Source of the DNA: Streptomyces sp. NRRL F-525
GTDB taxonomy: Bacteria; Actinomycetota; Actinomycetes; Streptomycetales; Streptomycetaceae
NCBI RefSeq assembly: GCF_000716605.1
Contig: NZ_JNXE01000046.1
Span: forward strand, 60,805 to 124,804
DNA: 64,000 bases
Direction: 5' to 3'
A program made the translations under genes and the position numbers. The notes beneath the pieces are model-generated. The model saw only the letters and a program-made list of their open reading frames with translations. It was not told the origin of the DNA and did not search any database. Positions within the stretch are counted from its first letter, which is position 1; each line of letters starts with the position of its first letter. Below, in pieces: positions 1 through 64,000 of this stretch.

Positions 1-114
1 TGCGACGCGCGGAACCGCGATTCCGTACGGGACGTGCTGGGAGCGCTGATGGACCGGGTGATCGGGGTCCGGGCGGCACCACGGCGCCGTACGACGGCGG
101 CGCTGGCGCGGTGA
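1..114 (+). CDS. C-terminal end of an unidentified protein (partial)
   Basis: Frame 1 is open from the first base to a TGA at 112-114, giving the last 37 residues of a protein that begins before the window. The tail is basic and ends in an Arg/Ala/Thr-rich segment. No motif is recognisable and I assign no function. The frame has the G/C-rich third positions expected of coding DNA here. The 388 bases that follow contain no convincing gene, so it probably belongs to a separate transcription unit from the flavin-enzyme genes. Confidence 0.45.
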   Translation, partial: CDARNRDSVRDVLGALMDRVIGVRAAPRRRTTAALAR

Positions 115-502
115 AGGAGACATACGAGGAGGCAAACGCGAGGGGAGGGGTGCGCGTGTGAAGGCGGGAGAGCGGGAGAAACGCCCGATCAGGCGGGAGA
201 ACCGGGGATCAGGGCGTGCAGTGGGTCAGCTCAACAGGAGGAGGACCACACTCGACCGAGGTCGATGTGGGAGCGCTTGACCAGCCACTGCTGTGGATGC
301 ATGGGGTAAGTGGAACAGGCATCCGGTTGGGCGTCAACCGACTTGAGACGTAGCGCCCACAGTATGGACAACCTTGACAGCAAGGGGAAACGGCGCCGTA
401 CCCTCGGTGGACGGCCCTGCTGAGGGGCTCGGCCGTACGGTGCCGCCCAGGCGCCCTGTGTGAAGGCATTCGCCCGTGTTGCTCACGTCACGGAGTCTTC
501 GC
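115..502. other. 388-bp non-coding leader with inverted repeats
   Basis: No open frame here has convincing length, codon bias and start together. It contains a 14-bp palindrome TCGACCGAGGTCGA (252-265), a small hairpin CGGTTG/CAACCG (324-340) and a larger hairpin (391-445). A GTG frame at 158-280 (40 residues) follows a purine-rich stretch but has no recognisable content. The region probably carries the promoter and 5' leader of the gene at 503. Confidence 0.5.
391..445 (+). promoter_or_regulatory. Candidate structured 5' leader hairpin
   Basis: CGGCGCCGTA (391-400) pairs with TACGGTGCCG (436-445), ten pairs including one G-U. The enclosed 35 bases hold further self-complementary segments (CCCTC with GAGGG, CGGCC with GGCCG), so more than one fold is possible. 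It lies 57 bases before the ATG at 503. It could be an attenuator or a terminator of an upstream transcript. I could not match it to a known riboswitch, including the SAM types. Confidence 0.3.
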
Positions 503-2320
503 ATGTCTTCCGACATACCCACCCCCGTATCCGCCGCCCCGGGCACAAGGCTCTCGCTCGTGATCGTCGGGGCCGGACCGCGGGGGACCGGCCTGATCGA
601 GCGCATCGCCGCCAACGCGCCCGAGCTGTACGCCAGTTCGGGCGCCGAGAGCGTCGAGGGCCTCGACATCCACCTCGTCGACCCCCATCCGCCGGGCGCC
701 GGACGCATCTGGCGCGCCGCCCAGTCGCCGCTGCTGTGGATGAACTCGCACGCCGAGGACGTCACCATGTTCACCGACGAGACGGTGGTCATGGAGGGTC
801 CGGTACGCCCCGGTCCCACGCTGCACGAATGGGCGGACATCGAGGGCAGCACCTTCGCCGACCGCCAGCTCCAGGGCTCCTATCTGCGCTGGGTGCACGA
901 GCGGTCCGTGGCCGCGCTGCCGCCCGGCGTCACCGTCCACCACCACCCGCGGCGGGCCCTCAGGATCAGTGGCCCGCGCGACGGACGCCAGCAGGTCTGG
1001 CTGGAGGGCGGCCCGGACCCGCTCCCCGCCGACCTCGTCGTCCTCGCCCTCGGCCACCTCGACGCCGAACTCGACCAGGACCAGCGCGAGTTGGCGGCCT
1101 ACGCCCGCGCCCACGACCTGGTCCATCTGCCACCGGACTTCACCGCCGACAGCGACCTGTCCTCCCTCGCCCCCGGCGAACCCGTCCTCGTCCGCGGCTT
1201 CGGCCTCGCCTTCGTCGACCTGATGGTCCTGCTCACGGAGGGCAGGGGCGGACGCTACGACGGCGACACCTACGTCCCCTCGGGGCAGGAGCCGGTGCTG
1301 TACGTCGGGTCGCGGCGCGGAGTGCCGTACCACTCGAAGATCGGTTACGAGTGGAGCGGTGAACGGCCGCCGCTGCCACGGTTCTTCGGGCCCGCCGAGG
1401 TCGACGCGGTGCTCGCGCTGCCGGGGGGCTTCGACTTCCGGCGGGACGTATGGCCGCTGATCGAGAAGGAGTTGGGGTTCGCGCACTACCACCGGCTGTT
1501 CGGTGTGCACCCCGAGCGGACGAGCGTCGCCTGGACCGACTTCGAGGAGAAGTACGCGGCCGGGGAAGTGGCGGACCGCGAGGCCCTCGTGGCGTCCGCG
1601 GTGCCCGACCCCGCCGACCGGCTCGACCTCGCGGCGCTCGACCATCCGCTGGACGGGGTGCGGTACGGGTCGCACGAGGAGTTCCAGGAGGGGCTACGGG
1701 CCTATGTGGAGGGCGATCTGAGTCGCCGTCACGACCCGTCCAACAGCCAGGACCTGGCTGTGTTCCTCGGACTGCTCTCCGTCTACGGGCAGTTGATCCG
1801 GCTCGGTGACGTCGGGCCCTGGTGGCACGGCTTCTTCAGCTACCTCGCCTCCGGGCCGCCCGGACCCCGGCTGCGCCAACTCCTCGCGCTGTCCCGGGCC
1901 GGCGTCGTGCGGTTCGTCGGTGCGGACATGGCCGTAGCCGCCGAGGACGGGGTGTTCAGCGCGTCGAGCGCGACCGTGCCGGGGGTGACGATCGAGGCGC
2001 GGGCGCTGGTCGAGGCGCGGCTGCCGGAGCCCACGGTCGGGCGGTCCGTCGATCCGCTGCTGCGTCAACTCCACGCGGACGGGGCCGTGGTGGAGAGTCC
2101 CGAGGGGCTGCTGCGGGTGGACCGCGCCGACGGGCGGACCCTCGACCGGGACGGGCGGCCGCATCCCCGGCGGTTCGCGCTCGGGCCCTACACCGATGTA
2201 CGGACGCCCGGCGCGTTCACCCGGCCGCGCACCGGCGGGCCGGCCTTCCGGCAGAACGACGCCACCGCGCGAGCCGTGCTGGCGTTCCTGCGCGACCTCG
2301 CGTGTCGGGCTGCCGCGTAG
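503..2320 (+). CDS. FAD/NAD(P)-binding protein
   Basis: A 605-residue protein with an N-terminal Rossmann dinucleotide motif GAGPRG at residues 23-28, of the FAD-NAD(P)-binding group found in actinobacteria (long HI0933/lycopene-cyclase-like relatives). The ATG at 503 is preferred over the in-frame GTG at 476 because GGAG at 492-495 sits seven bases before it and the Rossmann strand then starts near residue 17. The substrate is unknown. It lies 83 bp upstream of two luciferase-like monooxygenases on the same strand, so a role in the same oxidative pathway, perhaps as redox partner or hydroxylase, is inferred from context. Confidence 0.8.
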   Translation: MSSDIPTPVSAAPGTRLSLVIVGAGPRGTGLIERIAANAPELYASSGAESVEGLDIHLVDPHPPGAGRIWRAAQSPLLWMNSHAEDVTMFTDETVVMEGPVRPGPTLHEWADIEGSTFADRQLQGSYLRWVHERSVAALPPGVTVHHHPRRALRISGPRDGRQQVWLEGGPDPLPADLVVLALGHLDAELDQDQRELAAYARAHDLVHLPPDFTADSDLSSLAPGEPVLVRGFGLAFVDLMVLLTEGRGGRYDGDTYVPSGQEPVLYVGSRRGVPYHSKIGYEWSGERPPLPRFFGPAEVDAVLALPGGFDFRRDVWPLIEKELGFAHYHRLFGVHPERTSVAWTDFEEKYAAGEVADREALVASAVPDPADRLDLAALDHPLDGVRYGSHEEFQEGLRAYVEGDLSRRHDPSNSQDLAVFLGLLSVYGQLIRLGDVGPWWHGFFSYLASGPPGPRLRQLLALSRAGVVRFVGADMAVAAEDGVFSASSATVPGVTIEARALVEARLPEPTVGRSVDPLLRQLHADGAVVESPEGLLRVDRADGRTLDRDGRPHPRRFALGPYTDVRTPGAFTRPRTGGPAFRQNDATARAVLAFLRDLACRAAA

Positions 2321-2403
2321 TCCCGAGCTTGTGAAGTCCCGGGCTTCATCGAGGACTTGGCCCTCTCCGAGGCGCTCCCGAACGACAGGAAGGCTTTCCT
2401 CCC

Positions 2404-3480
2404 ATGACCTCCTCGCACGGCCGGGGCCTGCATCTGGCCGCCGCCGTCGACCAGCGGTCGGCCTACGACGCCGACTCCTACGTCGAGTTGGCGCGGCTCG
2501 CCGAGAGCGGCGGGCTCGACTTCGTGACGCTCGACGACACCTTCGCGCGCCCCGGACCCGACGCCCTCGCCGTCCTGTCCCGTGTCGCCCCGGCGACCAA
2601 CCGGGTCGGCCTGGTGCCGACCGTGACCACCACGCACACCGAGCCCTTCCATGTGCAGGCCGCGGTCGCGACCCTGGACTGGGTCAGCCGGGGCCGGGCC
2701 GGCTGGCGGCTCGACGTGTCGACCACCGAGGGCGAGGCCCGCCTCTTCGGCCGCCGGCACGCCGCGGCCGCCGACGCGTTGTGGGCGGAGGCCGGTGAAG
2801 TCGCCGAGGTGGCCGCCCAGTTGTGGGACAGCTGGGAGGACGACGCCGAGATACGGGACACGGCCACCGGCCGTTTCGTCGACCGCGACAAGCTGCACCA
2901 CGTCGACTTCGAGGGCTCCGAGTTCTCGGTCAAGGGCCCCTCGATCGTGCCCAGACCACCGCAGGGCCACCCCGTCCGCGTGGTCGACGCCACCGAGGGC
3001 CAGGCCCGGCGGACGGCCGCCCGGTACGCCGACGTGGCCCTCGTCCGCGCGGCGAGTTCCGCGCAGGCCGGGGCCGTACGGTCCGAACTGCGGGCGTCCG
3101 CCGAGAAGGCGGGCCGCGATCCCGACACCCTGCGGGTCCTGGTGAGCCTCGTCGTCGACCTCGGCGACGGCGAGCACGCGGCCGAACCGGGCCACGGCGG
3201 GGGCGGCCCCCGGCAGACCGCGCACGGCCCGCTGTACCGGGGCGGCCCGGTCGACCTCGCGGAGCTGATCGCCGGCTGGCACGGCGACCGTACCGTCGAC
3301 GGCTTCCACCTCACGCCCGTCGAACCCCGCCGCGACCTGGAGCGGCTGGTCAACGGCACGGTCGCGCTGCTCCAACACCGGGGCCTGTTCCGCACGTTCT
3401 ACCCGGGCAGCACCCTCAGGGAGCACCTGGGCCTGGCCCGGCCCGCCAACCAGTACGCCGTGACCGGGGGAGCGTCATGA
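2404..3480 (+). CDS. LLM-class flavin-dependent oxidoreductase
   Basis: A 358-residue TIM-barrel protein of the luciferase-like monooxygenase superfamily. It shows the family pattern of an N-terminal strand, a central GRAGWRLDVST stretch like the SGGRAAWNVVTS of its neighbour, and a C-terminal DGFHLTPVEP segment before LFRTFYPGSTLREHLGL, the usual ending of these enzymes. It is somewhat short and divergent for the NtaA/SnaA group. Start is an ATG with GGAAG upstream. Its stop overlaps the next gene as ATGA, implying translational coupling. The substrate cannot be read from the sequence. Confidence 0.85.
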   Translation: MTSSHGRGLHLAAAVDQRSAYDADSYVELARLAESGGLDFVTLDDTFARPGPDALAVLSRVAPATNRVGLVPTVTTTHTEPFHVQAAVATLDWVSRGRAGWRLDVSTTEGEARLFGRRHAAAADALWAEAGEVAEVAAQLWDSWEDDAEIRDTATGRFVDRDKLHHVDFEGSEFSVKGPSIVPRPPQGHPVRVVDATEGQARRTAARYADVALVRAASSAQAGAVRSELRASAEKAGRDPDTLRVLVSLVVDLGDGEHAAEPGHGGGGPRQTAHGPLYRGGPVDLAELIAGWHGDRTVDGFHLTPVEPRRDLERLVNGTVALLQHRGLFRTFYPGSTLREHLGLARPANQYAVTGGAS

Positions 3481-4781
3481 CCGTACGACCACGGAGGAAG
3501 ATCCATCTGGCCGCGCACTTCCCCGGCGTCAACAGCACCACCGTGTGGGCCGATCCGCGGTCGAGGTCCCAGATCGCCTTCTCCTCCTTCGAGCAGCTCG
3601 CCCGCACCGCCGAACGCGGCCGCTTCGACTTCTTCTTCCTCGCCGAGGGGCTGCGGCTGCGCGAACACAAGGGCCGTATCCACGACTTGGACGTCGTCGG
3701 CCGCCCCGAGTCCCTCACGGTCCTCAACGCGCTCGCCGCCGTCACCGAACGGATCGGGCTGGCCGCCACGGTCAACGCGACCTTCAACGAACCGTACGAA
3801 CTCGCCCGCAGACTCGCCACGTTGGACCACCTCAGCGGTGGCCGCGCGGCCTGGAACGTGGTGACGTCCTCCGACGCCTTCACCGGTGAGAACTTCCGGC
3901 GCGGGGGATACCTGGACCGCGCGGACCGGTACACCCGGGCGGCCGAATTCGTCGACGTGGCACGGGAGTTGTGGGACTCCTGGACCCCGGACGGAGTGTC
4001 CCGGCCCTTCGCCCACCGGGGCCGACACTTCGACATCGCGGGCGAGTTCACCGTGCCGCGCTCGCCGCAGGGGCATCCGGTGGTCATCCAGGCCGGGGAC
4101 TCGGGGGAGGGGCGGGAGTTCGCGGCACGCACCGCCGACGTCATCTTCACCCGGCACGGCACGCTGGAGGACGGCCGCGCCTTCTACGCCGACGTGAAGG
4201 GACGCCTCGCCAAGTACGGCCGCAGCGTGGACGATCTCAAGATCATGCCCGGTGTCAGTGTCGTCCTCGGCGATACCGCGGCCGAGGCCCAGGAGCGCGC
4301 CGCCGAGATCCGGCGGCAGCAGGTCTCCCCGCAGAACGCGATCCTCGCCCTGGAACAGATCTGGGGCACGGACCTCTCCGCCTACGACCCCGACGGCCCG
4401 TTCCCCGACATCGACCCGGTGCCGGAATCGTCGATCACCCAGGGGCGGACCCGGCGCGGCGACACCGTGGCGATGGCCGAAAAGTGGCGGGCGCTCTCCC
4501 GCGAGAAGGGGCTGTCCATCCGGCAGACCGTGATCGAGGCGAGCGGCCGGCAGTCCTTCATCGGCACCCCGGAGGCGGTCGCCGCCGAGCTGGAGACCTT
4601 CGTACGCCAGGACGCCGCCGACGGCTTCATCCTCGTCCCGCATCTCACCCCCGGCGGCCTCGACGAGTTCGTGGACCGGGTGGTGCCGCTGCTCCAGGAA
4701 CGTGGCGTGTTCCGTACGGAATACCGGGGCACGACCCTGCGCTCACATCTCGGGCTCCCCGACCCGGCCGGGAAGGGGTGA
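3477..4781 (+). CDS. NtaA/SnaA/DszA-type flavin-dependent monooxygenase
   Basis: A 434-residue FMN-dependent monooxygenase of the NtaA/SnaA/SoxA/DszA group. Diagnostic segments include the N-terminal HLAAHFPGVNSTTVWADP, the central LSGGRAAWNVVTSSD and the C-terminal GFILVPHLTPGGLDEFVD followed by RTEYRGTTLRSHLGL. Members oxidise nitrilotriacetate, pristinamycin precursors or organosulfur compounds with FMNH2 from a separate reductase. The ATG at 3477 overlaps the preceding stop by four bases, which fixes the start; an open extension upstream is only a shadow of the preceding gene. No dedicated flavin reductase gene lies nearby. Substrate unknown. Confidence 0.88.
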   Translation: MTVRPRRKIHLAAHFPGVNSTTVWADPRSRSQIAFSSFEQLARTAERGRFDFFFLAEGLRLREHKGRIHDLDVVGRPESLTVLNALAAVTERIGLAATVNATFNEPYELARRLATLDHLSGGRAAWNVVTSSDAFTGENFRRGGYLDRADRYTRAAEFVDVARELWDSWTPDGVSRPFAHRGRHFDIAGEFTVPRSPQGHPVVIQAGDSGEGREFAARTADVIFTRHGTLEDGRAFYADVKGRLAKYGRSVDDLKIMPGVSVVLGDTAAEAQERAAEIRRQQVSPQNAILALEQIWGTDLSAYDPDGPFPDIDPVPESSITQGRTRRGDTVAMAEKWRALSREKGLSIRQTVIEASGRQSFIGTPEAVAAELETFVRQDAADGFILVPHLTPGGLDEFVDRVVPLLQERGVFRTEYRGTTLRSHLGLPDPAGKG

Positions 4782-4825
4782 CCGTACGACGACAGGATCG
4801 AGCGCACGACGATGGAGCTGACGGC

Positions 4826-5620
4826 ATGACTTCGGACGCGGCCGACGAGTGGAGGCAGTGGCACGAGCACCGCATGGAGACGGTGTCGGGTCCCTACGGA
4901 CCCCTCGCCCTGACCGGCACGCACTGGCTGGAGGACTACACGGATGGCCAACTTCCGGACATTCCTGGCGTATGGGTCGTCGACGGTGACGTGGTGGTCC
5001 TCACCGCGACGGCGGCCGACGGGCTGACCGTCGACGGGAAACCCTTCACCGGCTCGGTCCGCCTCGGCGCGGACACCGGCCCGGTGGGCGCGGCCCGCGT
5101 AGGCCTCGGCGGGCGCCGACTGGTCGTCCTGGTCCGCGAGGGCGTCTGGGGAGTGCGCGACTACGACCCCGACTCGGCGGCGCGGCGCGCGTTCCCGGGC
5201 GTCGAGGTCACGCCGTACGACCCGCGCTGGTCGGTGCCGGGACGCTTCACGCCGTACGACGCGCGGCGCACCGTACGCGTCGACACGGTGGACGGTGTCG
5301 AACGCGGGCTCGGGCTCGCGGGTGAACTCGCCTTCCGGCTCGACGGGTTGGAGGCGACCTTGCAGGTGGCGGTGCAGGGCGACGGGAAGTTGTGGGCGGT
5401 GTTCGCCGACTCCACGAGCGGGGACGGCAGTTACCGGTTCCGGTTCCTGTACCCGGCGGCGCCCGACGCTGAGGGGCGCACGACGGTCGACTTCAACCGG
5501 GCCGTGCTCCCGCCGTGCGCGTTCGCCGACCATTTCATCTGCCCTTTCCCGCCGCCCGGGAATACGCTGGGCCTCGCGGTCGGGGCGGGGGAGCGCACCC
5601 TTCGGCAGACGGAGCGTTGA
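4826..5620 (+). CDS. DUF1684 domain protein
   Basis: A 264-residue soluble protein of the DUF1684 family. Visible family features are the N-terminal WRQWHEHRMETV, a central YDPRWSVPGRFTPY and a C-terminal block with DFNRAVLPPCAF and PPPGNTLGLAVGAGE. The biochemical role of DUF1684 is not established. The ATG at 4826 has only a weak ribosome site. It lies 44 bases after the monooxygenase on the same strand and is probably co-transcribed with it, so it may take part in the same oxidative pathway. No signal peptide or membrane span is seen. Confidence 0.82.
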   Translation: MTSDAADEWRQWHEHRMETVSGPYGPLALTGTHWLEDYTDGQLPDIPGVWVVDGDVVVLTATAADGLTVDGKPFTGSVRLGADTGPVGAARVGLGGRRLVVLVREGVWGVRDYDPDSAARRAFPGVEVTPYDPRWSVPGRFTPYDARRTVRVDTVDGVERGLGLAGELAFRLDGLEATLQVAVQGDGKLWAVFADSTSGDGSYRFRFLYPAAPDAEGRTTVDFNRAVLPPCAFADHFICPFPPPGNTLGLAVGAGERTLRQTER

Positions 5621-5861
5621 CCTGCGGCGGACCGGGTTTCGGCCCACTGCGTCCGGGTGATCAACTCGCGTAGACCGTGGGCCAGTTGAAGGTCGTACGG
5701 CCGAAAGGCGCCCTTGCGCCCATCGGCCGGGCGGCCGAATACTCCCCCACAGCGCTTGTCAGGAGCACGGCGTGTTCGGAAACCGGACGCCCGACCCCGA
5801 CTGCGCCTCACGGGCCCCGACCCCACGCGGGCCCCCGAATTCCCCTAGGAGGGAACGAAAC

Positions 5862-6761
5862 GTGAGGATCAAGCGCACCACCCCGCGCAGCGGAATCGCG
5901 AGACGGACCAGGCTGATCGCCGTGGCCACCGGATTCGTCGCCGCTGCCGCGTTCGCCGTCCCCACCGCGAGCGCCAGCGACGCCCACACGTTCAGCGCCA
6001 CCCAGCTCTCCGCGGCCAACTCGTCCGTGCTCAAGGCCGATGTCCCGGGCACCGCCTGGGCGGTCGACAGCACGACGAACCGTGTCGTCGTCACCGTCGA
6101 CAGCACGGTCTCCCAGGCCGAGATCGCGAAGATCAAGTCGCAGGCGGGCAGCACCGCCGACGCGATCACCATCAAGCACACGGCCGGTCAGTTCAAGAAG
6201 CTGATCACCGGTGGCGACGCCATCTACGGCGGCGCGTACCGCTGCTCGCTCGGCTTCAACGTGCACAGCGGGAGCACGTACTACTTCCTGACCGCCGGTC
6301 ACTGCGGTGAGGTCGCCTCCACCTGGTACTCCAACTCCGGTCACACCACGGTGCTGGGCACGAACGTCGGCTACAGCTTCCCGACCAACGACTTCGCGCT
6401 GGTCAAGTACACCAACACCTCGATCGCCCACCCGAGCGCGGTCGGCAGCCAGACCATCTCCAGCGCGGCCACGCCGAGCGTGGGCACCACCGTCTACCGG
6501 CGCGGCTCCACCACCGGCACGCACAGCGGCCGGGTCACCGCCCTGAACGCCACCGTCAACTACGGCAGCGGCGACATCGTCTACGGCATGATCCAGACCA
6601 CGGTCTGCGCCGAGGGCGGCGACAGCGGCGGTCCGCTCTACGGCGGCACCGTGGCCTACGGTCTGACCTCGGGCGGCAGCGGCGACTGCACCTCCGGCGG
6701 CACGACCTTCTTCCAGCCGGTCACCGAGGCGCTGAGCTACTACGGCGTGAGCGTCGGCTGA
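5862..6761 (+). CDS. sprB: Streptogrisin B-like secreted serine protease
   Basis: A 299-residue S1-family preproprotease. Residues 1-38 form a signal peptide with a long basic N-terminus. Residues 39-114 are the propeptide chaperone. The mature enzyme should start at Ile115 ([10 protein letters not shown]), giving 185 residues as in streptogrisin B. The triad is His147 (TAGHC), Asp177 (TNDFAL) and Ser255 (GDSGGP), and the cysteines needed for disulfides are present. The GTG at 5862 is chosen because AGGAGGG (5848-5854) precedes it. It is secreted and self-processed, with chymotrypsin-like specificity expected. A strong terminator follows at 6830. Confidence 0.93.
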
Positions 6762-6829
6762 CGCCCGCCTGAATCTCCTCCGCTCGGACTGCAGCCGGCG
6801 GCGGGTCTGGGTGACCCTGTACAGCTGAG

Positions 6830-6866
6830 AAAGCGTGACACTCTCGCGAGAAGTGTCACGCTTTTT
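6830..6866 (+). terminator. Intrinsic terminator after the sprB-like protease
   Basis: AAAGCGTGACACT (6830-6842) pairs perfectly with AGTGTCACGCTTT (6852-6864). The nine-base loop holds the small palindrome CTCGCGAG, and a five-T run ends at 6866. This is a textbook intrinsic terminator, less common in this GC-rich genus. It lies 68 bases after the protease stop. Confidence 0.9.
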
Positions 6867-7009
6867 CGGCGGGGTGCCCCGGCCGCACCGGATTCGCCCA
6901 CAGCATCGCAACTGGCGTGCGGGGGCTCGCTCTTGTGCGTGGCACGGAGTTACCGTCGTTGTATCGAAGCAGGCACCTGATGCGCCACGTCGGACCCTGG
7001 GGGGCCGTG

Positions 7010-7641
7010 ATGGTCGAGGAGCTGGTGACGGCGGGAGTGACGCTCGCGTCCGTCGGAGTGGTGTACGCGATGGCGGCCGCGCGGGTCGTCAAACAGTACG
7101 AGCGGGGCGTGGTGTTCCGGCTCGGCAGGCTGCGGCCCGAGGTGCGCGGGGCCGGCTTCACGATGGTCGTCCCGTTCGTGGACAAGCTCCGCAAGGTCAA
7201 CATGCAGATCGTGACGATGCCCGTGCCCGCGCAGGAGGGCATCACCCGGGACAACGTGACGGTCCGGGTGGACGCGGTCGTCTACTTCAAGGTCGTCGAC
7301 GCGGCGGACGCGCTCGTGCAGGTCGAGGACTACCGGTTCGCCGTCTCGCAGATGGCGCAGACCTCGCTGCGGTCGATCATCGGCAAGAGCGACCTGGACG
7401 ATCTGCTCTCCAATCGCGAAAAGCTCAACCAGGGACTGGAGTTGATGATCGACAGCCCCTCCATCGGCTGGGGCGTGCAGATCGACCGCGTCGAGATCAA
7501 GGACGTGTCGCTGCCGCGGTGCCCGCGGCACCCGTGACGCCGGTTGCCGCTGTGGCGCCGCAACCGGTGCAGGAGCAACTTCCGCCCGCCGAGCCCCAGT
7601 CGGATCCGGACTCCGGCGGGGCGATTTCAAGACAGGACTAG
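7010..7641 (+). pseudogene. Decayed SPFH/band-7 (slipin-type) protein, deletion and frameshift
   Basis: From the ATG at 7010 the first 170 or so residues are a clear SPFH/stomatin-like protein: a membrane helix, QYERGVVFRLGRL, PFVDKLRKVNMQ, TRDNVTVRVDAVVYFKV and VQIDRVEIKDVSLP. Intact relatives continue with a long charged coiled coil beginning near an ESMKR motif. Here the frame passes straight into six unrelated residues and a stop at 7537. The typical Ala/Pro/Gln-rich tail is readable in another frame to a stop at 7641. I infer loss of about 100 codons plus a frameshift. An alternative is a truncated but expressed 175-residue protein. It lies between two protease genes. Confidence 0.7.
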
Positions 7642-7871
7642 ACCTCACCGGCTGATGAGCGTTGCTCGCGCCCAGTGTTTGCAGTGCGAACGGCCTGGGG
7701 TGACCGTGAACATTCAAAGCGAGGGGGCGTGCAACCGCGTTCCGCGCTCGACCTGAAGTCGACCTTGTGCGCTCCCTGTGCGATTAGGAAGAGTAGGCGC
7801 TCGTCAACCTACCTTTCGGCCGGTCGGGTCCCCATAACCTGACGGGCCGACCCCCCACAGGAGGACACGAG

Positions 7872-8954
7872 TTGAAGCACCGACGCATACCCAGGCGCCG
7901 GGTGGCCGTGGCGGGTGCGGGCATAGCCGCACTGGTCGTCGCGGGAGTCACCTTGCAGAGTGCGAACGCCAGCGAGACCGCACCGGCGGCCGCACCCCAC
8001 ACCCTCTCGGCCCTCGCGGCCGGAAAGCTCGCCTCGACGCTCGGCAAGAACCTCGGCACGGACGCGGCCGGCACGTTCTACGACGCGAAGACCAAGAGCC
8101 TCGTGGTCAACGTGCTGGACCAGAACGCGGCCGACACCGTCGAGGCGGCCGGCGCCAAGGCGAGAATCGTCGAGAACTCCCTCGCCGAACTGGCGGGCGC
8201 CCGCACGACCTTGAAGCAGGACGCCACCATCCCCGGCACCTCGTGGGCGACCGACCCCACCACCAACAAGGTCGTCGTCACCGCCGACCGCACGGTCTCC
8301 GACGCCGAGTGGACCAAGCTCACCAAGGTCGTCGACGGGCTCGGTGCCAAGGCCGAACTCCAGCGCACCCAGGGGGAGTTCAAGCCCTTCATCGCGGGCG
8401 GCGACGCCATCTCCGGCTCGGGCGGGCGCTGTTCGCTCGGCTTCAACGTGGTCAAGGGCGGCGCGCCGTACTTCATCACCGCCGGGCACTGCACCGAGGC
8501 CATCTCCACCTGGTCCGACTCCAGCGGCAACGAGATCGGCACGAACGAGCAGTCCAGCTTCCCGGACAACGACTTCGGCCTGGTCAAGTACACCTCGGAC
8601 GTCGCCCACCCGAGCGCGGTCGACCTCTACAACGGCTCGTCGCAGACCATCACCCACGCCGCCGACGCCACTGTCGGCGAGAAGGTGACCCGCAGCGGCT
8701 CGACGACCCAGGTGCACACCGGGACGGTCACCGGCCTGGACGCCACCGTGAACTACGGCAACGGCGACATCGTCAACGGCCTGATCCAGACCGACGTCTG
8801 CGCCGAGCCCGGTGACAGCGGCGGCTCGCTGTTCGACGGCGACGCGGCGATCGGCCTCACCTCCGGCGGCAGCGGCGACTGCACCTCGGGCGGCGAGACC
8901 TTCTTCCAGCCGGTCACCGAGGCGCTGTCGACGTTCGGGGCGCAGATCGGCTGA
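7872..8954 (+). CDS. sprD: Streptogrisin D-like secreted serine protease
   Basis: A 360-residue S1-family preproprotease starting at a TTG with GAGGA eight bases upstream. Residues 1-34 are the signal peptide. The propeptide is long (about 139 residues), as in streptogrisin D. The mature enzyme should begin at Ile174 ([12 protein letters not shown]), 187 residues. Catalytic residues are His206 (TAGHC), Asp234 (DNDFG) and Ser316 (GDSGGS). Stretches such as [16 protein letters not shown] resemble S. griseus SprD. It is a paralogue of the protease at 5862, probably from an old duplication now separated by the decayed SPFH gene. A terminator follows. Confidence 0.92.
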
Positions 8955-8973
8955 CCTGCCCGTACGGCACCGT

Positions 8974-9010
8974 GAAGTCCCGTCCCCGCGCGCGAGGGGG
9001 CGGGACCTTC
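8974..9010. terminator. Bidirectional GC-rich terminator
   Basis: GTCCCGTCCCC (8977-8987) pairs with GGGGGCGGGAC (8996-9006), with one G-U pair and an eight-base loop; GAAG/CTTC extends it across a bulge. There is no T-run. It lies between the converging protease (stop 8954) and ATPase (stop 9033) genes and can serve both. Confidence 0.7.
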
Positions 9011-9032
9011 GCGTACGGATGAAGAGGTCGGC

Positions 9033-10232
9033 TCAGCGTGTGGGCCAGTACCACAGCGGTTCGTCGAGCGGGCCCTCGCGGCCCGCCACCGTCGTCTGCC
9101 CGAACTCCTTCACCAGCTCTATGGAGTTGACGTCGAGACGGTGCCGTATCGCGCCCTTCTGGAGGGCGTCCGCGAGCGGCCGGGCGTGGGTGACCACGAC
9201 GATCTGGGTGTCCTTGGTGGCGGTGAGGATCAGATCGGCGAGGGGCGGGATCAGGTCCGGGTGGAGGCTCGTCTCCGGCTCGTTCAGCACCAGCAGCGAC
9301 GGCGGCCGGGGTGTCAACAGGGCCGCCGCCCACAGGAGATAGCGCAGGGTGCCGTCCGACAGCTCGGCGGCGGTGAGCGCGCGCAGCAACCCGTGCTGAC
9401 GCAGGGCGAGTTGGAAACGTCCGCCGAGGTCGGCGATGTGGACCTGGCTGCCGGGGAAGGCCGCGTCCACGGCCGCGTCCAGCGCCTCGGCGTCACCGAC
9501 CTCACGGATCGTCTGCAGGGCGGCGGCCAGATCGGAGCCGTCACCGCTGAGCACGGGCGTGCGGGTGCCGATCTGGGCGGCGCGGGCCGGGGCGTCCGCG
9601 TCGGTGCGGACATGGTCGTAGAACCGCCAGGACCTGATGAACTCCCGTACCGCCAGGACGTCGGGGGCGTGCTGGGGGTCGGCCAGTTCGCCGAGCATGC
9701 TGTCGTACGGGCGCAGGGTGCCGTGGGCGCGGGACCAGCCGCCGCCCGCGCCGCGCAGCTTGACGGCGGCTCCCGCGCGGTCGGAGAGCACCGAGGCCGG
9801 GCGCAGGACGGGGCCGCTCCAGATGGACTCGCGTTTGATCTCCGGGTCGAGGTTGAACATGGACGCCACACGGTCGGTCCCCGGGGACGGGCTGGGGTGC
9901 CCGAAGTCGATCGCGTACCCGAACTCGTCGCCCGCGAAGCCCAGTTGCAGACTGACCGGGCCCGAGCGGACCGTGCCCTGCACGGGGTGTCTGCCCTCGC
10001 GCACCGCGCGGCCGATCTTCTCCGGGCCCGCCCACAGGACCGACGGCAGCCCGCCCTCCTGCGCGAGCGCGGCGACGGCGCCGCCGCGCGCGGACGAGGC
10101 GAGCAGGCGCAATGAGCGGTAGAGGCTCGACTTGCCCGTGCCGTTCGCCCCCGTGATCACGTTCAGTCGCGTCAGCGGGACGATCAGGCGGCGCAGGGAG
10201 CGGTAGTTCTCGACGGCGAGGGTGCTGATCAT
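9033..10232 (-). CDS. SMC/RecF-like AAA family ATPase
   Basis: A 399-residue ATPase of the 'AAA15/AAA21' ABC-like group. The N-terminus ENYRSLRRL is followed by Walker A GANGTGKS at residues 28-35. A C-terminal LSDGTLRYLLWAAALL signature precedes Walker B LLVLNEPETSLHPDL and the H-loop VVVTHARPLAD. There is no coiled-coil arm of SMC size and no nuclease (TOPRIM) domain, so the role is open; relatives occur alone or in defence and repair systems. The ATG at 10232 overlaps the stop of the membrane-protein gene by four bases (ATGA), so the two are coupled. Confidence 0.82.
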   Translation of the reverse strand: MISTLAVENYRSLRRLIVPLTRLNVITGANGTGKSSLYRSLRLLASSARGGAVAALAQEGGLPSVLWAGPEKIGRAVREGRHPVQGTVRSGPVSLQLGFAGDEFGYAIDFGHPSPSPGTDRVASMFNLDPEIKRESIWSGPVLRPASVLSDRAGAAVKLRGAGGGWSRAHGTLRPYDSMLGELADPQHAPDVLAVREFIRSWRFYDHVRTDADAPARAAQIGTRTPVLSGDGSDLAAALQTIREVGDAEALDAAVDAAFPGSQVHIADLGGRFQLALRQHGLLRALTAAELSDGTLRYLLWAAALLTPRPPSLLVLNEPETSLHPDLIPPLADLILTATKDTQIVVVTHARPLADALQKGAIRHRLDVNSIELVKEFGQTTVAGREGPLDEPLWYWPTR

Positions 10233-11311
10233 GCGTCCAGCGTTGCAGACGGGTCTGACAATCCCGGTCGGTCCAGCAGGTCCGCGTGCTTCCGGCGCAG
10301 CGTCGCCGCCAGCAGGGTGACCACGATCCCGGCGAGCGCCCAGGCCGACAGGACCAGCAGCGGGCCGGTCACGGCGTTGCCCTTGAAGTAGGCGATCGAG
10401 CGCGCCACCCAGGTCCCGGCGCCCGGTGGCAGCGCGGGCCCGATCGCGTTCCAGAACGGCGGCAGCAGCGGCAGCGGGAAGGCACCGCCCGCGCTCGGGT
10501 TGCCCGCGATCACCACCAGCAGGATCGCGAGCCCGATGCCCACGACCCCGAAGACCCCCTGGAGGGCGAGGGTCGCCGCGCCCACGGCGAACGTGACCAG
10601 CGCGCCGAGCGCCCAGAACGCCATGACGCTGCCCGGCAGCGCGCCCAGGACCGGCCCGACGATCACCGCGCCGCCGAGGCCGCCGACGATCGCGACCAGT
10701 GCCATCACGATCAGCCGGATCATCGCGCGGCGCGGGTTGGCGGGCCGGGCGCCGGTGCTGATCGCCAGGATCGAGGCGCACAGATAGCCGCCGACACACC
10801 AGCCGACGACCAGGTAGAACGACGACAGCCCGTCGAAGTCCTGAGTGGAGGCCGGCGCCACGTCCACCGTCCGGACCGTGCGCTGCTCCGTCCTCTCCAA
10901 GGAGGAGGTGATGGTCTCCAGGGTGGTCGCGAGGACGGTACCGCTGCCGGTGGCGACCAGGAGCGTGTCCTTGGTGCCGCGCGGGTCGATGACGAGGGCG
11001 CCGTCGATGTCCCGGTTCAGGATCTGCCTCCGCGCGGTCGCCGCGTCGGACACCGCGCGCGGGGCGAGCGGTGAGCCGGGCAGTCGCTTCAGCCTGGCCA
11101 CCGTCTGCTCGGCCGTGACCTGGGGAGCGACCACCCCGAAAGACACATCCCGGGGCTTCGGATTGTGCAGCGCGCCTACGTAGGAGGCGATGAAGAGCAG
11201 CTGAAGACCGACCACCCCGATGACGAGCAGGCTGGCCCGCAGGGTGACCGCGTCCTTCACCTCACCGAAGAAGGACGTACGGGACGTACCGGCACCCGGG
11301 GTCGCTGTCAT
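10229..11311 (-). CDS. DUF3533/ABC-2-like membrane protein
   Basis: A 360-residue integral membrane protein. One N-terminal helix (about residues 28-48) is followed by an extracytoplasmic domain of about 140 residues, then five or more C-terminal helices. This is the layout of the DUF3533/YhgE-Pip relatives of ABC-2 permeases. The ATG at 11311 is used because a GGGGAC site precedes it; an upstream extension lacks family content. It is translationally coupled to the downstream ATPase at 9033, but that ATPase has the RecF/SMC style rather than that of an exporter cassette, so a joint transporter is not assured. Confidence 0.72.
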   Translation of the reverse strand: MTATPGAGTSRTSFFGEVKDAVTLRASLLVIGVVGLQLLFIASYVGALHNPKPRDVSFGVVAPQVTAEQTVARLKRLPGSPLAPRAVSDAATARRQILNRDIDGALVIDPRGTKDTLLVATGSGTVLATTLETITSSLERTEQRTVRTVDVAPASTQDFDGLSSFYLVVGWCVGGYLCASILAISTGARPANPRRAMIRLIVMALVAIVGGLGGAVIVGPVLGALPGSVMAFWALGALVTFAVGAATLALQGVFGVVGIGLAILLVVIAGNPSAGGAFPLPLLPPFWNAIGPALPPGAGTWVARSIAYFKGNAVTGPLLVLSAWALAGIVVTLLAATLRRKHADLLDRPGLSDPSATLDA

Positions 11312-11524
11312 GTCCCCACGGTCTCGGTGGCGGGGTCTTCGCGCAGGCGGGAAGGGGCCGAACGGATGTCGTACGCGTGTTCGGAAAAGTATTTCTCCGC
11401 CAACTGCCCGGCCCGGGCGGGGAGCTGACGGAGTGGTGTCTGTTTCGGCCACCGCACACCTCCCCAGAGAATCGTTTACGTGTTCGAATGAGGTCGCTGA
11501 CCGGGGCTGATGAGGCTAGAGTAA

Positions 11525-11540
11525 TCGAACGGGCGTGCGA
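11525..11540 (+). promoter_or_regulatory. Candidate LexA (SOS) box upstream of dnaE2
   Basis: TCGAACGGGCGTGCGA matches the actinobacterial SOS pattern TCGAAC-N4-GTTCGA at 11 of 12 half-site positions; the only change is GTGC for GTTC. It ends 51 bases before the dnaE2 ATG, a position suited to repression. dnaE2 cassettes are LexA-controlled in mycobacteria. Confidence 0.6.
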
Positions 11541-11591
11541 TGAACATATCGGGTGGATGGCCGAAAAGGGGTGGAGTGATGGAGGTGCGGC

Positions 11592-14500
11592 ATGGCGGGC
11601 TTCGCCCATCTGCATGTCGCGTCCGGTTACTCCGCCCGCTACGGCGCCTCCCACCCCGAACAGCTCGCCCGGCGGGCGGTCGGGCAGGGCATGACGGCGC
11701 TCGCGCTCACCGACCGGGACACGGTCACGGGGATCGTCCGCTTCGCGCGGGCGTGCGCCGGAACAACGGTCCGGCCGATCTTCGGCATCGACCTGGCGGT
11801 GGAGGCCCTCGCACCCCCGCCGCCCGCACAGCGCCCGCGCACCCCCGCCCGCGGCGGCGCGCACGTGGTCGAGCCGCCCCTGCGGTTCGTACTGCTGGCC
11901 CAGGACCGGGCGGGCTGGGCGCGGCTGTGCCGCATCACGTCGGCGGCGCACGAGGGTGCCCTGTCCGGTACGGCGCCGGTGGTGCCGTGGGAGGCGCTGC
12001 GCGAGTACGGCGGCCCCGGCCTGACCGTGCTGCTGGGCCCGCTCTCGGAGCCGGTGCGGGCGCTGTCGGTGGGCCGGGAGGACGTCGCGATGAAGCTGCT
12101 GGCGCCCTGGCGGGAGATCTTCGGGAGGGGAGTGCGGTTGGAGGCCGTAGCGCAGAATCGTTTCGGCACAGCTCCGGGCTCTCTCCGTCTGGCCGCCCGC
12201 ACCCTCGCCCTGGCCGACCGCACCCGCACCACCGCCGTGCTCTCCAACGCCGTCCGCTACGCCGACCCCGACCAGCACCGCCTCGCCGACGTCCTCGACG
12301 CGGCCCGGCTGCTGCGCCCCATCGACCGGCGCCGCCTGGACAGCGGGCAGCGCTGGCTCAAGGACGAGAGGGAGATGACGGTCGTGGCACGGATGATCGC
12401 CGAGTGCGCCGGAGCGGACGTCCGCCGGGCCCGCCGGCTGCTGGCGGACACCGCGAACACGGCGGAGGCCTGTGTCGTGGACCCTGTGGACCTCGGCCTC
12501 GGCAGGCGGCACTTTCCGGAACCGTCGCTCTTCGGCGCCGGACCGGAGACGGGCGGCGCGGCCGGGCTGCTGCGCCTGCGGTCGGAGGAGGGCCTGGCCC
12601 GGCGCGGCCTAGACCACGACCGCGCGGCACGCGACCGGCTGGAAGAGGAACTCGCCGTCATCTCCCACTGGAACTACGACGCGTACTTCCTCGCCGTCGG
12701 CCAGGTCGTCGCCGACATCCGGGCCAAGGGCATCCGCGTCGCCGCCCGCGGCTCCGGCGCCGGATCGCTGGTCTGCCACGCGCTGGACATCGCCACCGCC
12801 AACCCGCTCGACCACAGCCTGCTGTTCGAACGCTTCCTCAGCACCCGCCGGGAGTCACTGCCCGACATCGACATCGACGTGGAGTCCGCCCGCCGCCTGG
12901 AGTGCTACGACACGATCTTCGAACGCTTCGGCAAGGAGCGGGTGGCGGTCACCGCGATGCCCGAGACCTACCGCGCGCGCAGGGCACTGCGCGACACCGG
13001 CCTCGCGCTCGGCATCGCGCCCGCCGACGTCGACCGGATCGCCAAGAGCTTCCCGCACCTGCGCGCCTCCGACATCACCGGCGCGCTCGCCGAACTGCCC
13101 GAACTACGCCAACTGGCAAGGGAGATGGGGCGGTTCGGCCCGTTGTGGGAACTCGCCGAAGGCCTCGACTCCCTGGTCCACGGCATGGCCATGCACCCCT
13201 GCGGAGTCGTCATCAGCGACGCCACCCTCCTGGACCGGCTGCCGGTGCAGCCCACTCCGCAGGGCGACTACCCGATGGCGATGGCCGCGAAGGAGGAGAT
13301 CGAGGCGCTGGGCAACATCAAACTCGACGTCCTGGGCGTCCGCATGCAGTCCGCGATGGCCCACGCCGTCACCGAGATCGAACGCGCCACCGGCAACCGC
13401 ATCGACCTCGACGACCCCCAACAGGTGCCGCTCGACGACGTGTTCGCGTTCAAGCTCATCCAGGAGAGCCAGACGCTGGGCCTGTTCCAACTGGAATCCC
13501 CCGGCCAGCAGGACCTGTTGTCTCGGTTGCAACCCCGTGACGTGCAGGACGTCATCGCCGACATCAGCCTCTTCCGTCCGGGGCCGGTCGCCGGAGGCAT
13601 GCCCGAGCGGTACATCGCGGCCCGCCATGGCGGCACACCGTCGTACGCGCACGAAGACCTCGAACCCGTGCTCGCCGACACCTACGGCGTGACCATCTGG
13701 CACGAGCAGATCATCGACACCCTGCATGTACTGACCGGCTGCGAGCGGGCCTTCGCGGAGGTCACCCGGCGGGCCCTCGGCGACAAGGAGCAACTGCCCC
13801 GGATCAAGGAGTGGTTCCACAAGCTGGCACGCGCGCGTGGCTACAGTCCGGCCGTCCGGGACGAGGTCTGGAAGACCGTCGAGGCCTTCGGGGCGTACGG
13901 CTTCTGCCGCGCCCACGCGGTCGCCTTCGCCGTACCGGCCCTGCAGAGCGCCTGGTTGAAGGCCCACCATCCGGCGTTCCTGCTGGCCGGGTTGCTCGAA
14001 CACGACCCCGGGATGTGGCCCAAGCGCGTCCTGGTCTCCGACGCCCGCCGGCGCGGTGTGCCGGTGCTGCCCGTCGACATCAACCGCTCCAGGGTGAAGC
14101 ACACCGTGGAGATGACCGAGAAGGAGGAGTGGGGCGTGCGGCTCGCGCTGTCCGGGGTGCGCGGTATCAGCGAGGAGGAGTGCGCGCGGATCGAGGAGGG
14201 GCAGCCGTACGGATCGCTGTCGGACTTCTGGCAGCGGGGCCGTCCCAGCAGGCCGGTCGCCGAACGGCTCGCGGAGATCGGCGCGTTGGCCTGTCTGCAC
14301 GACGGCCGTCTCACCCGGCGCGATCTGCTGCTCCAGATCACCGAGTTGCACCGGCAGTCCCGCAACCGGAGCGCGGGGGCCGGTCAACTGCCCATGGACA
14401 CGGGCGCTGTTGGGGGAGCGGAGCCGAGCGGGTTGCCGGAGATGACCGGACGCGAGGCGCTGAGCGCCGAGTTGGGCACGCTCGGCATCGATGTCTCCCG

Positions 14501-15041
14501 GCATCTGATGGAGCATCACCACCGGCTGCTGCGCGAGATCGGCGCGACGGACGCGGCCCATCTGGCCGAACTGCGCGCGGGGCAGCAGGTGTTGGTCGCC
14601 GGGGTGCGGGCCTCCACGCAGACCCCGCCGATCGCGAGCGGCAAGCGGATCATCTTCGTGACGTTGGAGGACGGCTCGGGTCTGGTCGACCTGGCCTTCT
14701 TCGAGGACTCCCACCCGGCCTGCGCGTACACCGTCTTCCACAGCGGGCTGCTGCTGGTGCGCGGCACGGTCCAGGTGCGCGGCACCCGTCGTACCGTCGT
14801 CGGTTCCATGGCCTGGGACCTGGACGAGATCGCGGGCGCCCGTCGGGACGACGGCCCGGAGGCGGCGCTCGCCCTGCTGGGCGCCGACCGCCCGCATCCG
14901 ACACCCGCCCAGCCGCAGCGCACCTTGGCCAACGGCACCACCGGCGCCCGCCTCCACCCCTACGCCGACCTCCAGCCCGCGGGCACCCGTTCCGCCGACC
15001 TGAAGAAGTTCGGCCACCGCAGCCCGGGGAGTGCGGGATGA
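11592..15041 (+). CDS. dnaE2: Error-prone DNA polymerase III alpha subunit DnaE2
   Basis: An 1149-residue C-family polymerase. The N-terminal PHP domain begins HLHVASGYSARYGASHPEQL (residues 6-25) and includes ALTDRDTV. The palm carries catalytic acidic residues in LPDIDIDVES near residues 422-431. The polymerase core runs to about residue 850, followed by a helix-hairpin-helix stretch and a C-terminal OB fold (VLVAGVRASTQTPP, IIFVTLEDGSGLVDLAFFED). The size matches DnaE2 and is shorter than the replicative DnaE1. The ATG at 11592 has GGAGGT ten bases upstream. The stop overlaps the next gene (ATGA). It performs translesion synthesis in damage-induced mutagenesis and is probably LexA-controlled. 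Confidence 0.93.
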   Translation: MAGFAHLHVASGYSARYGASHPEQLARRAVGQGMTALALTDRDTVTGIVRFARACAGTTVRPIFGIDLAVEALAPPPPAQRPRTPARGGAHVVEPPLRFVLLAQDRAGWARLCRITSAAHEGALSGTAPVVPWEALREYGGPGLTVLLGPLSEPVRALSVGREDVAMKLLAPWREIFGRGVRLEAVAQNRFGTAPGSLRLAARTLALADRTRTTAVLSNAVRYADPDQHRLADVLDAARLLRPIDRRRLDSGQRWLKDEREMTVVARMIAECAGADVRRARRLLADTANTAEACVVDPVDLGLGRRHFPEPSLFGAGPETGGAAGLLRLRSEEGLARRGLDHDRAARDRLEEELAVISHWNYDAYFLAVGQVVADIRAKGIRVAARGSGAGSLVCHALDIATANPLDHSLLFERFLSTRRESLPDIDIDVESARRLECYDTIFERFGKERVAVTAMPETYRARRALRDTGLALGIAPADVDRIAKSFPHLRASDITGALAELPELRQLAREMGRFGPLWELAEGLDSLVHGMAMHPCGVVISDATLLDRLPVQPTPQGDYPMAMAAKEEIEALGNIKLDVLGVRMQSAMAHAVTEIERATGNRIDLDDPQQVPLDDVFAFKLIQESQTLGLFQLESPGQQDLLSRLQPRDVQDVIADISLFRPGPVAGGMPERYIAARHGGTPSYAHEDLEPVLADTYGVTIWHEQIIDTLHVLTGCERAFAEVTRRALGDKEQLPRIKEWFHKLARARGYSPAVRDEVWKTVEAFGAYGFCRAHAVAFAVPALQSAWLKAHHPAFLLAGLLEHDPGMWPKRVLVSDARRRGVPVLPVDINRSRVKHTVEMTEKEEWGVRLALSGVRGISEEECARIEEGQPYGSLSDFWQRGRPSRPVAERLAEIGALACLHDGRLTRRDLLLQITELHRQSRNRSAGAGQLPMDTGAVGGAEPSGLPEMTGREALSAELGTLGIDVSRHLMEHHHRLLREIGATDAAHLAELRAGQQVLVAGVRASTQTPPIASGKRIIFVTLEDGSGLVDLAFFEDSHPACAYTVFHSGLLLVRGTVQVRGTRRTVVGSMAWDLDEIAGARRDDGPEAALALLGADRPHPTPAQPQRTLANGTTGARLHPYADLQPAGTRSADLKKFGHRSPGSAG

Positions 15042-16018
15042 GCGCGCGGCAGCGGCACATCGCCCACCTTCACCTGCACACCGCGCTGACGGAGACCCAG
15101 TACGGCGACATAATCGAACTGGTGTCCGGATTCACGCCTCACGTCCAGGCCATCCCGCCCAACGCCCTTCAGGTGGACCTGACTTCGGCGCTCCGGTACT
15201 TCGACATGTCCGCCTACGACGCGGTCCAGACGGTGAAGATGAGACTGAAGGCCCTCTACGACATCGACAGCAGCGCGGGCCTCGCGGGCAACCGCATGCT
15301 GGCGGCGATGGCGGCCGACGCGTCCGCCCCGGGGGACACCACCTGGGTGCCCACCGGTCAGGCGGCCGACTGGCTGTACCCCCGGCCGGTCACCGCGTTG
15401 CCCGGGATCGGCCGCGCCACGGCGGACACGCTGCACCGGTACGGCCTGCACACCATCGGCCAGCTCACCGACCTGCCGTCGGCGACCCTGCAACGGCTCC
15501 TCGGGGCAGGCCAGGCACGGCTGTTGACCGAGCGCGCCCGCGGCCACGACCCCCGCCCGGTCGTCCCCGCGGAACCGGCGGCACATCTGACCGCCGACCT
15601 GGCCCTGAGCCAGGACTGCCTGGACCCGGCCCAACACCACCGATTCGTCCTGGGACTTGCCGACCGGATCGGCCAACGCCTGCGCGGGGAAAGGAAGTTC
15701 GCGGGCCGACTCACCCTCACGGTGAGATACGCCGACCGCAGCTCCACCACGCGTACGCGGGCGCTGCCGGAACCCACCGACCACTCACCCGCCGTCGCCG
15801 CCACCGCCCTGGGCCTGTTGACCTCCCTCGGACTGCAACGCGCCCGCGTCCGGGGCTTCGTGCTCCACGCCGACGACCTGCGTCCGGCGGGCCGTGCCTA
15901 CCGTCAACTCTCCATGGATCCCGGGGACGCCCGCGCCCGCGCGGTCGAAGCCGCCGCGGACCGTGCCCGGCGGCGCTTCGGGCAGGAGGCGGTACGCCCG
16001 GCGGCGCTGGCCGACTGA
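15038..16018 (+). CDS. Y-family polymerase-like (ImuB/DinB-type) protein lacking the catalytic palm
   Basis: A 326-residue protein coupled to dnaE2 by an ATGA overlap. From about residue 115 it carries the helix-hairpin-helix thumb region (VTALPGIGRATADTLHRYGL), then a little-finger domain (residues about 190-300, with FAGRLTLTVRYADRS). The first 100 residues replace the normal palm. The canonical DMDAFF start is replaced by HLHLHTALTE, and no SxDE motif is present, so the metal-binding acids of an active Y polymerase are missing. It most likely acts like ImuB, as a non-catalytic adaptor bringing DnaE2 to the clamp. No ImuA-like gene lies nearby. Confidence 0.78.
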   Translation: MSARQRHIAHLHLHTALTETQYGDIIELVSGFTPHVQAIPPNALQVDLTSALRYFDMSAYDAVQTVKMRLKALYDIDSSAGLAGNRMLAAMAADASAPGDTTWVPTGQAADWLYPRPVTALPGIGRATADTLHRYGLHTIGQLTDLPSATLQRLLGAGQARLLTERARGHDPRPVVPAEPAAHLTADLALSQDCLDPAQHHRFVLGLADRIGQRLRGERKFAGRLTLTVRYADRSSTTRTRALPEPTDHSPAVAATALGLLTSLGLQRARVRGFVLHADDLRPAGRAYRQLSMDPGDARARAVEAAADRARRRFGQEAVRPAALAD

Positions 16019-16056
16019 TCTCCGTGTCGCCGAGAACCGTGGAACTGCCCGTGCGC

Positions 16057-16257
16057 TCAAGGGCGTTGGCGGGGGGTGTTCCGTATCCGCCAGGCCCGCA
16101 GCAGCAGGAAGAGCCCGATCAGCGCGACCACCACACCCAGCACCGCGTACTGGCCGTGGCCGGACATGGCCGAGCCGTTCATCGCGCCGACGCCCTGCGC
16201 GATCCAGACCGCGCCGAGCACGACGAGGATGATCCCGCCGACACCACGGACCACCAT
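16057..16257 (-). CDS. Small two-helix membrane protein
   Basis: A 66-residue protein with two hydrophobic helices (GGIILVVLGAVWIAQGVGA and AVLGVVVALIGLFLLLRAW) and a basic C-terminus. The ATG at 16257 is preferred over a GTG two codons earlier because GGAG lies five bases before it. Its layout resembles small conserved actinobacterial membrane proteins of unknown role. The stop is 38 bases from the converging Y-polymerase-like gene. No function can be assigned. Confidence 0.7.
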   Translation of the reverse strand: MVVRGVGGIILVVLGAVWIAQGVGAMNGSAMSGHGQYAVLGVVVALIGLFLLLRAWRIRNTPRQRP

Positions 16258-16415
16258 GGTCACTCCATTCCCCGCACCGGTACGTCACATGGGCGTTGGC
16301 CGCCCACGTCCATCGCTCAGCTTCGTCCTGTTCGGCGCGCTCGGGGCGGTCGAAAACCTTACGGAACGGGAACGTCGTACCGGCCGGGGTGTTGGAGGGC
16401 GTGGGCGCAGGGGAG

Positions 16416-17192
16416 TCAACTGTTCGCCGCGGCGCGCAGGATGAGCCTGGTGATCACTTCCGGGTGTGTCACGAGCGACAGGTGGCCGGAGTCGACCTCG
16501 ATGGTCGTGGCGTTCATGCGCCGGGCCATGAAGCGCTCCAGGTCGGGGTCGATGGTGCGGTCGTTCTTCGAGACCGCGTACCAGGACGGCTTCCGGTGCC
16601 AGGCGGCGACGCTCGTGGTGGGCGGAGCGGTCGAGAGCGGACCCTGGGCCGCGTAGAGCACGAGGGCCTCCTTCCTGGGCACGCCGTTGGCGAAGTCATC
16701 GAGGAACGCCGACCGGCCGATCCACTTGAATCCGCCCGAGGTGACGATCCCGGCGGTGACCGGCGAGGTGGGGAACTTCGCGGCGAGCGCGGCGTAGTCC
16801 TCGCCGGCCTCCGGGGCGCGGGCGGCGACGTAGGCGAGCCCGGCGACGTTCGGGGCGAGCCCGGTCTCGGAGATGACGGTGCCGCCGTAGGAGTGCGCGA
16901 CCAGGATCGTGGGGCCGTCCTGCTGCGCCAGCGCGAAGTTCGTGGCGGCGACGTCGTCGGCGAGGGACGTCAGGGGATTCTGTACGGCGGTGACGTTCAT
17001 GCCCGCCGCCTGGAGCAGGGGGATGACCTTCGCCCAGGAGGAGCCGTCCGCGTAGGCGCCGTGCACGAGGACGACGTTGCGTACCGCGGGCCGGGGGCCA
17101 CGGGTCGCCGCCCTGGCTGCCGGGGCTCCGGAAACCGTGGCTGCTGCGACTCCCGCGCCGAGCGCGGAGAACTGACGACGACTGAATGCCAT
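16416..17192 (-). CDS. Exported alpha/beta hydrolase
   Basis: A 258-residue alpha/beta hydrolase. The N-terminus SRRQFSALGAG is a twin-arginine (Tat) signal, with probable cleavage after APAARA near residue 28. The fold shows the oxyanion strand VVLVHGAYADGSSW, nucleophile Ser101 in VAHSYGG, and a likely catalytic His in VDSGHLSLV near the C-terminus. It resembles the EstC/salicylate-esterase-like hydrolases. It is divergent from the TetR gene at 17356, with a shared operator motif between them, so its expression is probably under that regulator. Substrate unknown. Confidence 0.86.
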   Translation of the reverse strand: MAFSRRQFSALGAGVAAATVSGAPAARAATRGPRPAVRNVVLVHGAYADGSSWAKVIPLLQAAGMNVTAVQNPLTSLADDVAATNFALAQQDGPTILVAHSYGGTVISETGLAPNVAGLAYVAARAPEAGEDYAALAAKFPTSPVTAGIVTSGGFKWIGRSAFLDDFANGVPRKEALVLYAAQGPLSTAPPTTSVAAWHRKPSWYAVSKNDRTIDPDLERFMARRMNATTIEVDSGHLSLVTHPEVITRLILRAAANS

Positions 17193-17269
17193 GACTGTCT
17201 GCTTTCTCTTTCACCAGGGGCATCGGGGACGTCGGGGTCTCGGACGTCGAGGTTTCGATTCGACCATAC

Positions 17270-17308
17270 TGGCTCTTACTGCCATGTGGCGGTGTCCGCC
17301 ACATGGCA
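17270..17308. promoter_or_regulatory. TetR operator region, hydrolase/tetR divergent promoter
   Basis: Two overlapping elements are seen. TGGCTCTTACTGCCA (17270-17284) matches 13 of 15 bases of the palindrome upstream of the MFS gene (18019-18033). A perfect 12-bp inverted repeat with a five-base spacer, TGCCATGTGGCG / CGCCACATGGCA, spans 17280-17308. Both lie between the divergent hydrolase and TetR genes. Confidence 0.65.
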
Positions 17309-17355
17309 AAATGTGCGGCGACAAGGACAGCGGGCCGGCGTGCGGAGGGTGTGGA

Positions 17356-17961
17356 GTGGGACTTCGGGAGATCAAGATGGAGCGGACCCGTCAGCTCATC
17401 GCGGACACGGCCATCGCGCTCTTCGAGGAGCACGGGTTCGACGCCACGACGGTCGATCAGATCGCCGCCGCGGCGGAGGTCGGTCCCCGGACGGTGTACC
17501 GCTACTTCCCGACCAAGGAAGCGCTCGTCGTCCGCTTCACCGAGGACACCTTGAACACCGCGCTGGAGGAACTGCGCGGCCTGCCCGAGGAAACACCGCT
17601 GCCGCAGGCCCTGCACCAGGTGGTCGAGAGCGTCCGGCGCACCATCGAGGGCGACTCGGAGCGGCGCAGGGTCGTCTACCGGATCATCGTCAGGACCCGG
17701 TCCCTGCACGCGGAGCTGCGTGCCGTGAACTGGCTGTGGCGCGAGAGCCTCGCGGAGGAGATCGGCCGGCGCGCCGGGGGCCGTACCTCTGGCATGGTCG
17801 CGGCCCTCGCCGCCGCGAACATCGCGGCCGTCGTCGAGATCGCGATCGCGGAATGGGCGCGCGGCGAGGAGCCCACCGCCCTGGGGGCGGCCATCGAGCA
17901 GGCCCTCGAACTTCTCCGCACCGGCGATGTCCCCATCCCGGCGCCCGGCCCGGTGGGGTGA
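17356..17961 (+). CDS. TetR-family transcriptional regulator
   Basis: A 201-residue regulator. The N-terminal helix-turn-helix is typical (RTRQLIADTAIALFEEHGF, then TTVDQIAAAAEVGPRTVYRY). The rest is a helical ligand domain that cannot be assigned to a ligand. The GTG at 17356 is chosen: GGAGGG lies seven bases upstream, and the protein then begins GLREIKMERTRQL, the common TetR opening; an ATG seven codons later is the alternative. It sits between an exported hydrolase (divergent) and an MFS exporter (downstream). Matching palindromes upstream of both support local control of the three genes. Confidence 0.88.
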   Translation: MGLREIKMERTRQLIADTAIALFEEHGFDATTVDQIAAAAEVGPRTVYRYFPTKEALVVRFTEDTLNTALEELRGLPEETPLPQALHQVVESVRRTIEGDSERRRVVYRIIVRTRSLHAELRAVNWLWRESLAEEIGRRAGGRTSGMVAALAAANIAAVVEIAIAEWARGEEPTALGAAIEQALELLRTGDVPIPAPGPVG

Positions 17962-18017
17962 CGCCGGCGCCGACCTCAGGGATGTGACGAGCACTGCCTC
18001 ACGGCAGATGGAGCCTA

Positions 18018-18034
18018 GTGGCAGTTACTGCCAC
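18018..18034 (+). promoter_or_regulatory. TetR operator upstream of the MFS exporter
   Basis: GTGGCAGTTACTGCCAC is a perfect 8+1+8 palindrome ending 66 bases before the MFS start. A close copy (13 of 15 core bases) lies in the hydrolase/tetR intergenic region at 17270-17284, so the same repressor probably binds both. Confidence 0.7.
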
Positions 18035-18100
18035 GATATGCGTACACTGGCGTACCGAAACGGCTCCGTTTCGCTTTCTTCCCTTGCCCCGGAGAGTCCC

Positions 18101-19618
18101 ATGTCCACATCGCCCAAGTCCCTGACCGAGGAAACGGCAGCGCCCCCGCCCCAGGTCCCCCTCGCGGTCGACGACGCGTCCGACCGTCGCCGCTGGTGGG
18201 TGCTGATCGTGATCGCGATCGCCCAGCTGATGGTGGTGCTGGATGTCACGATCGTGAACATCGCCATGCCGTCCGCGCAGCGCGACCTGGGGTTCAGCGA
18301 CGGGAACCGGCAGTGGATCGTCACGGCCTACGCCCTGGCCTTCGGCAGTCTGCTGCTCCTCGGCGGCAGGCTCGCCGACCTCTTCGGCCGGAAGATCGCC
18401 TTCCTGGTCGGTATCGCGGGCTTCGCCGGCTCCTCCGCGCTGGCCGGTGCGGCGCCGAACTTCGAGGTGCTGGTGACCGGGCGGGTCCTGCAGGGGCTCT
18501 TCGGCGCACTGCTCGCCCCGGCCGCCCTCGCCGTCCTCAACGTCACCTTCACCACGGCGAAGGACCGGGCCCGCGCCTTCGGTGTCTTCGGGGCCATCGG
18601 CGGTGCGGGAGGCGCCTTCGGACTGCTGCTGGGCGGACTGCTCACCGAGCACCTGAACTGGCGCTGGACCCTCTACGTCAACCTGCTCTTCGCCGTCATC
18701 GCGTTCACCGGCGGACTCGTCCTGATGCGCAAGGGCGCCCCGGCCGTACGGCCCAAGCTCGACCTCCCCGGCACCGTCCTGGGCTCGGCCGGCCTCTTCG
18801 GTCTGGTCTACGGCTTCGCGAACGCCGAGACCTACGACTGGTCCTCGCCGATGACCTGGGCGACCCTGATCGCCGCCGTGATACTGCTGGCCGCCTTCAC
18901 CTGGTGGCAGACCCGCGCCCCGCATCCGCTGCTGCCCCTGCGGGTGCTGGCCGATCGCACCCGGGGCGCGGCCTTCCTGGTGATGGCCATCGCCAGCGCC
19001 GGGCTCTTCGGCGTCTCCCTCTTCCTGACCTACTACCTGCAGTCCTCGCGGGGCTTCACTCCCGTCAGGACGGGGCTCGCGTTCCTGCCGATGATGGGCA
19101 GTCTGATGGTCGTCGCCCAGCTGTCCATCAGCGTGCTGCTGCCGAAGATCGGCCCCAAGATCCTGGTGCCCCTGGGCCTGCTGACGTCGGCCGCCGGCCT
19201 GGCCCTGCTGACGGAACTCGGCCTGAACAGTGGCTACGCCACCGGTGTGCTGCCCGGACTGCTCCTGATCGGTTCCGGTATCGGCCTGTCGCTGCCGCCC
19301 GCGATGAGCCTGTCCATCCATGGGATCAGGGTCGAGGACGCGGGCGTCGGCTCCGCGGCGGTCAACGCGATGCAGCAGGTCGGGGGCGCCATCGGCACCG
19401 CTCTGTTCAACACCCTCGCCGCGAGCGCCGCGACCGCCTACCTCGTCGGCAGGACACCCACCCGGGCCACCGTGGCCCAGGCCCAGCTGCACAGCTACTC
19501 GACCGCCTACTGGTGGTCGGCCGCCCTCTTCGTCGCCGGTGCCGTGATCGCCGCGCTCATGTTCCGCAAGGGCCGCCCCGAGAGCGGCGAACCGAGCGCC
19601 CCGATCGTCCACATGTGA
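18101..19618 (+). CDS. DHA2-family (EmrB/QacA) MFS drug exporter
   Basis: A 505-residue proton-driven exporter with about 14 transmembrane helices. Helix 1 contains the DHA2 motif LDVTIVNIAMPSAQRDL and loop 2-3 has GGRLADLFGRKIAF (motif A). ATG at 18101 with GGAG seven bases upstream. It lies 139 bp after the TetR gene on the same strand, and a palindromic operator lies in that gap, so it is probably derepressed when the TetR protein binds a drug or metabolite. The substrate is not predictable from sequence. Confidence 0.9.
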   Translation: MSTSPKSLTEETAAPPPQVPLAVDDASDRRRWWVLIVIAIAQLMVVLDVTIVNIAMPSAQRDLGFSDGNRQWIVTAYALAFGSLLLLGGRLADLFGRKIAFLVGIAGFAGSSALAGAAPNFEVLVTGRVLQGLFGALLAPAALAVLNVTFTTAKDRARAFGVFGAIGGAGGAFGLLLGGLLTEHLNWRWTLYVNLLFAVIAFTGGLVLMRKGAPAVRPKLDLPGTVLGSAGLFGLVYGFANAETYDWSSPMTWATLIAAVILLAAFTWWQTRAPHPLLPLRVLADRTRGAAFLVMAIASAGLFGVSLFLTYYLQSSRGFTPVRTGLAFLPMMGSLMVVAQLSISVLLPKIGPKILVPLGLLTSAAGLALLTELGLNSGYATGVLPGLLLIGSGIGLSLPPAMSLSIHGIRVEDAGVGSAAVNAMQQVGGAIGTALFNTLAASAATAYLVGRTPTRATVAQAQLHSYSTAYWWSAALFVAGAVIAALMFRKGRPESGEPSAPIVHM

Positions 19619-19639
19619 CCAAGGCCCCTTGTCCGTACG

Positions 19640-20014
19640 TCAGTTGGCCCACGGCGCGACGATGCGCGTGCCGTCCGCCAGCTCCGCCTCCAGGCCGATG
19701 GTCGTGGTGACCCAGGTGGTCACGGTCCGGTCGGTGGGGTTCTCGACGCCGAAGGCCGCCCCCGGGTTGATGATCAACGTGTCGCCCGCGCCGACCCGCT
19801 CAGTACGACCGTCGAGCGTGATCACCAGCTCGCCTTCGAGGACGTGCAGGATCTCCTCGTGGTTGACGGTGTGCAGGGGGGCCTTGGTGCCGGCGGGGAT
19901 CTCGCCCCGCCACGCGCACAGTTCCTTGCTGCCGGTGCGGGGATGGGCGTACGAGACGAAGCGGGCGCCGTGGATCTCGTGGACGACGGCGTCGGACGGG
20001 TGGACGACGGGCAC
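19640..20014 (-). CDS. Cupin-domain protein
   Basis: A 124-residue single-domain cupin. Motif 1 is PLHTVNHEEILHVLEGE, with a metal-binding His-Glu set, and motif 2 is GDTLIINPGAAFGVEN. The GTG at 20014 is chosen because GGAGG lies five bases upstream and the protein then begins MPVVHPSDAVVHEIHG; an ATG further up (20053) would place the start inside the operator region. It diverges from the MarR gene with two identical-type palindromes between them and is therefore the probable target of that regulator. The substrate or ligand is unknown. Confidence 0.84.
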   Translation of the reverse strand: MPVVHPSDAVVHEIHGARFVSYAHPRTGSKELCAWRGEIPAGTKAPLHTVNHEEILHVLEGELVITLDGRTERVGAGDTLIINPGAAFGVENPTDRTVTTWVTTTIGLEAELADGTRIVAPWAN

Positions 20015-20035
20015 GACTGCCTCCAGGAATAGATA

Positions 20036-20080
20036 GTCAAGCTGCTTGACCATATCTCCAACATGGTCAAGCAGCTTGAC
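20036..20080. promoter_or_regulatory. Twin MarR operators
   Basis: GTCAAGCTGCTTGAC (20036-20050) and GTCAAGCAGCTTGAC (20066-20080) are two perfect 7+1+7 palindromes differing only at the central base. Their centres are exactly 30 bp apart, about three helical turns, which allows same-face binding of two dimers. They lie between the divergent cupin and MarR genes. Confidence 0.8.
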
Positions 20081-20109
20081 CGGTTCGTCAAGGGTGTTTC
20101 AATGCCGTC

Positions 20110-20553
20110 GTGGAGAACTCCGAGGCCATGGCCCTGACTGCCGCCCTGCTCGCCGCCGCGGGCGACCTGACGAAGCGCATCAACGACGGGGTCGTCGCCC
20201 GTGGATTCGAGGGGCGCCCGGCGTTCGGCTTCGCCTTCACGCGGCTCGCGCCGGACGGGGCGACGGCGACCGACCTCGCCGCGCATCTCGGGATCACCAA
20301 GCAGGCCGCGAGTCAGCTCGTCGACGAGCTCGTGCGCAAGGGGTACGCGGAGCGGCGTCCGCACCCCGATGACGCCCGCGCCCGGCTCGTCGTGCTCACC
20401 GAGTTGGGGTGGGCCTGTACGCGGGCCGCGGAGGAAGCGGCGCTGGAGGCCGTGCAGCCCTGGGTCGAACTGCTGGGGGAGGGTGAAGTGCGCGTGTTGT
20501 GTGACCGTTTGCGGCGTATTGCGCCCTACGGTCCCATCAGGCCCACCTGGTGA
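20110..20553 (+). CDS. MarR-family transcriptional regulator
   Basis: A 147-residue winged-helix regulator starting at GTG 20110. It shows the MarR core: TDLAAHLGITKQAASQLVDE as recognition helices and GYAERRPHPDDARARLVVLTE as the wing, where the DxR residues stabilise DNA contact. It is divergent from the cupin gene, and two near-identical palindromes lie within 75 bases of its start. It should repress both itself and the cupin gene. The inducing ligand is unknown. Confidence 0.87.
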   Translation: MENSEAMALTAALLAAAGDLTKRINDGVVARGFEGRPAFGFAFTRLAPDGATATDLAAHLGITKQAASQLVDELVRKGYAERRPHPDDARARLVVLTELGWACTRAAEEAALEAVQPWVELLGEGEVRVLCDRLRRIAPYGPIRPTW

Positions 20554-20582
20554 CTGGTTATCACTGGAAGTTTTTACTGACG

Positions 20583-20651
20583 CGTAACTTCACACTTCAC
20601 CTACTCGCTCGTAACTTGACGAGTGAACAGCATTCTTGTGATCCGGATCAC
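20583..20651 (+). promoter_or_regulatory. Promoter/operator region of the secreted lipase
   Basis: The gap before the lipase holds a direct repeat CGTAACTT at 20583-20590 and 20610-20617 (27 bp apart) and a perfect 14-bp palindrome GTGATCCGGATCAC at 20638-20651, which ends 49 bases before the lipase ATG. These are plausible regulator sites; the protein that binds is unknown. Confidence 0.5.
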
Positions 20652-20699
20652 AGGGCGTAAGGCCGTCGCAACTCCCTTGAGCCGCAAGGAGATCACACG

Positions 20700-21560
20700 A
20701 TGCTGCCCTGGAAACGACTGCTCAGACCCCTGACCGCGCTGCTCCTGACCGCCGCGGTCGCCGCCGTTCCCGTCACCGCCGCGCACGCGGCGAGCGCCCC
20801 CAGCAGTGGCTGGAACGACTATAGTTGTCGGCCCTCCGCCGCCCACCCCGACCCCGTCGTCCTCGTGCACGGCACCTTCGCCAACGCCACCGACAACTGG
20901 CTGACCCTCGCGCCGTACCTGGAAGTCCGCGGCTACTGCGTCTTCTCCCTCGACTACGGCCAACTCCCCGGCGTCCCCCTCGTATACGGCCTCGGTCCCA
21001 TCGACCAGTCGGCGGCCCAACTCCAGGTCTACGTCGACAAGGTGCTCGCCGCGACCGGCGCAGCCAAGGTCGACCTGGTCGGGCACTCGCAGGGCGGGAT
21101 GATGCCCCGCTACTACCTGAAGTTCCTCGGCGGCGCCGCCAAGGTGGACACCTTCGTCGGCATCGCGCCCGACAACCACGGCACCACCCTGGACGGCCTC
21201 ACCAAACTCCTGCCGTACTTCCCCGGCGCCGAGGACGTGATCTCCTCGGCCGCTCCCGGCCTCGCCGACCAGGTCGCCGGCTCGGCCTTCCTCGCCAAGC
21301 TGAACGCGGGCGGCGACACCGTCCCCGGCGTCCACTACACCGTCATCGCCACCAAGTACGACGAGGTCGTCACCCCCTACACGAGTCAGTTCCTGAGCGG
21401 GTCCGACGTACACAACGTGCTGATCCAGAACCTGTGTTCAGTGGACCTGTCCGAGCACGCCCTGCTCGGGCTCACCGACCGGATCGCCTTCCACGAGGTC
21501 GCCAACGCCCTCGACCCCGCGCACGCCACCGCCACCACCTGTCTGTCGGCGCTGAGTTGA
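20700..21560 (+). CDS. Secreted lipase/esterase (lipase class 2 type)
   Basis: A 286-residue secreted lipase. A signal peptide ends near residue 31 (VTAAHAAS). VVLVHGTF marks the oxyanion region, Ser130 in VGHSQGG is the nucleophile, the Asp in IATKYDEVVTPY and a later His near SEHALLG complete the triad. Cysteines at about 43, 80 and in the C-terminal part suggest disulfides. The fold is typical of Streptomyces lipases of family I.7/class 2. ATG with AAGGAG eight bases upstream. A perfect hairpin terminator follows and is shared with the converging LPMO gene. Confidence 0.9.
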   Translation: MLPWKRLLRPLTALLLTAAVAAVPVTAAHAASAPSSGWNDYSCRPSAAHPDPVVLVHGTFANATDNWLTLAPYLEVRGYCVFSLDYGQLPGVPLVYGLGPIDQSAAQLQVYVDKVLAATGAAKVDLVGHSQGGMMPRYYLKFLGGAAKVDTFVGIAPDNHGTTLDGLTKLLPYFPGAEDVISSAAPGLADQVAGSAFLAKLNAGGDTVPGVHYTVIATKYDEVVTPYTSQFLSGSDVHNVLIQNLCSVDLSEHALLGLTDRIAFHEVANALDPAHATATTCLSALS

Positions 21561-21575
21561 CCGTAGGCACACCGT

Positions 21576-21610
21576 GGGGTCTGTCCGACCTGAGCCGCCG
21601 GACAGACCCC
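21576..21610. terminator. Bidirectional terminator between lipase and LPMO genes
   Basis: GGGGTCTGTCCG (21576-21587) pairs perfectly with CGGACAGACCCC (21599-21610), a 12-bp stem with an 11-base loop. It lies between two converging genes (stops at 21560 and 21630). Confidence 0.85.
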
Positions 21611-21629
21611 GCCCCCTGCACGGGCCGTA

Positions 21630-22664
21630 CTAACGGCCGTGCCGTCCACCGCCGTTGGTCGCGCGGCGGCGGACCGAGGCGAACAGGGCCGCCGCGCCGA
21701 GGGCCAGGGAGGCCGCGCCGCCCACGATGAGATACGGCGAGCTGTTGTTGGCGCCGGTCTCGGCGAGGTTCGCCGAACTCCCCGCCGCCTGCGGTTCGTT
21801 GGCCGTGTCGGAGGCCTGCTCTGTCGCGGCGACCGGCTCCGCCGAGGTGCTCGCGTCTGCGTCCCCGTGGCCGTTGTGGTCGACGGTCGACTTGTCGGCA
21901 CCGGCCGCGATCTGCTGGCTGGAAGGGGCGGAGGCGGTGGGCGCGGGAGTCGTGGGAGCGGCGGGGGTGGGCTTCGAACTGCCCGTCGCACCACCGCCGT
22001 TGGCCCCCGTGCCGCTTCCGTCACCGCTCCCGCCGAAGCTGACGTCCGAGCAGGAGTAGAACGCCTCCGGGCTGTCCGAGCGCTGCCAGATCGCGTACAG
22101 GAGCTGCTTGCCCGAGCGTTGCGGGAGGGTGCCGGAGAAGGTGTAGAAGCCGTTCGAGGCGACCGGGTCGGTGGACGTCGCGACCGGGTGGTCCAGGTCC
22201 AGGTCCGCCCAGGCGAGCGGCTGGGCGGGGTCGTAGCCGGACTTGGTGATGTACACCTTGAAGGTGCCCTTGTGCGGGGCGGTCACGCGGTACTTGAAGG
22301 TGTACGAGCCGCTGCTCACGCTCGTCGCCGGCCAGTCGGCGCGGGCCAGGTCGAGGCCCTTGAACTCCTCGTTGTTCGCGCTGCACAGCTTGCCGTCCGG
22401 GATCAGCGTCTGGTGCTGCCCGTTCGCGTCGCCGATCCGGATGCCGTTCCAGTCGTAGAGCGCCTGCGTGCCACCGGCCGCGACCGCCGCCCTGCACGCG
22501 TCCGACTTCGGGCTCTCCGGCCCCTCCGCGTAGCACTGTGCGACCCGGCTGACCGGGTCGCCCATCGAACCGTGCGCCGCCGCGGGCGCCGCGGCGAGCG
22601 CGGTCAGGGCGAGCGGGGTCATCCCGAGGACGGCGACAGCGGCGACCTTGCGGCGTGCGGGCAT
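21630..22664 (-). CDS. Cell-wall-anchored AA10 lytic polysaccharide monooxygenase
   Basis: A 344-residue chitin/cellulose-active LPMO. The signal peptide ends at Ala30, so His31 becomes the N-terminal residue of the copper histidine brace (HGSMGDPVSR); the second brace His is probably His131 in TAPHKGTF. The AA10 domain runs to about residue 215. A Gly/Thr/Ser/Pro-rich linker follows. At the C-terminus LAETG (300-304), a hydrophobic helix and an Arg-rich tail form a class E sortase signal. Most Streptomyces LPMOs are freely secreted or carry a carbohydrate-binding module; this one should be linked to peptidoglycan. Confidence 0.9.
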   Translation of the reverse strand: MPARRKVAAVAVLGMTPLALTALAAAPAAAHGSMGDPVSRVAQCYAEGPESPKSDACRAAVAAGGTQALYDWNGIRIGDANGQHQTLIPDGKLCSANNEEFKGLDLARADWPATSVSSGSYTFKYRVTAPHKGTFKVYITKSGYDPAQPLAWADLDLDHPVATSTDPVASNGFYTFSGTLPQRSGKQLLYAIWQRSDSPEAFYSCSDVSFGGSGDGSGTGANGGGATGSSKPTPAAPTTPAPTASAPSSQQIAAGADKSTVDHNGHGDADASTSAEPVAATEQASDTANEPQAAGSSANLAETGANNSSPYLIVGGAASLALGAAALFASVRRRATNGGGRHGR

Positions 22665-22700
22665 GGGGGAACTCCAACTCCTCGGACGGTGCTCGGCGCG

Positions 22701-22724
22701 GGGACGGATCGCGGGGGACGGATC
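22701..22724 (-). repeat. Short direct repeat in the LPMO leader
   Basis: GGGACGGATC occurs at 22701-22710 and 22715-22724, a 14-bp period, 37-60 bases upstream of the LPMO start. It could be a regulator site, but it differs from the direct repeats known for chitinase promoters. Confidence 0.4.
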
Positions 22725-22871
22725 CCGTGGGGGTGATCAGAAGCTAGCCCCTGGAAACCGCGAAATCGCCTGCTGGAGACGGGAGAGGGAGATCCTTATG
22801 GTCGTGTTAAGGCAGGGCTAACTGAGGGCTCAGGCAGGGACGGTCCCCATGAGTCCGGAGAGGTGTCGCGG

Positions 22872-23324
22872 ATGAGTGGAGCGGACGGGGTTCGTGTCGC
22901 CGTCGTCGCCGATGTGCCGGCCGTGAAGGCCGTGACCGATATGGCGTACCGGCACTACATTCCGCGCATCGGTGTGGTGCCGCAGCCCATGGAGGCGGAC
23001 CACATGGCGAATGTGGTCGCGGGGCGGGTGTTCGTGACGGGGGAGCCCGTGATCGGGCTGGTGGTGATCGAGGAGCGCGGCGATCACCTGTTCCTCGACA
23101 GCATCGCCGTCCACCCCGACGCGCACGGCACGGGGGTGGGACGGCGGCTGCTGGAGTTCGTGGAGGCACGCGCGCGTGCGCTCGGTCTGCCGGAGGTCAG
23201 GCTCTACACGAACGCGCTGATGTGGGAGAACCAGGAGATCTACCCGAGGTTCGGGTACGAGGTCGTGGAGCGGCGCGTGGATGGGCCGTACGACCGCGTC
23301 CACTACCGGAAGCGGCCGGGCTGA
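22872..23324 (+). CDS. GNAT-family N-acetyltransferase
   Basis: A 150-residue single-domain GNAT enzyme. The acetyl-CoA motif is VHPDAHGTGVGRRLLEFV, preceded by the strand LFLDSIAV and followed by ENQEIYPRFGYEVVERR, the usual C-terminal signature. The ATG at 22872 is used; a GTG three codons earlier (22863) is closer to GGAGAGG and is possible. It is divergent from the LPMO gene. The acceptor substrate is not predictable. Confidence 0.85.
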   Translation: MSGADGVRVAVVADVPAVKAVTDMAYRHYIPRIGVVPQPMEADHMANVVAGRVFVTGEPVIGLVVIEERGDHLFLDSIAVHPDAHGTGVGRRLLEFVEARARALGLPEVRLYTNALMWENQEIYPRFGYEVVERRVDGPYDRVHYRKRPG

Positions 23325-23344
23325 CCAGGGGGGGCCGACCGGGG

Positions 23345-23479
23345 TCAGCCGTCCGGCCACCACGTGCGGGCGATGTCCTTTCGGACCTCGGGGCGCTCGG
23401 CGGGGCGCTCGTCGGTCTCGTCCCGTACCCGGCGGGTGTCCGACTTCTTCAGGGGCTTCTGCACGGTCACGCGGCGCAT
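23345..23479 (-). CDS. Small charged protein (44 residues)
   Basis: A 44-residue frame beginning MRRVTVQKPLKKSDT and ending ARTWWPDG. AAGGAGG lies six bases before the ATG at 23479, an excellent ribosome site. It is rich in Arg, Asp and Glu, with no membrane segment, and a Trp-Trp-Pro close to the C-terminus. Its stop is 21 bases from the converging acetyltransferase. No family name or function is known to me. Such short frames are commonly missed in automatic annotation. Confidence 0.72.
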   Translation of the reverse strand: MRRVTVQKPLKKSDTRRVRDETDERPAERPEVRKDIARTWWPDG

Positions 23480-23563
23480 GGCTGCCTCCTTGTGTCCACC
23501 CGGGTCGTGTTCTCACGGGGTAGACCGTTTCCGGGAGGGTGACTCATCGGCGCGGGTCTGTCT

Positions 23564-23604
23564 GTGGCGGCTGTCACGATCGGACTGTCAGTGGCGGGTG
23601 TCAC
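23564..23604 (+). repeat. 27-bp-period direct repeat upstream of the methyltransferase
   Basis: GTGGCGGCTGTCAC (23564-23577) and GTGGCGGGTGTCAC (23591-23604) differ at one base. The second ends nine bases before the methyltransferase ATG, where a ribosome site would be expected, so they may be regulator half-sites or overlap a leader with little spacing. Confidence 0.5.
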
Positions 23605-23613
23605 CCTTGGCGC

Positions 23614-24222
23614 ATGAGTGAACCTGTAGCGAACTTCGACTGGGACGCGGAGGCGGCCGCCTTCGACGAAGAGCCTGATCACGGGCTGCGCGACCCGGAG
23701 ATCCGGCGGGCCTGGGCCGACCGGCTGCGCGGCTGGCTGCCCGACAGCGCCGCCGACATCCTCGACCTCGGCTGCGGCACCGGCAGCCTGTCGCTCCTCG
23801 CGTCCGAGCAGGGGCACCACGTCACCGGCGTCGACCTCTCCCCGGCGATGGTGGACCTGGCCCGCGCGAAGCTGGCCGGCCGTGACGCGGCGTTCCTGGT
23901 CGGTGACGCGGCCGCGCCCCCGGTCGGCGAGCAGCGCTTCGACGTCGTCCTCGTACGGCATGTGCTGTGGACGCTGCCCGACCCCGGCCGGGTCCTGCGG
24001 CACTGGCGCGGGCTGCTGCGTCCCGGCGGCCGGCTCGTGCTGATCGAGGGCGTGTGGGGCACGGTCAACCCGGCCGGCATACCCGCCGACCGCCTCACCG
24101 AGCTCCTGGCGCCCCTGGCCGGATACGTGCACCTGGAGCGGCTGTCGGACGACCTGCTGCTGTGGGGGAAGGACGTGGCCGACGAGCGGTACGCGGTGGT
24201 GGCCATCCCCGCCATCCCCTGA
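23614..24222 (+). CDS. SAM-dependent class I methyltransferase
   Basis: A 202-residue methyltransferase. Motif I is ILDLGCGTGSLSLLA (about residues 49-63), followed by VTGVDLSPAMVDLAR, the post-I GDAAAPP region and FDVVLVRHVLWTLPDP as motif II/III. ATG at 23614; a normal ribosome site is hard to see. The acceptor could be a small molecule of ubiquinone/menaquinone-methylase type, but nothing in the context identifies it. The converging DUF402 gene starts its 3' end 16 bases away. Confidence 0.87.
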   Translation: MSEPVANFDWDAEAAAFDEEPDHGLRDPEIRRAWADRLRGWLPDSAADILDLGCGTGSLSLLASEQGHHVTGVDLSPAMVDLARAKLAGRDAAFLVGDAAAPPVGEQRFDVVLVRHVLWTLPDPGRVLRHWRGLLRPGGRLVLIEGVWGTVNPAGIPADRLTELLAPLAGYVHLERLSDDLLLWGKDVADERYAVVAIPAIP

Positions 24223-24238
24223 GCGAGCCCGCCCGCCG

Positions 24239-24739
24239 TCACGCCACCAGCGCGTCGAACCCGCCCTCACTGGCCAGCCTCTCCAGCTCGTCGAGCGCAG
24301 CCACGGCCGCCGCCGCGGCTGCGGGGTCCGACGCGGCCAGCCCGCTCTCCTCGAACTCGTCCTCGTCCAGGCGCCGGACGTCCGTCCCGTCGGCGGAGAT
24401 CCACAGGTCCAGATCGAGATCCTCTACGACGAGTTCGGCGCCGGAGAGCGTGGCGGGGCGGGTGATGTCGCAGTACCAGCCCTTCAACTGCCCTGCGCCG
24501 TCCCGGACTTCCTTCACGGCATACCAGCGGTCCCGCCAGTAGTACTCGGTGAAGACGTCACCGCGCTCGAAGCGCACGAAGCCGAAGTCGCGGACGCCGT
24601 CACCGGCCCAGGGGGCGCGGACGGCGAGGTGGGTGCCGTCGTCGAAGAGGAGTTCCGCCGTGTAACGGATCTTCGTTCGGCCCGCCTTGACGAGGACGAC
24701 GTCCAACTGGCGTGCGGGGTCAGACGAGTTCGCGGACAT
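24239..24739 (-). CDS. DUF402 domain protein
   Basis: A 166-residue protein of the DUF402 family. It shows the family's FVRFERGDVFTEYYWRDRWY stretch, WYCDITRPATL and VVEDLDLDLWISADG, an acidic metal-site core. Some DUF402 proteins (FomD type) are metal-dependent phosphate-ester or cytidylyl-phosphonate hydrolases, so a hydrolase is possible here. The C-terminal part is Ala-rich. It overlaps the preceding acetyltransferase by 20 bases and is co-transcribed with it. Confidence 0.82.
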   Translation of the reverse strand: MSANSSDPARQLDVVLVKAGRTKIRYTAELLFDDGTHLAVRAPWAGDGVRDFGFVRFERGDVFTEYYWRDRWYAVKEVRDGAGQLKGWYCDITRPATLSGAELVVEDLDLDLWISADGTDVRRLDEDEFEESGLAASDPAAAAAAVAALDELERLASEGGFDALVA

Positions 24740-25649
24740 AGCGCACCTCCGTGGCGCAGGCCTCGTAGCCGAACCACTTGTTGATCGAGAGCATCGGGCC
24801 GTTGCCCGTGTCGTTGCCGGTGAACGCCTCCGTGTATCCGGCGGCGCGGGCCCGGTGCAGGGAGTCGTTCTTGGCGAGCTTGGCGAGGCCGCGGCCGCGG
24901 TGGGCGCGGGCGGTGCCGGTCATCACCGTGCCGTAGCGGCCGTCGTCGTCCGTGCGGGCGGCGCTGAAAGCCGCGGGGCGTCCGTCGACGAGGGCCACGG
25001 ACGTCAACTCCTGGCTGAACAAAGGGTGTTGCCAGGTGCCGTCCAGCCAGGCCTGGTAGTCCGTGAACTCGACGCCGATGTCGCTGGGTTCGTCGGCCAT
25101 CGTCTCCGCGTCCAGCTCGAACAGGGGGCGCGGGTCCCCGGCGAAGTCCGAGCCCGGGCGGATCTCCACGTCCGGCGGCGGATCCTGGAGCGAGGGCAGG
25201 GTGCCGTGCGCCAGGTCCAGACGGAGGAAGTACGCGGAACGGCTCGCTGTATAGCCGAGGCGTTCGGCGAAGGCGCGGTTGGCCGGTTCGTCCAGGACCC
25301 AGGCGTAGAGCCTGGTCGCGCCCTGGGCTGCCAGGTGCTCCTCGGCGGCGCGCGCCAGGAGCGAGCCCGCGCCCCGGTGGGTGCGCTCCGGGTGCACGTA
25401 CACGTTGACGAAGCCCCGGTCGGGTTCCGGGCTGTCGTAGGCGATGCCCGCCTGGGCCGTGCCGATGATCTCGCCGTCCTCCTCCGCGACCAGCCTGCGC
25501 AGCGCGGCCTCCGGCTGGGCGTGGGCGATGTCGTGGGCGACGGACTCCGGGGTGAACAGCATGTAGGGGAGGGCGAGTCGGCGTACCTCGACGAAGCCGT
25601 CCAGGTCGGCCCGGACATCGGGACGCAGGTCGCGTGCGATCACGGTCAT
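24720..25649 (-). CDS. Tandem GNAT N-acetyltransferase
   Basis: A 309-residue protein with two GNAT domains. The N-terminal domain (about 1-150) has VYVHPERTHRGAGSLLARAA as acetyl-CoA motif. The C-terminal domain (about 165-309) has TGTARAHRGRGLAKLAKND, then GNGPMLSINKWFGYEA. This twin layout is typical of mycothiol-synthase-like and aminoglycoside-type GNATs in actinobacteria. The acceptor is unknown. It is divergent from the GntR gene at 25761 and overlaps the DUF402 gene by 20 bases. Confidence 0.85.
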   Translation of the reverse strand: MTVIARDLRPDVRADLDGFVEVRRLALPYMLFTPESVAHDIAHAQPEAALRRLVAEEDGEIIGTAQAGIAYDSPEPDRGFVNVYVHPERTHRGAGSLLARAAEEHLAAQGATRLYAWVLDEPANRAFAERLGYTASRSAYFLRLDLAHGTLPSLQDPPPDVEIRPGSDFAGDPRPLFELDAETMADEPSDIGVEFTDYQAWLDGTWQHPLFSQELTSVALVDGRPAAFSAARTDDDGRYGTVMTGTARAHRGRGLAKLAKNDSLHRARAAGYTEAFTGNDTGNGPMLSINKWFGYEACATEVRYVRELV

Positions 25650-25693
25650 GGGGCCGCACGCTACGGCGGAGCCGCGCCGGAGTGCCTCCTATT

Positions 25694-25746
25694 TTCCGGC
25701 GGGTGCCTTCGCCGCATTTCCGGCGGGCGCGTTCTCCGGCGGGTGC
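25694..25746. repeat. Three short CCGGCGGG direct repeats
   Basis: TCCGGCGGGTGC, or a one-base variant, occurs three times between the divergent GNAT and GntR genes, near 25695, 25718 and 25735. Spacing is uneven (about 23 and 17 bp). They may be GntR contact sites or simple GC-rich slippage. Confidence 0.4.
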
Positions 25747-25760
25747 GGGACAATCGGGCC

Positions 25761-26129
25761 GTGACCTTGAAGATCCACATCGATGACAGCGCCGCCCCCT
25801 ACGAGCAGATCCGCGCCCAGATCTCGGAGCGGGCCCGCTCCGGAGCACTGCCGGTCGGCTACAAGCTGCCCACCGTCCGAGGGCTGGCCGAGTCGCTCGG
25901 TCTCGCCGCGAACACCGTCGCCAAGGCGTACCGGGCGCTGGAGACGGACGGCGTGATCGAGACGCGCGGCCGCAACGGGACGTTCGTCGCGGCCGCGGGC
26001 TCGGCGGCGGAGCGGGAGGCGGCGACCGCAGCGCAGGCCTACGGCGAGCGGGTACGGCGGCTCGGGCTCTCGGAGTCCGACGCGCTGGCCGCCGTACGGG
26101 ATGCGCTGCGGGCGGCCTACGAGGCGTAG
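25761..26129 (+). CDS. Short GntR-family (YtrA-type) regulator
   Basis: A 122-residue regulator with an N-terminal winged helix (PYEQIRAQISERARSG, LPTVRGLAESLGLAANTVAKAY, DGVIETRGRNGTFV) and only a short helical tail. This is the YtrA-type layout, where the tail serves dimerisation and no large ligand domain is present. The start is a GTG. YtrA regulators commonly control neighbouring ABC transporters, but none lies next to it here; the divergent acetyltransferase is the nearest candidate target. Confidence 0.86.
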   Translation: MTLKIHIDDSAAPYEQIRAQISERARSGALPVGYKLPTVRGLAESLGLAANTVAKAYRALETDGVIETRGRNGTFVAAAGSAAEREAATAAQAYGERVRRLGLSESDALAAVRDALRAAYEA

Positions 26130-26141
26130 CGGGACCGGGGT

Positions 26142-27236
26142 CTACAGATACAACCCCGCGTCCGCGCCCTCCCGTTGGTCCGGTACCGAGGTCGGCTGGG
26201 TGCCCCGGCGCAGGGCGTACAGCTCCGCCAGGGTCGCGCCCTCGCGGCCCACTCCCTCCTCCGTGCCGAGCCAGTCGACCGACTCCTTGCGGGTGAGGGG
26301 GCCGACCTCGATGCGGGCGAGGCAGCGGCCGGGGCGGACGACGGCGGGGTGGAGGCGCTCCAGGTCCTCGTTGGTGGTGACGCCGACCAGGACGTTGCGG
26401 CCCTGGCCGAGGAGGCCGTCGGTGAGGTTCAGGAGCCGGGACAGCGCCTGGCCCGCCGTGTGCTTCGCCTCGCCGCGGATCAACTCGTCGCAGTCCTCCA
26501 GCAGGAGGAGCCGCCAGCGGCCCTTGCCCGTCGTGTCGTCCTCGCCGATCGCGATGTCCATGAGGTAACCGACGTCGCTGAACAGCCGCTCCGGGTCCAG
26601 TACGCAGTCCACCTGGCACCAGTCGCGCCAGGAACGGGCCAGCGTGCGCAGCGCCGAGGTCTTGCCGGTGCCCGGCGGGCCGTGCAGCAACAGGAGCCGG
26701 CCCGCGATGTCCTCCGGGGTCGTCTTCATCAGGGTGTCCATCGCATCGGCCACCGGACGCGTGTAGTTGGGACGCACCTCGTCCCACGTGCCCGCCGAGA
26801 TCTGCCGGGTCGTCCGGTGCGGGCCGCGCCTGGGGGAGACGTACCAGAACCCCATCGTCACGTTCTCCGGCTGCGGTTCGGGTTCGTCCGCCGCGCCGTC
26901 GGTCGACTGGTCGAGGACCTTCTCGGCGAGCTCCTCGCTGGTCGCCGTCACCGTGACGTCGGCGCCGCGGTTCCAGCGGGAGATCAGCAGGGTCCAGCCG
27001 TCGCCCTCGGCGAGGGTCGCGCTGCGGTCGTCGTCGCGGGCGGCGCGCAGCACGCGGGCGCCCGGTGGGAGCAGGGTCGCCCCGGTCCGGACGCGGTCGA
27101 TGTTCGCCGCGTGCGAGTACGGCTGCTCGCCCGTCGCGAAGCGGCCGAGGAACAGCGCGTCGACGACGTCGGACGGGGAGTCGGAGTCGTCGACGTTGAG
27201 CCGGATCGGCAGAGCGTCGTGTGGGTTAGCGGACAT
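26142..27236 (-). CDS. AAA family ATPase (DUF5925-type)
   Basis: A 364-residue protein. The N-terminal 120 residues form an unassigned domain (DALFLGRFATGEQPY). After a linker the AAA core has Walker A GPPGTGKT (186-193), Walker B in RLLLLEDCDELI, sensor 1 GVTTNEDLERLHPAVVRPGR with an arginine finger, and a C-terminal Ala/Leu-rich end. It resembles single-gene AAA ATPases of actinobacteria with a DUF5925 N-terminus. The ATG at 27236 begins MSANPHDALP; an ATG further up has no better support. The role is unknown. The GntR gene converges on it 12 bases away. Confidence 0.82.
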   Translation of the reverse strand: MSANPHDALPIRLNVDDSDSPSDVVDALFLGRFATGEQPYSHAANIDRVRTGATLLPPGARVLRAARDDDRSATLAEGDGWTLLISRWNRGADVTVTATSEELAEKVLDQSTDGAADEPEPQPENVTMGFWYVSPRRGPHRTTRQISAGTWDEVRPNYTRPVADAMDTLMKTTPEDIAGRLLLLHGPPGTGKTSALRTLARSWRDWCQVDCVLDPERLFSDVGYLMDIAIGEDDTTGKGRWRLLLLEDCDELIRGEAKHTAGQALSRLLNLTDGLLGQGRNVLVGVTTNEDLERLHPAVVRPGRCLARIEVGPLTRKESVDWLGTEEGVGREGATLAELYALRRGTQPTSVPDQREGADAGLYL

Positions 27237-27357
27237 GGGGCCATGATCCGGCACAGGGACGCCGTGTGCACCCGCTTTCCGCAGTGCGCCCCCGAGTGTC
27301 GGCGAACCGCTCCGCTGGAAAAGCGGCGAGGGGCCGTCGTTCGGCTGCGGCGCCGTC

Positions 27358-27387
27358 GTGGCTGGTCGCGCAGTTCCCCGCGCCCCT
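27358..27387 (+). repeat. Dispersed GCGCAGTTCCCCGCGCC element, copy 1
   Basis: A 30-bp core containing GGTCGCGCAGTTCCCCGCGC lies between the divergent AAA ATPase and glycosidase genes; GCGCCCC-TTT-GGGGC at its end forms a small hairpin. Related copies lie at 51746 and, inverted, at 53004. This element is common in Streptomyces intergenic regions, usually as a long hairpin. Confidence 0.8.
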
Positions 27388-27486
27388 TTGGGGCACGGCT
27401 CACGCCGTTACGCCCCCGACCTGTTACAAGCCTGTGCGCGTACGGATCTGCCCCACCTGCTCCCCCCGCCGTTACTGTTGCCCTTG

Positions 27487-28902
27487 ATGGGACGTCATGG
27501 GTGGAATTCGGGGGCACTGCGGTGGCGGCTCACCGCGCTGCTCGGCGTGGGTGTCGCCGCACTGGCGCTGATCGTGACCCTGATCAACACGCTTCCCGGC
27601 GGCGGAAGCACCACCGGCACCTCACGCGACGGCGACAAGGTGCACGGCATCCCGGCGACCCCGCCCGACCAGGGCCGGCCCGAGGTCGGCTGGGGCTTCA
27701 CCCACACCCAGTACAGCGCCGACGAGGGCAGCGGCGCCGCGACCGAGCGCGTCGAGGGGCTGCTGGCGAAGTCCCAACTCCCGCAGGACCAGGCCATCAT
27801 GGGCTGGGGCGCCGACAACCCCGAGCCGGTGAAGGGGCGTTACGACTTCGGCGCCCTGGACCGCCGTATCGACTTCATGCGCAAGTCCGGCGGCACCCCG
27901 GTCATCACGCTGTGCTGCTCGCCGGACTGGATGAAGGGCGGCAAGTCCGGTGTGGGCAACACCGATTGGAGCCAGGCCTCGCTGGAGACGGCACCGAAGC
28001 CCGACCACTACGCGGACTACGCGGCGCTCGCCGCGACCGTCGCCAAGCGGTACCCGGACGTCACCCACTTCATCGTGTGGAACGAGTTCAAGGGCTTCTG
28101 GAACGACGCCAAGCAGCGCTGGGACTACGAGGGTTACACCCGGCTGTACAACCTGGTCTACAAGGCGCTGAAGAAGGTCAACCCGAAGATCATGGTCGGC
28201 GGTCCGTATCTGGTGATGGACAGCGTGGACCCGCGTGACGCGAACGCCTCCAGTACGTTCAAGGGCAGTTGGGGCGCGATGGACCAGCGGATCATCGACG
28301 CCTTCGACTACTGGAACGAGCACAAGGCCGGCGCGGACTTCGTGGTCGTCGACGGCTCCAGCTACACCAACGACGACGACCTGCTGCCGGACGAGTTCGG
28401 GGCCACCGACAAACTCACCGCCGTGAGCGAGTGGGTGCGGCAACAGACGCACGATCTCCCGCTCTGGTGGGCCGAGTACTACGTCGAGCCCGCCGACGGC
28501 AACGACGACCGCAAGGGCTGGTCCGAGACCCACCGCGTCGCCGTCCAGGCCACCGGCATGATCGCCCTGGCCAAGGGCGGCGCCAGCTCCGGCTTCTACT
28601 GGAACCCGGAGGAGGAGAAGGGCACGGACTGCCCGGGCTGCCTGTGGACCCCGACCGACAGCTCCGACGGCGGGCAACAACTCCCCATGTACGACCTGGT
28701 GTCCCGCTTCGACGCGGCCTTCGGGCCCGGCGCGAAGTACGAGACCGTGCCGGTCGCCGCCGACGACGTGCCGAACGTACGGGTCCTCGCCACCGACAAG
28801 ACGATCCTGGTCGTGAACACCCTGGACCGGCAGATCAGCGCGAACGTCGACGGCAAGCAGTTCGACATGGCGGCCTACGGGGTCAAGTGGCTTACCCGAT
28901 AA
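27487..28902 (+). CDS. GH39-like exopolysaccharide endoglycosidase
   Basis: A 471-residue glycoside hydrolase of clan GH-A, GH39/PslG-like. A short cytoplasmic N-terminus and one helix (about residues 13-37) anchor it outside. The catalytic acid/base is Glu200 in FIVWNEFKG and the nucleophile is probably Glu330 in LPLWWAEYYVEP. The domain ends with a beta-rich segment. Relatives such as PslG cut a biofilm polysaccharide during export. Its converging position beside a polysaccharide operon supports the same role here. A perfect hairpin straddles its stop codon. Confidence 0.82.
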   Translation: MGRHGWNSGALRWRLTALLGVGVAALALIVTLINTLPGGGSTTGTSRDGDKVHGIPATPPDQGRPEVGWGFTHTQYSADEGSGAATERVEGLLAKSQLPQDQAIMGWGADNPEPVKGRYDFGALDRRIDFMRKSGGTPVITLCCSPDWMKGGKSGVGNTDWSQASLETAPKPDHYADYAALAATVAKRYPDVTHFIVWNEFKGFWNDAKQRWDYEGYTRLYNLVYKALKKVNPKIMVGGPYLVMDSVDPRDANASSTFKGSWGAMDQRIIDAFDYWNEHKAGADFVVVDGSSYTNDDDLLPDEFGATDKLTAVSEWVRQQTHDLPLWWAEYYVEPADGNDDRKGWSETHRVAVQATGMIALAKGGASSGFYWNPEEEKGTDCPGCLWTPTDSSDGGQQLPMYDLVSRFDAAFGPGAKYETVPVAADDVPNVRVLATDKTILVVNTLDRQISANVDGKQFDMAAYGVKWLTR

Positions 28903-28915
28903 GCCACTTGACCCC
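28879..28915. terminator. Perfect 16-bp hairpin over the glycosidase stop codon
   Basis: GGGGTCAAGTGGCTTA (28879-28894) pairs perfectly with TAAGCCACTTGACCCC (28900-28915), with a five-base loop. The first arm encodes the last residues of the glycosidase and the second arm begins with its TAA. The converging operon stops at 28927, so the hairpin terminates both transcripts. Confidence 0.88.
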
Positions 28916-28926
28916 CTAAGCCCCTG

Positions 28927-31900
28927 CTACTTCATTGTCAGGAACCGCTGCACCAGCGAGGCCAGCACCACCGCCAGCAAGGGCAGCGAGAACCAGAAAC
29001 TGCTCTGCAGCCACCGCAGTTGACGCACGCTCGGCCGCACCGCGACCCGGACGACCTCGCGGGCCGTCAGCATCAGGATCAGGGCGAGGGCCGCGAGCGC
29101 GCCCACCACCGACCACGGCGTCCAGGTGATCTGCGGTCCGATCGGCCCGGGATCGGGCTGGGGGACCGCACCCGCCGGCTGCTCGCGCAGGGAGTACATG
29201 GTCACGTCGGCGTTGACGAGCACCTTCTTCAACTCCTGCCGGTTGTCCAGGTTCTGGATGAGCCGGGACTCCCAGGTCGCCGAGTAGCCCGCGTCCAGCT
29301 GGAGCGAGACGACCTGGCTCTTGTTGAGCATCAGATACGAGTTCGGGCCCGCGTCTTTGAGTGCCTTGACCAGACCGGACACCAGCACCGGGTCCGAAGG
29401 AGCCAGCGTGGGCACGTAGTTGACCCGCTCCATGTCCTTCGCGCCCCACGGCATCGCCGGCGTCACGTCGTTGACCGTGTCGTCGCTGAGCCACAGCAGC
29501 CGTACCGTCGGCTTGTCGTGGGCGTACACGTAGTTCATGGCCGCGACCTCGCCGGGCCGGACCCGCTCGAAGCCCTCGTTGCCCCAACGGGCCACCAGGA
29601 AGCCGCCCATGAGCAGCAGCCCGGCGAGCAGGGCGGCCAGCGGGGCGAGGCTCACGCGGTCCTTCTCGCGTTCCTTGGCGGTGGCGCCGGTGCGCGGGAA
29701 GAGGGCGAGACCCGCGAGCAGGGCCGCGCCCGGCACCGCGAACATGAAGACGCGCAGCGCCATCTCGCCGCCGTAGGACTGCATGCCGAAGCCCAGGAAC
29801 GGGACGAAGGTGAGGACGAGCAGGGAGCGTTCGCGGTACTTGTGGTCGCGGCGGCGCCACCAGCCCCAGCAGGCGAAGGCCATGACGCCGCCGGCCAGCA
29901 GGACGCGGGTGTAGAGGACCAGCTTGTGGGTCGAACTGCCGCCCTGGATACGGCCGGAGACGGACGTCGAGACATTGCTGCCGACGCCGCCGACCCCGCC
30001 GAAGAGGTCGTTGAAGTGTCCGGACCAGTACGGCTCGGCCATGAAACCGAGCCAGACCGCGACCAGCACCCCGAACAGGATGGGCAGGCCCCGGAGTTCG
30101 GAGCGGCCGATCAGGACGAGGGCCGTGAGCACGCCCAGCATCACGAACGGCGTGAGCTGGTGGGCCGGGACGCTCGCCGCGAACAGGCCGATCAACACCA
30201 GGAGCAGGACGGCCTGTTGGCGCCGGTCGGTGGGTTCGACCTCCGCCTCGCCGGGCCGCATCCTCGTCCACAGGACGTGCGGTGCCCGGAACCAGACCAA
30301 CAGGATCGCCACGAAGGCCAGGTAGAGGAGGAAGGTGAAGCCCTGCGGGGAGAAATAGTCCTGGCCTACCCAGCCGCTGAGCACGAAGATCCAGACGCCG
30401 GTCCACTTCGCCCGCCAGCTCGCCCGCAGGGAGCGTACGAGCAGGAACATCGGTGCCAGGTAGGCGAGTTGGATGGCCGTGGGCCACCAGCGGATGACCT
30501 CGGACCAGTCGGTGACCCCGCACGCCTTGCCGACGAACGCGGCCACCGCGAAGAAGCCCGGCCAGCTCCAGCGGGCGTCCAGGTCGGGTACGGCCGACCC
30601 AGTACGGTCGATGTAGTCGATGAACCCGAGGTGCTGCCAGGCCGTCGGGAAGCGCGGCTCGGGCTCGATCACCGCGGGCAGCGCGTGCAGCGAGACCACC
30701 GTCGCGAGCAGGGTGATCAGCAGCAGTGCCTTGTGTTCGCGGCCCAGCCACAGCAGCGCGGCGAACACCACGATCAGCAGCGCGGCCCCGGCCAGCGTCG
30801 GCAGCGGCAGCACCGAGATCAGGCCGAGCCCGCCCATGCGGTCCAGGTCGGACTCGCCGAGCCGCGCCGCGGGCACCCAGTACAGGAGCAGCGCGGCGAC
30901 CAGCAGACAGCCGAGCACGACTCCGGGGCGTGTGGGCACGAGGCGTTCGCGGAGGGACAATGGGCGTGCGGGCGGCGGGACTTCGGACTCCCGCGCCTCC
31001 CGGTCCTTCTCCGCCGCGTCCTCACGGGCCTGTTCCCGTACGAGCGACTCTTCCGGTACGACCACGCGGTCGGAGCCGTTGGCGGGCTCGAACGGCGCGT
31101 CCACCTCCGGCTCGGCGGACGGGCTCAGCGAGGACTCCGAGCCGGGTTCACGTTCCTCCACGGGCAGCCCGACGATCTCGGACCGCTTGATGCCGAGGGC
31201 CCAGGTCGGCCGTTGCTCGCCGGAGACGATGGGCGTGCCGGTGGGCGGGGTGCCGGGGCCCGGGCGTACGTCCGGCCGGCGTTCGAGGTGGTCGAAGTCG
31301 ACGTGGATGCCGAGCGCGAGGGTGTCCGAGTCGAGCGCCCAGGCCGGGCCGCGACGGCGCGGTGCGGCGGCGGGGACCTCGCGCGCCCCCAGGTCGGCGA
31401 GGTCGCCGTCCGGTGCCGCGTCCTCGGGCAACTCCGCGGCCGGGGCCGCCCGTAGCGTCTTGAAGAGTCTGGGCGCGGCGATCGCCACGATCACCGCGAG
31501 GCTGGAGATCTCGGCGACGCCCGCGCCGGTCAGGCCCATGCGGGGGAGCAGCAGCAGCGTCAGACTGAGCACCAGGACGCACAACAGGCCCTGCAGCCAG
31601 GCGAGTCCACTCGTGCGGCTCTGCGCGCGCAGCACCGCGAAGTACGTCTCCATGAGGACCCGCAGCAGCGCGCCCACCGCGAACCAGCGCAGCAGCGGGG
31701 TCGCCGCGTCCGCGTAGCCCGCGCCGAACACGCCCAGGATGTACGGGGCGCCGATGAACAGCAGCCCGCAGATCGGCAGCATGATCCGGGCCATGCGCTT
31801 GAGCGCGGCCCTGGTGTTGGCGGCGATGCGCGCCGGGTCGTGGGAGCCCTCGACGGTCAGGGAGGCGCCCATGTTGATGGCGAGCAGGTTGACCGTGCCG

Positions 31901-32781
31901 CCTATCGTCGTGGTGATGTAGAAGTACGCGTTGTCCTCGGAGCTGACCTGCGAGGCGATGATCACCGGCACGAGGTAGACCACGGCGAGTGAGAACAGCG
32001 AGCCGGTGTAGTCACCGGCGAGGAACCTGCCGATCTCCCGCAGCGTCGGCGGCCTCGCGTGCTCCTCGGTCGCCTTGATGTGCCGGGGCACCAGCCGCCG
32101 GAACACCAGCCAGCCGAGCGGCACCACGGAGAACGCGATCGCGGCGACCCAGGACACGAAGACACCGCTCGCGGCGAACACCGACGCGAGCCCGACGAGC
32201 AGCGCCAACTTCACTGCCGAGAACACGGTGTTGCCCACCGGCACCCAGGGCGCGCTGCGCAGCCCGGTCAGCACCCCGTCCTGCAGCGTGAGCAGGTTCC
32301 AGGCGACGACGGCGACGACGAAGCCGAGCGCGGGGACCGGCCCGTGCAGGAAGCGGTACGAGGGTCCCCAGTCGTTCAGCGTCAGCAGGAAGATCCCCGC
32401 CCCGAACGCGACGACGATCGAACTGCCCGCGTACGTACGGAAGATGAGGCGTCCGGTGGCTCGTCCGGCGACCGGGATGAAGCGGGCCAGGGCGCCGGTC
32501 AGCGTGACCGCCGTGAGTCCGGCGAGGAGCTTCATCGCCGCGATGGCCGCCGAGCCCTGGCCGACCGCGGTGGGGGAGTAGTAGTGGGCGGCGATCAGCC
32601 AGTAGCCGAGCCCCAGCACCGCGGAGATCCCGGTGTTGAGCATCAGGGCGTAGGCGTTGCGGAACAGCGGGCTGCCGCCGGGGGACTTGTTCCTTCCCGG
32701 CAGGCGCAACCGGCGCCCCGTCTGCTGGGGCGCCTCGGTCTCGGGCGCCGCGTCCTGGGTGGTGGTCGTCGTGTCAGACAC
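28927..32781 (-). CDS. Wzx-type flippase fused to a polytopic polymerase/GT-C-like domain
   Basis: A 1284-residue membrane protein. Residues about 35-445 are a MATE/Wzx-type polysaccharide flippase with 12-14 helices. A charged, disordered linker of about 170 residues follows. The C-terminal half (about 620-1284) has 12 or more helices with extracytoplasmic loops, one bearing DARWSWPGFFAVAAFVGKAC, resembling a GT-C glycosyltransferase or Wzy-like polymerase. The GTG at 32781 overlaps the deacetylase stop by eight bases (GTGTCTGA). Genes for these steps are normally separate, so the fusion is notable. It should export and assemble the operon's polysaccharide. Confidence 0.78.
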   Translation of the reverse strand: MSDTTTTTQDAAPETEAPQQTGRRLRLPGRNKSPGGSPLFRNAYALMLNTGISAVLGLGYWLIAAHYYSPTAVGQGSAAIAAMKLLAGLTAVTLTGALARFIPVAGRATGRLIFRTYAGSSIVVAFGAGIFLLTLNDWGPSYRFLHGPVPALGFVVAVVAWNLLTLQDGVLTGLRSAPWVPVGNTVFSAVKLALLVGLASVFAASGVFVSWVAAIAFSVVPLGWLVFRRLVPRHIKATEEHARPPTLREIGRFLAGDYTGSLFSLAVVYLVPVIIASQVSSEDNAYFYITTTIGGTVNLLAINMGASLTVEGSHDPARIAANTRAALKRMARIMLPICGLLFIGAPYILGVFGAGYADAATPLLRWFAVGALLRVLMETYFAVLRAQSRTSGLAWLQGLLCVLVLSLTLLLLPRMGLTGAGVAEISSLAVIVAIAAPRLFKTLRAAPAAELPEDAAPDGDLADLGAREVPAAAPRRRGPAWALDSDTLALGIHVDFDHLERRPDVRPGPGTPPTGTPIVSGEQRPTWALGIKRSEIVGLPVEEREPGSESSLSPSAEPEVDAPFEPANGSDRVVVPEESLVREQAREDAAEKDREARESEVPPPARPLSLRERLVPTRPGVVLGCLLVAALLLYWVPAARLGESDLDRMGGLGLISVLPLPTLAGAALLIVVFAALLWLGREHKALLLITLLATVVSLHALPAVIEPEPRFPTAWQHLGFIDYIDRTGSAVPDLDARWSWPGFFAVAAFVGKACGVTDWSEVIRWWPTAIQLAYLAPMFLLVRSLRASWRAKWTGVWIFVLSGWVGQDYFSPQGFTFLLYLAFVAILLVWFRAPHVLWTRMRPGEAEVEPTDRRQQAVLLLVLIGLFAASVPAHQLTPFVMLGVLTALVLIGRSELRGLPILFGVLVAVWLGFMAEPYWSGHFNDLFGGVGGVGSNVSTSVSGRIQGGSSTHKLVLYTRVLLAGGVMAFACWGWWRRRDHKYRERSLLVLTFVPFLGFGMQSYGGEMALRVFMFAVPGAALLAGLALFPRTGATAKEREKDRVSLAPLAALLAGLLLMGGFLVARWGNEGFERVRPGEVAAMNYVYAHDKPTVRLLWLSDDTVNDVTPAMPWGAKDMERVNYVPTLAPSDPVLVSGLVKALKDAGPNSYLMLNKSQVVSLQLDAGYSATWESRLIQNLDNRQELKKVLVNADVTMYSLREQPAGAVPQPDPGPIGPQITWTPWSVVGALAALALILMLTAREVVRVAVRPSVRQLRWLQSSFWFSLPLLAVVLASLVQRFLTMK

Positions 32782-33574
32782 GGGAACGGCTGGCCTTCCG
32801 GCGGACCTGTCGAGCTCTGCGGACCATGGCGTACCCCTGGGTGAGGGCACGGTCCCTGGCGAAGTTGCGGGCGATCGCACGGCCCTCCACGAGCCGCGCG
32901 AACTCCTCGACTCCCGTACTGCGGCGCACGGTTACCCGCCGCAGCGCGTACGGTCCCTGGCGGCGCCGGGCGAGGTCGTTGCCGACGGCGAGCGCCTGGG
33001 CGAACCCGGTCTCCCGCACCGCCTGGCGCACCCGGCCGCTGGAGTAGCCGTACGGATACGCGAACGAGACGGGTACGGCGCCGAGTTCGTCGGCGACGAT
33101 CTCCTTGCAGCGGACCAGCTCCGTGCGCAGGGTGTCGTCGTCGAGCTGGTCGAGCTGCGGGTGGGTGTGGCTGTGGCCGCCGATCTCGACGTCCGCGCCC
33201 GCGAGTTCGCGCACCTGGTCCCAGTCGAGCATGGTGTCCAGGCCGCCGCCGGTGTCCTGGTCCCCCCGGATCCAGCCGGTGGAGACGAACAGGGTGGAGG
33301 CGAACCCGTGTTGGGCCAGCGCTGGCAGCGCGTGCCGGTGCACGCCCTCGTAGCCGTCGTCGAAGGTGATCAGCACCGGACGCTCGGGCAGCGGTTTGCC
33401 GGAGCGCCAACTCGCGGCCAGTTCAGCCGTGTTGACGGGGGTGAAGTTCAGGTCGCCGAGGAGTGCCAGCTGCTCGGCGAACGCCTCGGGCGCGACGGAC
33501 AGTTCGCGGGTGGCGTCGTTCGGGGCGGCGGCGATCGAGTGGTACATCAGGATCGGCACCGGTGTGTCACTCAT
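32774..33574 (-). CDS. NodB-type polysaccharide deacetylase
   Basis: A 266-residue carbohydrate esterase 4 protein. The NodB motif TFDDGY is at residues 70-75, and the metal histidines His134 and His138 lie in GGHSHTHPQL. FAYPYGYSSGRVRQAV follows as motif 3. There is no signal peptide, so it may act in the cytoplasm on a lipid-linked precursor or be exported in another way; the Arg-rich C-terminus is unusual. It removes N-acetyl groups from a hexosamine-containing polysaccharide. Its stop overlaps the start of the flippase fusion, and its own start overlaps a short repeated frame. Confidence 0.88.
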   Translation of the reverse strand: MSDTPVPILMYHSIAAAPNDATRELSVAPEAFAEQLALLGDLNFTPVNTAELAASWRSGKPLPERPVLITFDDGYEGVHRHALPALAQHGFASTLFVSTGWIRGDQDTGGGLDTMLDWDQVRELAGADVEIGGHSHTHPQLDQLDDDTLRTELVRCKEIVADELGAVPVSFAYPYGYSSGRVRQAVRETGFAQALAVGNDLARRRQGPYALRRVTVRRSTGVEEFARLVEGRAIARNFARDRALTQGYAMVRRARQVRRKASRSRV

Positions 33575-33719
33575 GTCCGACCCCCGCGCTCGTTGCGGCC
33601 ACCGCGTCCGTTTGCGTCCCCGCGCCCGTGCCCGCTCCCGCGTTCGGGTGCCTCCCCGCGTCCATGTGCGTCCGCGCGCCCATGTCCGCTCCGGCGTTCG
33701 CGTGTCTCCCCGCGCTCAT
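33567..33719 (-). CDS. Possible 50-residue ORF built of an in-frame 54-bp tandem duplication
   Basis: Between the glycosyltransferase and deacetylase genes lies a frame of 50 codons. Its ATG overlaps the glycosyltransferase stop (ATGA) and its stop overlaps the deacetylase start by eight bases. The frame contains two 18-residue repeats, AGRHANAGADMGARTHMD and AGRHPNAGAGTGAGTQTD, from a 54-bp duplication (33604-33657 and 33658-33711, about 85% identical). No known domain is present. It may be a translated linker peptide, or debris from duplication of the glycosyltransferase tail; I cannot decide. Confidence 0.4.
   Translation of the reverse strand: MSAGRHANAGADMGARTHMDAGRHPNAGAGTGAGTQTDAVAATSAGVGHE
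33604..33711 (-). repeat. Two-copy 54-bp tandem repeat
   Basis: Units at 33604-33657 and 33658-33711 differ at eight positions. The unit is a whole number of codons (18). A further 25-bp near-identical pair, 33570-33594 and 33715-33739 (23 of 25), brackets the region; each copy contains a stop/start junction. Confidence 0.8.
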
Positions 33720-34771
33720 GTCCGCCCCCCGCGCTCATTACCGCCTCCACCCCCACCCTCACGCCCGTCCCCGCGCTCGCGTGCGTCCCCCTCGATCTCC
33801 ACCACCGCGTAAGTGGCCCCGCCGCGCCGCGCCCGCACGCTCCCGACGACATACCCGCCCGCCGCGCCGAACACCCCGGCGACGATCGCGCCCGCGCGGC
33901 CCGCGCCGCCCGGGCGGGCGAGCACGGCGTCCCGCAGCCCGCGCACCACTCCGGCCGGCAGGACCCGGGTCGTGTAGCGGCGCTCCGACTCAAGTCCCTT
34001 GTCGGCGCCGACACTTCGGGCCACCAGCGCCTTGGAGAGACCCTCGGCGTACGTGCGCGTGCGGAAGTACCCGAAGTGCTCACGCACCGGGGGCACCCGG
34101 TGGTGGATGACCGCGCGGTCGTCGATCAGCAGTACCGCGTCCGGCCTGGCGCGGGAGAGGCGGATGCAGAGTTCCGTCTCCTCGCCGCCCAGCGGACGCC
34201 TGTCGCCGTCGCGGCCGATGCCGGTCGCGAAGCCGCCGGCCGCGTCGAACGCCGTACGGCGGAAGGAGGCGTTGCCGCCCAGCACGTTGCGCACCCGGAC
34301 CCGGCCCGGCGGCAGGCCCTTGTACGTGCAGCCCACCACCCAGTCGAACTCCTCGGGGAACCAGGCCGGCCGGCGGCCCGACGCCCAGATCGGCATCGTG
34401 CGGCCGCCGACGGCCATCACCTTCGGGTCGGTGTACGCCTCGGCGAAGTACCGCAGCCACTCCCGCTCGGCCACGGCGTCGTCGTCGAGGAAGGCGATGA
34501 CCTCGCCGCGGGAGGCGGCGATGCCGGTGTTGCGGCCCGCGGACAGACCGCGCGGGCCCGCGTTCGCCAGCACGCGGACCTCGCCCGTCTCCTCGATGTC
34601 CTTGTACTCCCTGGTGAGCCGGTCCAGGAGAGCGGGGTTGTGGTCGACGACCAGCAACGTCTCCAGCGCGGGACGCGACTGCGCCCGCACCGAGGAGACC
34701 GCCGCGAGGATGTCCTCCCAGCGGTCCTCGGTGTAGACGCAGATCACGACGGAGATGTCGTGACTGCTCAA
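33716..34771 (-). CDS. GT2-family glycosyltransferase
   Basis: A 351-residue glycosyltransferase with a GT-A fold: ISVVICVYTEDRWEDI at the N-terminus, nucleotide-sugar metal motif DDD at residues 96-98 (AFLDDDAVAE), then NVLGGNASFRR and GGEETELCIRL. The C-terminus is a Gly/Arg/Glu low-complexity tail that has been locally duplicated. The start is taken as TTG 34771, overlapping the upstream stop as TTGA with GGAGAGG in front. It adds a sugar to the growing lipid-linked repeat unit in the membrane-associated assembly line. Confidence 0.84.
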   Translation of the reverse strand: MSSHDISVVICVYTEDRWEDILAAVSSVRAQSRPALETLLVVDHNPALLDRLTREYKDIEETGEVRVLANAGPRGLSAGRNTGIAASRGEVIAFLDDDAVAEREWLRYFAEAYTDPKVMAVGGRTMPIWASGRRPAWFPEEFDWVVGCTYKGLPPGRVRVRNVLGGNASFRRTAFDAAGGFATGIGRDGDRRPLGGEETELCIRLSRARPDAVLLIDDRAVIHHRVPPVREHFGYFRTRTYAEGLSKALVARSVGADKGLESERRYTTRVLPAGVVRGLRDAVLARPGGAGRAGAIVAGVFGAAGGYVVGSVRARRGGATYAVVEIEGDARERGDGREGGGGGGNERGGRT

Positions 34772-35631
34772 GACACCTCTCCCCGGACCGAGTTGAGCTG
34801 CGAATCGAGCTGAGGATCGCGTTGCGGGTCGAGGGTGTCGATCATCGTGGAGTGCGAACGACGGCGCAGCGCACGCCGGTTGGAGCGCTCCTTGAGGATC
34901 ACCTTGAGCACCCGGATCCCGTCCCGCACGGCACGCAGATTGCTCGTGCCGTGGATACGGAGGTACTCGTGACTGGGGATCTCCTGCACCTTGAGACCGG
35001 CCTTGACCACCCGGATGTTGATGAGCGTCTCGATCTCGAAGCCGGTGCAGTCGAGGTCGATCTTGTCGAGGCAGTGCCGCCAGAACGCGTTGTATCCGTA
35101 GCAGAGATCGGTGTAGCGGGCGCCGAACTTGCGGTTGACGATCGTGCACAGCGCCCAGTTGCCGAGTTTGCGGATGAACGTCATGTCGTCCGTGCCGCCG
35201 CCGTTGGCGAAGCGCGATCCCTTGGCGAAGTCCGCGCCCGAGACGAGGGCGGAGACATAGCTGACGATCTCGTGCCCGTCGGCCGAGCCGTCCGCGTCGA
35301 CCATCACGATGATGTCGCCGCTGCAGGCCTCGAACCCGGTGATCAGGGCATCCCCCTTGCCCTTGCCCTGCTGTTCGACGACCTTGACCCCGGGCCACAG
35401 CTCGCGGGCCACCTCGACGGTGTTGTCGGTGGAATTGCCGTCCACAAGAACCACTTCGTGTATCCACGCAGGAAGTGTCTTGAAGACGTAGGGAAGATTC
35501 TCCGCCTCATTCATGGCGGGAATCACCACGCTCACCGGCGGTGTGATCGCCAGGTGAGAGGAGATCGGCCGGTATTTGGCCGACATTAACGGATCTTCGC
35601 CCGATGTCGCTGGGCGCAGAACAGAACTCAC
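34768..35631 (-). CDS. GT2-family glycosyltransferase (dolichol-phosphate-mannose synthase-like)
   Basis: A 287-residue glycosyltransferase starting at GTG 35631. The GT-A core reads VSVVIPAMNEAENLPYVF, the metal motif DAD is at 112-114 (VMVDADGSADG), and the GKGDAL loop is typical of the polyprenyl-phosphate glycosyltransferases. There is no C-terminal membrane helix. It should make a polyprenyl-linked sugar or begin the repeat unit. It is the first gene of the polysaccharide operon and is coupled to the next gene. An in-frame ATG at codon 16 is an alternative start. Confidence 0.84.
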   Translation of the reverse strand: MSSVLRPATSGEDPLMSAKYRPISSHLAITPPVSVVIPAMNEAENLPYVFKTLPAWIHEVVLVDGNSTDNTVEVARELWPGVKVVEQQGKGKGDALITGFEACSGDIIVMVDADGSADGHEIVSYVSALVSGADFAKGSRFANGGGTDDMTFIRKLGNWALCTIVNRKFGARYTDLCYGYNAFWRHCLDKIDLDCTGFEIETLINIRVVKAGLKVQEIPSHEYLRIHGTSNLRAVRDGIRVLKVILKERSNRRALRRRSHSTMIDTLDPQRDPQLDSQLNSVRGEVS

Positions 35632-36000
35632 GAGTCTGATCCCTCTCGTCCGGCGGACCGCCCGCCCCTGGGCGGCCCGGCTCTGTGCTCCGGTTCGAAA
35701 GGGGGGTTCTCACGGGCGCCACGGAGAATAAGGATCTCCGTGCACGCGTGGTGAGCTGGCAAAACTGGTCGACCCCCGAAAGACATGAAAGCCGGCCGCG
35801 CGGACGACTCGGTCACAGAAACGGTCACCGAGCACGGCACCCCCCTACCGCGCCCCGCCCCGGATCCATCGCGGTCCTTGAGCCCTCCCCTGGAGCCGCT
35901 AGATGATGAACCAGTGCGGGTGAGATGTACGACGGTATTGACAATTGAACCTGTATGGCAAGGCCTGGAACGAGGCCTCACCTTTTTGTTGGTTTGACCG
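35632..36000. other. 369-bp gap carrying the polysaccharide-operon promoter
   Basis: No gene-like frame is seen. The gap separates the first glycosyltransferase from a small membrane protein gene that reads the same way. It contains the palindrome at 35720-35742 and a weaker CCGCCC/GGGCGG hairpin (35658-35675). The promoter of the minus-strand operon should lie here. Confidence 0.5.
35720..35742 (-). promoter_or_regulatory. Inverted repeat upstream of the polysaccharide operon
   Basis: CACGGAGA (35720-35727) and TCTCCGTG (35735-35742) are perfect 8-bp arms with a seven-base spacer. The repeat lies 89-111 bases upstream of the first glycosyltransferase start and may be an operator. The binding protein is unknown. 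Confidence 0.5.
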
Positions 36001-36426
36001 TTACACAACTTTGTCAGCCGTTGTACGGCCCGGCATATGCCGTATGAATACCGATAGCGAAATCAAGCCACTGATCACCGCCACCGCGACGATTCCACCG
36101 TCGACCGACCACCGGTGCACGGCCAGCATTCCCTGGGCCACCAGCATGTCGACGACCACCGCGCCCGCCACCGAGGTGAGAACACGGCCGAAGGGATCAA
36201 GTCCGCGCAATACCGCGGCAATTGCCGAAGCCGGCGCCGCGAACAGGAAGAACAGCGCGAACGGACCACGCAACGGTGATCCCGAGTCGATGAGCGCGAG
36301 CAGCGCCCCGACCCCTCCCACGGCAACTGCCGCGCCCGCGAGCAGTGGCGCCAGGTCCCTCTCCGGCCCTGACCGCACCCGCTCGACGCTGTCCGTGGAA
36401 GCTCTGTTGGTACCTAAGGTCTGCAT
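36001..36426 (-). CDS. Small four-helix membrane protein
   Basis: A 141-residue membrane protein with about four helices (LAPLLAGAAVAVGGVGALLA, FALFFLFAAPASAIAAVL, VLTSVAGAVVVDMLVA and IVAVAVISGLISLSVFI). The ATG at 36426 (MQTLGTNRAS) is used; in-frame starts further upstream are possible but give a hydrophilic extension without family content. No conserved motif is known to me. It lies upstream of the polysaccharide operon in the same orientation, so it may be a regulator or accessory of it, or independent. Function unknown. Confidence 0.55.
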   Translation of the reverse strand: MQTLGTNRASTDSVERVRSGPERDLAPLLAGAAVAVGGVGALLALIDSGSPLRGPFALFFLFAAPASAIAAVLRGLDPFGRVLTSVAGAVVVDMLVAQGMLAVHRWSVDGGIVAVAVISGLISLSVFIRHMPGRTTADKVV

Positions 36427-36527
36427 TGGCGACTTTGCCCCCCAGCGCGCCGGATGCCGGACTTCAATGTGACTCAGCCCGGCCGCCATCGTCAAGACGC
36501 GCAGGGCGCCCGTCCCGGTTCGGATGC

Positions 36528-36543
36528 ACAGGTGAACACCTGT
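36528..36543 (+). promoter_or_regulatory. Palindrome upstream of the secreted SGNH lipase
   Basis: ACAGGTGAACACCTGT is a perfect 7+2+7 palindrome between the divergent membrane-protein and lipase genes, 92 bases before the lipase ATG. It is a plausible operator. Confidence 0.55.
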
Positions 36544-36634
36544 TCCCAGCGGCAAACCCTTGGCATGCACACTTCCCGTCAACGCGCGTCACTGCTACGA
36601 CAGTTGTGGCAGAGATCCTGCTAAGGGAGGTTCC

Positions 36635-37441
36635 ATGAGACGTTCCCGATTTACGGCATACGTGACCTCGCTCCTCCTGGCCGCCGGCCTCGCCCTCACC
36701 GGGGCGATGACGGCGCAGGCGTCCCAACTCGCCGCCACCGGCGGCTATGTGGCCCTCGGCGACTCCTACTCCTCCGGGGTCGGCTCGGGCAGTTACATCA
36801 GTTCCAGCGGGTCCTGCGACCGCAGCACCAAGGCCTACCCCTACCTCTGGGCGGCCGCGCATTCACCCTCGACGTTCGACTTCATGGCCTGCTCGGGTGC
36901 TCGTACGGGTGATGTTCTCGCCAACCAGCTCGGCACCCTCAGCACCTCGACGTCCCTCGTCTCGATCAGCATCGGCGGCAACGACGCCGGCTTCAGCGAC
37001 GTCATGACGACCTGCGTCCTGCAGTCCGACAGCTCCTGCCTGACCCGGATCGCCACCGCGAAGGCGTACGTCGACTCGACGCTCCCCGGCCTCCTCGACA
37101 AGGTCTACTCGACGATCAGCGCCAAAGCCCCCGCCGCGCACGTGGTCGTGCTCGGCTACCCGCGCTTCTACAAGCTCGGTACCACCTGCCTCGGCCTCTC
37201 CGCGACCAAGCGCTCCGCCATCAACGGCGCGGCCGACTACCTCGACGCCGCCCTCGCCAAGCGCGCCGCCGACCACGGCTTCACCTACGGCGACGTGCGC
37301 ACCCCGTTCACCGGCCACGAGATCTGCTCAGGCAGCTCCTGGCTGCACAGCCTCAACCTGCTGAGCATCACCGAGTCGTACCACCCGACCGCGGCCGGCC
37401 AGTCCGGCGGCTATCTGCCGGTCCTGGCCGACGCGGCCTGA
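36635..37441 (+). CDS. Secreted SGNH/GDSL lipase (S. rimosus lipase type)
   Basis: A 268-residue secreted lipase. The signal peptide ends near residue 29 (MTAQAS). Block I is GDSYSSG with nucleophile Ser44, block III is SIGGNDAGF, and block V is SYHPTAAGQ with the catalytic His. Six cysteines support disulfides. The sequence is very close in layout to the extracellular lipase of Streptomyces rimosus, an esterase with broad chain-length range. The ATG at 36635 follows GGGAGG. It converges with the kinase gene, only four bases between stops. Confidence 0.92.
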   Translation: MRRSRFTAYVTSLLLAAGLALTGAMTAQASQLAATGGYVALGDSYSSGVGSGSYISSSGSCDRSTKAYPYLWAAAHSPSTFDFMACSGARTGDVLANQLGTLSTSTSLVSISIGGNDAGFSDVMTTCVLQSDSSCLTRIATAKAYVDSTLPGLLDKVYSTISAKAPAAHVVVLGYPRFYKLGTTCLGLSATKRSAINGAADYLDAALAKRAADHGFTYGDVRTPFTGHEICSGSSWLHSLNLLSITESYHPTAAGQSGGYLPVLADAA

Positions 37442-37445
37442 CGCT

Positions 37446-39071
37446 CTAGCCGTCAGAGGGCGTTGCCGAGTCCGACGCGGAGGCCCCGTCCGACGGGGTC
37501 TCCGCCACGCAAGTCACCGAGAACGGCACGGAGTTGGACTCCCCGTTCACCGGGCTGCGGATCTCGACGCTGATCTCGTTCTTGAACGTCCCGCTGTTCG
37601 AGTACGTCGTGAGGAACACCCGGTCCTGCTTGGTCTTCCCGCCGCCCGAGGGGAACGACAGCGTCTTCCAGCCCGGGTTGGAGACCGAACCGGTCTTCGT
37701 CACCCACCGGTAGGACACCTCCGCGGGCAGCTTGCCCACCGTGATGCTGGCCGTGAAGGTCGGCGCCTTCGTGTTCGGCGGCGGACAGCTGCCGGAGTAC
37801 TCGGTGTTGGCGCCCTCGACCGTCGCCTTCACCGACTGCGGCGCCGACGAGGACTTGCTGCTGCTCGGGCTCGGAGTGTCGCTCGGCGCCGTGGTCTTGC
37901 TGCTCGGACTGGGCGAAGTCCCGTCCGAGGGCTGGCTCTTGGGCGTGCTCGCGCCTTTGCCCGCGTTCGAGTCCTTGTCGCTGTTCCGGTTGATCAGCGT
38001 GTACGTCAGCCCGCCGATCGCCAGCGCCAGCGCGACCAGCCCCGCGACCAGCACGACGGCCGCACGCCGGTTGCGGTGCGGCTCGTCCGCGGCCGCCGGC
38101 GTCGAGTAGGAGTCGGGCGGCGGCCCGAAGCCCTGCACGGGCTGCGGCGGCGTCCGCGAGTCCTGCTGGGAGTAGCCGTCCTGCGGATACCCCGCCATCG
38201 CCGGCGAGTACGGCGTCGTCGGCGCGGTGTACGCGTGGGGCGTACCGCCCGCCGCGACCAGCCGCAGATCCCGCTCCGCCTGTTCCGCGGACATCCGCTC
38301 GGCCGGGTCCTTGCGCAGCAGCCCCTCGATGACCGGGGTGAGCGGCCCCGCCAGCCGCGGGGTCGGCAACTCCTCGTCGACGATGGCCCGCAGGGTGCTC
38401 AGCGGGGTGTTCTGACGGAACGGCGAGTGCCCTTCGACCGCCGCGTACAGCAGCACGCCGAGCGCCCACAGATCGGACTCGGGACCGGGCGTACGGCCCA
38501 ACGCCCGCTCCGGGGCGAGGAATTCGGGCGACCCGATGACCTCGCCGGTCATGGTGAGCGCCGAACTGCCCTCGACCATCGCGATACCGAAGTCGGTCAG
38601 GACGACCCGGCCGTCGTTCGAGATCAGCACGTTGGCCGGCTTCACGTCCCGGTGCAGCACCCCGGCGTCGTGCGCGGCCCGCAGCGCGGCCAGCACCTCG
38701 GCACCGATGTGCGCGGTCCGCTGCGGGGTCAACGGCCCCTCGGCGTCCAGGAGATCGGCCAGGGACATGCCCCGCACCAGCTCCATGACGATCCAGGGGC
38801 GGCCGTCCTCCGTGGCCACGTCGTACACCGTCACCACGTTGCGGTTGGCGACCCGCGCGGCCGCCCACGCCTCGCGCTCCAGCCGGGCGTACATCCGCTC
38901 GACGTCGTCGGACGCCAGTCCGCCGGGCGCGCGCACCTCCTTGACGGCGACCTCGCGTTGCAGCACCTCGTCGCGGGCCCGCCACACCGTGCCCATCCCG
39001 CCCTCACCGAGGGGGGACAGGAGCCGGTAGCGGCCCGCGATCACACGTTCAGTGCCCGGATCTTCGGACAT
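37446..39071 (-). CDS. Transmembrane Ser/Thr protein kinase without PASTA domains
   Basis: A 541-residue Hanks-type kinase. The Gly loop is LGEGGMGTVW, the ATP-binding Lys44 lies in VAVKEV, the catalytic Asp142 in HRDVKPAN, and Asp160 in DFG. The kinase core ends near residue 270. A Pro/Gln-rich juxtamembrane stretch is followed by one helix (about 333-355), then a Ser/Thr-rich stalk and an extracellular domain of about 130 residues that is not PASTA. Two cysteines in it may pair. It resembles PknB-type sensors, but the extracellular ligand is unknown. The lipase converges on it. Confidence 0.9.
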   Translation of the reverse strand: MSEDPGTERVIAGRYRLLSPLGEGGMGTVWRARDEVLQREVAVKEVRAPGGLASDDVERMYARLEREAWAAARVANRNVVTVYDVATEDGRPWIVMELVRGMSLADLLDAEGPLTPQRTAHIGAEVLAALRAAHDAGVLHRDVKPANVLISNDGRVVLTDFGIAMVEGSSALTMTGEVIGSPEFLAPERALGRTPGPESDLWALGVLLYAAVEGHSPFRQNTPLSTLRAIVDEELPTPRLAGPLTPVIEGLLRKDPAERMSAEQAERDLRLVAAGGTPHAYTAPTTPYSPAMAGYPQDGYSQQDSRTPPQPVQGFGPPPDSYSTPAAADEPHRNRRAAVVLVAGLVALALAIGGLTYTLINRNSDKDSNAGKGASTPKSQPSDGTSPSPSSKTTAPSDTPSPSSSKSSSAPQSVKATVEGANTEYSGSCPPPNTKAPTFTASITVGKLPAEVSYRWVTKTGSVSNPGWKTLSFPSGGGKTKQDRVFLTTYSNSGTFKNEISVEIRSPVNGESNSVPFSVTCVAETPSDGASASDSATPSDG

Positions 39072-39116
39072 GGGCTCCCCCCATTCGCAGCCGGGCGAAT
39101 TCTCGCCAAACGTAAC

Positions 39117-40796
39117 TCAGCCGAGCGCTGATGCCGCCCCCTTGAGCACCAGTCCGACCCCGAGGGCCACGACGACGAGCGCCGATCCCAACGGCAGGGT
39201 CCGGCGGACCAGGAACGCCATGGGGCTGGTGGTCCAGCGGGGGCGCCGGTCCAGCACTCGGTTCATCCCTGTACCCAGCTTGACGACGGCGAATCCGGCG
39301 GCGGTGAGGGTGAGGGCGAGCCCGACGCCGTACGCGACGACGAGCAGCAGCCCGAACCACGCCTGACCGAGCGCCGCGGCCCCCACGAGAACGACCACGG
39401 CGGACGGACTCGGCACGAGCCCACCGGCGAAGCCGAGCAGGATCGTGCCGCGGACGGTGGGGGCGGTCTCGTGCGTGTGGGTGAAGCCGCCGTGCGTGTG
39501 TTCTACGGCGTGGTCGTGGCCGTGCGTGTGGCCATGGTCGTGGGGGTGGTCATGGCCGTGGTCGTGATCGTGACTGTGCGTGTGGTCGTCGTCGTGGCTG
39601 TGCGGGTGCGGGTGTGCCTCGGTGTGGGTGGACCCGGCCTCGGCGTGCGCGGAGACGAGGACCAGGGCGCGCTCGGGGGCCTTGGCGGTCTCGTGCCCGT
39701 GGTCGTGGGGATGGGGATGCGGGTGGGGGTGTGAAGTGGCTTGTGGGCGTGGGCGGTTGCGCCAGGCGCGGCGTACGAGGTTGGCGCCGGCGAAGAGGAC
39801 CAGGACGCCGCTCGCGATGCCGAGCCAGGCGATCACCGAGGGGGTCGCGGCGGACCCGGCCGTGACCAACAGGCCCAGGGCGACCACGCCGAGGGTGTGG
39901 GTGACGGTGACCGAGGCGGCGAGCGGGAGGACGTCCTTGAGGCGGGCGCGACCGCCCCGCGCGGCAGCCGTGGCCGCCATCAGGGTCTTGCCGTGACCGG
40001 GCGCGAGCGCGTGCATCGCGCCCAGGGCGATCGCGATGAGCAGGGCGACGGCGGCGAAGCCGACGGTGAGGTGGTGGCGGGCCACCAGGTTGTTCAGGGC
40101 CTCCGTCCAGCGGTCGGCGCCGCGCGGCAGCACGGAGGCTGCGGGCGGTTCCGACGTGGACTGGTCGGCGTCGGTGAGCGCCGGGCCGCCCGGGCGCGCG
40201 TGCAGGGACGCGGTCGTGGTGTCGTCGGGGGAGGAGAGCAAGTCCTTGGGGTAGCTGGTGAGTTCGTGCGAGTTCGACTTCTTCGCCACGTCCGACTTCG
40301 TGAGCGTCATCCGGTCGGCCCGCGCGGTGATCTCCCGCCAGCCGGGGCCGGTGGTCAGCCCCGCGCTGTGGAAGCCGAGGGCGACCGTGCTCCCCTTGGG
40401 CAGCGCGGCCGTCGAACTGCACTCCACGCGCAGGGTGTTGAGCCCGGCCTGCCCCGGCCGCAGCCGCGCGGTACTGGCACCGGGCGTGAGCGCGACCGTA
40501 CGGCCGTCGACGGTGACCTTGCTGCCCTCGGCGGCCTTGTCGCAGCGCTGCCGGGCCCACTCGGTCATGCCCAACTGCTTGATCTCCGGCTTGACTTGGG
40601 TGGCCGGGATCTCGGCGAGATCCTCGATGTGGGTGACGCGCAGCTGGCCCGGGGCGACGACGAGACCGTCGTAGCGGTTGACGGTGAAGTTGCCGAGGGG
40701 GTGCGCGCTCGCGGTGGCCGTGGGGACCAGCAGGAGCGCGCCGGCGGCCGTGAGGACGGCCGCCGCGGAGGCCAACAGGCGGCGGACCGGCGTCAC
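39117..40796 (-). CDS. NicO/RcnA-type nickel-cobalt transporter with His-rich loop
   Basis: A 559-residue membrane protein. The signal peptide ends near residue 31, followed by the HPLGNFTVNRYDGLVV domain, an extracytoplasmic part of about 200 residues. Then come about six helices with the NicO signature MHALAPGHGKTLMAA. Between helices 3 and 4 there is a long loop almost entirely of His, Asp and Gly (for example DHDHGHDHPHDHGH), a metal reservoir. The ATG overlaps the stop of the TPR gene (ATGA), so both are made together. Expected to move Ni or Co; direction is not certain. Confidence 0.86.
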   Translation of the reverse strand: MTPVRRLLASAAAVLTAAGALLLVPTATASAHPLGNFTVNRYDGLVVAPGQLRVTHIEDLAEIPATQVKPEIKQLGMTEWARQRCDKAAEGSKVTVDGRTVALTPGASTARLRPGQAGLNTLRVECSSTAALPKGSTVALGFHSAGLTTGPGWREITARADRMTLTKSDVAKKSNSHELTSYPKDLLSSPDDTTTASLHARPGGPALTDADQSTSEPPAASVLPRGADRWTEALNNLVARHHLTVGFAAVALLIAIALGAMHALAPGHGKTLMAATAAARGGRARLKDVLPLAASVTVTHTLGVVALGLLVTAGSAATPSVIAWLGIASGVLVLFAGANLVRRAWRNRPRPQATSHPHPHPHPHDHGHETAKAPERALVLVSAHAEAGSTHTEAHPHPHSHDDDHTHSHDHDHGHDHPHDHGHTHGHDHAVEHTHGGFTHTHETAPTVRGTILLGFAGGLVPSPSAVVVLVGAAALGQAWFGLLLVVAYGVGLALTLTAAGFAVVKLGTGMNRVLDRRPRWTTSPMAFLVRRTLPLGSALVVVALGVGLVLKGAASALG

Positions 40797-42541
40797 TTGG
40801 TCGCCTCCAACGCCTTACGGGCCTTGCTCGCGCCCAGCGGCGAGAAGCCCGGGTTCAGCTTCAGGGCCTTGGTCAGGTGGGCGCGGCCGTCGGCCTTGTG
40901 GCCCGTGGCGAGCTCGATCATGCCGAGGTGGTAGATGAACGAGGCGTTGTGGTAGTTCGTGGCCGTGGCCCGGCGGGCGTAGGGGAGGGCCTCCTTGTCG
41001 AGGCCGTTGACGTGCAGGGCCCAGGCGAGGGCGTCGGCGGTGTGCACGGTGTGGCGGCGGGCCCATTCGGCGCGGGCGGCCTTCAGAGCCGACTTGATGT
41101 TGCCGTGGTCGGCGGCGGCGAGCGCGGTGTCCAGGTCGGCGTTGACTCCGTTGGCACGGGCCAGCGCGATCCAGGCGTCGACGAGGGCGTACTGGTCGTC
41201 GGCCTTGGCCTTGTCGCCCGCGGCGCCCCGGCTCTCGTACAACTCGCCGAGTTCCACGAGGGGTTGGGGCAGCGGGTAGCGGGAGACGACCAGCTCCATG
41301 CCCTTGATGGCCTCGGCGCGGTCGCCCAGGGCGGCCTGGGCGCGGGCGCGGCCCTCCAGGGCGGGGAGGTAGTTCTCGTCGGCGGCGAGCGCACGGCCGT
41401 AGTCGGTCAGGGCGGTCTTGTAGTCGCCCTGGTTCCAGGCGAGTTGACCGAGCGTGCCGGCCACGTACGAGATGTCGCCGGGGGAGGTGGCGGCCGCGAG
41501 GGCCTGCTCCAGGACCTTGCGGGCCGTGGTCACGTCCCCGCGCAGCTCGTGCACGTACGCGTAGCGGGTGAAGACCGGGACGCCGGGCTTGCGGGCGTCC
41601 GCGAGGTCGGCGGCCTTCTCCGCATCGGCGTAGCGGCCGAGTTCGACGAGGGCGTCGATCCGCGAGCACAGGGCGCGTTCGCTGTACGGGTTCTCCTTCA
41701 GCACCTGGTCCGCGTAGGTCAGCGCCTGCGCGAACTCGTGCCGGGCGGCGGCGAGCGCGGCGCGGCCCTCCAGGGCGTTCTCGTTGCCGGGCGAGATCTT
41801 CAACGACCGCTGCAAGGCGGCCTGCGCCTGCGGATACCGGGACGGGTCGCCCTTCGTCCGCGCCTGCTCCACATACGCGAGCCCGAGCGTCGCCCACCCG
41901 TCGAAGTCCTTGGGCTGCGTGCGCAGATGAGCCTGTAGCGAGGCGATACTCGCGTCCAGACTCCCGCTGGCGAGCAGCTCCGGCGACACGGCACTGGAGG
42001 CGGCGACAGCGGTGGCACCGCTGTCCTTCGCCGCGCCGATGGCGATCGCCCCGGCGGTCATCGCGACGGCCAACAGGGCGGCACACCCGGCGAGTTGGAC
42101 ATTCCTCCAGCGACGGCCCGCGGCGGCTACTCGGCGGACGGCGGCGACGCGTTCGTCGTCGACGTGGGGGTGGGGGTGTGTGTGGCTGTGGGGGGCGGTG
42201 GATCCATCGGTGTGATCGGGATCGTGATCGTGGTGATGGTCATGATCGTGGTCGTGGTCGGGGCCGTGACTGTGAGAGTGGCCCGGCTCATCTGCGCTGT
42301 CCTGCGCGGGAGTTGGGGCCTGGTCCGCGTCGTCGCCGACGGTGGGGGTCGGCTCGGCGGAGTCCGCGGCGGTGTCCGTGTCCGCGTCCCGCTCACCCTC
42401 CGGCCCGGCGCCTTCCTTCGTGCTGCCCCCGTCCTCGCCCCCCGAGTCGTCGCCCTGTTCCCACAGCCGCTCCCACTCCCGCTGGGTCGCCGCCGGCTGC
42501 TTGTCCTCCGTCGGCTTGTCGTCGTTCTCGCGCGGGGCCAT
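40793..42541 (-). CDS. Membrane-anchored TPR protein with His-rich segment
   Basis: A 582-residue protein. The N-terminal 130 residues are acidic with a His-Asp-rich block (about 88-126, for example HDHDHDHHHDHD). A helix at about 148-171 anchors it. Residues 185-575 form about ten tetratricopeptide repeats (DFDGWATLGLAYVEQ, PYSERALCSRIDALVE and others) in the extracytoplasmic space. The His block probably binds the metal that the neighbouring NicO protein carries. It overlaps that gene by four bases. The TPR region may hold a partner such as the DUF4331 protein. Confidence 0.84.
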   Translation of the reverse strand: MAPRENDDKPTEDKQPAATQREWERLWEQGDDSGGEDGGSTKEGAGPEGERDADTDTAADSAEPTPTVGDDADQAPTPAQDSADEPGHSHSHGPDHDHDHDHHHDHDPDHTDGSTAPHSHTHPHPHVDDERVAAVRRVAAAGRRWRNVQLAGCAALLAVAMTAGAIAIGAAKDSGATAVAASSAVSPELLASGSLDASIASLQAHLRTQPKDFDGWATLGLAYVEQARTKGDPSRYPQAQAALQRSLKISPGNENALEGRAALAAARHEFAQALTYADQVLKENPYSERALCSRIDALVELGRYADAEKAADLADARKPGVPVFTRYAYVHELRGDVTTARKVLEQALAAATSPGDISYVAGTLGQLAWNQGDYKTALTDYGRALAADENYLPALEGRARAQAALGDRAEAIKGMELVVSRYPLPQPLVELGELYESRGAAGDKAKADDQYALVDAWIALARANGVNADLDTALAAADHGNIKSALKAARAEWARRHTVHTADALAWALHVNGLDKEALPYARRATATNYHNASFIYHLGMIELATGHKADGRAHLTKALKLNPGFSPLGASKARKALEATK

Positions 42542-42608
42542 GCCGTTCCTCCATCGCCTGGGGGTGGTTCAAGTGCTGTGGTGCCGGGGGGTGTTGGTGC
42601 GTGGGGGT

Positions 42609-42652
42609 GGCGCGGCCCGCACCGTGGGGGAAGGTGAAGTGCGGGCCGCGCC
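42609..42652 (-). terminator. Hairpin terminator or attenuator after the DUF4331 gene
   Basis: GGCGCGGCCCGCAC (42609-42622) and GTGCGGGCCGCGCC (42639-42652) form a perfect 14-bp stem with a 16-base loop, 13 bases beyond the DUF4331 stop and before the TPR gene. It should attenuate read-through into the TPR/NicO pair. Confidence 0.8.
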
Positions 42653-42664
42653 AGTTCGGGGGGT

Positions 42665-44206
42665 TTAGTACGGGCGGTGGGTCATCCGGCGGCGCCACCA
42701 TGCGACGGCCGCGCCGATCAGCAGGACACCGGCGACACCGGAGGCCGCCGAGGCGACCATCAGCATCATGTTGTTGCTGTCGGAGGAGGATCCCGCCGGC
42801 TGCAACGCGTCGCCCAGCTGGTTCTTGACGTCGCTGCCGCTGGTCGTGCCCTTGGCGAGCGGGCCGCGGGAACCCGAGGTGGGCTCGGCGACGTACGGGA
42901 AGTACTTCTCGAAGCCCTTGTCGTTCTTGTCGACCGCGTCGCCCAAGTCGTTCTTGGAACCGACGAGTTCACCCTCCATGACCTGGAGCGCGGAGTCGAT
43001 CACGTCGTCGGTGAGCCGACGGCCGTTCGGGAAGCCCGCGTTGTCGCCGTCGAGGACACCGAGGCGCTTGGGGTGCGCGGCCGGCTTGATCGACGTGTTC
43101 AGGCGCAGCATCTCCGACGGCTTCGCGTACGGCTGCTCGGTGTTGAGGCCCTTGACGCCCGTGAGGAACACGCTGACGAGGTCGTTGCGCGGCTCGCTCG
43201 GTGCCTTGATCTTGTAGATCGACTCGATGAGCTTGGGGATCTCGGGCTCGGTCACGTTCTTCAGGAACTGCGCGTCGTCCTTGGGCTCGGACGCGTTGAA
43301 CTTGTCCTTGTCCTTCTGCGGGTTGACGACCTCGTTGACCAACGGGTTGCCCAGCCGCGAGACCTGCGTGTAGTACCCCTGCGCGTTCTTGCGCTGGGTC
43401 GTGGAGTAAATACCCACGGTCGGGCGGGACTTGGACTGCCGGATCAGGTCGTTCGGCACCTGGAGGGCGATCGTGTTGACGTTGTAGCCCTTGAGGGTGT
43501 CGTTGCCGACCTCGCTCAGGTTGCCGCCGTAGAGCAGGTCGAAGACGCGCAGGTCCGCGAAGAACGGGTCGTCGGCCTGGCCCGCGAAGGTCGCGCCGCC
43601 GTTGGTCGTCTTGTAGATCGCCTGCGAGCGCAGCTTGGCGTAGTCCGGCATCGACGCGTCGCCGACGTCCGAGGGCGCCGCCGGGATGTCGTCGGCGATC
43701 TTCGTCTTGTAGACCGCCTTGCCCTTCTTCAGCTTGATCAGCTCGACGTCGTACGACTGCGTGATGTTGAGGTCGGGGTCGGTGAGGCTGGTGACCGGAC
43801 CCGTGTTGTAGAGGAACGTCTTCTTGTTCTTGATCTGCGTGCTGAAGGTGTAGCGGAAGATGAAGTCGTCCAGCGCGTCACCGTTGTTGTCGATGTGCAG
43901 GTCGTACTGGGCGTCGTCCGCGAACTGGTAGAAGTTCGGGCCGCCGGCGGGCTCCTCGAACGGTATCCAGTTCGCCACGATCGTCGTGGTGTCCGGCTTG
44001 TCCGGGCTGACGAACGCGTACAGGTCCGTGTTGTCGTACTGCGGGGTCCCCGAGATCAGGGGAGCCTCCCGGTGGGAGGAGGCCGCGGCCACTCCCGGTT
44101 CCAGCGCGGCCGTACCGGCGGCTGCGAGCCCCCCGGCGGCCAGCGCGCCACATACGAGGGCCGCGAGCTTCCTGCGTCCCGCACCGCTCCTGGAGATAGG
44201 TGTCAT
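42665..44206 (-). CDS. DUF4331 surface protein
   Basis: A 513-residue protein of the DUF4331 family. A signal peptide ends near residue 40 and the mature N-terminus has the family hallmark SSHREAPLISGTPQYDNTDL with YAFVSPD. A DUF4331 body follows, then a Ser-rich stalk and a C-terminal helix (MLMVASAASGVAGVLLIGAA) with an Arg-rich stop-transfer tail. It should face the outside, anchored at the membrane. The family's role is not established. The ATG at 44206 is preferred over a TTG seven codons upstream. Its upstream region holds a SigK-like promoter. Confidence 0.88.
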   Translation of the reverse strand: MTPISRSGAGRRKLAALVCGALAAGGLAAAGTAALEPGVAAASSHREAPLISGTPQYDNTDLYAFVSPDKPDTTTIVANWIPFEEPAGGPNFYQFADDAQYDLHIDNNGDALDDFIFRYTFSTQIKNKKTFLYNTGPVTSLTDPDLNITQSYDVELIKLKKGKAVYKTKIADDIPAAPSDVGDASMPDYAKLRSQAIYKTTNGGATFAGQADDPFFADLRVFDLLYGGNLSEVGNDTLKGYNVNTIALQVPNDLIRQSKSRPTVGIYSTTQRKNAQGYYTQVSRLGNPLVNEVVNPQKDKDKFNASEPKDDAQFLKNVTEPEIPKLIESIYKIKAPSEPRNDLVSVFLTGVKGLNTEQPYAKPSEMLRLNTSIKPAAHPKRLGVLDGDNAGFPNGRRLTDDVIDSALQVMEGELVGSKNDLGDAVDKNDKGFEKYFPYVAEPTSGSRGPLAKGTTSGSDVKNQLGDALQPAGSSSDSNNMMLMVASAASGVAGVLLIGAAVAWWRRRMTHRPY

Positions 44207-44245
44207 GCCGTCCGTCCTCAGTGCCAACTTGCCTGACGCACGAGG

Positions 44246-44272
44246 ATTCGGAGCAGGTGCCGGGGCGGATTG
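44246..44272 (-). promoter_or_regulatory. SigK-like promoter of the DUF4331 gene
   Basis: On the minus strand CAATCC (44267-44272) is followed by 16 bases and CGAAT (44246-44250), 39 bases before the DUF4331 ATG. It matches the CCATCC-N16/17-CGAA pattern I recall for mycobacterial SigK promoters, five of six at -35. A second copy faces the opposite way at 44348. Confidence 0.6.
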
Positions 44273-44347
44273 GTCAAACCTGAAAAGTTTTTTTGGCGCC
44301 TTCCAATCCGTCCCTTGACCCGCGTTTTGGGCGCCCTGATCCGTAAC

Positions 44348-44374
44348 CCATCCGTAGAGGTGTTCGCTACGAAC
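44348..44374 (+). promoter_or_regulatory. SigK-like autoregulatory promoter
   Basis: CCATCC (44348-44353), a 16-base spacer and CGAAC (44370-44374) lie 28 bases before the sigma gene ATG. The -10 element is part of the palindrome GTTCG-CTA-CGAAC (44362-44374). ECF sigma genes are often read from their own promoter type. Confidence 0.65.
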
Positions 44375-44402
44375 GCCTCGTGTGACGGGATGTGATGAGG
44401 GG

Positions 44403-44978
44403 ATGGGCCGCGTGCGGTCGAAGAGTGGGGGACGGGTGGAGGCCGACGAGCTCCTGGTGCAGGTCGCGGCAGGTGATCAACGGGCCTTCGAGGAGCTGTA
44501 CGGACTGGTGTCCGGGCCGGTGTTCGGACTGGTGCGCCGCGTGGTGCGCGACCCGGCGCAGTCCGAGGAGGTGTCCCAGGAGGTGCTGCTGGAGATGTGG
44601 CGGTCCGCCGCCCGCTTCGACCCCGGCCGGGGCAGCGCCCTGTCCTGGGTCCTCACCCTCGCCCACCGCCGGGCCGTCGACCGGGTGCGCAGCGCCCGCG
44701 CGGCCGGTGAACGCGAGCAGCGCGAGGCCCGCCGCTCCCACCACCCCGCCTTCGACCAGGTGACCGAGGAGGTCGAGGCAGGCCTGGAACGGCAGTTGGT
44801 GCGCCGCTGCCTGGACCGCCTCACGGCGCTGCAACGGCAGTCCGTCACCCTCGCCTATTACGACGGCTATACGTACCGTGAAGTGGCCGAGCGGCTCTCG
44901 CTGCCGCTGGGCACGGTCAAGACCCGCATGCGTGACGGACTCACCCGGCTGCGCGACTGCCTGGGAGGTGTCGCATGA
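44403..44978 (+). CDS. sigK: ECF sigma factor (SigK-like)
   Basis: A 191-residue ECF sigma factor. Region 2 (about residues 25-90) contains FGLVRRVVRDPAQSEEVSQE and WRSAARFDPGRGSALSWV; region 4 (about 130-190) has LTALQRQSVTLAYYDGYTYR and PLGTVKTRMRDGLTRLR. The length and motifs fit the SigK group. The ATG at 44403 is preferred over GTG 44382, which would leave only seven bases between the start and the -10 element. It overlaps the anti-sigma gene (ATGA). It probably directs its own operon and the divergent DUF4331 genes. Confidence 0.88.
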   Translation: MGRVRSKSGGRVEADELLVQVAAGDQRAFEELYGLVSGPVFGLVRRVVRDPAQSEEVSQEVLLEMWRSAARFDPGRGSALSWVLTLAHRRAVDRVRSARAAGEREQREARRSHHPAFDQVTEEVEAGLERQLVRRCLDRLTALQRQSVTLAYYDGYTYREVAERLSLPLGTVKTRMRDGLTRLRDCLGGVA

Positions 44979-45814
44979 GCGCTCTCGCCCGACTGTTCGG
45001 CCGGGGGGACGTCCACTCGCTCGCGGCCCCCTACGCCCTGGACGCCCTGGAACCCGGTGAGCGCCGCCAGTTCGAGAAACACCTCAGGGGCTGCGACCGC
45101 TGCGCCGAGGAGGTGCGCGCGCTGACCGAGGACGCGGTCCGGCTGGCCTGGTCCACGGCCGCCCAGCCACCGCTCGCCATGCGCGACCGCGTGCTGGCCG
45201 CCGTACGGCAGACGCCGCAGGAACCCGGACCCCTTCGGGAACATGTGCGGGAACCACAGGCGCGGGAGTACACACCCCGGCTGCCGGCACATGTGTGGGG
45301 CACACAGCCGCAGGCGTCGCGCGCCCGCGTGCCCCAACGCCGCCCGTTCTTCGTGCCGTTCGCCACCGCGACGGCCACCGCGGCCCTCGTCGTGGCCTCG
45401 CTCTTCGCCGTGCAGGCGAACAAGACACAGGACAAGCTGGACGCCGCGCAGGCTCAGTCGCGTGACATCGCACACGTTCTCGCAGCTCCCGACGCCCGTG
45501 CGACCACCGGCGCGGACACCGCGGGCCGGAGCATCGGCGTGATCGCCTCCGCCTCCGAGGGGCGCGCGGTCGTCACCCTGAGCGGATACGGCGCGCTGCC
45601 GAGCGGGCGCGTGCATCAACTGTGGCTGATGCGCCCCGATGTGCAACCGCGCTCCCTCGGGCTCTTCAAGGACGACACGCCCTTGGTGGCCACCGGACTC
45701 GACAAAACTGCAACATCACTCGCAGTGACCGTCGAGCCCGACGGGGGCTCAGCGCAGCCCACAACTCAGCCAGTTGTCCAACTCGCCCTGAAATCGGTCG
45801 GATTCGGAGAGTAA
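44975..45814 (+). CDS. rskA: Zinc-finger anti-sigma factor (RskA-like)
   Basis: A 279-residue anti-sigma factor. The cytoplasmic N-terminus has the ZAS zinc motif H-x3-C-x2-C (His36, Cys40, Cys43 in KHLRGCDRCAEEV). One helix at about 126-147 is followed by an extracytoplasmic RskA domain with VVTLSGYGALPSGRVHQLWL and the typical C-terminal beta part. It should hold SigK inactive until cleaved by regulated proteolysis on a signal outside the cell. The start overlaps the sigma stop by four bases. The inducing signal is unknown; the adjacent metal genes suggest metal or redox stress. Confidence 0.88.
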   Translation: MSALARLFGRGDVHSLAAPYALDALEPGERRQFEKHLRGCDRCAEEVRALTEDAVRLAWSTAAQPPLAMRDRVLAAVRQTPQEPGPLREHVREPQAREYTPRLPAHVWGTQPQASRARVPQRRPFFVPFATATATAALVVASLFAVQANKTQDKLDAAQAQSRDIAHVLAAPDARATTGADTAGRSIGVIASASEGRAVVTLSGYGALPSGRVHQLWLMRPDVQPRSLGLFKDDTPLVATGLDKTATSLAVTVEPDGGSAQPTTQPVVQLALKSVGFGE

Positions 45815-45942
45815 TCAAGGAGGGGTCGTCAACACCCTTACGGGGAAGGTGAATCCCGAGACCTCGATACACGAGTGCTCGGTTGGGGCGATAGGGTTAC
45901 CCTGCCCGGGCCGGGTGGAGTCGTACGCGGGTGGGGAGTGAC

Positions 45943-46209
45943 ATGGAACAGATAGTGCGCAGCAGGGCAAGGGTCCCTGCGATCACGTGCGGGAGCAGCG
46001 CGACCAGTTCGCGCCTCGACCGCCATCTCTCGGTGCTGGGCGGCCCTGTCGTCCCGCAGCGCGAGACGGCAGAGGCGACCTCGCTGATGCGTGAGCTGAC
46101 CTCGCGTGACACCACGCAGGAACGCAGCGCCACAGGTACCCGAGTGAGCCGCGTCAAGCTCTTCGCGCCACTGCGCAGGCTGCGCCGCTCGCTGTTCGGC
46201 GGGCGCTGA
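45943..46209 (+). CDS. Small basic protein of unknown function
   Basis: An 88-residue protein starting at ATG 45943 with GGGGAG upstream. It is rich in Arg, Ser and Thr and carries a C-terminal basic stretch with KLFAPLRRLRRSLFGGR. There is no membrane helix, although the end could form an amphipathic helix. It resembles small conserved actinobacterial proteins without a known role. It lies 128 bases after the anti-sigma gene and ends in a hairpin shared with the converging CoA-transferase. Confidence 0.65.
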   Translation: MEQIVRSRARVPAITCGSSATSSRLDRHLSVLGGPVVPQRETAEATSLMRELTSRDTTQERSATGTRVSRVKLFAPLRRLRRSLFGGR

Positions 46210-46255
46210 GCAACTCCTCGGCGCCCCCGGGGAGTTCCCGGGGGCCCGCGCTCAG
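46206..46255. terminator. Bidirectional terminator
   Basis: GCCCCCGGG (46223-46231) pairs with CCCGGGGGC (46237-46245). Outer arms CTGAGC (46206-46211) and GCTCAG (46250-46255) extend it and cover both converging stop codons. Confidence 0.8.
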
Positions 46256-47460
46256 GCGACCACGCCGTCCCGGCGCAGTGCTGCGATCTCTACGTCCGCC
46301 ATCCCCACGGCACGCAGCAGCGCCACGGTGTGCTCCCCGAGCGCGGGCACGTCGCCCATTCGTGCCTCGCCTCCGCCCGGCAAGGTGATGGGCGGCAGCA
46401 GCGCCCGCAGCGGCCCGACCGGCGAACCCACCTCCCGCCACCGCTCCCGGGCTGCCAACTGCGGGTGCTCCGCCAGCTGTTGTACGTCCCTGAGCCGCGC
46501 GCAGGCCACCCCCGCGCGCTCCAGCAGCCCCACGGCCTCGTCGGCGCCGAGCCCACCCAGCGCCTCGCCGACGAGGGCGTCGGTGCGCTCCCGGTTCACG
46601 ACCCGCGCCGCGTTCGTCGCGAAGTCGGGATCGGTCCCCAACTCCGGCCGCCGGACGACCTGTTCGGCCAGGCGCCGCCACTCCCGGTCGTTCTGCACCG
46701 ACAACAGCACCCGCCCGCCGTCGGCCGTGGGATAGGCGTCGTACGGCGCGATGACGGCGTGCGCAAGTCCCGTGCGCGCCGGGGGAGTTCCACCGTGCAT
46801 CGCGTGGTGCAGGGGATGCCCCATCCACTCCGCGAGCGCGTCCAGCATCGACACCTCCACCGGCCCACCGCGCCCGCTCACACCCCGGCGCACGAGCGCC
46901 GCGAGCACACCGGAGAAGGCGTACATGGCCGCCGCGATGTCGGCGGCCGGAATCCCGGCCTTCACGGGCTGCTCCGGCGTCCCGGTCACCGACACCAGCC
47001 CCGCCTCGCACTGCACGAGCATGTCGTAGGCCCGCTTGCCGGCGTACGGCCCGCTCGGCCCGTACCCGGAGATGTCCACGGCGACCAGCCGAGGATGCGC
47101 GGCACACAGCGAGGCCGCGTCGAGCCCGAGCCGGGCGGCGGCTCCGTGCGCGAGGTTCTGCACGAACACGTCGGCGTCGGCGATGAGTTGACGGACGACG
47201 TCGACCCCGCGCGGGTCCTTCAGATCCAGCGCGATGGACTCCTTCCCCCGGTTGCACCACACGAAGTGCGAGGCCAGACCGCCCGCCGCGGTGTCGTAAC
47301 CGCGTGCGAAGTCACCGCCGTCGATCCGCTCGACCTTGATCACCCGGGCGCCGAGATCGGCGAGTTGGCGGGTGGCGAAGGGGGCGGCGACGGCCTGTTC
47401 GACGGCGACGACGGTGATGCCCTCCAGGGGCAGCGGCAAGGGCTCCATGCCGGGGATCAT
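46252..47460 (-). CDS. Class III CoA-transferase (CaiB/BaiF family)
   Basis: A 402-residue acyl-CoA transferase. The N-terminal PLEGITVVAVEQAVAAPFAT and RVIKVERIDGGDFAR are typical, and the catalytic Asp lies in KRAYDMLVQCEAGLVSVTG, aligned with the FRC nucleophile Asp. The C-terminal domain carries the hinge with GHPLHHAM. Family members move CoA between carboxylic acids such as oxalate, succinate or bile acids. The partner acids are unknown here. It is divergent from the AbgB-like peptidase. Confidence 0.88.
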   Translation of the reverse strand: MIPGMEPLPLPLEGITVVAVEQAVAAPFATRQLADLGARVIKVERIDGGDFARGYDTAAGGLASHFVWCNRGKESIALDLKDPRGVDVVRQLIADADVFVQNLAHGAAARLGLDAASLCAAHPRLVAVDISGYGPSGPYAGKRAYDMLVQCEAGLVSVTGTPEQPVKAGIPAADIAAAMYAFSGVLAALVRRGVSGRGGPVEVSMLDALAEWMGHPLHHAMHGGTPPARTGLAHAVIAPYDAYPTADGGRVLLSVQNDREWRRLAEQVVRRPELGTDPDFATNAARVVNRERTDALVGEALGGLGADEAVGLLERAGVACARLRDVQQLAEHPQLAARERWREVGSPVGPLRALLPPITLPGGGEARMGDVPALGEHTVALLRAVGMADVEIAALRRDGVVA

Positions 47461-47543
47461 GTCCCGCGTCTGACACCTTTGTCATGTGGGGAGCATGATG
47501 CGTATGGCTGATGCACCGATCCCCGCCGCTCCCGGAGGCGCCC

Positions 47544-49190
47544 GTGTGTGACCCCCACGACCAGCACGAACACGAGACGACGACCGCCGCCGACCCGGTG
47601 ATGGCGGCCTCCGCCCACATCGCGGCGCCCACCTACGTCCCACCCACGGGCCTCGCCCGGGACAGCCCCGCGAAGACGACCGCGCTGGACTGGATCGCCG
47701 ACCACACGGACCGCATCACCGGCCTCAACGCCGAGATCTGGGAGTACGCCGAACTAAGCCTGCGCGAGTGGAAGTCGTCGCTAGCCGTGGCAGCGTTCCT
47801 CGAACAGGCGGGATTCCAGGTCGAGTTCGGCACGGCCGGCTTCCCCACGGCCTTCACCGCCACCTTCTCCCACGGCACCGGCGGCCCGGTCCTCGGATTC
47901 AGCGGCGAGTACGACGCGCTGCCCGGCCTCTCCCAGCACAGCGGCGTCGGCCACCACGACCCGCGCGAGTACGTCCACGACCCGTTCGCACCCGGCTACG
48001 GTCCAGGACACGGCTGCGGCCACTGCGCCCTCGGCACGGCGGCGGCATCGGCCGCGGCGGCCGTCGCGCAGGCCGCACAACGACACCAACTCCCCGTCAC
48101 CGTCCGCTTCTTCGGCTCGACCGCCGAGGAGAACCTGATCGGCAAGACCTACGCGGTCAGCCAGGGCGTCTACGACGGCCTCGACGCCTTCCTCGACTGG
48201 CACCCCTCGACCTCCAACGCCACCGGCTGGGGCAGCAGCACCGCGATGACGGCGGTGACCTTCACCTTCCTGGGCGTGGCCGGTCACGGCGGCCACGCGC
48301 TCGGCAACAAGAGCGCGTTGGACGCGGCCGTGATGATGGCGACCCTCTCCGAGTTCCTCCGCGAGGAGAACCTGGCGCCGAGCGGACGCCTCCACTGGGT
48401 GATCAACAACGGGGGTGACATCCCGAACGTCACCCCCGAGATCGCGGAGATCAGTTACTACGTCCGCGAGGGCAGCCCCGCCCGCGTCCAGGTCCTCCTC
48501 GACAAGGTGATCGCCGTCTCCGAGGCGGCGGCGAAGGCCTCGCAGACGTCGGTACGGCACCGCATCACCGCGGCCTGCTGGAACCAACTACCCTCCAGGG
48601 CCTTCGCGGAGCTGATGTACGACAACATGCGGCAGCTCGGTCCGCCCGAATTCACCGAGGAGGCCCAGCAGTTGGCGCGGGACCTGCAGGAGTCCCTCGG
48701 CCTTCCGCAGCAGGGCCTGCACACCGAGATCGCCGAACTCACCCCGCCCAACCCCGTGTTCCTCGGCGGCGGCTCGACGGACGTCGCCGACATCAGCTGG
48801 AACGTCCCGACCGTCTCCATGGGCGCCGCCCTCGCCCCCATCGGCAGCAAGCTGCACACCTGGGCCCTCACCTCCTGCGCGGCGTCGGCCCCCGGCCGGG
48901 CAACCGTCATCGCCGCCGCCCGCTACCTCACGGCGACGGCGATCGACCTCCTCACCCAGCCGGAACAACTCGGGGCGATCAAGGCCGAGTTCGAGGAACG
49001 CAGGGAGGGCGTCGATTGGCGGACCGCGCTACCCGACGGCTACGAACCGCCCATGTACGAACCCCCGGAGTGGTTCCTGGAGCGGACGGGCCAGACCTGG
49101 CCGCCGGACAACATCACCTGGCCGCCCCAACGGGTGGTGTCCCAGGAGAAGTTCTCGTCCTTGGGGCCCGAACTGCCGCCTCAGCGGTAG
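47544..49190 (+). CDS. M20-family amidohydrolase (AbgB-like)
   Basis: A 548-residue metallopeptidase of family M20, AbgB-like (aminobenzoyl-glutamate hydrolase subunit B type). Hallmarks are NAEIWEYAELSLREWKSS, the metal site GPGHGCGHCALG with Asp/His ligands, and FFGSTAEENLIGK. The lid domain follows. The GTG at 47544 is chosen because GGAGG precedes it by five bases; a start at 47511 lacks a ribosome site. The C-terminal 100 residues extend past most relatives (GYEPPMYEPPEWFLERTG). It may use pterin-like amides. No clear partner gene is present. Confidence 0.83.
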   Translation: MCDPHDQHEHETTTAADPVMAASAHIAAPTYVPPTGLARDSPAKTTALDWIADHTDRITGLNAEIWEYAELSLREWKSSLAVAAFLEQAGFQVEFGTAGFPTAFTATFSHGTGGPVLGFSGEYDALPGLSQHSGVGHHDPREYVHDPFAPGYGPGHGCGHCALGTAAASAAAAVAQAAQRHQLPVTVRFFGSTAEENLIGKTYAVSQGVYDGLDAFLDWHPSTSNATGWGSSTAMTAVTFTFLGVAGHGGHALGNKSALDAAVMMATLSEFLREENLAPSGRLHWVINNGGDIPNVTPEIAEISYYVREGSPARVQVLLDKVIAVSEAAAKASQTSVRHRITAACWNQLPSRAFAELMYDNMRQLGPPEFTEEAQQLARDLQESLGLPQQGLHTEIAELTPPNPVFLGGGSTDVADISWNVPTVSMGAALAPIGSKLHTWALTSCAASAPGRATVIAAARYLTATAIDLLTQPEQLGAIKAEFEERREGVDWRTALPDGYEPPMYEPPEWFLERTGQTWPPDNITWPPQRVVSQEKFSSLGPELPPQR

Positions 49191-49194
49191 CGAT

Positions 49195-49977
49195 TCAGCG
49201 CTCGCCGTGCGCGTACCGGTGTACGGCGAGCGGGGCGAACACCGCGATGAGTGCGGCGCACCAGGCGAGCGACCCGGCGATCGGATGGGCCACGGGCCAG
49301 GCAGCGCCCTCAGGGATGGGGGAGTTGCCGAACAGGTACCGCAGGGCCGTTGTCACCGCGCTGATCGGGTTCCACTCGGCCAGCGTGCGCAGCCAGCCCG
49401 GCAGCCGGTCGGTCGGGATGTACGCGTTGGACAGCAGCGGCAGCATGAAGGTCGCGCTGCCGAGCTGCCCGGCCGCCTCCTCGCTGCGCGAGGCCAGCCC
49501 GAGCAGGATGCCGACCCAGGCACAGGCGAACCGGAACAGCAGCAACAGGCCCACAGCGGCGGCCGCTTGGAGTGCCGACCCCTCGATACGCCAGCCCACC
49601 GCGAGGCCGACCAGCAGGAACGGCACGGTACCGGCCGCCGTGACGACCAGGTCGGCGGTCGCCTGCCCGAGCGGTACGGCCGCCCTGCTCATCGGCAGGG
49701 TGCGGAAGCGGTCCGTCACGCCCCGGTGCGAGTCCTGGGCGGCCTGGAACATGCCCGTCATGATCCCGTTGGCGGCGGTCGCGACCAGCAACCCGGGGAC
49801 GAGATAGGAGCGGTACGCGTCACCCGGCATCGCGAGCGCGCTGCCGAAGACGTACCCGAAGAACAGCAGCATCGTGATCGGCATGGTCTGGGTGAGGATC
49901 ACCAGCGCCGGATTGTTCCGCACCCGCCGCAACTGCCGGCCGAGCATCGCGCTGCCGTCGTACGCCAGGGTGCTCAC
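49195..49977 (-). CDS. ABC-2 type export permease (DrrB-like)
   Basis: A 260-residue permease with six helices and the ABC-2 pattern (SALAMPGDAYRSYLVPGLLV, then WNPISAVTTALRYLFGN near the end). It has the size and topology of DrrB. Its start overlaps the ATPase stop by four bases. The substrate is unknown; related pairs export daunorubicin and other antibiotics. Part of a transporter pair probably controlled by the divergent TetR protein. Confidence 0.88.
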   Translation of the reverse strand: MSTLAYDGSAMLGRQLRRVRNNPALVILTQTMPITMLLFFGYVFGSALAMPGDAYRSYLVPGLLVATAANGIMTGMFQAAQDSHRGVTDRFRTLPMSRAAVPLGQATADLVVTAAGTVPFLLVGLAVGWRIEGSALQAAAAVGLLLLFRFACAWVGILLGLASRSEEAAGQLGSATFMLPLLSNAYIPTDRLPGWLRTLAEWNPISAVTTALRYLFGNSPIPEGAAWPVAHPIAGSLAWCAALIAVFAPLAVHRYAHGER

Positions 49978-50942
49978 GCGGCACGCTCCTCGAGGTCGGC
50001 GGGGGTGCCCCGTTCCGTGTCGGTGAGGCGGAGGAACACGTCGTCCAGGGTCGGCGGTCGCATGCTCGCGTCGAGCAACGGCACGCCCGCCGCGTCGAGT
50101 TCGCGGACGAGCCGGGGCAGCGTGAGTGTCGGGTCGCCGGTGACCGCGCCGACGGCGTTGCGCTCGTGGTCGAACGACGGCTCGGCGCCGGTGAGTTGGT
50201 CGAGGACACCGGCCGCCTTCGCCAGGGCGTCCGCGTGTGCGACGACGACCTCGGCGTACGTCCCGATGAGCGCCTTCAGCTGGGCCGGTGAACCGCTGTG
50301 CGCGACCCGCCCCTTGTCCACCAGGGCGATGTCGTCGGCGAGTTGGTCGGCCTCCTCCAGGTACTGCGTGGTCAGCAGCACGGTCGTACCCTCCCCCTTC
50401 AGGTCCCGTACGGCGTCCCAGATCCGGTTCCGGCTGGCCGGGTCGAGCCCGGCCGTCGGTTCGTCGAGGAACAGCACGTCGGGGCGTCGTATGAGACTCG
50501 CCGCGAGGTCGAGGCGGCGGCGCATCCCGCCCGAGTAGGTGGACGCGGGCCGGTCGGCGGACTCGGTCAGGCCGAAGCGGTCCAGCAGCTCGGCGGCGCG
50601 CTCGGCAGGACCCCGCACCCGGTGCAGCCGCGCGAACAGGCGCAGGTTCTGCCGGCCGGTGAGGTCGCCGTCGACCGACGCGTACTGCCCGGTGACGCCG
50701 ATCCTGCGCCGTACGGCCGAAGCCTCCCGGACGAGATCGTGCCCGGCGATCCGCGCGGAGCCGGCGTCGGGCCGCAGCAGCGTGGTGAGCAGTCGTACGG
50801 CCGTGGTCTTGCCCGCGCCGTTCGGCCCGAGGACCCCGCAGACCGTGCCCTGCGCCACCGCCAGGTCCAGCCCGCGCAGGGCGTGCACAGCGCCGAAGCG
50901 CTTCTCCAGACCTTCACTAAGTACAGCGTACGTAGTAGTCAT
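49974..50942 (-). CDS. ABC exporter ATP-binding subunit (DrrA-like)
   Basis: A 322-residue ATPase. Walker A GPNGAGKTT at 39-47, signature YSGGMRRRLDLAA, Walker B DVLFLDEPTAGLDP and the H-loop TTQYLEEADQLADD are complete. The C-terminal 80 residues contain the DrrA-type extension (TLTLPRLVRELDAAGVPLLD). The ATG at 50942 is used because it is the first residue of the family core (TTTYAVLSEGLEKRFG). It energises the permease at 49195. Its start lies between the two TetR operator copies, one inside the first codons. Confidence 0.9.
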   Translation of the reverse strand: MTTTYAVLSEGLEKRFGAVHALRGLDLAVAQGTVCGVLGPNGAGKTTAVRLLTTLLRPDAGSARIAGHDLVREASAVRRRIGVTGQYASVDGDLTGRQNLRLFARLHRVRGPAERAAELLDRFGLTESADRPASTYSGGMRRRLDLAASLIRRPDVLFLDEPTAGLDPASRNRIWDAVRDLKGEGTTVLLTTQYLEEADQLADDIALVDKGRVAHSGSPAQLKALIGTYAEVVVAHADALAKAAGVLDQLTGAEPSFDHERNAVGAVTGDPTLTLPRLVRELDAAGVPLLDASMRPPTLDDVFLRLTDTERGTPADLEERAA

Positions 50943-50977
50943 GGGGTGACCATAGCGCACTACGTACGCTGTACGTA
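50918..50977. promoter_or_regulatory. Duplicated TetR operator
   Basis: Two 17-bp sites match TA(C/A)GTAC-N3-GTACGTA: TAAGTACAGCGTACGTA (50918-50934) and TACGTACGCTGTACGTA (50961-50977), the second a perfect 7+3+7 palindrome. They also form a larger 16-bp inverted repeat. The centres are 43 bp apart. The left site lies within codons 3-9 of the ATPase gene. Confidence 0.75.
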
Positions 50978-51005
50978 ACTAGGATGGTCGTCGAGGTGAT
51001 GATCA

Positions 51006-51719
51006 ATGGCGGACCGAGCGGCCGTACCCGAAGTGATCTGGGCGCGCCCCGAGCGTGCGGGGCGGGGGCCGAGGCCGGCGTTCCGCCGCGCGGACATCGC
51101 GGCGGCGGCCGTGCGGATCGCCGACGGTGGGGGGCTGGACGCGGTCTCCATGCGGCATGTCGCGGCCGAGTTGGGGTGCGGGACGATGTCGCTGTACAAC
51201 TACGTCCCCCGCAAGGAGGACCTGTACGAGCTGATGGTTGACGCGGTCAGCGGTGAGCACGAGGAGTGGGAGCCGTCGGGAGACTGGCGGGCGGACATGA
51301 TCCGGGTGGCCCATCAGACGCGGACGTTGATGCACCGGCATCCGTGGCTGCCGCGGTTGATGTCACCGGTGTACGGGTTCAGCCCCAACGCGCTTCGGTA
51401 TCTGGAGCATTGCCTCGCCTGTCTTGATCCGGTCGAGGCGACGTACGGCACGAAGATGCAGCTTGTTGGGATGCTCAACGGGGTGGTGACGATGTATGTG
51501 AGCAATGAGTTGGCTACTGCTGAGCGGGTTCGGGCGTTGCCGTGGTCGGAGGATCAGGAGAACGCGGTGCGGATCGCGTACTTGGGGAGTCAGATCGCGG
51601 GTGGGGCTTATCCGCGGATGGCTGCGGCGTTCATGGAGGATCCGGGGCCTATTGATTTGGACGCGGTGTTTGATATGGCGTTGGGGAAGGTTTTGGATGC
51701 GTTTGCGCCGCGGGGCTGA
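51006..51719 (+). CDS. TetR-family regulator with TetR_C_1 domain
   Basis: A 237-residue regulator. The DNA-binding part has FRRADIAAAAVRIADGGGLDAVSMRHVAAELGCGTMSLYN. The C-terminal domain (about 85-235) is the TetR_C_1 type with HRHPWLPRLMSPVYGFSPN and related stretches, common in drug-efflux repressors. It is divergent from the DrrA-like ATPase, and a duplicated operator lies in between. ATG at 51006. It should release the exporter genes upon ligand binding; the ligand is likely the exported substrate. Confidence 0.88.
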   Translation: MADRAAVPEVIWARPERAGRGPRPAFRRADIAAAAVRIADGGGLDAVSMRHVAAELGCGTMSLYNYVPRKEDLYELMVDAVSGEHEEWEPSGDWRADMIRVAHQTRTLMHRHPWLPRLMSPVYGFSPNALRYLEHCLACLDPVEATYGTKMQLVGMLNGVVTMYVSNELATAERVRALPWSEDQENAVRIAYLGSQIAGGAYPRMAAAFMEDPGPIDLDAVFDMALGKVLDAFAPRG

Positions 51720-51745
51720 GGGTTGTAGGCGGCTGCGGGTGCGTT

Positions 51746-51775
51746 GTGGCTGGGCGCGCAGTTCCCCGCGCCCCT
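51746..51775 (+). repeat. Dispersed GCGCAGTTCCCCGCGCC element, copy 2
   Basis: GGCTGGGCGCGCAGTTCCCC, with one change from copy 1, lies between the converging TetR and type ISP genes, 26 bases after the TetR stop. The hairpin-forming part is degenerate here. Confidence 0.8.
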
Positions 51776-51792
51776 GGGGGTTGCAGGTGGCC

Positions 51793-52959
51793 TCAGATCA
51801 AAGCGAACTGGCCTTCCGGGCCCTCCTCGTGGTGGTCCAGGACCGATGCTGGGTGGCGGGTCCACTCCGGGGCCGGTAGGATGTCCGCCTTGCGTAGCTC
51901 CGCCGCCGTGATCTGGTCCGTCACCTCCAACTCCTCCTGCTGGGGCCGCAGTTCTGCCAGCAGGGCCAACACCGTGATCAGCTCCAGCAGTTCCGATGTC
52001 CACGTCTGTTGCCAGGTCGTCGGCCGGATCGCCGTCAGCGTGCCCGGATCGGCCTCTGCCGTGCGGGAGTTGAACCACTGCTCCAGGACCCGTACTCCGC
52101 TCACCTCGAAGTCCCAGGACTCGGGTGGTACGGGGGAGATGCGGCCCTCGTCGAGGTGGAGGGTCTCCTCGTCGCGGTCGTAGTGGAGGGTGAGGGGGAG
52201 GGGCGGCAGGGGGGCGCGGACGTAGGGGCGGCGGCCGCCGGGGAGTTTGGGGCGGTCGCCGTTGCGGCGCATCAGCCAGAGGAGGCGGTGGCCCAACTCG
52301 ACGCCGCGTGCCCAGAGTTCGGGGTCCCGGGTCAGGGGTACCGCCGGGCCGGGGCGGGCCGTCGTCACCGTCCAGGCGAGGACGTCCGCCGGGGTGGGGG
52401 AGTGGCCGAGGTGGGTGGCGAGGTGGGGCAGTAGGCCTGGGGCCAGGTTCGGTTCCTCGGCTGCGGGGCGGCGGTAGAGGGGGCGGACGCGGCCGGGGCG
52501 GACCAGGGGGAGGATCGTGGACGCGAGGAGGACGGGGCCGGAGGTGCCGGGGACACCCGGTGTCTCCACCACGAAGATCTGGCGTTCGTCCGCCACCCGC
52601 CACAACTCCGGGCGGGCCACGTCGATCAGACGGTGGTCGGGGATCAGCCACTGTTCGTCGAAGGGGGCGTGCAGGACGCGGATCGGTTCCGGGGCGGGGC
52701 CCGTGGCGCGGATCAGTTTCTCGGTGCCGCTGGGCTGGCCCGGGAGTTGGGACACCGCCGAGTGCAGGGTGCGGGAGCGCGTCGGCTCGAACAGCGCGTC
52801 CCGGTCGGGGACTTCGGCCTTCACCAGGGCGTCCCAGCGGGCTTTCAGGGTTGCCGCGTCAGGTGCCGTCGGCCACCCCCGGCCGAGCCGGATCGGTGCG
52901 ACGGACCACGGCATCAGGTCCGCGAGCAGCGGAGCGTCGTCGTGCGTCACGCCTGGCAT
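51793..52959 (-). CDS. Orphan type ISP restriction-modification specificity-like protein
   Basis: A 388-residue protein that matches the C-terminal specificity region of type ISP (LlaBIII-like) enzymes: FDEQWLIPDHRLIDVARPELW and RQIFVVETPGVPGTSGPVLLA resemble the substrate-recognition part, followed by a helical segment with ARGVELGHRLLWLMRR. No helicase, nuclease or SAM-binding motif is present; a full type ISP enzyme has about 1500 residues. No methylase gene is adjacent. It may be a remnant or a single-domain protein with a new use. Confidence 0.72.
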   Translation of the reverse strand: MPGVTHDDAPLLADLMPWSVAPIRLGRGWPTAPDAATLKARWDALVKAEVPDRDALFEPTRSRTLHSAVSQLPGQPSGTEKLIRATGPAPEPIRVLHAPFDEQWLIPDHRLIDVARPELWRVADERQIFVVETPGVPGTSGPVLLASTILPLVRPGRVRPLYRRPAAEEPNLAPGLLPHLATHLGHSPTPADVLAWTVTTARPGPAVPLTRDPELWARGVELGHRLLWLMRRNGDRPKLPGGRRPYVRAPLPPLPLTLHYDRDEETLHLDEGRISPVPPESWDFEVSGVRVLEQWFNSRTAEADPGTLTAIRPTTWQQTWTSELLELITVLALLAELRPQQEELEVTDQITAAELRKADILPAPEWTRHPASVLDHHEEGPEGQFALI

Positions 52960-53003
52960 CGTACGACCTGCCTCTGACAGGCGGGGTAGGCGTAGCGCCC
53001 TTT

Positions 53004-53033
53004 AGGGGCGCGAGGAACTGCGCGACCAGCCCC
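53004..53033 (-). repeat. Dispersed GCGCAGTTCCCCGCGCC element, copy 3 (inverted)
   Basis: The reverse complement of the element core lies between the type ISP gene and the GntR gene; GCGCCC-TTTA-GGGGCGC (52995-53011) forms a hairpin at its edge. One core base differs from copy 1 (CTCGC for CCCGC). Confidence 0.8.
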
Positions 53034-53075
53034 CACCGGACCCGCAGACGACGTACCGGCCTTCCAGCGGAGCGT

Positions 53076-53822
53076 CTACGCGTCGAGGGTGACCGAGAAG
53101 GAGAATCGGTCCCCCCGGTAATGGATGACAGCCACGTCCAGCACCCTGCCCTGTGTGTCGTAGGTGATGCCCGTGTAGTGCAGGATCGGGCTGAGGAGCG
53201 GGACTTGGAGGAGGCGTGCGGTCTCCGGGTCGGCGAGGCGGGCCTCCACCGTGTCCGTGATGCGGCTGATGTCCGCGCCGACGACGTCCCGGAGGACCTT
53301 GGTCATCGGCCAGCGGATCAGGTCGTCCAGGTCGAGGCGGTCGGCCAGTTCGGGGCGGATGTGGTTGCGGGCGTGGTTCGTCGGCTCGCCGGTCTTCTCG
53401 TCGCTGCGGAGGCGGTGGTACGTCGCCAACTCGGTCAAGTCCGGGAAGTGGTCGGTGAGTTCGGGTGGTACGGGCGCCTTGCCGTGGTCCAGGAGTTCGG
53501 TCGTCATGCCGGACTGCTGGGCGACGATCGCGTCCACCGAGCCCAACAGGCGGACCGGCGTGGCCCGTTGGACGTCCGGCTCGATGAACGTGCCCCGGCG
53601 GCGGTGCCGGGTGATCAGGCCCTCGTCCTCCAGCTCCTTCAGCGCCTGCCGCATGGTGAGCACGCTGACGCCGTAGTGCCCCGCGAGTTGCTCCTCCGTG
53701 GGCAGCCGCAGCGGGTCCCGGGGCGAGCGGCCGAGTATCGAGGCGCGCAGGGACTGCGACACCTGGTACCAGAGCGGCAGCTTGCGGTTCAGGACGATCG
53801 AGTCCGGGGCGAAGGAGGTCAC
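53076..53822 (-). CDS. GntR-family regulator with UTRA domain (HutC type)
   Basis: A 248-residue regulator. The winged helix (about 15-82) has LPTEEQLAGHYGVSVLTMRQ and EDEGLITRHRRRGTFIEPD. The UTRA effector domain spans about 95-240, ending in FSFSVTLDA. HutC-type regulators sense small amino-acid or sugar-phosphate ligands. It lies 28 bases downstream of hmgA and may be co-transcribed with it, so it is a likely regulator of homogentisate or tyrosine breakdown. The ligand is not predictable. Confidence 0.88.
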   Translation of the reverse strand: MTSFAPDSIVLNRKLPLWYQVSQSLRASILGRSPRDPLRLPTEEQLAGHYGVSVLTMRQALKELEDEGLITRHRRRGTFIEPDVQRATPVRLLGSVDAIVAQQSGMTTELLDHGKAPVPPELTDHFPDLTELATYHRLRSDEKTGEPTNHARNHIRPELADRLDLDDLIRWPMTKVLRDVVGADISRITDTVEARLADPETARLLQVPLLSPILHYTGITYDTQGRVLDVAVIHYRGDRFSFSVTLDA

Positions 53823-53849
53823 GGGGCCATCCGTACCGGTAGGGGATCG

Positions 53850-55166
53850 TCAGGGCAAGGGGCGGAAGTGGCGTTGAAGGCCCTGCCACACCTCGTCGTA
53901 GCCCTGCTGGAGGTGATCGGCGGTCGCCGCCTGGGCCGTCGCCGTCACCGGCCAGCGGGTCTCGAACATGAACGCCAGGCCGTCGTCGATCTTCTGCGGG
54001 CGCAGTTCGGCGGAGCTGGCGCGGTCGAAGGTCTCCCGGTCCGGGCCGTGCGCCGACATCATGTTGTGCAGCGAGCCGCCCCCGGGCACGAACCCCTCCG
54101 CCTTCGCGTCGTAGGCGCCCTCGATGAGGCCCATGTACTCGCTCATCACGTTCCGGTGGAAGTACGGCGGCCGGAACGTGTCCTCGCCCACCAGCCAGCG
54201 CGGCGCGAAGACCACGAAGTCCACACCGGCCAGGCCCGGGGTGTCCGACGGAGACGTCAGCACCGTGAAGATCGACGGGTCGGGGTGGTCGTAGGAGATG
54301 GAGCCGAGCACATTGAACCGGCGCAGGTCATAGGCGTACGGCACATGGTTGCCGTGCCAGGCGACGACGTCGAGGGGGGAGTGGTCGTAGGTCGCCGTCC
54401 AGAGGTTGCCGCAGAACTTGTTGACCACCTCGACCGGGCCCTCGACATCCTCGTACGCGGCGACCGGCGCGCGGAAGTCCCGTGCGTTGGCGAGGCCGTT
54501 GGCGCCGATCGGGCCGAGGTCGGGGAGTTGGAAGGGCGCCCCATAGTTCTCGCACACATATCCGCGGGCTGAAGCATCCAGCAGCTCCACACGGAAGCGC
54601 ACCCCACGAGGGATCAACGCCACGTGTCCCGGCTCCACATGGAGGAGCCCGAACTCCGTGCGCAGCAGCAGTCCGCCGCGCTCCGGGACGATCAGCAGCT
54701 CGCCGTCCGCGTCGCTGAAGACCCGGTCCATGGAGGCGTCGGCGTGGTAAAGGTGCACGGCCATGCCGGTGCGCTGGGTCGCGTCGCCGTTGCCGCCCAG
54801 GGTCCACAGGCTGGCCAGGAAGTCGGTGCCGGGGGTGGGGGCGGGGAGCGGGTTCCAGCGCAGGCGGTTCGGGTCGGGGACCGTCTCGGTGAAGGGTGCC
54901 GTACGGATCAGGCCGTTGTCGGTGCGGGTGAACGCGGGGTGCGCGGCCGAGGGGCGGACGCGGTAGAGCCACGAGCGGCGGTTGTGCGCCCTCGGCTCGG
55001 TGAACGCCGTACCGCTGAGCTGCTCGGCGTAGAGGCCGAGCGGTGCGCGCTGCGGGGCGTTGCGGCCCTCGGGCAGGGCGCCCGGCACCGCCTCCGAGCT
55101 GTGTTCGTTGCCGAAACCGGTGAGGTAGGTCAGTCCCTCGGCGGTCTTGCGTGCGTCCCCGCTCAT
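53850..55166 (-). CDS. hmgA: Homogentisate 1,2-dioxygenase
   Basis: A 438-residue Fe(II) dioxygenase that opens the ring of homogentisate to maleylacetoacetate in tyrosine and phenylalanine breakdown. The opening [19 protein letters not shown] is diagnostic. The iron ligands correspond to His337, Glu343 ([11 protein letters not shown]) and His373 (SAHGPD), offset by two from the human enzyme. The length is typical. The next steps (isomerase, fumarylacetoacetase) are not in the window. A GntR/UTRA regulator follows. Loss of this gene would give brown pyomelanin. Confidence 0.96.
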
Positions 55167-55187
55167 GCCTGCTCCCTGCGATCTGAT

Positions 55188-55207
55188 TCCTATGTATCAC
55201 CGTAGGA
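55188..55207 (-). promoter_or_regulatory. Short inverted repeat at the hmgA promoter
   Basis: TCCTA (55188-55192) and TAGGA (55203-55207) flank a ten-base spacer, 22 to 41 bases upstream of the hmgA start. A core promoter or an operator for the downstream GntR protein could lie here. Confidence 0.4.
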
Positions 55208-55221
55208 TTGCGGTTTCGCGG

Positions 55222-55320
55222 GCGCAAGGGGGCGGGGAGGGGTGCGGCCGGAAAGGAGGGGGCGCGGCCGGAAAGAAGGCGGGTGCGGCAGGTAGGGGGA
55301 GGGGGGCGGCCGGAAAATCC
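55222..55320 (+). repeat. Degenerate 20-bp repeats, G-rich
   Basis: GCGGCCGGAAA recurs at 55244-55254, 55264-55274 and 55306-55316, with G-rich tracts between. The period is about 20 bp, the last two being two units apart. The G-runs could form quadruplex structures. They lie between hmgA and the candidate lipoprotein gene. Confidence 0.7.
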
Positions 55321-55390
55321 GACTCACGGAGACCAAGAACCAGCCTCCAGGGGGATCCGGCTGTCGGACCGGTGTTCTACTCTCCCCCGC

Positions 55391-55954
55391 ATGTCGTGGT
55401 CGCGTGCTGTTCTCACCGCGCTCGCGGTCTGTGCCCTGCTGCTGGCCGGATCGGCGGGCTGCGGATCCGGTGACGCCCATGCCCGGAAGGGCGACCGGGT
55501 GTCGCCGTCACCGGTGGGCAAGGTGCTCGACGACACGGACGAGCAGGGCCGGCACTACCGCGAGGTGGGCAAGAAGGGTGCGCCGGCGGTCGGGGTCGAG
55601 GTTGAGCCCGATGCGGCGGACGACAGCTGGGACGTCACGCTGACCGTGCACGACTTCCGCTTCTCGCCCGTAGGTGTGAAGCCGCAGGCCGTCGCGGGGC
55701 GCGGCACCGTCCACCTCCTCGTGGACGGCCGCACCGTCGCCCGCCTCCGCATCCCCGAGTACCACCTCGCGGCCGACCTCGTCCCGCACGGCACCCACCA
55801 CGTCACCGCGCGTCTCTACGCCGACGACGGCACGGTGTGGGCCGTCCACGGGAAACCGGTGGAGAGTACGGCGGACATCACGGCGTCGGTGGCCCAGGCG
55901 ACCCCCGACGGCAGCAAGGTCCCCGGCTCCACACCCGCGCCGGGGTCGAAATGA
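55391..55954 (+). CDS. Candidate secreted lipoprotein
   Basis: A 187-residue protein. Residues 1-23 are a hydrophobic signal ending LLLAGSAGC, so Cys24 may be lipidated, although the -3 position is Ser rather than Leu. The mature part has a beta-rich domain (VTLTVHDFRFSPVGVKPQAV, GTVHLLVDGRTVARLRIPEY) and ends in a Pro/Ser/Gly tail. A cupredoxin-like or FixG-like fold is conceivable, but I see no copper ligands with confidence. ATG at 55391. It lies 64 bases upstream of a TetR gene. Confidence 0.7.
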   Translation: MSWSRAVLTALAVCALLLAGSAGCGSGDAHARKGDRVSPSPVGKVLDDTDEQGRHYREVGKKGAPAVGVEVEPDAADDSWDVTLTVHDFRFSPVGVKPQAVAGRGTVHLLVDGRTVARLRIPEYHLAADLVPHGTHHVTARLYADDGTVWAVHGKPVESTADITASVAQATPDGSKVPGSTPAPGSK

Positions 55955-56018
55955 GTGCTACGGACACCCAATTCCGTACTCAGGTACGAGCTTCACGTGA
56001 CCGCGGCGGAAAGGCATC

Positions 56019-56636
56019 ATGAAGCCCGTGCCCCACACGACATCGCTCCGGCGTGCGCCCGTGCAGCGGCGGAGCGCCGAACGGCTGACCAGGATTCTCG
56101 ACGCCTGCGCCGACCTGCTCGACGAGGTCGGCTACGACGCGCTGAGCACCCGGGCGGTGGCCCTGCGCGCCGGTGTGCCCATCGGCTCGGTCTACCGTTT
56201 CTTCGGGAACAAGCGCGCGATGGCCGACGCCCTGGCCCAGCGCAACCTGGAGCGCTACACGGAGCGGGTCACCGAGCGCCTCAAGGAGTCGGGTGCCGAA
56301 GGCTGGCGTACGGCGGTGGACGCGGTCCTGGACGAGTACCTCGCCATGAAGCGCACCGCGCCCGGTTTCTCCCTCGTCGACTTCGGCAACCAGATCCCCA
56401 TCGGCTCGGGCCACGCGGAGCCCAACACCCGCGTCGCCGACCGCCTCACTGACCTCCTCTCCGGCTACCTCGCCCGCGAGCCCGACGAGGACCTCCGCCG
56501 CACCTTCCTCGTCGCCGTGGAAACCGCCGACGCCCTCGTCCACCTGGCGTTCCGGGTCGCACCGGAGGGCGACGAGAAGGTCATCGGGGAGACGCGGGCG
56601 ATGCTGCGGGCGTATCTGGCACGGGTGCTGGACTGA
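56019..56636 (+). CDS. TetR-family transcriptional regulator
   Basis: A 205-residue regulator: HTH with RRSAERLTRILDACADLLDE and ALSTRAVALRAGVPIGSVYR, then a helical domain (residues 75-205) without recognised ligand motif. ATG at 56019; the ribosome site (GGCGGAAAGG) is fair. The upstream candidate lipoprotein is the nearest gene on the same strand, 64 bases away, and might be its target or partner. The repeat array follows directly. Confidence 0.86.
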   Translation: MKPVPHTTSLRRAPVQRRSAERLTRILDACADLLDEVGYDALSTRAVALRAGVPIGSVYRFFGNKRAMADALAQRNLERYTERVTERLKESGAEGWRTAVDAVLDEYLAMKRTAPGFSLVDFGNQIPIGSGHAEPNTRVADRLTDLLSGYLAREPDEDLRRTFLVAVETADALVHLAFRVAPEGDEKVIGETRAMLRAYLARVLD

Positions 56637-56639
56637 ACG

Positions 56640-57560
56640 GCGGGCCGGGTGCCGCGTGGTGCTTTGCGGGTGCCGGGCGGGTCTCGGGTCGCGCGTTTGC
56701 CTCGCGGCGGGTGTTGGGTTGACGTCCGGTCTGGGTGGCCGGCTCTGGGCGGCGACCGGATGGACTGCGGGTCGTGCGCCTGCCCTGCACGGCGGGTGCT
56801 GGATTGAGTTCCGGTCGGGTGGCTGGCTTTCCGCGGCGACCGGATGGGCAACGGGCCGCGTCCTTGCCTCGTACGACGGGTGTTGGACCGATCTCCGGTC
56901 CGGGTGCCGCGTGGCGCTCTGCGGGTACCGGGCGGGCTTCGGGCCGTGGGCTCGTCTCGCGGCGGGTGCTGGATCGACCTCCGGGCGGGCGGCTGGCTCT
57001 CGGCGGTTACCGGATGGGCCTCGGTTCGTGCGCCCGTCCTGCGGCAGGTGCCGGACGGTCCCGCGCGGGCGTGGGCAGACCGACCGACCTCCGGTCCGGG
57101 CGCCGTGTGGCGCTCCGCGGCTGCCGGACGGGCATCGGGCCGCGCGCCTCTGCCGCCGTGGGTGCTGGACTGGCCCCCGTTCGTGCGGCTGGATCTCGGC
57201 GGCGACCAGGCGTATCTCGGGTCGCGGCCCTGCCTCGCAGCCGGGGCCGGGCTGACCTCCCGTTCGGGCGGCTGGCCTTCCGCGTCTATCGGACGGGCCG
57301 CGCGCCTGCCCTGCAGCGGTGCAGCGGGTGCTTGGCTGACCTCTGGTCCGGGTGCCCGGCCCTTCGTGACTGCCGACTGCCCGGCGGGGCTCGGGCCGCG
57401 CGCCCACTCCCGCAGCGCGTGCTGGACTGACCTCCGGCCTAGGCACCGCGCCCTCCGTGGCTGTCGGACGGGCCTCGGGCCGCGTGCCTGCCCCTCCGTG
57501 GGTGCCGGACGGTCCCGCACCGGGCGCGGGCAGCCGGATCACCTCCGGCCGAACGCCCGA
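56640..57560 (+). repeat. About eleven degenerate 84-bp tandem repeats
   Basis: A word of the form GTGYTGGAYYGACCTCCGGT recurs, in diverged form, near 56711, 56796, 56880, 56966, 57048, 57162, 57246, 57328, 57419 and 57500; most steps are 81-91 bases, one is 114. Each unit also carries CGGACGGGC and GGGCCGCGCGCCTG-like words. The array starts at the TetR stop. Both strands stay open over long stretches, but the translations are Arg/Pro/Gly-rich without any domain, so I treat it as non-coding. Confidence 0.8.
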
Positions 57561-57803
57561 AGGCTCCCCCGCCTCACGCCGAACGCCCTCCGGCCCCTCC
57601 GGCCCCTCCGGCCAAGCATCCGCCCGCACCTCCGGCCAGGCATTCACCCGCGACCCCGGCCAAGCGCCCCCGCTCTTCCGGCCAAGCCCCCGCCCCCCGC
57701 CCCACCCCCGCAGGTTTCCGACCTCACCCCCACCACCCCCTCGCCACCCCCCATACCGCTCGGTATGCTCGCCGCCAAGAGGCAACGACGCCCTGGAGGC
57801 CCC
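57561..57803 (+). other. Pro-rich low-complexity DNA before the molybdoenzyme gene
   Basis: No gene is supported. CCGGCCAAGC recurs at about 57618, 57656 and 57683, separated by C-rich runs. An open frame here joins the molybdoenzyme frame, but it is Pro/Arg-rich and has no family content; the GTG at 57804 with its GGAGG site is the better start. The promoter is probably near 57750. Confidence 0.5.
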
Positions 57804-60044
57804 GTGTCCCGCACCGCCCCGCGTATCTGCCCCCTGTGTGAAGCCACCTGTGGGCTGACGCTCACCATCGAGGGCACCCGGGTGACCGGCGCCCGGGGTG
57901 ATCGCGATGACGTGTTCAGCCGGGGGTTCATCTGCCCCAAGGGCGCCTCCTTCGGGGCCGTCGACAGTGACCCCGACCGGCTGCGCGGCCCCCTCGTGCG
58001 CCGGGACGGCGAGTTGCGCGAGGCCACCTGGGAGGAGGCTTTCGACGCGGTCGCCGCCGGCCTGCGCCCGGTCGTCGAGCGGTACGGCCCGCACGCCGTC
58101 GGTGTCGTCCTCGGCAATCCCAACGTGCACACGATGGCCGGCGCCCTCTACCCGCAGGTCCTGCTCGGCGCCCTCGGCACCCGCAGCGTCTTCACCGCGT
58201 CCACGGTCGACCAGATGCCCAAACACGTCTCCTGCGGACTGCTCTACGGCGACGCCAACGCGATCCCGGTACCGGACCTCGACCACACCGACCACCTCCT
58301 CCTCATCGGCGCCAACCCCCTTGAGTCCAACGGGAGTCTGTGCACCGCCCCCGACTTCCCGGGCAAGCTCAAGGCGCTCAAGGCCCGCGGCGGCACCCTC
58401 ACCGTCATCGACCCGCGCCGCACCCGCACCGCCAAACTCGCCGACCGCCACATCGCGGTCCGCCCCGGCGGCGACGCCCTGCTGCTCGCCGCGATGACCT
58501 ACGTCCTCTTCGACGAACACCTCGTGGACCTGGGCGAGTTGGCCTCGCATGTGGAAGGGGTTGATGAACTCCGCGCCGCTGTGCAGGACTTCACCCCGGA
58601 AGCCGTGGCCGGCGCCTGTGACGTCGACGCCGACGAGATCCGCGCCCTCGCCCGCGAACTCGCCGCCGCCCCAACTGCCGCCGTCTACGGCCGTATCGGC
58701 AGCTGCACGGTCCCGCACGGCACCCTGGCCAGCTGGCTCGTCGACGTGCTCAACATCCTCACCGGCAACCTCGACCGGCCCGGCGGTGCCCTCTTCCCGC
58801 AGGCCGCCACCGACCGGACACCCCGGCCCGCCGGACCCGGCCGCGGATTCGCGCTCGGGCGCTGGCGCTCGCGGGTGAGCCAATACCCGGAGGCCAAGGG
58901 CGAGTTGCCGCTCTCCGCGCTCGCCGAGGAGATCGACACCGCGACCGCTGAGGGCGAACCGATCCGCGCGCTGATCGCCGTCGCGGCCAACCCCGTGCTC
59001 TCCGCCCCGGACGGCGCCCGCCTCGACAAGGCCCTCGACTCACTCGACTTCATGGTCAGCGTCGACCCGTACCTCAACGAGACCGCGCGCCACGCCGACG
59101 TAGTACTGCCACCGCCCCCGCCCTCCCAAAGCCCGCACCACGACTTCGCGTTCAACACCCTCGCCGTCCGCAACCAGGTCCGCTACACCCGCCCCGCGAT
59201 CCCGCTGGAGCCCGGCCGGATGGCCGAGACCGAGATCCTGGCCCGGCTGGTCCTCGCAGCGAGCGGCATGCACGGCGCCGACCCGGCCGCCGTAGACACG
59301 ATGGTCATCGACCAGACCCTCGCCAAGGCTGTCAAGGATCCCAACTCGCCTGTCCACGGCCGTGATTCGCGCGAGCTCAGCGCCCAACTCACCGGCGACA
59401 CCGGCCCCGAGCGACGGCTCGACATGATGCTGCGCCTGGGCCCGTACGGTGACGGCTTCGGCGTACGACCCGACGGGCTGTCCTTGGAGAAACTCCTCGC
59501 GCACCCGCACGGCATCGACCTCGGTCCGCTCAAGTCCCGCCTCCCGCAACCGCTCAAGACCCGCAGCGGCAAGGTCGAGCTGCTCCCGCAACCGATCCTC
59601 GACGACCTGCCCCGGCTCCGGCAGGCCATGAGCGACCGCGCCGACGGGCTCGTCCTCGTCGGCCGCCGCCACCTCCGCTCCAACAACAGCTGGATGCACA
59701 ACGTGCCCGCCCTCACCGGCGGCACCAACCGCTGCACCCTGCACATCCACCCCGACGACGCGGAGCGGCTGGGCGTGGTCGACGGGGCGCCGGTCCGGGT
59801 GAAGGGCGCCGGGGGAGAGGTGACCGCCCCCGCCGAGATCACCGACGGGCTGCGGCGCGGGGTCGTGAGCCTTCCGCACGGCTGGGGGCACGACCGTCCC
59901 GGCACCCGGCTCAGCCACGCCGCCGCCGATCCGGGCGTCAACGTGAACCAGCTCCTCGACGGCAGCCAGCTCGACCCGCTGTCGGGCAACGCGGTGCTCA
60001 ACGGCGTGCCCGTGGAGGTCGCCGCGCTCACCGCACCGCTGTGA
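57804..60044 (+). CDS. Molybdopterin-dependent oxidoreductase
   Basis: A 746-residue member of the DMSO-reductase superfamily. The N-terminal 4Fe-4S site is Cys9, Cys12, Cys16 and Cys44 (ICPLCEATCG, GFICPKG). Residues to about 600 hold the MoCo domains with TVDQMPKHVSCGLLYG and GANPLESNGSLC; the C-terminal domain has TGGTNRCTLHIHPDDAERLG. It is cytoplasmic, with no Tat signal. Formate dehydrogenase-like and assimilatory nitrate-reductase-like enzymes belong here; the electron donor and substrate are unknown. The GTG at 57804 follows GGAGG by four bases. Confidence 0.9.
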   Translation: MSRTAPRICPLCEATCGLTLTIEGTRVTGARGDRDDVFSRGFICPKGASFGAVDSDPDRLRGPLVRRDGELREATWEEAFDAVAAGLRPVVERYGPHAVGVVLGNPNVHTMAGALYPQVLLGALGTRSVFTASTVDQMPKHVSCGLLYGDANAIPVPDLDHTDHLLLIGANPLESNGSLCTAPDFPGKLKALKARGGTLTVIDPRRTRTAKLADRHIAVRPGGDALLLAAMTYVLFDEHLVDLGELASHVEGVDELRAAVQDFTPEAVAGACDVDADEIRALARELAAAPTAAVYGRIGSCTVPHGTLASWLVDVLNILTGNLDRPGGALFPQAATDRTPRPAGPGRGFALGRWRSRVSQYPEAKGELPLSALAEEIDTATAEGEPIRALIAVAANPVLSAPDGARLDKALDSLDFMVSVDPYLNETARHADVVLPPPPPSQSPHHDFAFNTLAVRNQVRYTRPAIPLEPGRMAETEILARLVLAASGMHGADPAAVDTMVIDQTLAKAVKDPNSPVHGRDSRELSAQLTGDTGPERRLDMMLRLGPYGDGFGVRPDGLSLEKLLAHPHGIDLGPLKSRLPQPLKTRSGKVELLPQPILDDLPRLRQAMSDRADGLVLVGRRHLRSNNSWMHNVPALTGGTNRCTLHIHPDDAERLGVVDGAPVRVKGAGGEVTAPAEITDGLRRGVVSLPHGWGHDRPGTRLSHAAADPGVNVNQLLDGSQLDPLSGNAVLNGVPVEVAALTAPL

Positions 60045-60071
60045 CCTGGAGTTTTGCGCTTATTGCTCGCG

Positions 60072-60090
60072 CGTCAACATCTTGTTAACG
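60072..60090 (+). promoter_or_regulatory. Imperfect palindrome upstream of the CitMHS gene
   Basis: CGTCAAC-ATCTT-GTTAACG has seven-base arms matching at six positions. It lies in the 122-bp gap between the molybdoenzyme and transporter genes, 77 bases before the transporter ATG, and may be an operator for citrate-type induction. Confidence 0.45.
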
Positions 60091-60166
60091 CGGCTTTGCG
60101 CGACCTAACGTCGTCGGACCGCCGTCCCTGGTGGGAGTTCAAAGGCGAACGTTAGGTGTTCCACTC

Positions 60167-61600
60167 ATGCTGACCATCCTCGGCTTCACCATGATCGCGA
60201 CCTTCCTGGTCCTGATCATGCTGAAGAAGATGTCGCCGATCGCGGCGCTCGTGCTGATACCCGCGCTGTTCTGCGTCTTCGTCGGAAAGGGCGCCAAGCT
60301 CGGCGACTACGTCATCGACGGCGTCACCAGCCTCGCGCCCACCGCGGCGATGCTCATGTTCGCGATCGTCTACTTCGGCGTGATGATCGACGTGGGTCTC
60401 TTCGACCCGATCGTGCGAGGGATCCTCAAGTTCTGCAAGGCGGATCCGCTGCGCATCGTCGTCGGTACGGCGGTCCTCGCCGCGATCGTCTCCCTGGACG
60501 GCGACGGCTCGACCACCTTCATGATCACGGTCTCGGCGATGTACCCGCTGTACAAACGCCTGAAGATGAGCCTGGTCGTGATGACCGGCGTCGCCGCGAT
60601 GGCCAACGGCGTGATGAACACGCTCCCTTGGGGCGGCCCCACCGCCCGCGCCGCGACCGCCCTCAAGGTCAGCGCCAGCGACATCTTCGTCCCGATGATC
60701 CCGGCGCTCGCCGTGGGCATGCTGGCGGTCCTCGTCCTCTCCTACGTCCTCGGCCGCCGCGAGCGCAAGCGGCTCGGCGTGCTGACGCTGGACGAGGTGC
60801 TCGTCGAGGAGCCCGCCGAGTCGGAGACGGTCCTTGTGGGCGCCGGCGGCGACAAGAAGGGCCTGGCGGTCGGCAAGGGCGACAACAAGCAGGCAGCGAG
60901 CGGGAGTTCGGGCTCAGGCACCGACGCCGACGCCGAACTCCCCGACGAGGACGACGGTTTCCAGGGCCTCGACCCCAACCGCCCCACCCTGCGCCCCAAG
61001 CTCTACTGGTTCAACGCGCTGCTCACGGTCACCCTCCTCACCGCCATGATCATGGAGTGGCTGCCGATCCCGGTCCTCTTCCTGGTCGGCGCCGCCCTCG
61101 CCCTGACCGTCAACTTCCCCCACATGCCCGACCAGAAGGCCCGCCTCGGCGCCCACGCGGAGAACGTCCTCAATGTCTCCGGCATGGTCTTCGCCGCCGC
61201 CGTCTTCACCGGCGTGCTCCAAGGCACGGGCATGGTCGACCACATGGCGACCTGGCTGGTCGACAACATCCCCGACGGCATGGGCCCGCACATGGCCTTC
61301 GTCACCGGCGTGCTGAGCATCCCGCTCACGTACTTCATGTCGAACGACGGCTTCTACTTCGGCATCGTCCCGGTGCTCGCCGAGGCCGGAAACGCCCACG
61401 GCGTCTCGACCCTGGAGATCGCCCGCGCCTCCCTCGTCGGCCAACCGCTGCACATGTCCAGCCCGTTGGTGCCCGCCGTGTACGTCCTGGTCGGCATGGC
61501 CAAGGTCGAGTTCGGCGACCACACCAGGTTCGTCGTCAAGTGGGCCGCCCTGACATCGCTCGTCGTCCTCGGGGCAGGAATCCTGTTCGGCATCATCTGA
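60167..61600 (+). CDS. CitMHS-family metal-citrate/proton symporter
   Basis: A 477-residue transporter with about 12 helices of the CitMHS family. Diagnostic pieces are DGDGSTTFMITVSAMYPLYK, MNTLPWGGPTARAATAL and MSNDGFYFGIVPVL. A central cytoplasmic loop (about residues 210-290) is acidic and Gly/Ser-rich. Family members take up Mg- or Ca-citrate with protons. The ATG at 60167 (MLTILGFTMIATFL) is used; a GTG at 60131 is possible. The next MFS gene follows 38 bases later on the same strand. Confidence 0.92.
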   Translation: MLTILGFTMIATFLVLIMLKKMSPIAALVLIPALFCVFVGKGAKLGDYVIDGVTSLAPTAAMLMFAIVYFGVMIDVGLFDPIVRGILKFCKADPLRIVVGTAVLAAIVSLDGDGSTTFMITVSAMYPLYKRLKMSLVVMTGVAAMANGVMNTLPWGGPTARAATALKVSASDIFVPMIPALAVGMLAVLVLSYVLGRRERKRLGVLTLDEVLVEEPAESETVLVGAGGDKKGLAVGKGDNKQAASGSSGSGTDADAELPDEDDGFQGLDPNRPTLRPKLYWFNALLTVTLLTAMIMEWLPIPVLFLVGAALALTVNFPHMPDQKARLGAHAENVLNVSGMVFAAAVFTGVLQGTGMVDHMATWLVDNIPDGMGPHMAFVTGVLSIPLTYFMSNDGFYFGIVPVLAEAGNAHGVSTLEIARASLVGQPLHMSSPLVPAVYVLVGMAKVEFGDHTRFVVKWAALTSLVVLGAGILFGII

Positions 61601-61638
61601 CCCGGGATCATCTGACCCACGGCACAAGGGACTTAACC

Positions 61639-62883
61639 ATGGCGCCCGGCAGGAACCGCGGCTGGCTGCTCCGCCTCGTCATCGCCTTCAGCTTCACGCA
61701 GGGGGCGGTGTCGATGGCCCGCCCCGCCGTCTCCTACCGGGCCCTCGCCCTCGGCGCCGACGAGCGGGCGATCGGCGTGATCGCGGGCGTGTACGCGCTG
61801 CTCCCGCTGTTCGCCGCCGTACCGCTCGGCCGCCGCACCGACCACGGCCGCTGCGCACCCCTGCTGCCGGTCGGCGTGGTCCTGATCTCCGGGGGCTGTG
61901 CGCTGAGCGGACTCGCCAACTCCCTCTGGGCGATGGCGATGTGGAGCGGCGTGATGGGCCTGGGCCACCTCTGCTTCGTGATCGGCGCCCAGTCGCTGGT
62001 GGCACGCCAGTCCGCCCCGCACGAACAGGACCGCAACTTCGGCCACTTCACCATCGGCGCCTCGCTGGGCCAGCTCATCGGCCCCATCGCCGCGGGCGCC
62101 CTGATCGGCGGCTCCGACATGGCCGGCACCAGCGCGCTCGCCCTCCTCGTCGCGGGCGCGGGCGCCGCCGTGTCGTTCACGTCGCTGTGGCGCATCGAGG
62201 ACCGTACGGCCGTCAAGTCCCGTACGGAACAAGGCGATCGCGTGCCCATGCGGAGCATCCTGGGCGCCCGGGGCGTACCCGCGGGCATCTTCATCAGCCT
62301 CTCCGTACTCTCGGCGACCGACATCCTCACCGCCTACCTCCCGGTCGTCGGCGAACACCGGGGCATCGCGCCCTCCGTGATCGGCGTCCTGCTCAGCATC
62401 CGCGCGGCGGCCACCATCGCGTGCCGGCTGGTCCTGACCCCGCTGCTCCAACTCCTCGGCCGGGCGGCCCTGTTGACCGCCACCTGCCTCCTGGCGGGCG
62501 TCCTGTGCGCGGGCATCGCGCTCCCGCTCCCGGTGTGGGCCATCGGCCTGATGCTCGCGATCCTGGGCTTCTGCCTGGGAGTCGGCCAGCCCCTCTCCAT
62601 GACCACGGTCGTACAGGCCGCCCCCGACGACGCCCGCTCCACCGCCCTCGCCCTACGGCTGACCGGCAACCGCCTCGGCCAGGTCGCCGCGCCCGCCGGT
62701 GCGGGTCTCGTCGCCGGAGTCGCGGGCGTGGCCGCGCCGTTCGTGATGCTCGGCGCGCTGCTGGTGCTGTCGGCGGGGGTCGCACTGCGCTCACCGGGCG
62801 GATCGCCGGAGGGGCATACGGCACCCCGCGGAGTGCGGCGGGCAGGACGTTCCTTGAGCCAGAAGGGCGATATCCAGCGATAA
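61639..62883 (+). CDS. MFS transporter
   Basis: A 414-residue major facilitator with 12 helices. Loop 2-3 bears PLGRRTDHGRCAPLL, a reduced motif A, and helix 5 has GASLGQLIGPIAAGALIGG. No close specific family is visible. The C-terminus ends in a Gly/Arg-rich tail. The ATG at 61639 follows a weak site. It lies 38 bases after the CitMHS gene and is probably co-transcribed; the substrate is unknown. A shadow frame of this gene extends far upstream but has no family content. Confidence 0.85.
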   Translation: MAPGRNRGWLLRLVIAFSFTQGAVSMARPAVSYRALALGADERAIGVIAGVYALLPLFAAVPLGRRTDHGRCAPLLPVGVVLISGGCALSGLANSLWAMAMWSGVMGLGHLCFVIGAQSLVARQSAPHEQDRNFGHFTIGASLGQLIGPIAAGALIGGSDMAGTSALALLVAGAGAAVSFTSLWRIEDRTAVKSRTEQGDRVPMRSILGARGVPAGIFISLSVLSATDILTAYLPVVGEHRGIAPSVIGVLLSIRAAATIACRLVLTPLLQLLGRAALLTATCLLAGVLCAGIALPLPVWAIGLMLAILGFCLGVGQPLSMTTVVQAAPDDARSTALALRLTGNRLGQVAAPAGAGLVAGVAGVAAPFVMLGALLVLSAGVALRSPGGSPEGHTAPRGVRRAGRSLSQKGDIQR

Positions 62884-62911
62884 CTGACGGCGCGTACGGC
62901 GCTGCGCACGC

Positions 62912-62977
62912 GTTCGGCGGGCCGAACGTGAAAGGGAATCAGGTTGAAGAGTGATTCGTACGATAATCACCTGATTC
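62912..62977 (+). promoter_or_regulatory. Nested hairpins upstream of the secreted surface protein
   Basis: GTTCGG/CCGAAC (62912-62927) is a short stem with a CGGG loop that can end the MFS transcript. Then GAATCAGGT (62936-62944) pairs with ACCTGATTC (62969-62977), and GTGATT (62951-62956) with AATCAC (62965-62970). The last two share bases 62969-62970, so they partly exclude each other. The GGAGGG ribosome site lies directly after, at 62978. Confidence 0.55.
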
Positions 62978-62989
62978 GGAGGGCTGTAC

Positions 62990-63607
62990 ATGCCGACCTC
63001 ATTCCTGCCCCGTCGAGCCGCCGCCTGGACGGTTCTCGCCGCCGCGGCGACCGTCGCCTTCGGTGCGCCCGTCGCCGTCGCCGCCCCCGGTGACAACGGA
63101 GACGTCAAGATCCACGAGGTGGGCACGCCCTTCACCGACGAGCGCAACCAGCCGAAGGTCTGCGACTTCTACCTCGACGCGTTCAACTTCGACACGGTCC
63201 AGCAGGTCACCTGGTCCATCGAGACCCAGCCGTCGATTCCGGGCGGCGCGACCCGCTCCGGCTCCATCACGCTCACGACCGGCACTGGCCACACCATGCC
63301 CGTCGCGACCCTGCCGAACGGCATGTACAAGCTGACCTGGAACTTCGTCGGCGAGAACGGCAACGGCAAGCACAAGGTCTTCAAGGTCGACTGCCCGTCC
63401 CCGCCGCCCGGCGGCACCGGCGGCACGACCGGCGGCACCATCGGCGGGGGCACGGGCGGTCCCAACGGCGGTCCGCCCGCCGGTGGCGGCGGGCTGGCCA
63501 GGGACGCGGCCCTGACCCCGCTCGCGGGCGCCGCCGCGGTGGGCCTGACCGCGGTCGGCGGGGCGGTCTGGTTCCGGCTGCGTCGCCGTCCCCACGGTGC
63601 GTCCTGA
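62990..63607 (+). CDS. Secreted, C-terminally anchored surface protein of unknown function
   Basis: A 205-residue protein. The signal peptide ends near residue 32 (VAVAAPGD). The mature part (33-135) is a small beta-rich domain with two cysteines (KVCDFYLDAFNFD, KVDCPSPPP) and the phrase GMYKLTWNFVGENGNGKHK. A Gly/Thr-rich linker and a C-terminal helix with RLRRRPHGAS tail follow, without a recognisable LPxTG. ATG at 62990 with GGAGGG upstream. It lies ten bases upstream of the probable sortase gene, the common Streptomyces pairing. Confidence 0.8.
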   Translation: MPTSFLPRRAAAWTVLAAAATVAFGAPVAVAAPGDNGDVKIHEVGTPFTDERNQPKVCDFYLDAFNFDTVQQVTWSIETQPSIPGGATRSGSITLTTGTGHTMPVATLPNGMYKLTWNFVGENGNGKHKVFKVDCPSPPPGGTGGTTGGTIGGGTGGPNGGPPAGGGGLARDAALTPLAGAAAVGLTAVGGAVWFRLRRRPHGAS

Positions 63608-63616
63608 GCGGATGCG

Positions 63617-64000
63617 ATGAACTCCGGCTCTGCCCCGCGCCCCACCCGGGCGCGGGGCGCTGACCCCATGTGCCCGTGCCACGGGCCGCGACCGGCCGTA
63701 GGCGATCGGCGGCCCCCTGACCGAACCCTCCGGGAGGCGCCCGGCCGCACTGCCCCCGGCGTGGTGCGGTACGGCCGGCCCTGGTACCGGACGCGCGCCT
63801 TCCGGCTCGTGCGGACCCTCGTGCTGGCCGTCGTCATGATGGTCGGCGGTGCCCGGTGTGCCGGGGGCGCGGACATCTCCCGCCCGTCCCGGGCGACTCC
63901 GCCGGCCACGGACCTCCGCACGGACGCGCGCGGCGGCCGACCGGCGCCCCCGGCACGCCCGTCGGCTCACCCCACCCCCCACCCCGCCCGCCCGGCACCC
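63617..64000 (+). CDS. Probable class F sortase, N-terminal part (cut by window end)
   Basis: An open frame of 128 codons runs from the ATG at 63617 to the window end. The translation has a long basic N-terminus, one helix (about residues 62-84, FRLVRTLVLAVVMMVGG), then a Pro/Arg/Ala-rich extracytoplasmic stretch. This layout, and the position just after a secreted surface protein, is that of Streptomyces class F sortases, but the catalytic TLxTC region lies beyond the window and cannot be checked. Confidence 0.5.
   Translation, partial: MNSGSAPRPTRARGADPMCPCHGPRPAVGDRRPPDRTLREAPGRTAPGVVRYGRPWYRTRAFRLVRTLVLAVVMMVGGARCAGGADISRPSRATPPATDLRTDARGGRPAPPARPSAHPTPHPARPAP

Follow-up and report, generated by a model that had tools for sequence, protein, structure and literature searches.

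We conclude that a SigK-type ECF sigma factor gene in Streptomyces sp. NRRL F-525 very probably controls the divergently oriented operon beside it, which would encode a DUF4331 protein, a TPR membrane protein, and a NicO-type transporter. Each side of the shared intergenic region carries its own SigK-type promoter. The promoter facing the DUF4331 gene lies on the minus strand at 44246..44272 (-35 element CAATCC at 44272-44267, N16 spacer, -10 element CGAAT at 44250-44246), and the one facing sigK lies on the plus strand at 44348..44374 (CCATCC at 44348-44353, N16, CGAAC at 44370-44374). Both agree with the consensus CCATCC/CGAA that Veyrier reportedly described for mycobacterial SigK in 2008. 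The preliminary description had noted two -35/-10 pairs facing opposite ways with an equal 16-base spacer, and this is exact: the two sites are the only ATCC-N16-CGAA matches on either strand of the 64-kb window (the whole stretch of DNA analyzed). The shuffle mean for the window is 1.23, so the count of two is unremarkable by itself, and with one mismatch allowed CMATCC-N16-CGAA gives 4 window matches where 6.1 are expected. The 10.94-Mb genome holds 19 matches to CMATCC-N16-CGAA, compared with 3 to the reversed pattern, and two of the 19 fall in this intergenic region, each facing its gene. The narrower CMATCC-N16-CGAAT occurs twice in the genome, at the DUF4331 site and before a small zf-HC2 protein. 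It is because the pair is conserved across loci, and not because of the window count, that we regard it as more than chance.

The rightward gene (44436..44978, plus strand) encodes a SigK-type ECF sigma factor (ECF18/19) scoring 295.5 bits on NF007228, for which the cut-off is 226. Its best solved relative is M. tuberculosis SigK (4nqw), and alignment with that structure places two of its cysteines at the SigK positions 133 and 183; numbered from 44403, these are C136/C186, invariant in the 10 sequences of alignment A1. Three starts are candidates for the open reading frame (44382, 44403, and GTG 44436). We favor GTG 44436 because a G-rich stretch is conserved before GTGGAGGC and because, in the 15 loci measured, the distances from the -10 element to the GTG differ by non-multiples of three. 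The following gene (44975..45814, plus strand) encodes an RskA-type membrane anti-sigma factor, with RskA_C (104.8 bits), RskA_N (32.6 bits), and zf-HC2 all over cut-off. The profile scores thus bear out both the SigK family of the sigma factor and the RskA type of its partner. The anti-sigma segment HSLAAPYALDAL resembles AS19-1, the helix motif HTLAGAYALDAL of RskA-group anti-sigma factors as given in PMC7406223. In a tree of 42 rows, the DUF4331-facing Streptomyces sigma factors form one clade of their own (98/92). They stand apart from a second Streptomyces type (84/93), and their clade does not include the SigKs that are linked to DUF4331 in other families; 4nqw sits on a long branch, and its placement is unsure.

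In the mechanism that we propose, the SigK-type sigma factor would be restrained by the RskA-type membrane anti-sigma factor until an envelope signal inactivates the latter. Freed SigK would then transcribe its own sigK-rskA operon rightward, as positive feedback, and the DUF4331-TPR-NicO genes leftward, and both sides would rise together. Transcription would start at the two sites described, and the three leftward genes would form a single transcript. From the sequence, we hold SigK-type regulation through both promoters to be highly probable, and the adjacent sigma factor to be probably the main driver, with somewhat less assurance. To our knowledge, the signal answered by SigK-RskA is still unsettled, even in mycobacteria.

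Within the genus, DUF4331 matches were found in 68 of 121 genomes and a SigK-type sigma factor (E 1e-60) in 92 of 121. Seventy-five DUF4331 regions were fetched, and 69 of them plus the window were analyzed as 70 loci; the promoter counts exclude L104-L109, which match the window's DUF4331 protein weakly or not at all, and short partial matches. SigK is divergent from and adjacent to DUF4331 in 41 of the 70 loci, and every one of these 41 has a DUF4331-facing SigK-type promoter, of the N16-CGAA form in 29 and, by our judgment in counting them, as an N17 variant in 12 (ten CAATCC/CGTAT, one CAAACC/CGTAT, and one CAATCC/CGAAG). Where sigK is not adjacent, the site precedes only 4 of 29 DUF4331 genes. 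The difference corresponds to a nominal Fisher p of 4e-15 with the N17 variants included and, for N16-CGAA alone (29/41 versus 4/29), of 2e-6, kinship being ignored in both. Some genomes belong to more than one of the genus, class, and named sets, and related rows cannot be counted as independent. Of the 41 loci with adjacent sigK, 25 retain the sigma-facing site and 16 have it lost or degenerate (11 of the 12 with N17 and 5 of the 29 with N16 on the DUF4331 side); its presence is lineage dependent. The expectation that orthologous loci would conserve the motifs on both sides therefore held for the DUF4331 side (41/41, or 29/41 without N17) but only in part for the sigma side; the refuting outcome named in the preliminary description, motifs lacking conservation at such loci, was not observed.

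The four nonadjacent loci with a site comprise two lone second copies of DUF4331 (L056 and L071) and two DUF4331-TPR-NicO clusters (L082 and L085), each in a genome with SigK elsewhere. SigK is likewise encoded elsewhere in the genomes of 22 of the 25 siteless nonadjacent loci, which indicates that its presence alone does not bring the site and that SigK does not control the DUF4331 operon in every case. None of the more distant paralogues of the DUF4331-TPR-NicO cluster (L083, L087, L088, and L090-L098) has the site. Four loci of the DUF4331-TPR-NicO type without adjacent sigK (L047, L059, L073, and L076) have in common an upstream pair, GAACAAGAC or GAACAACAC ... CGTACTG, seen by eye and perhaps read by another ECF sigma factor.

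The arrangement extends beyond Streptomyces. A sample of the class has DUF4331 matches (E 1e-60) in 54 of its 296 genomes and in 29 of its 114 genera. A scan covering 300 bases upstream of the DUF4331 start and the first 60 of the gene found C[ACG]ATCC-N16-CGAA[CT] in 12 of 20 fetched non-Streptomyces loci and not in the other 8, where shuffles give 0.025%. In the f18 family the DUF4331 gene faces TPR-NicO, and two loci (L169 and L174) have a site each way. One locus (L183) has sigK-rskA-DUF4331-TPR-NicO in line with a site just before DUF4331, and another (L187) has sigK-rskA upstream of DUF4331. Among the best 80 of 592 named loci, the site is present in 53 of the 58 whose fetched region includes a SigK versus 7 of the 22 whose region does not (shuffles, 0.3%), and 33 also have a sigK-facing site; L200, from S. 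coeruleorubidus ATCC 13740, is an example with both sites. The five of these 80 with SigK in the fetched region and no motif match are L194, L199, L234, L254, and L256, and the motif occurs in none of the seven Actinomadura/Actinoallomurus loci among them. The association with sigK within the genus and its recurrence outside it thus support the earlier suggestion that the DUF4331-TPR-NicO genes are a candidate SigK regulon.

A further conserved element, CCCGCGTTTT-N10-ATCCGTA, lies upstream of the sigma-side promoter (44319..44345, plus strand) and might act as an additional promoter or as an operator. It emerged when intergenic DNA from 31 of the 41 loci with adjacent sigK was aligned, is kept in most of them with a few changes in some rows, stands at a near-constant distance from the sigma-side -35 element, and has its sole exact match in this genome here. 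Because it is present also in loci with a decayed CCATCC site, sigK might be driven mainly by a promoter within this block, CCATCC-N16-CGAAC being a minor or decaying feedback promoter. We consider this rather unlikely, though the likeliest of the alternatives, as 25 of 41 loci have an undamaged CCATCC site and we know of no promoter class that the block matches.

Feedback through CCATCC-N16-CGAAC, our preferred reading, leaves the identity of the sigma factor to be considered, as the same genome encodes a second SigK-type sigma factor (C25; SigK model, 280.6 bits) that could read the same two sites. Given this second protein, the pair of sites by itself does not establish the preliminary claim of a single sigma factor driving both sides. 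The C25 gene (L004, about 6150-6810) itself has CAATCC-N16-CGGAT upstream, and a gene for a lactonase-like beta-propeller protein stands before it; second-type sigma genes of other Streptomyces are preceded by the same CAATCC-N16-CGAAT as the DUF4331 gene. The C25 protein might then be the main reader of both sites, or share them with the adjacent sigma factor, which would not be the sole driver. We think this improbable, since the promoter tracks the adjacency of sigK (41/41 versus 4/29) and since 22 of the 25 siteless loci are in genomes with a SigK-type sigma factor elsewhere.

Across the 121 Streptomyces genomes, CMATCC-N16-CGAAT occurs 463 times, versus 21 for the reversed pattern, with a mean of 4.35 matches in the 92 SigK-positive genomes and 2.17 in the 29 SigK-negative ones (p 9e-7). 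As the latter value exceeds the control of 0.21, SigK does not account for all of the matches, and other sigma factors or base composition contribute. The motif also precedes second-type sigK genes, molybdopterin oxidoreductases, flavin amine oxidases, and a fasciclin protein; the 35 regions behind this statement were picked by hand among the matches listed, with CAATCC favored, and serve as examples, not rates. In 11 fetched loci the motif stands before members of one protein cluster, and both of the two members scanned contain zf-HC2. In the genome studied here (C2), one such site precedes the gene of a 216-amino-acid zf-HC2 protein (L110:4323-5104) with another ECF sigma factor gene nearby (3083-3637), and cross-talk between sigma systems is possible there. 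It is most improbable that the two intergenic matches are chance occurrences, or repressor binding sites instead of promoters, for although the window count is within the range of shuffles, the spacing is near fixed, each site is oriented to its gene, and the conservation spans families.

We next consider what the leftward operon would do. Its first gene (42665..44206, minus strand; PF14224, 524 bits) encodes a DUF4331 protein that is predicted to be exported and has a hydrophobic C-terminal segment; we found no solved relative at E 1 and no mention of the family in the literature searched. The second gene (40793..42541, minus strand) encodes a TPR membrane protein with TPR families over cut-off and a His-rich N-terminal segment. 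The third (39117..40796, minus strand) encodes a NicO-type transporter, which resembles NicO/RcnA nickel-cobalt transporters in its NicO Pfam domain (PF03824, 40.4 bits; cut-off, 27.7) and very His-rich loop. Unlike them, it scores below the RcnA-type NCBIfam cut-off (NF007454, 119.2 bits; cut-off, 195), and its predicted exported N-terminal part starts HPLGNF. Of 169 loci, 148 have a HPLGNF-like stretch; translation in six frames gives 155 matches, and at least 138 directly follow A-x-A.

Comparison with homologues predicts that the mature DUF4331 protein begins with SSHREAP (44060..44080, minus strand), behind a signal peptide ending in A-x-A. AxA|SSHREAP, with alanine at -1 and -3, is found in all of the best 120 of 7994 DUF4331 homologues, and SSHREAP is invariant in alignments A2 (made without L172 and L088) and A3 and is seen also in exported forms outside the genus (L169-L185). 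In three diverged loci without TPR or NicO matches (L186, L187, and L188), SSHREAP comes immediately after a start codon. L186 and L187 have an in-frame stop so close upstream that a signal peptide could not fit, and the lack of one is likely, though not forced, for L188. The six loci L104-L109, whose DUF4331 matches are short or weak, show an SSH start of neither kind. The start codon in the diverged forms suggests that an N-terminal Ser-Ser-His is functional, and signal peptidase in most members and removal of Met in the signal-less branch would yield the same Ser-Ser-His N-terminus.

In other proteins, an N-terminal X-X-His, the form known as ATCUN (amino-terminal Cu/Ni), binds Cu(II) and Ni(II). 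Together with the NicO domain and the His-rich segments, the predicted Ser-Ser-His suggests a module that handles Cu or Ni in the cell envelope, a reading that we offer with less assurance than the regulatory one. Our view of a metal role for the predicted module is tentative, and the same caution applies to the fuller proposal: an undescribed envelope Cu/Ni module under actinomycete SigK-type sigma factors, in which Ser-Ser-His of DUF4331, made by signal peptidase or by Met removal, might bind the metal alongside the N-terminal His of NicO and the His-rich TPR protein, and RskA might sense metal or redox state. A cytosolic DUF4331 branch is at odds with the idea that all members of the family act in the envelope.

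MPT70 and MPT83 of mycobacteria are fasciclin-domain proteins. Both are known SigK targets according to PMC7509140, which also provides the closest known system, the mpt83-sigK-rskA cassette of the mycobacterial SigK regulon (further background is found in PMC4821874, PMC10449499, and PMC3078919). The locus studied here differs from that cassette in that the target would be DUF4331-TPR-NicO, not a fasciclin protein, and no fasciclin domain was found in the ten proteins scanned between 37449 and 50960. It shares with the second-type (B) SigK loci of Streptomyces the promoter motif and the best solved relative, 4nqw, whereas the motif targets near second-type sigK genes are a molybdopterin oxidoreductase, a flavin amine oxidase, a DUF1295 protein, and a fasciclin protein. 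Thus, soil actinomycetes would have a second, widely conserved SigK target module, with hints of metal chemistry. The DUF4331 family gains a hypothesis about its function and a candidate for its regulator, and the Streptomyces locus would be a tractable, harmless system in which to test the signal that SigK-RskA answers.
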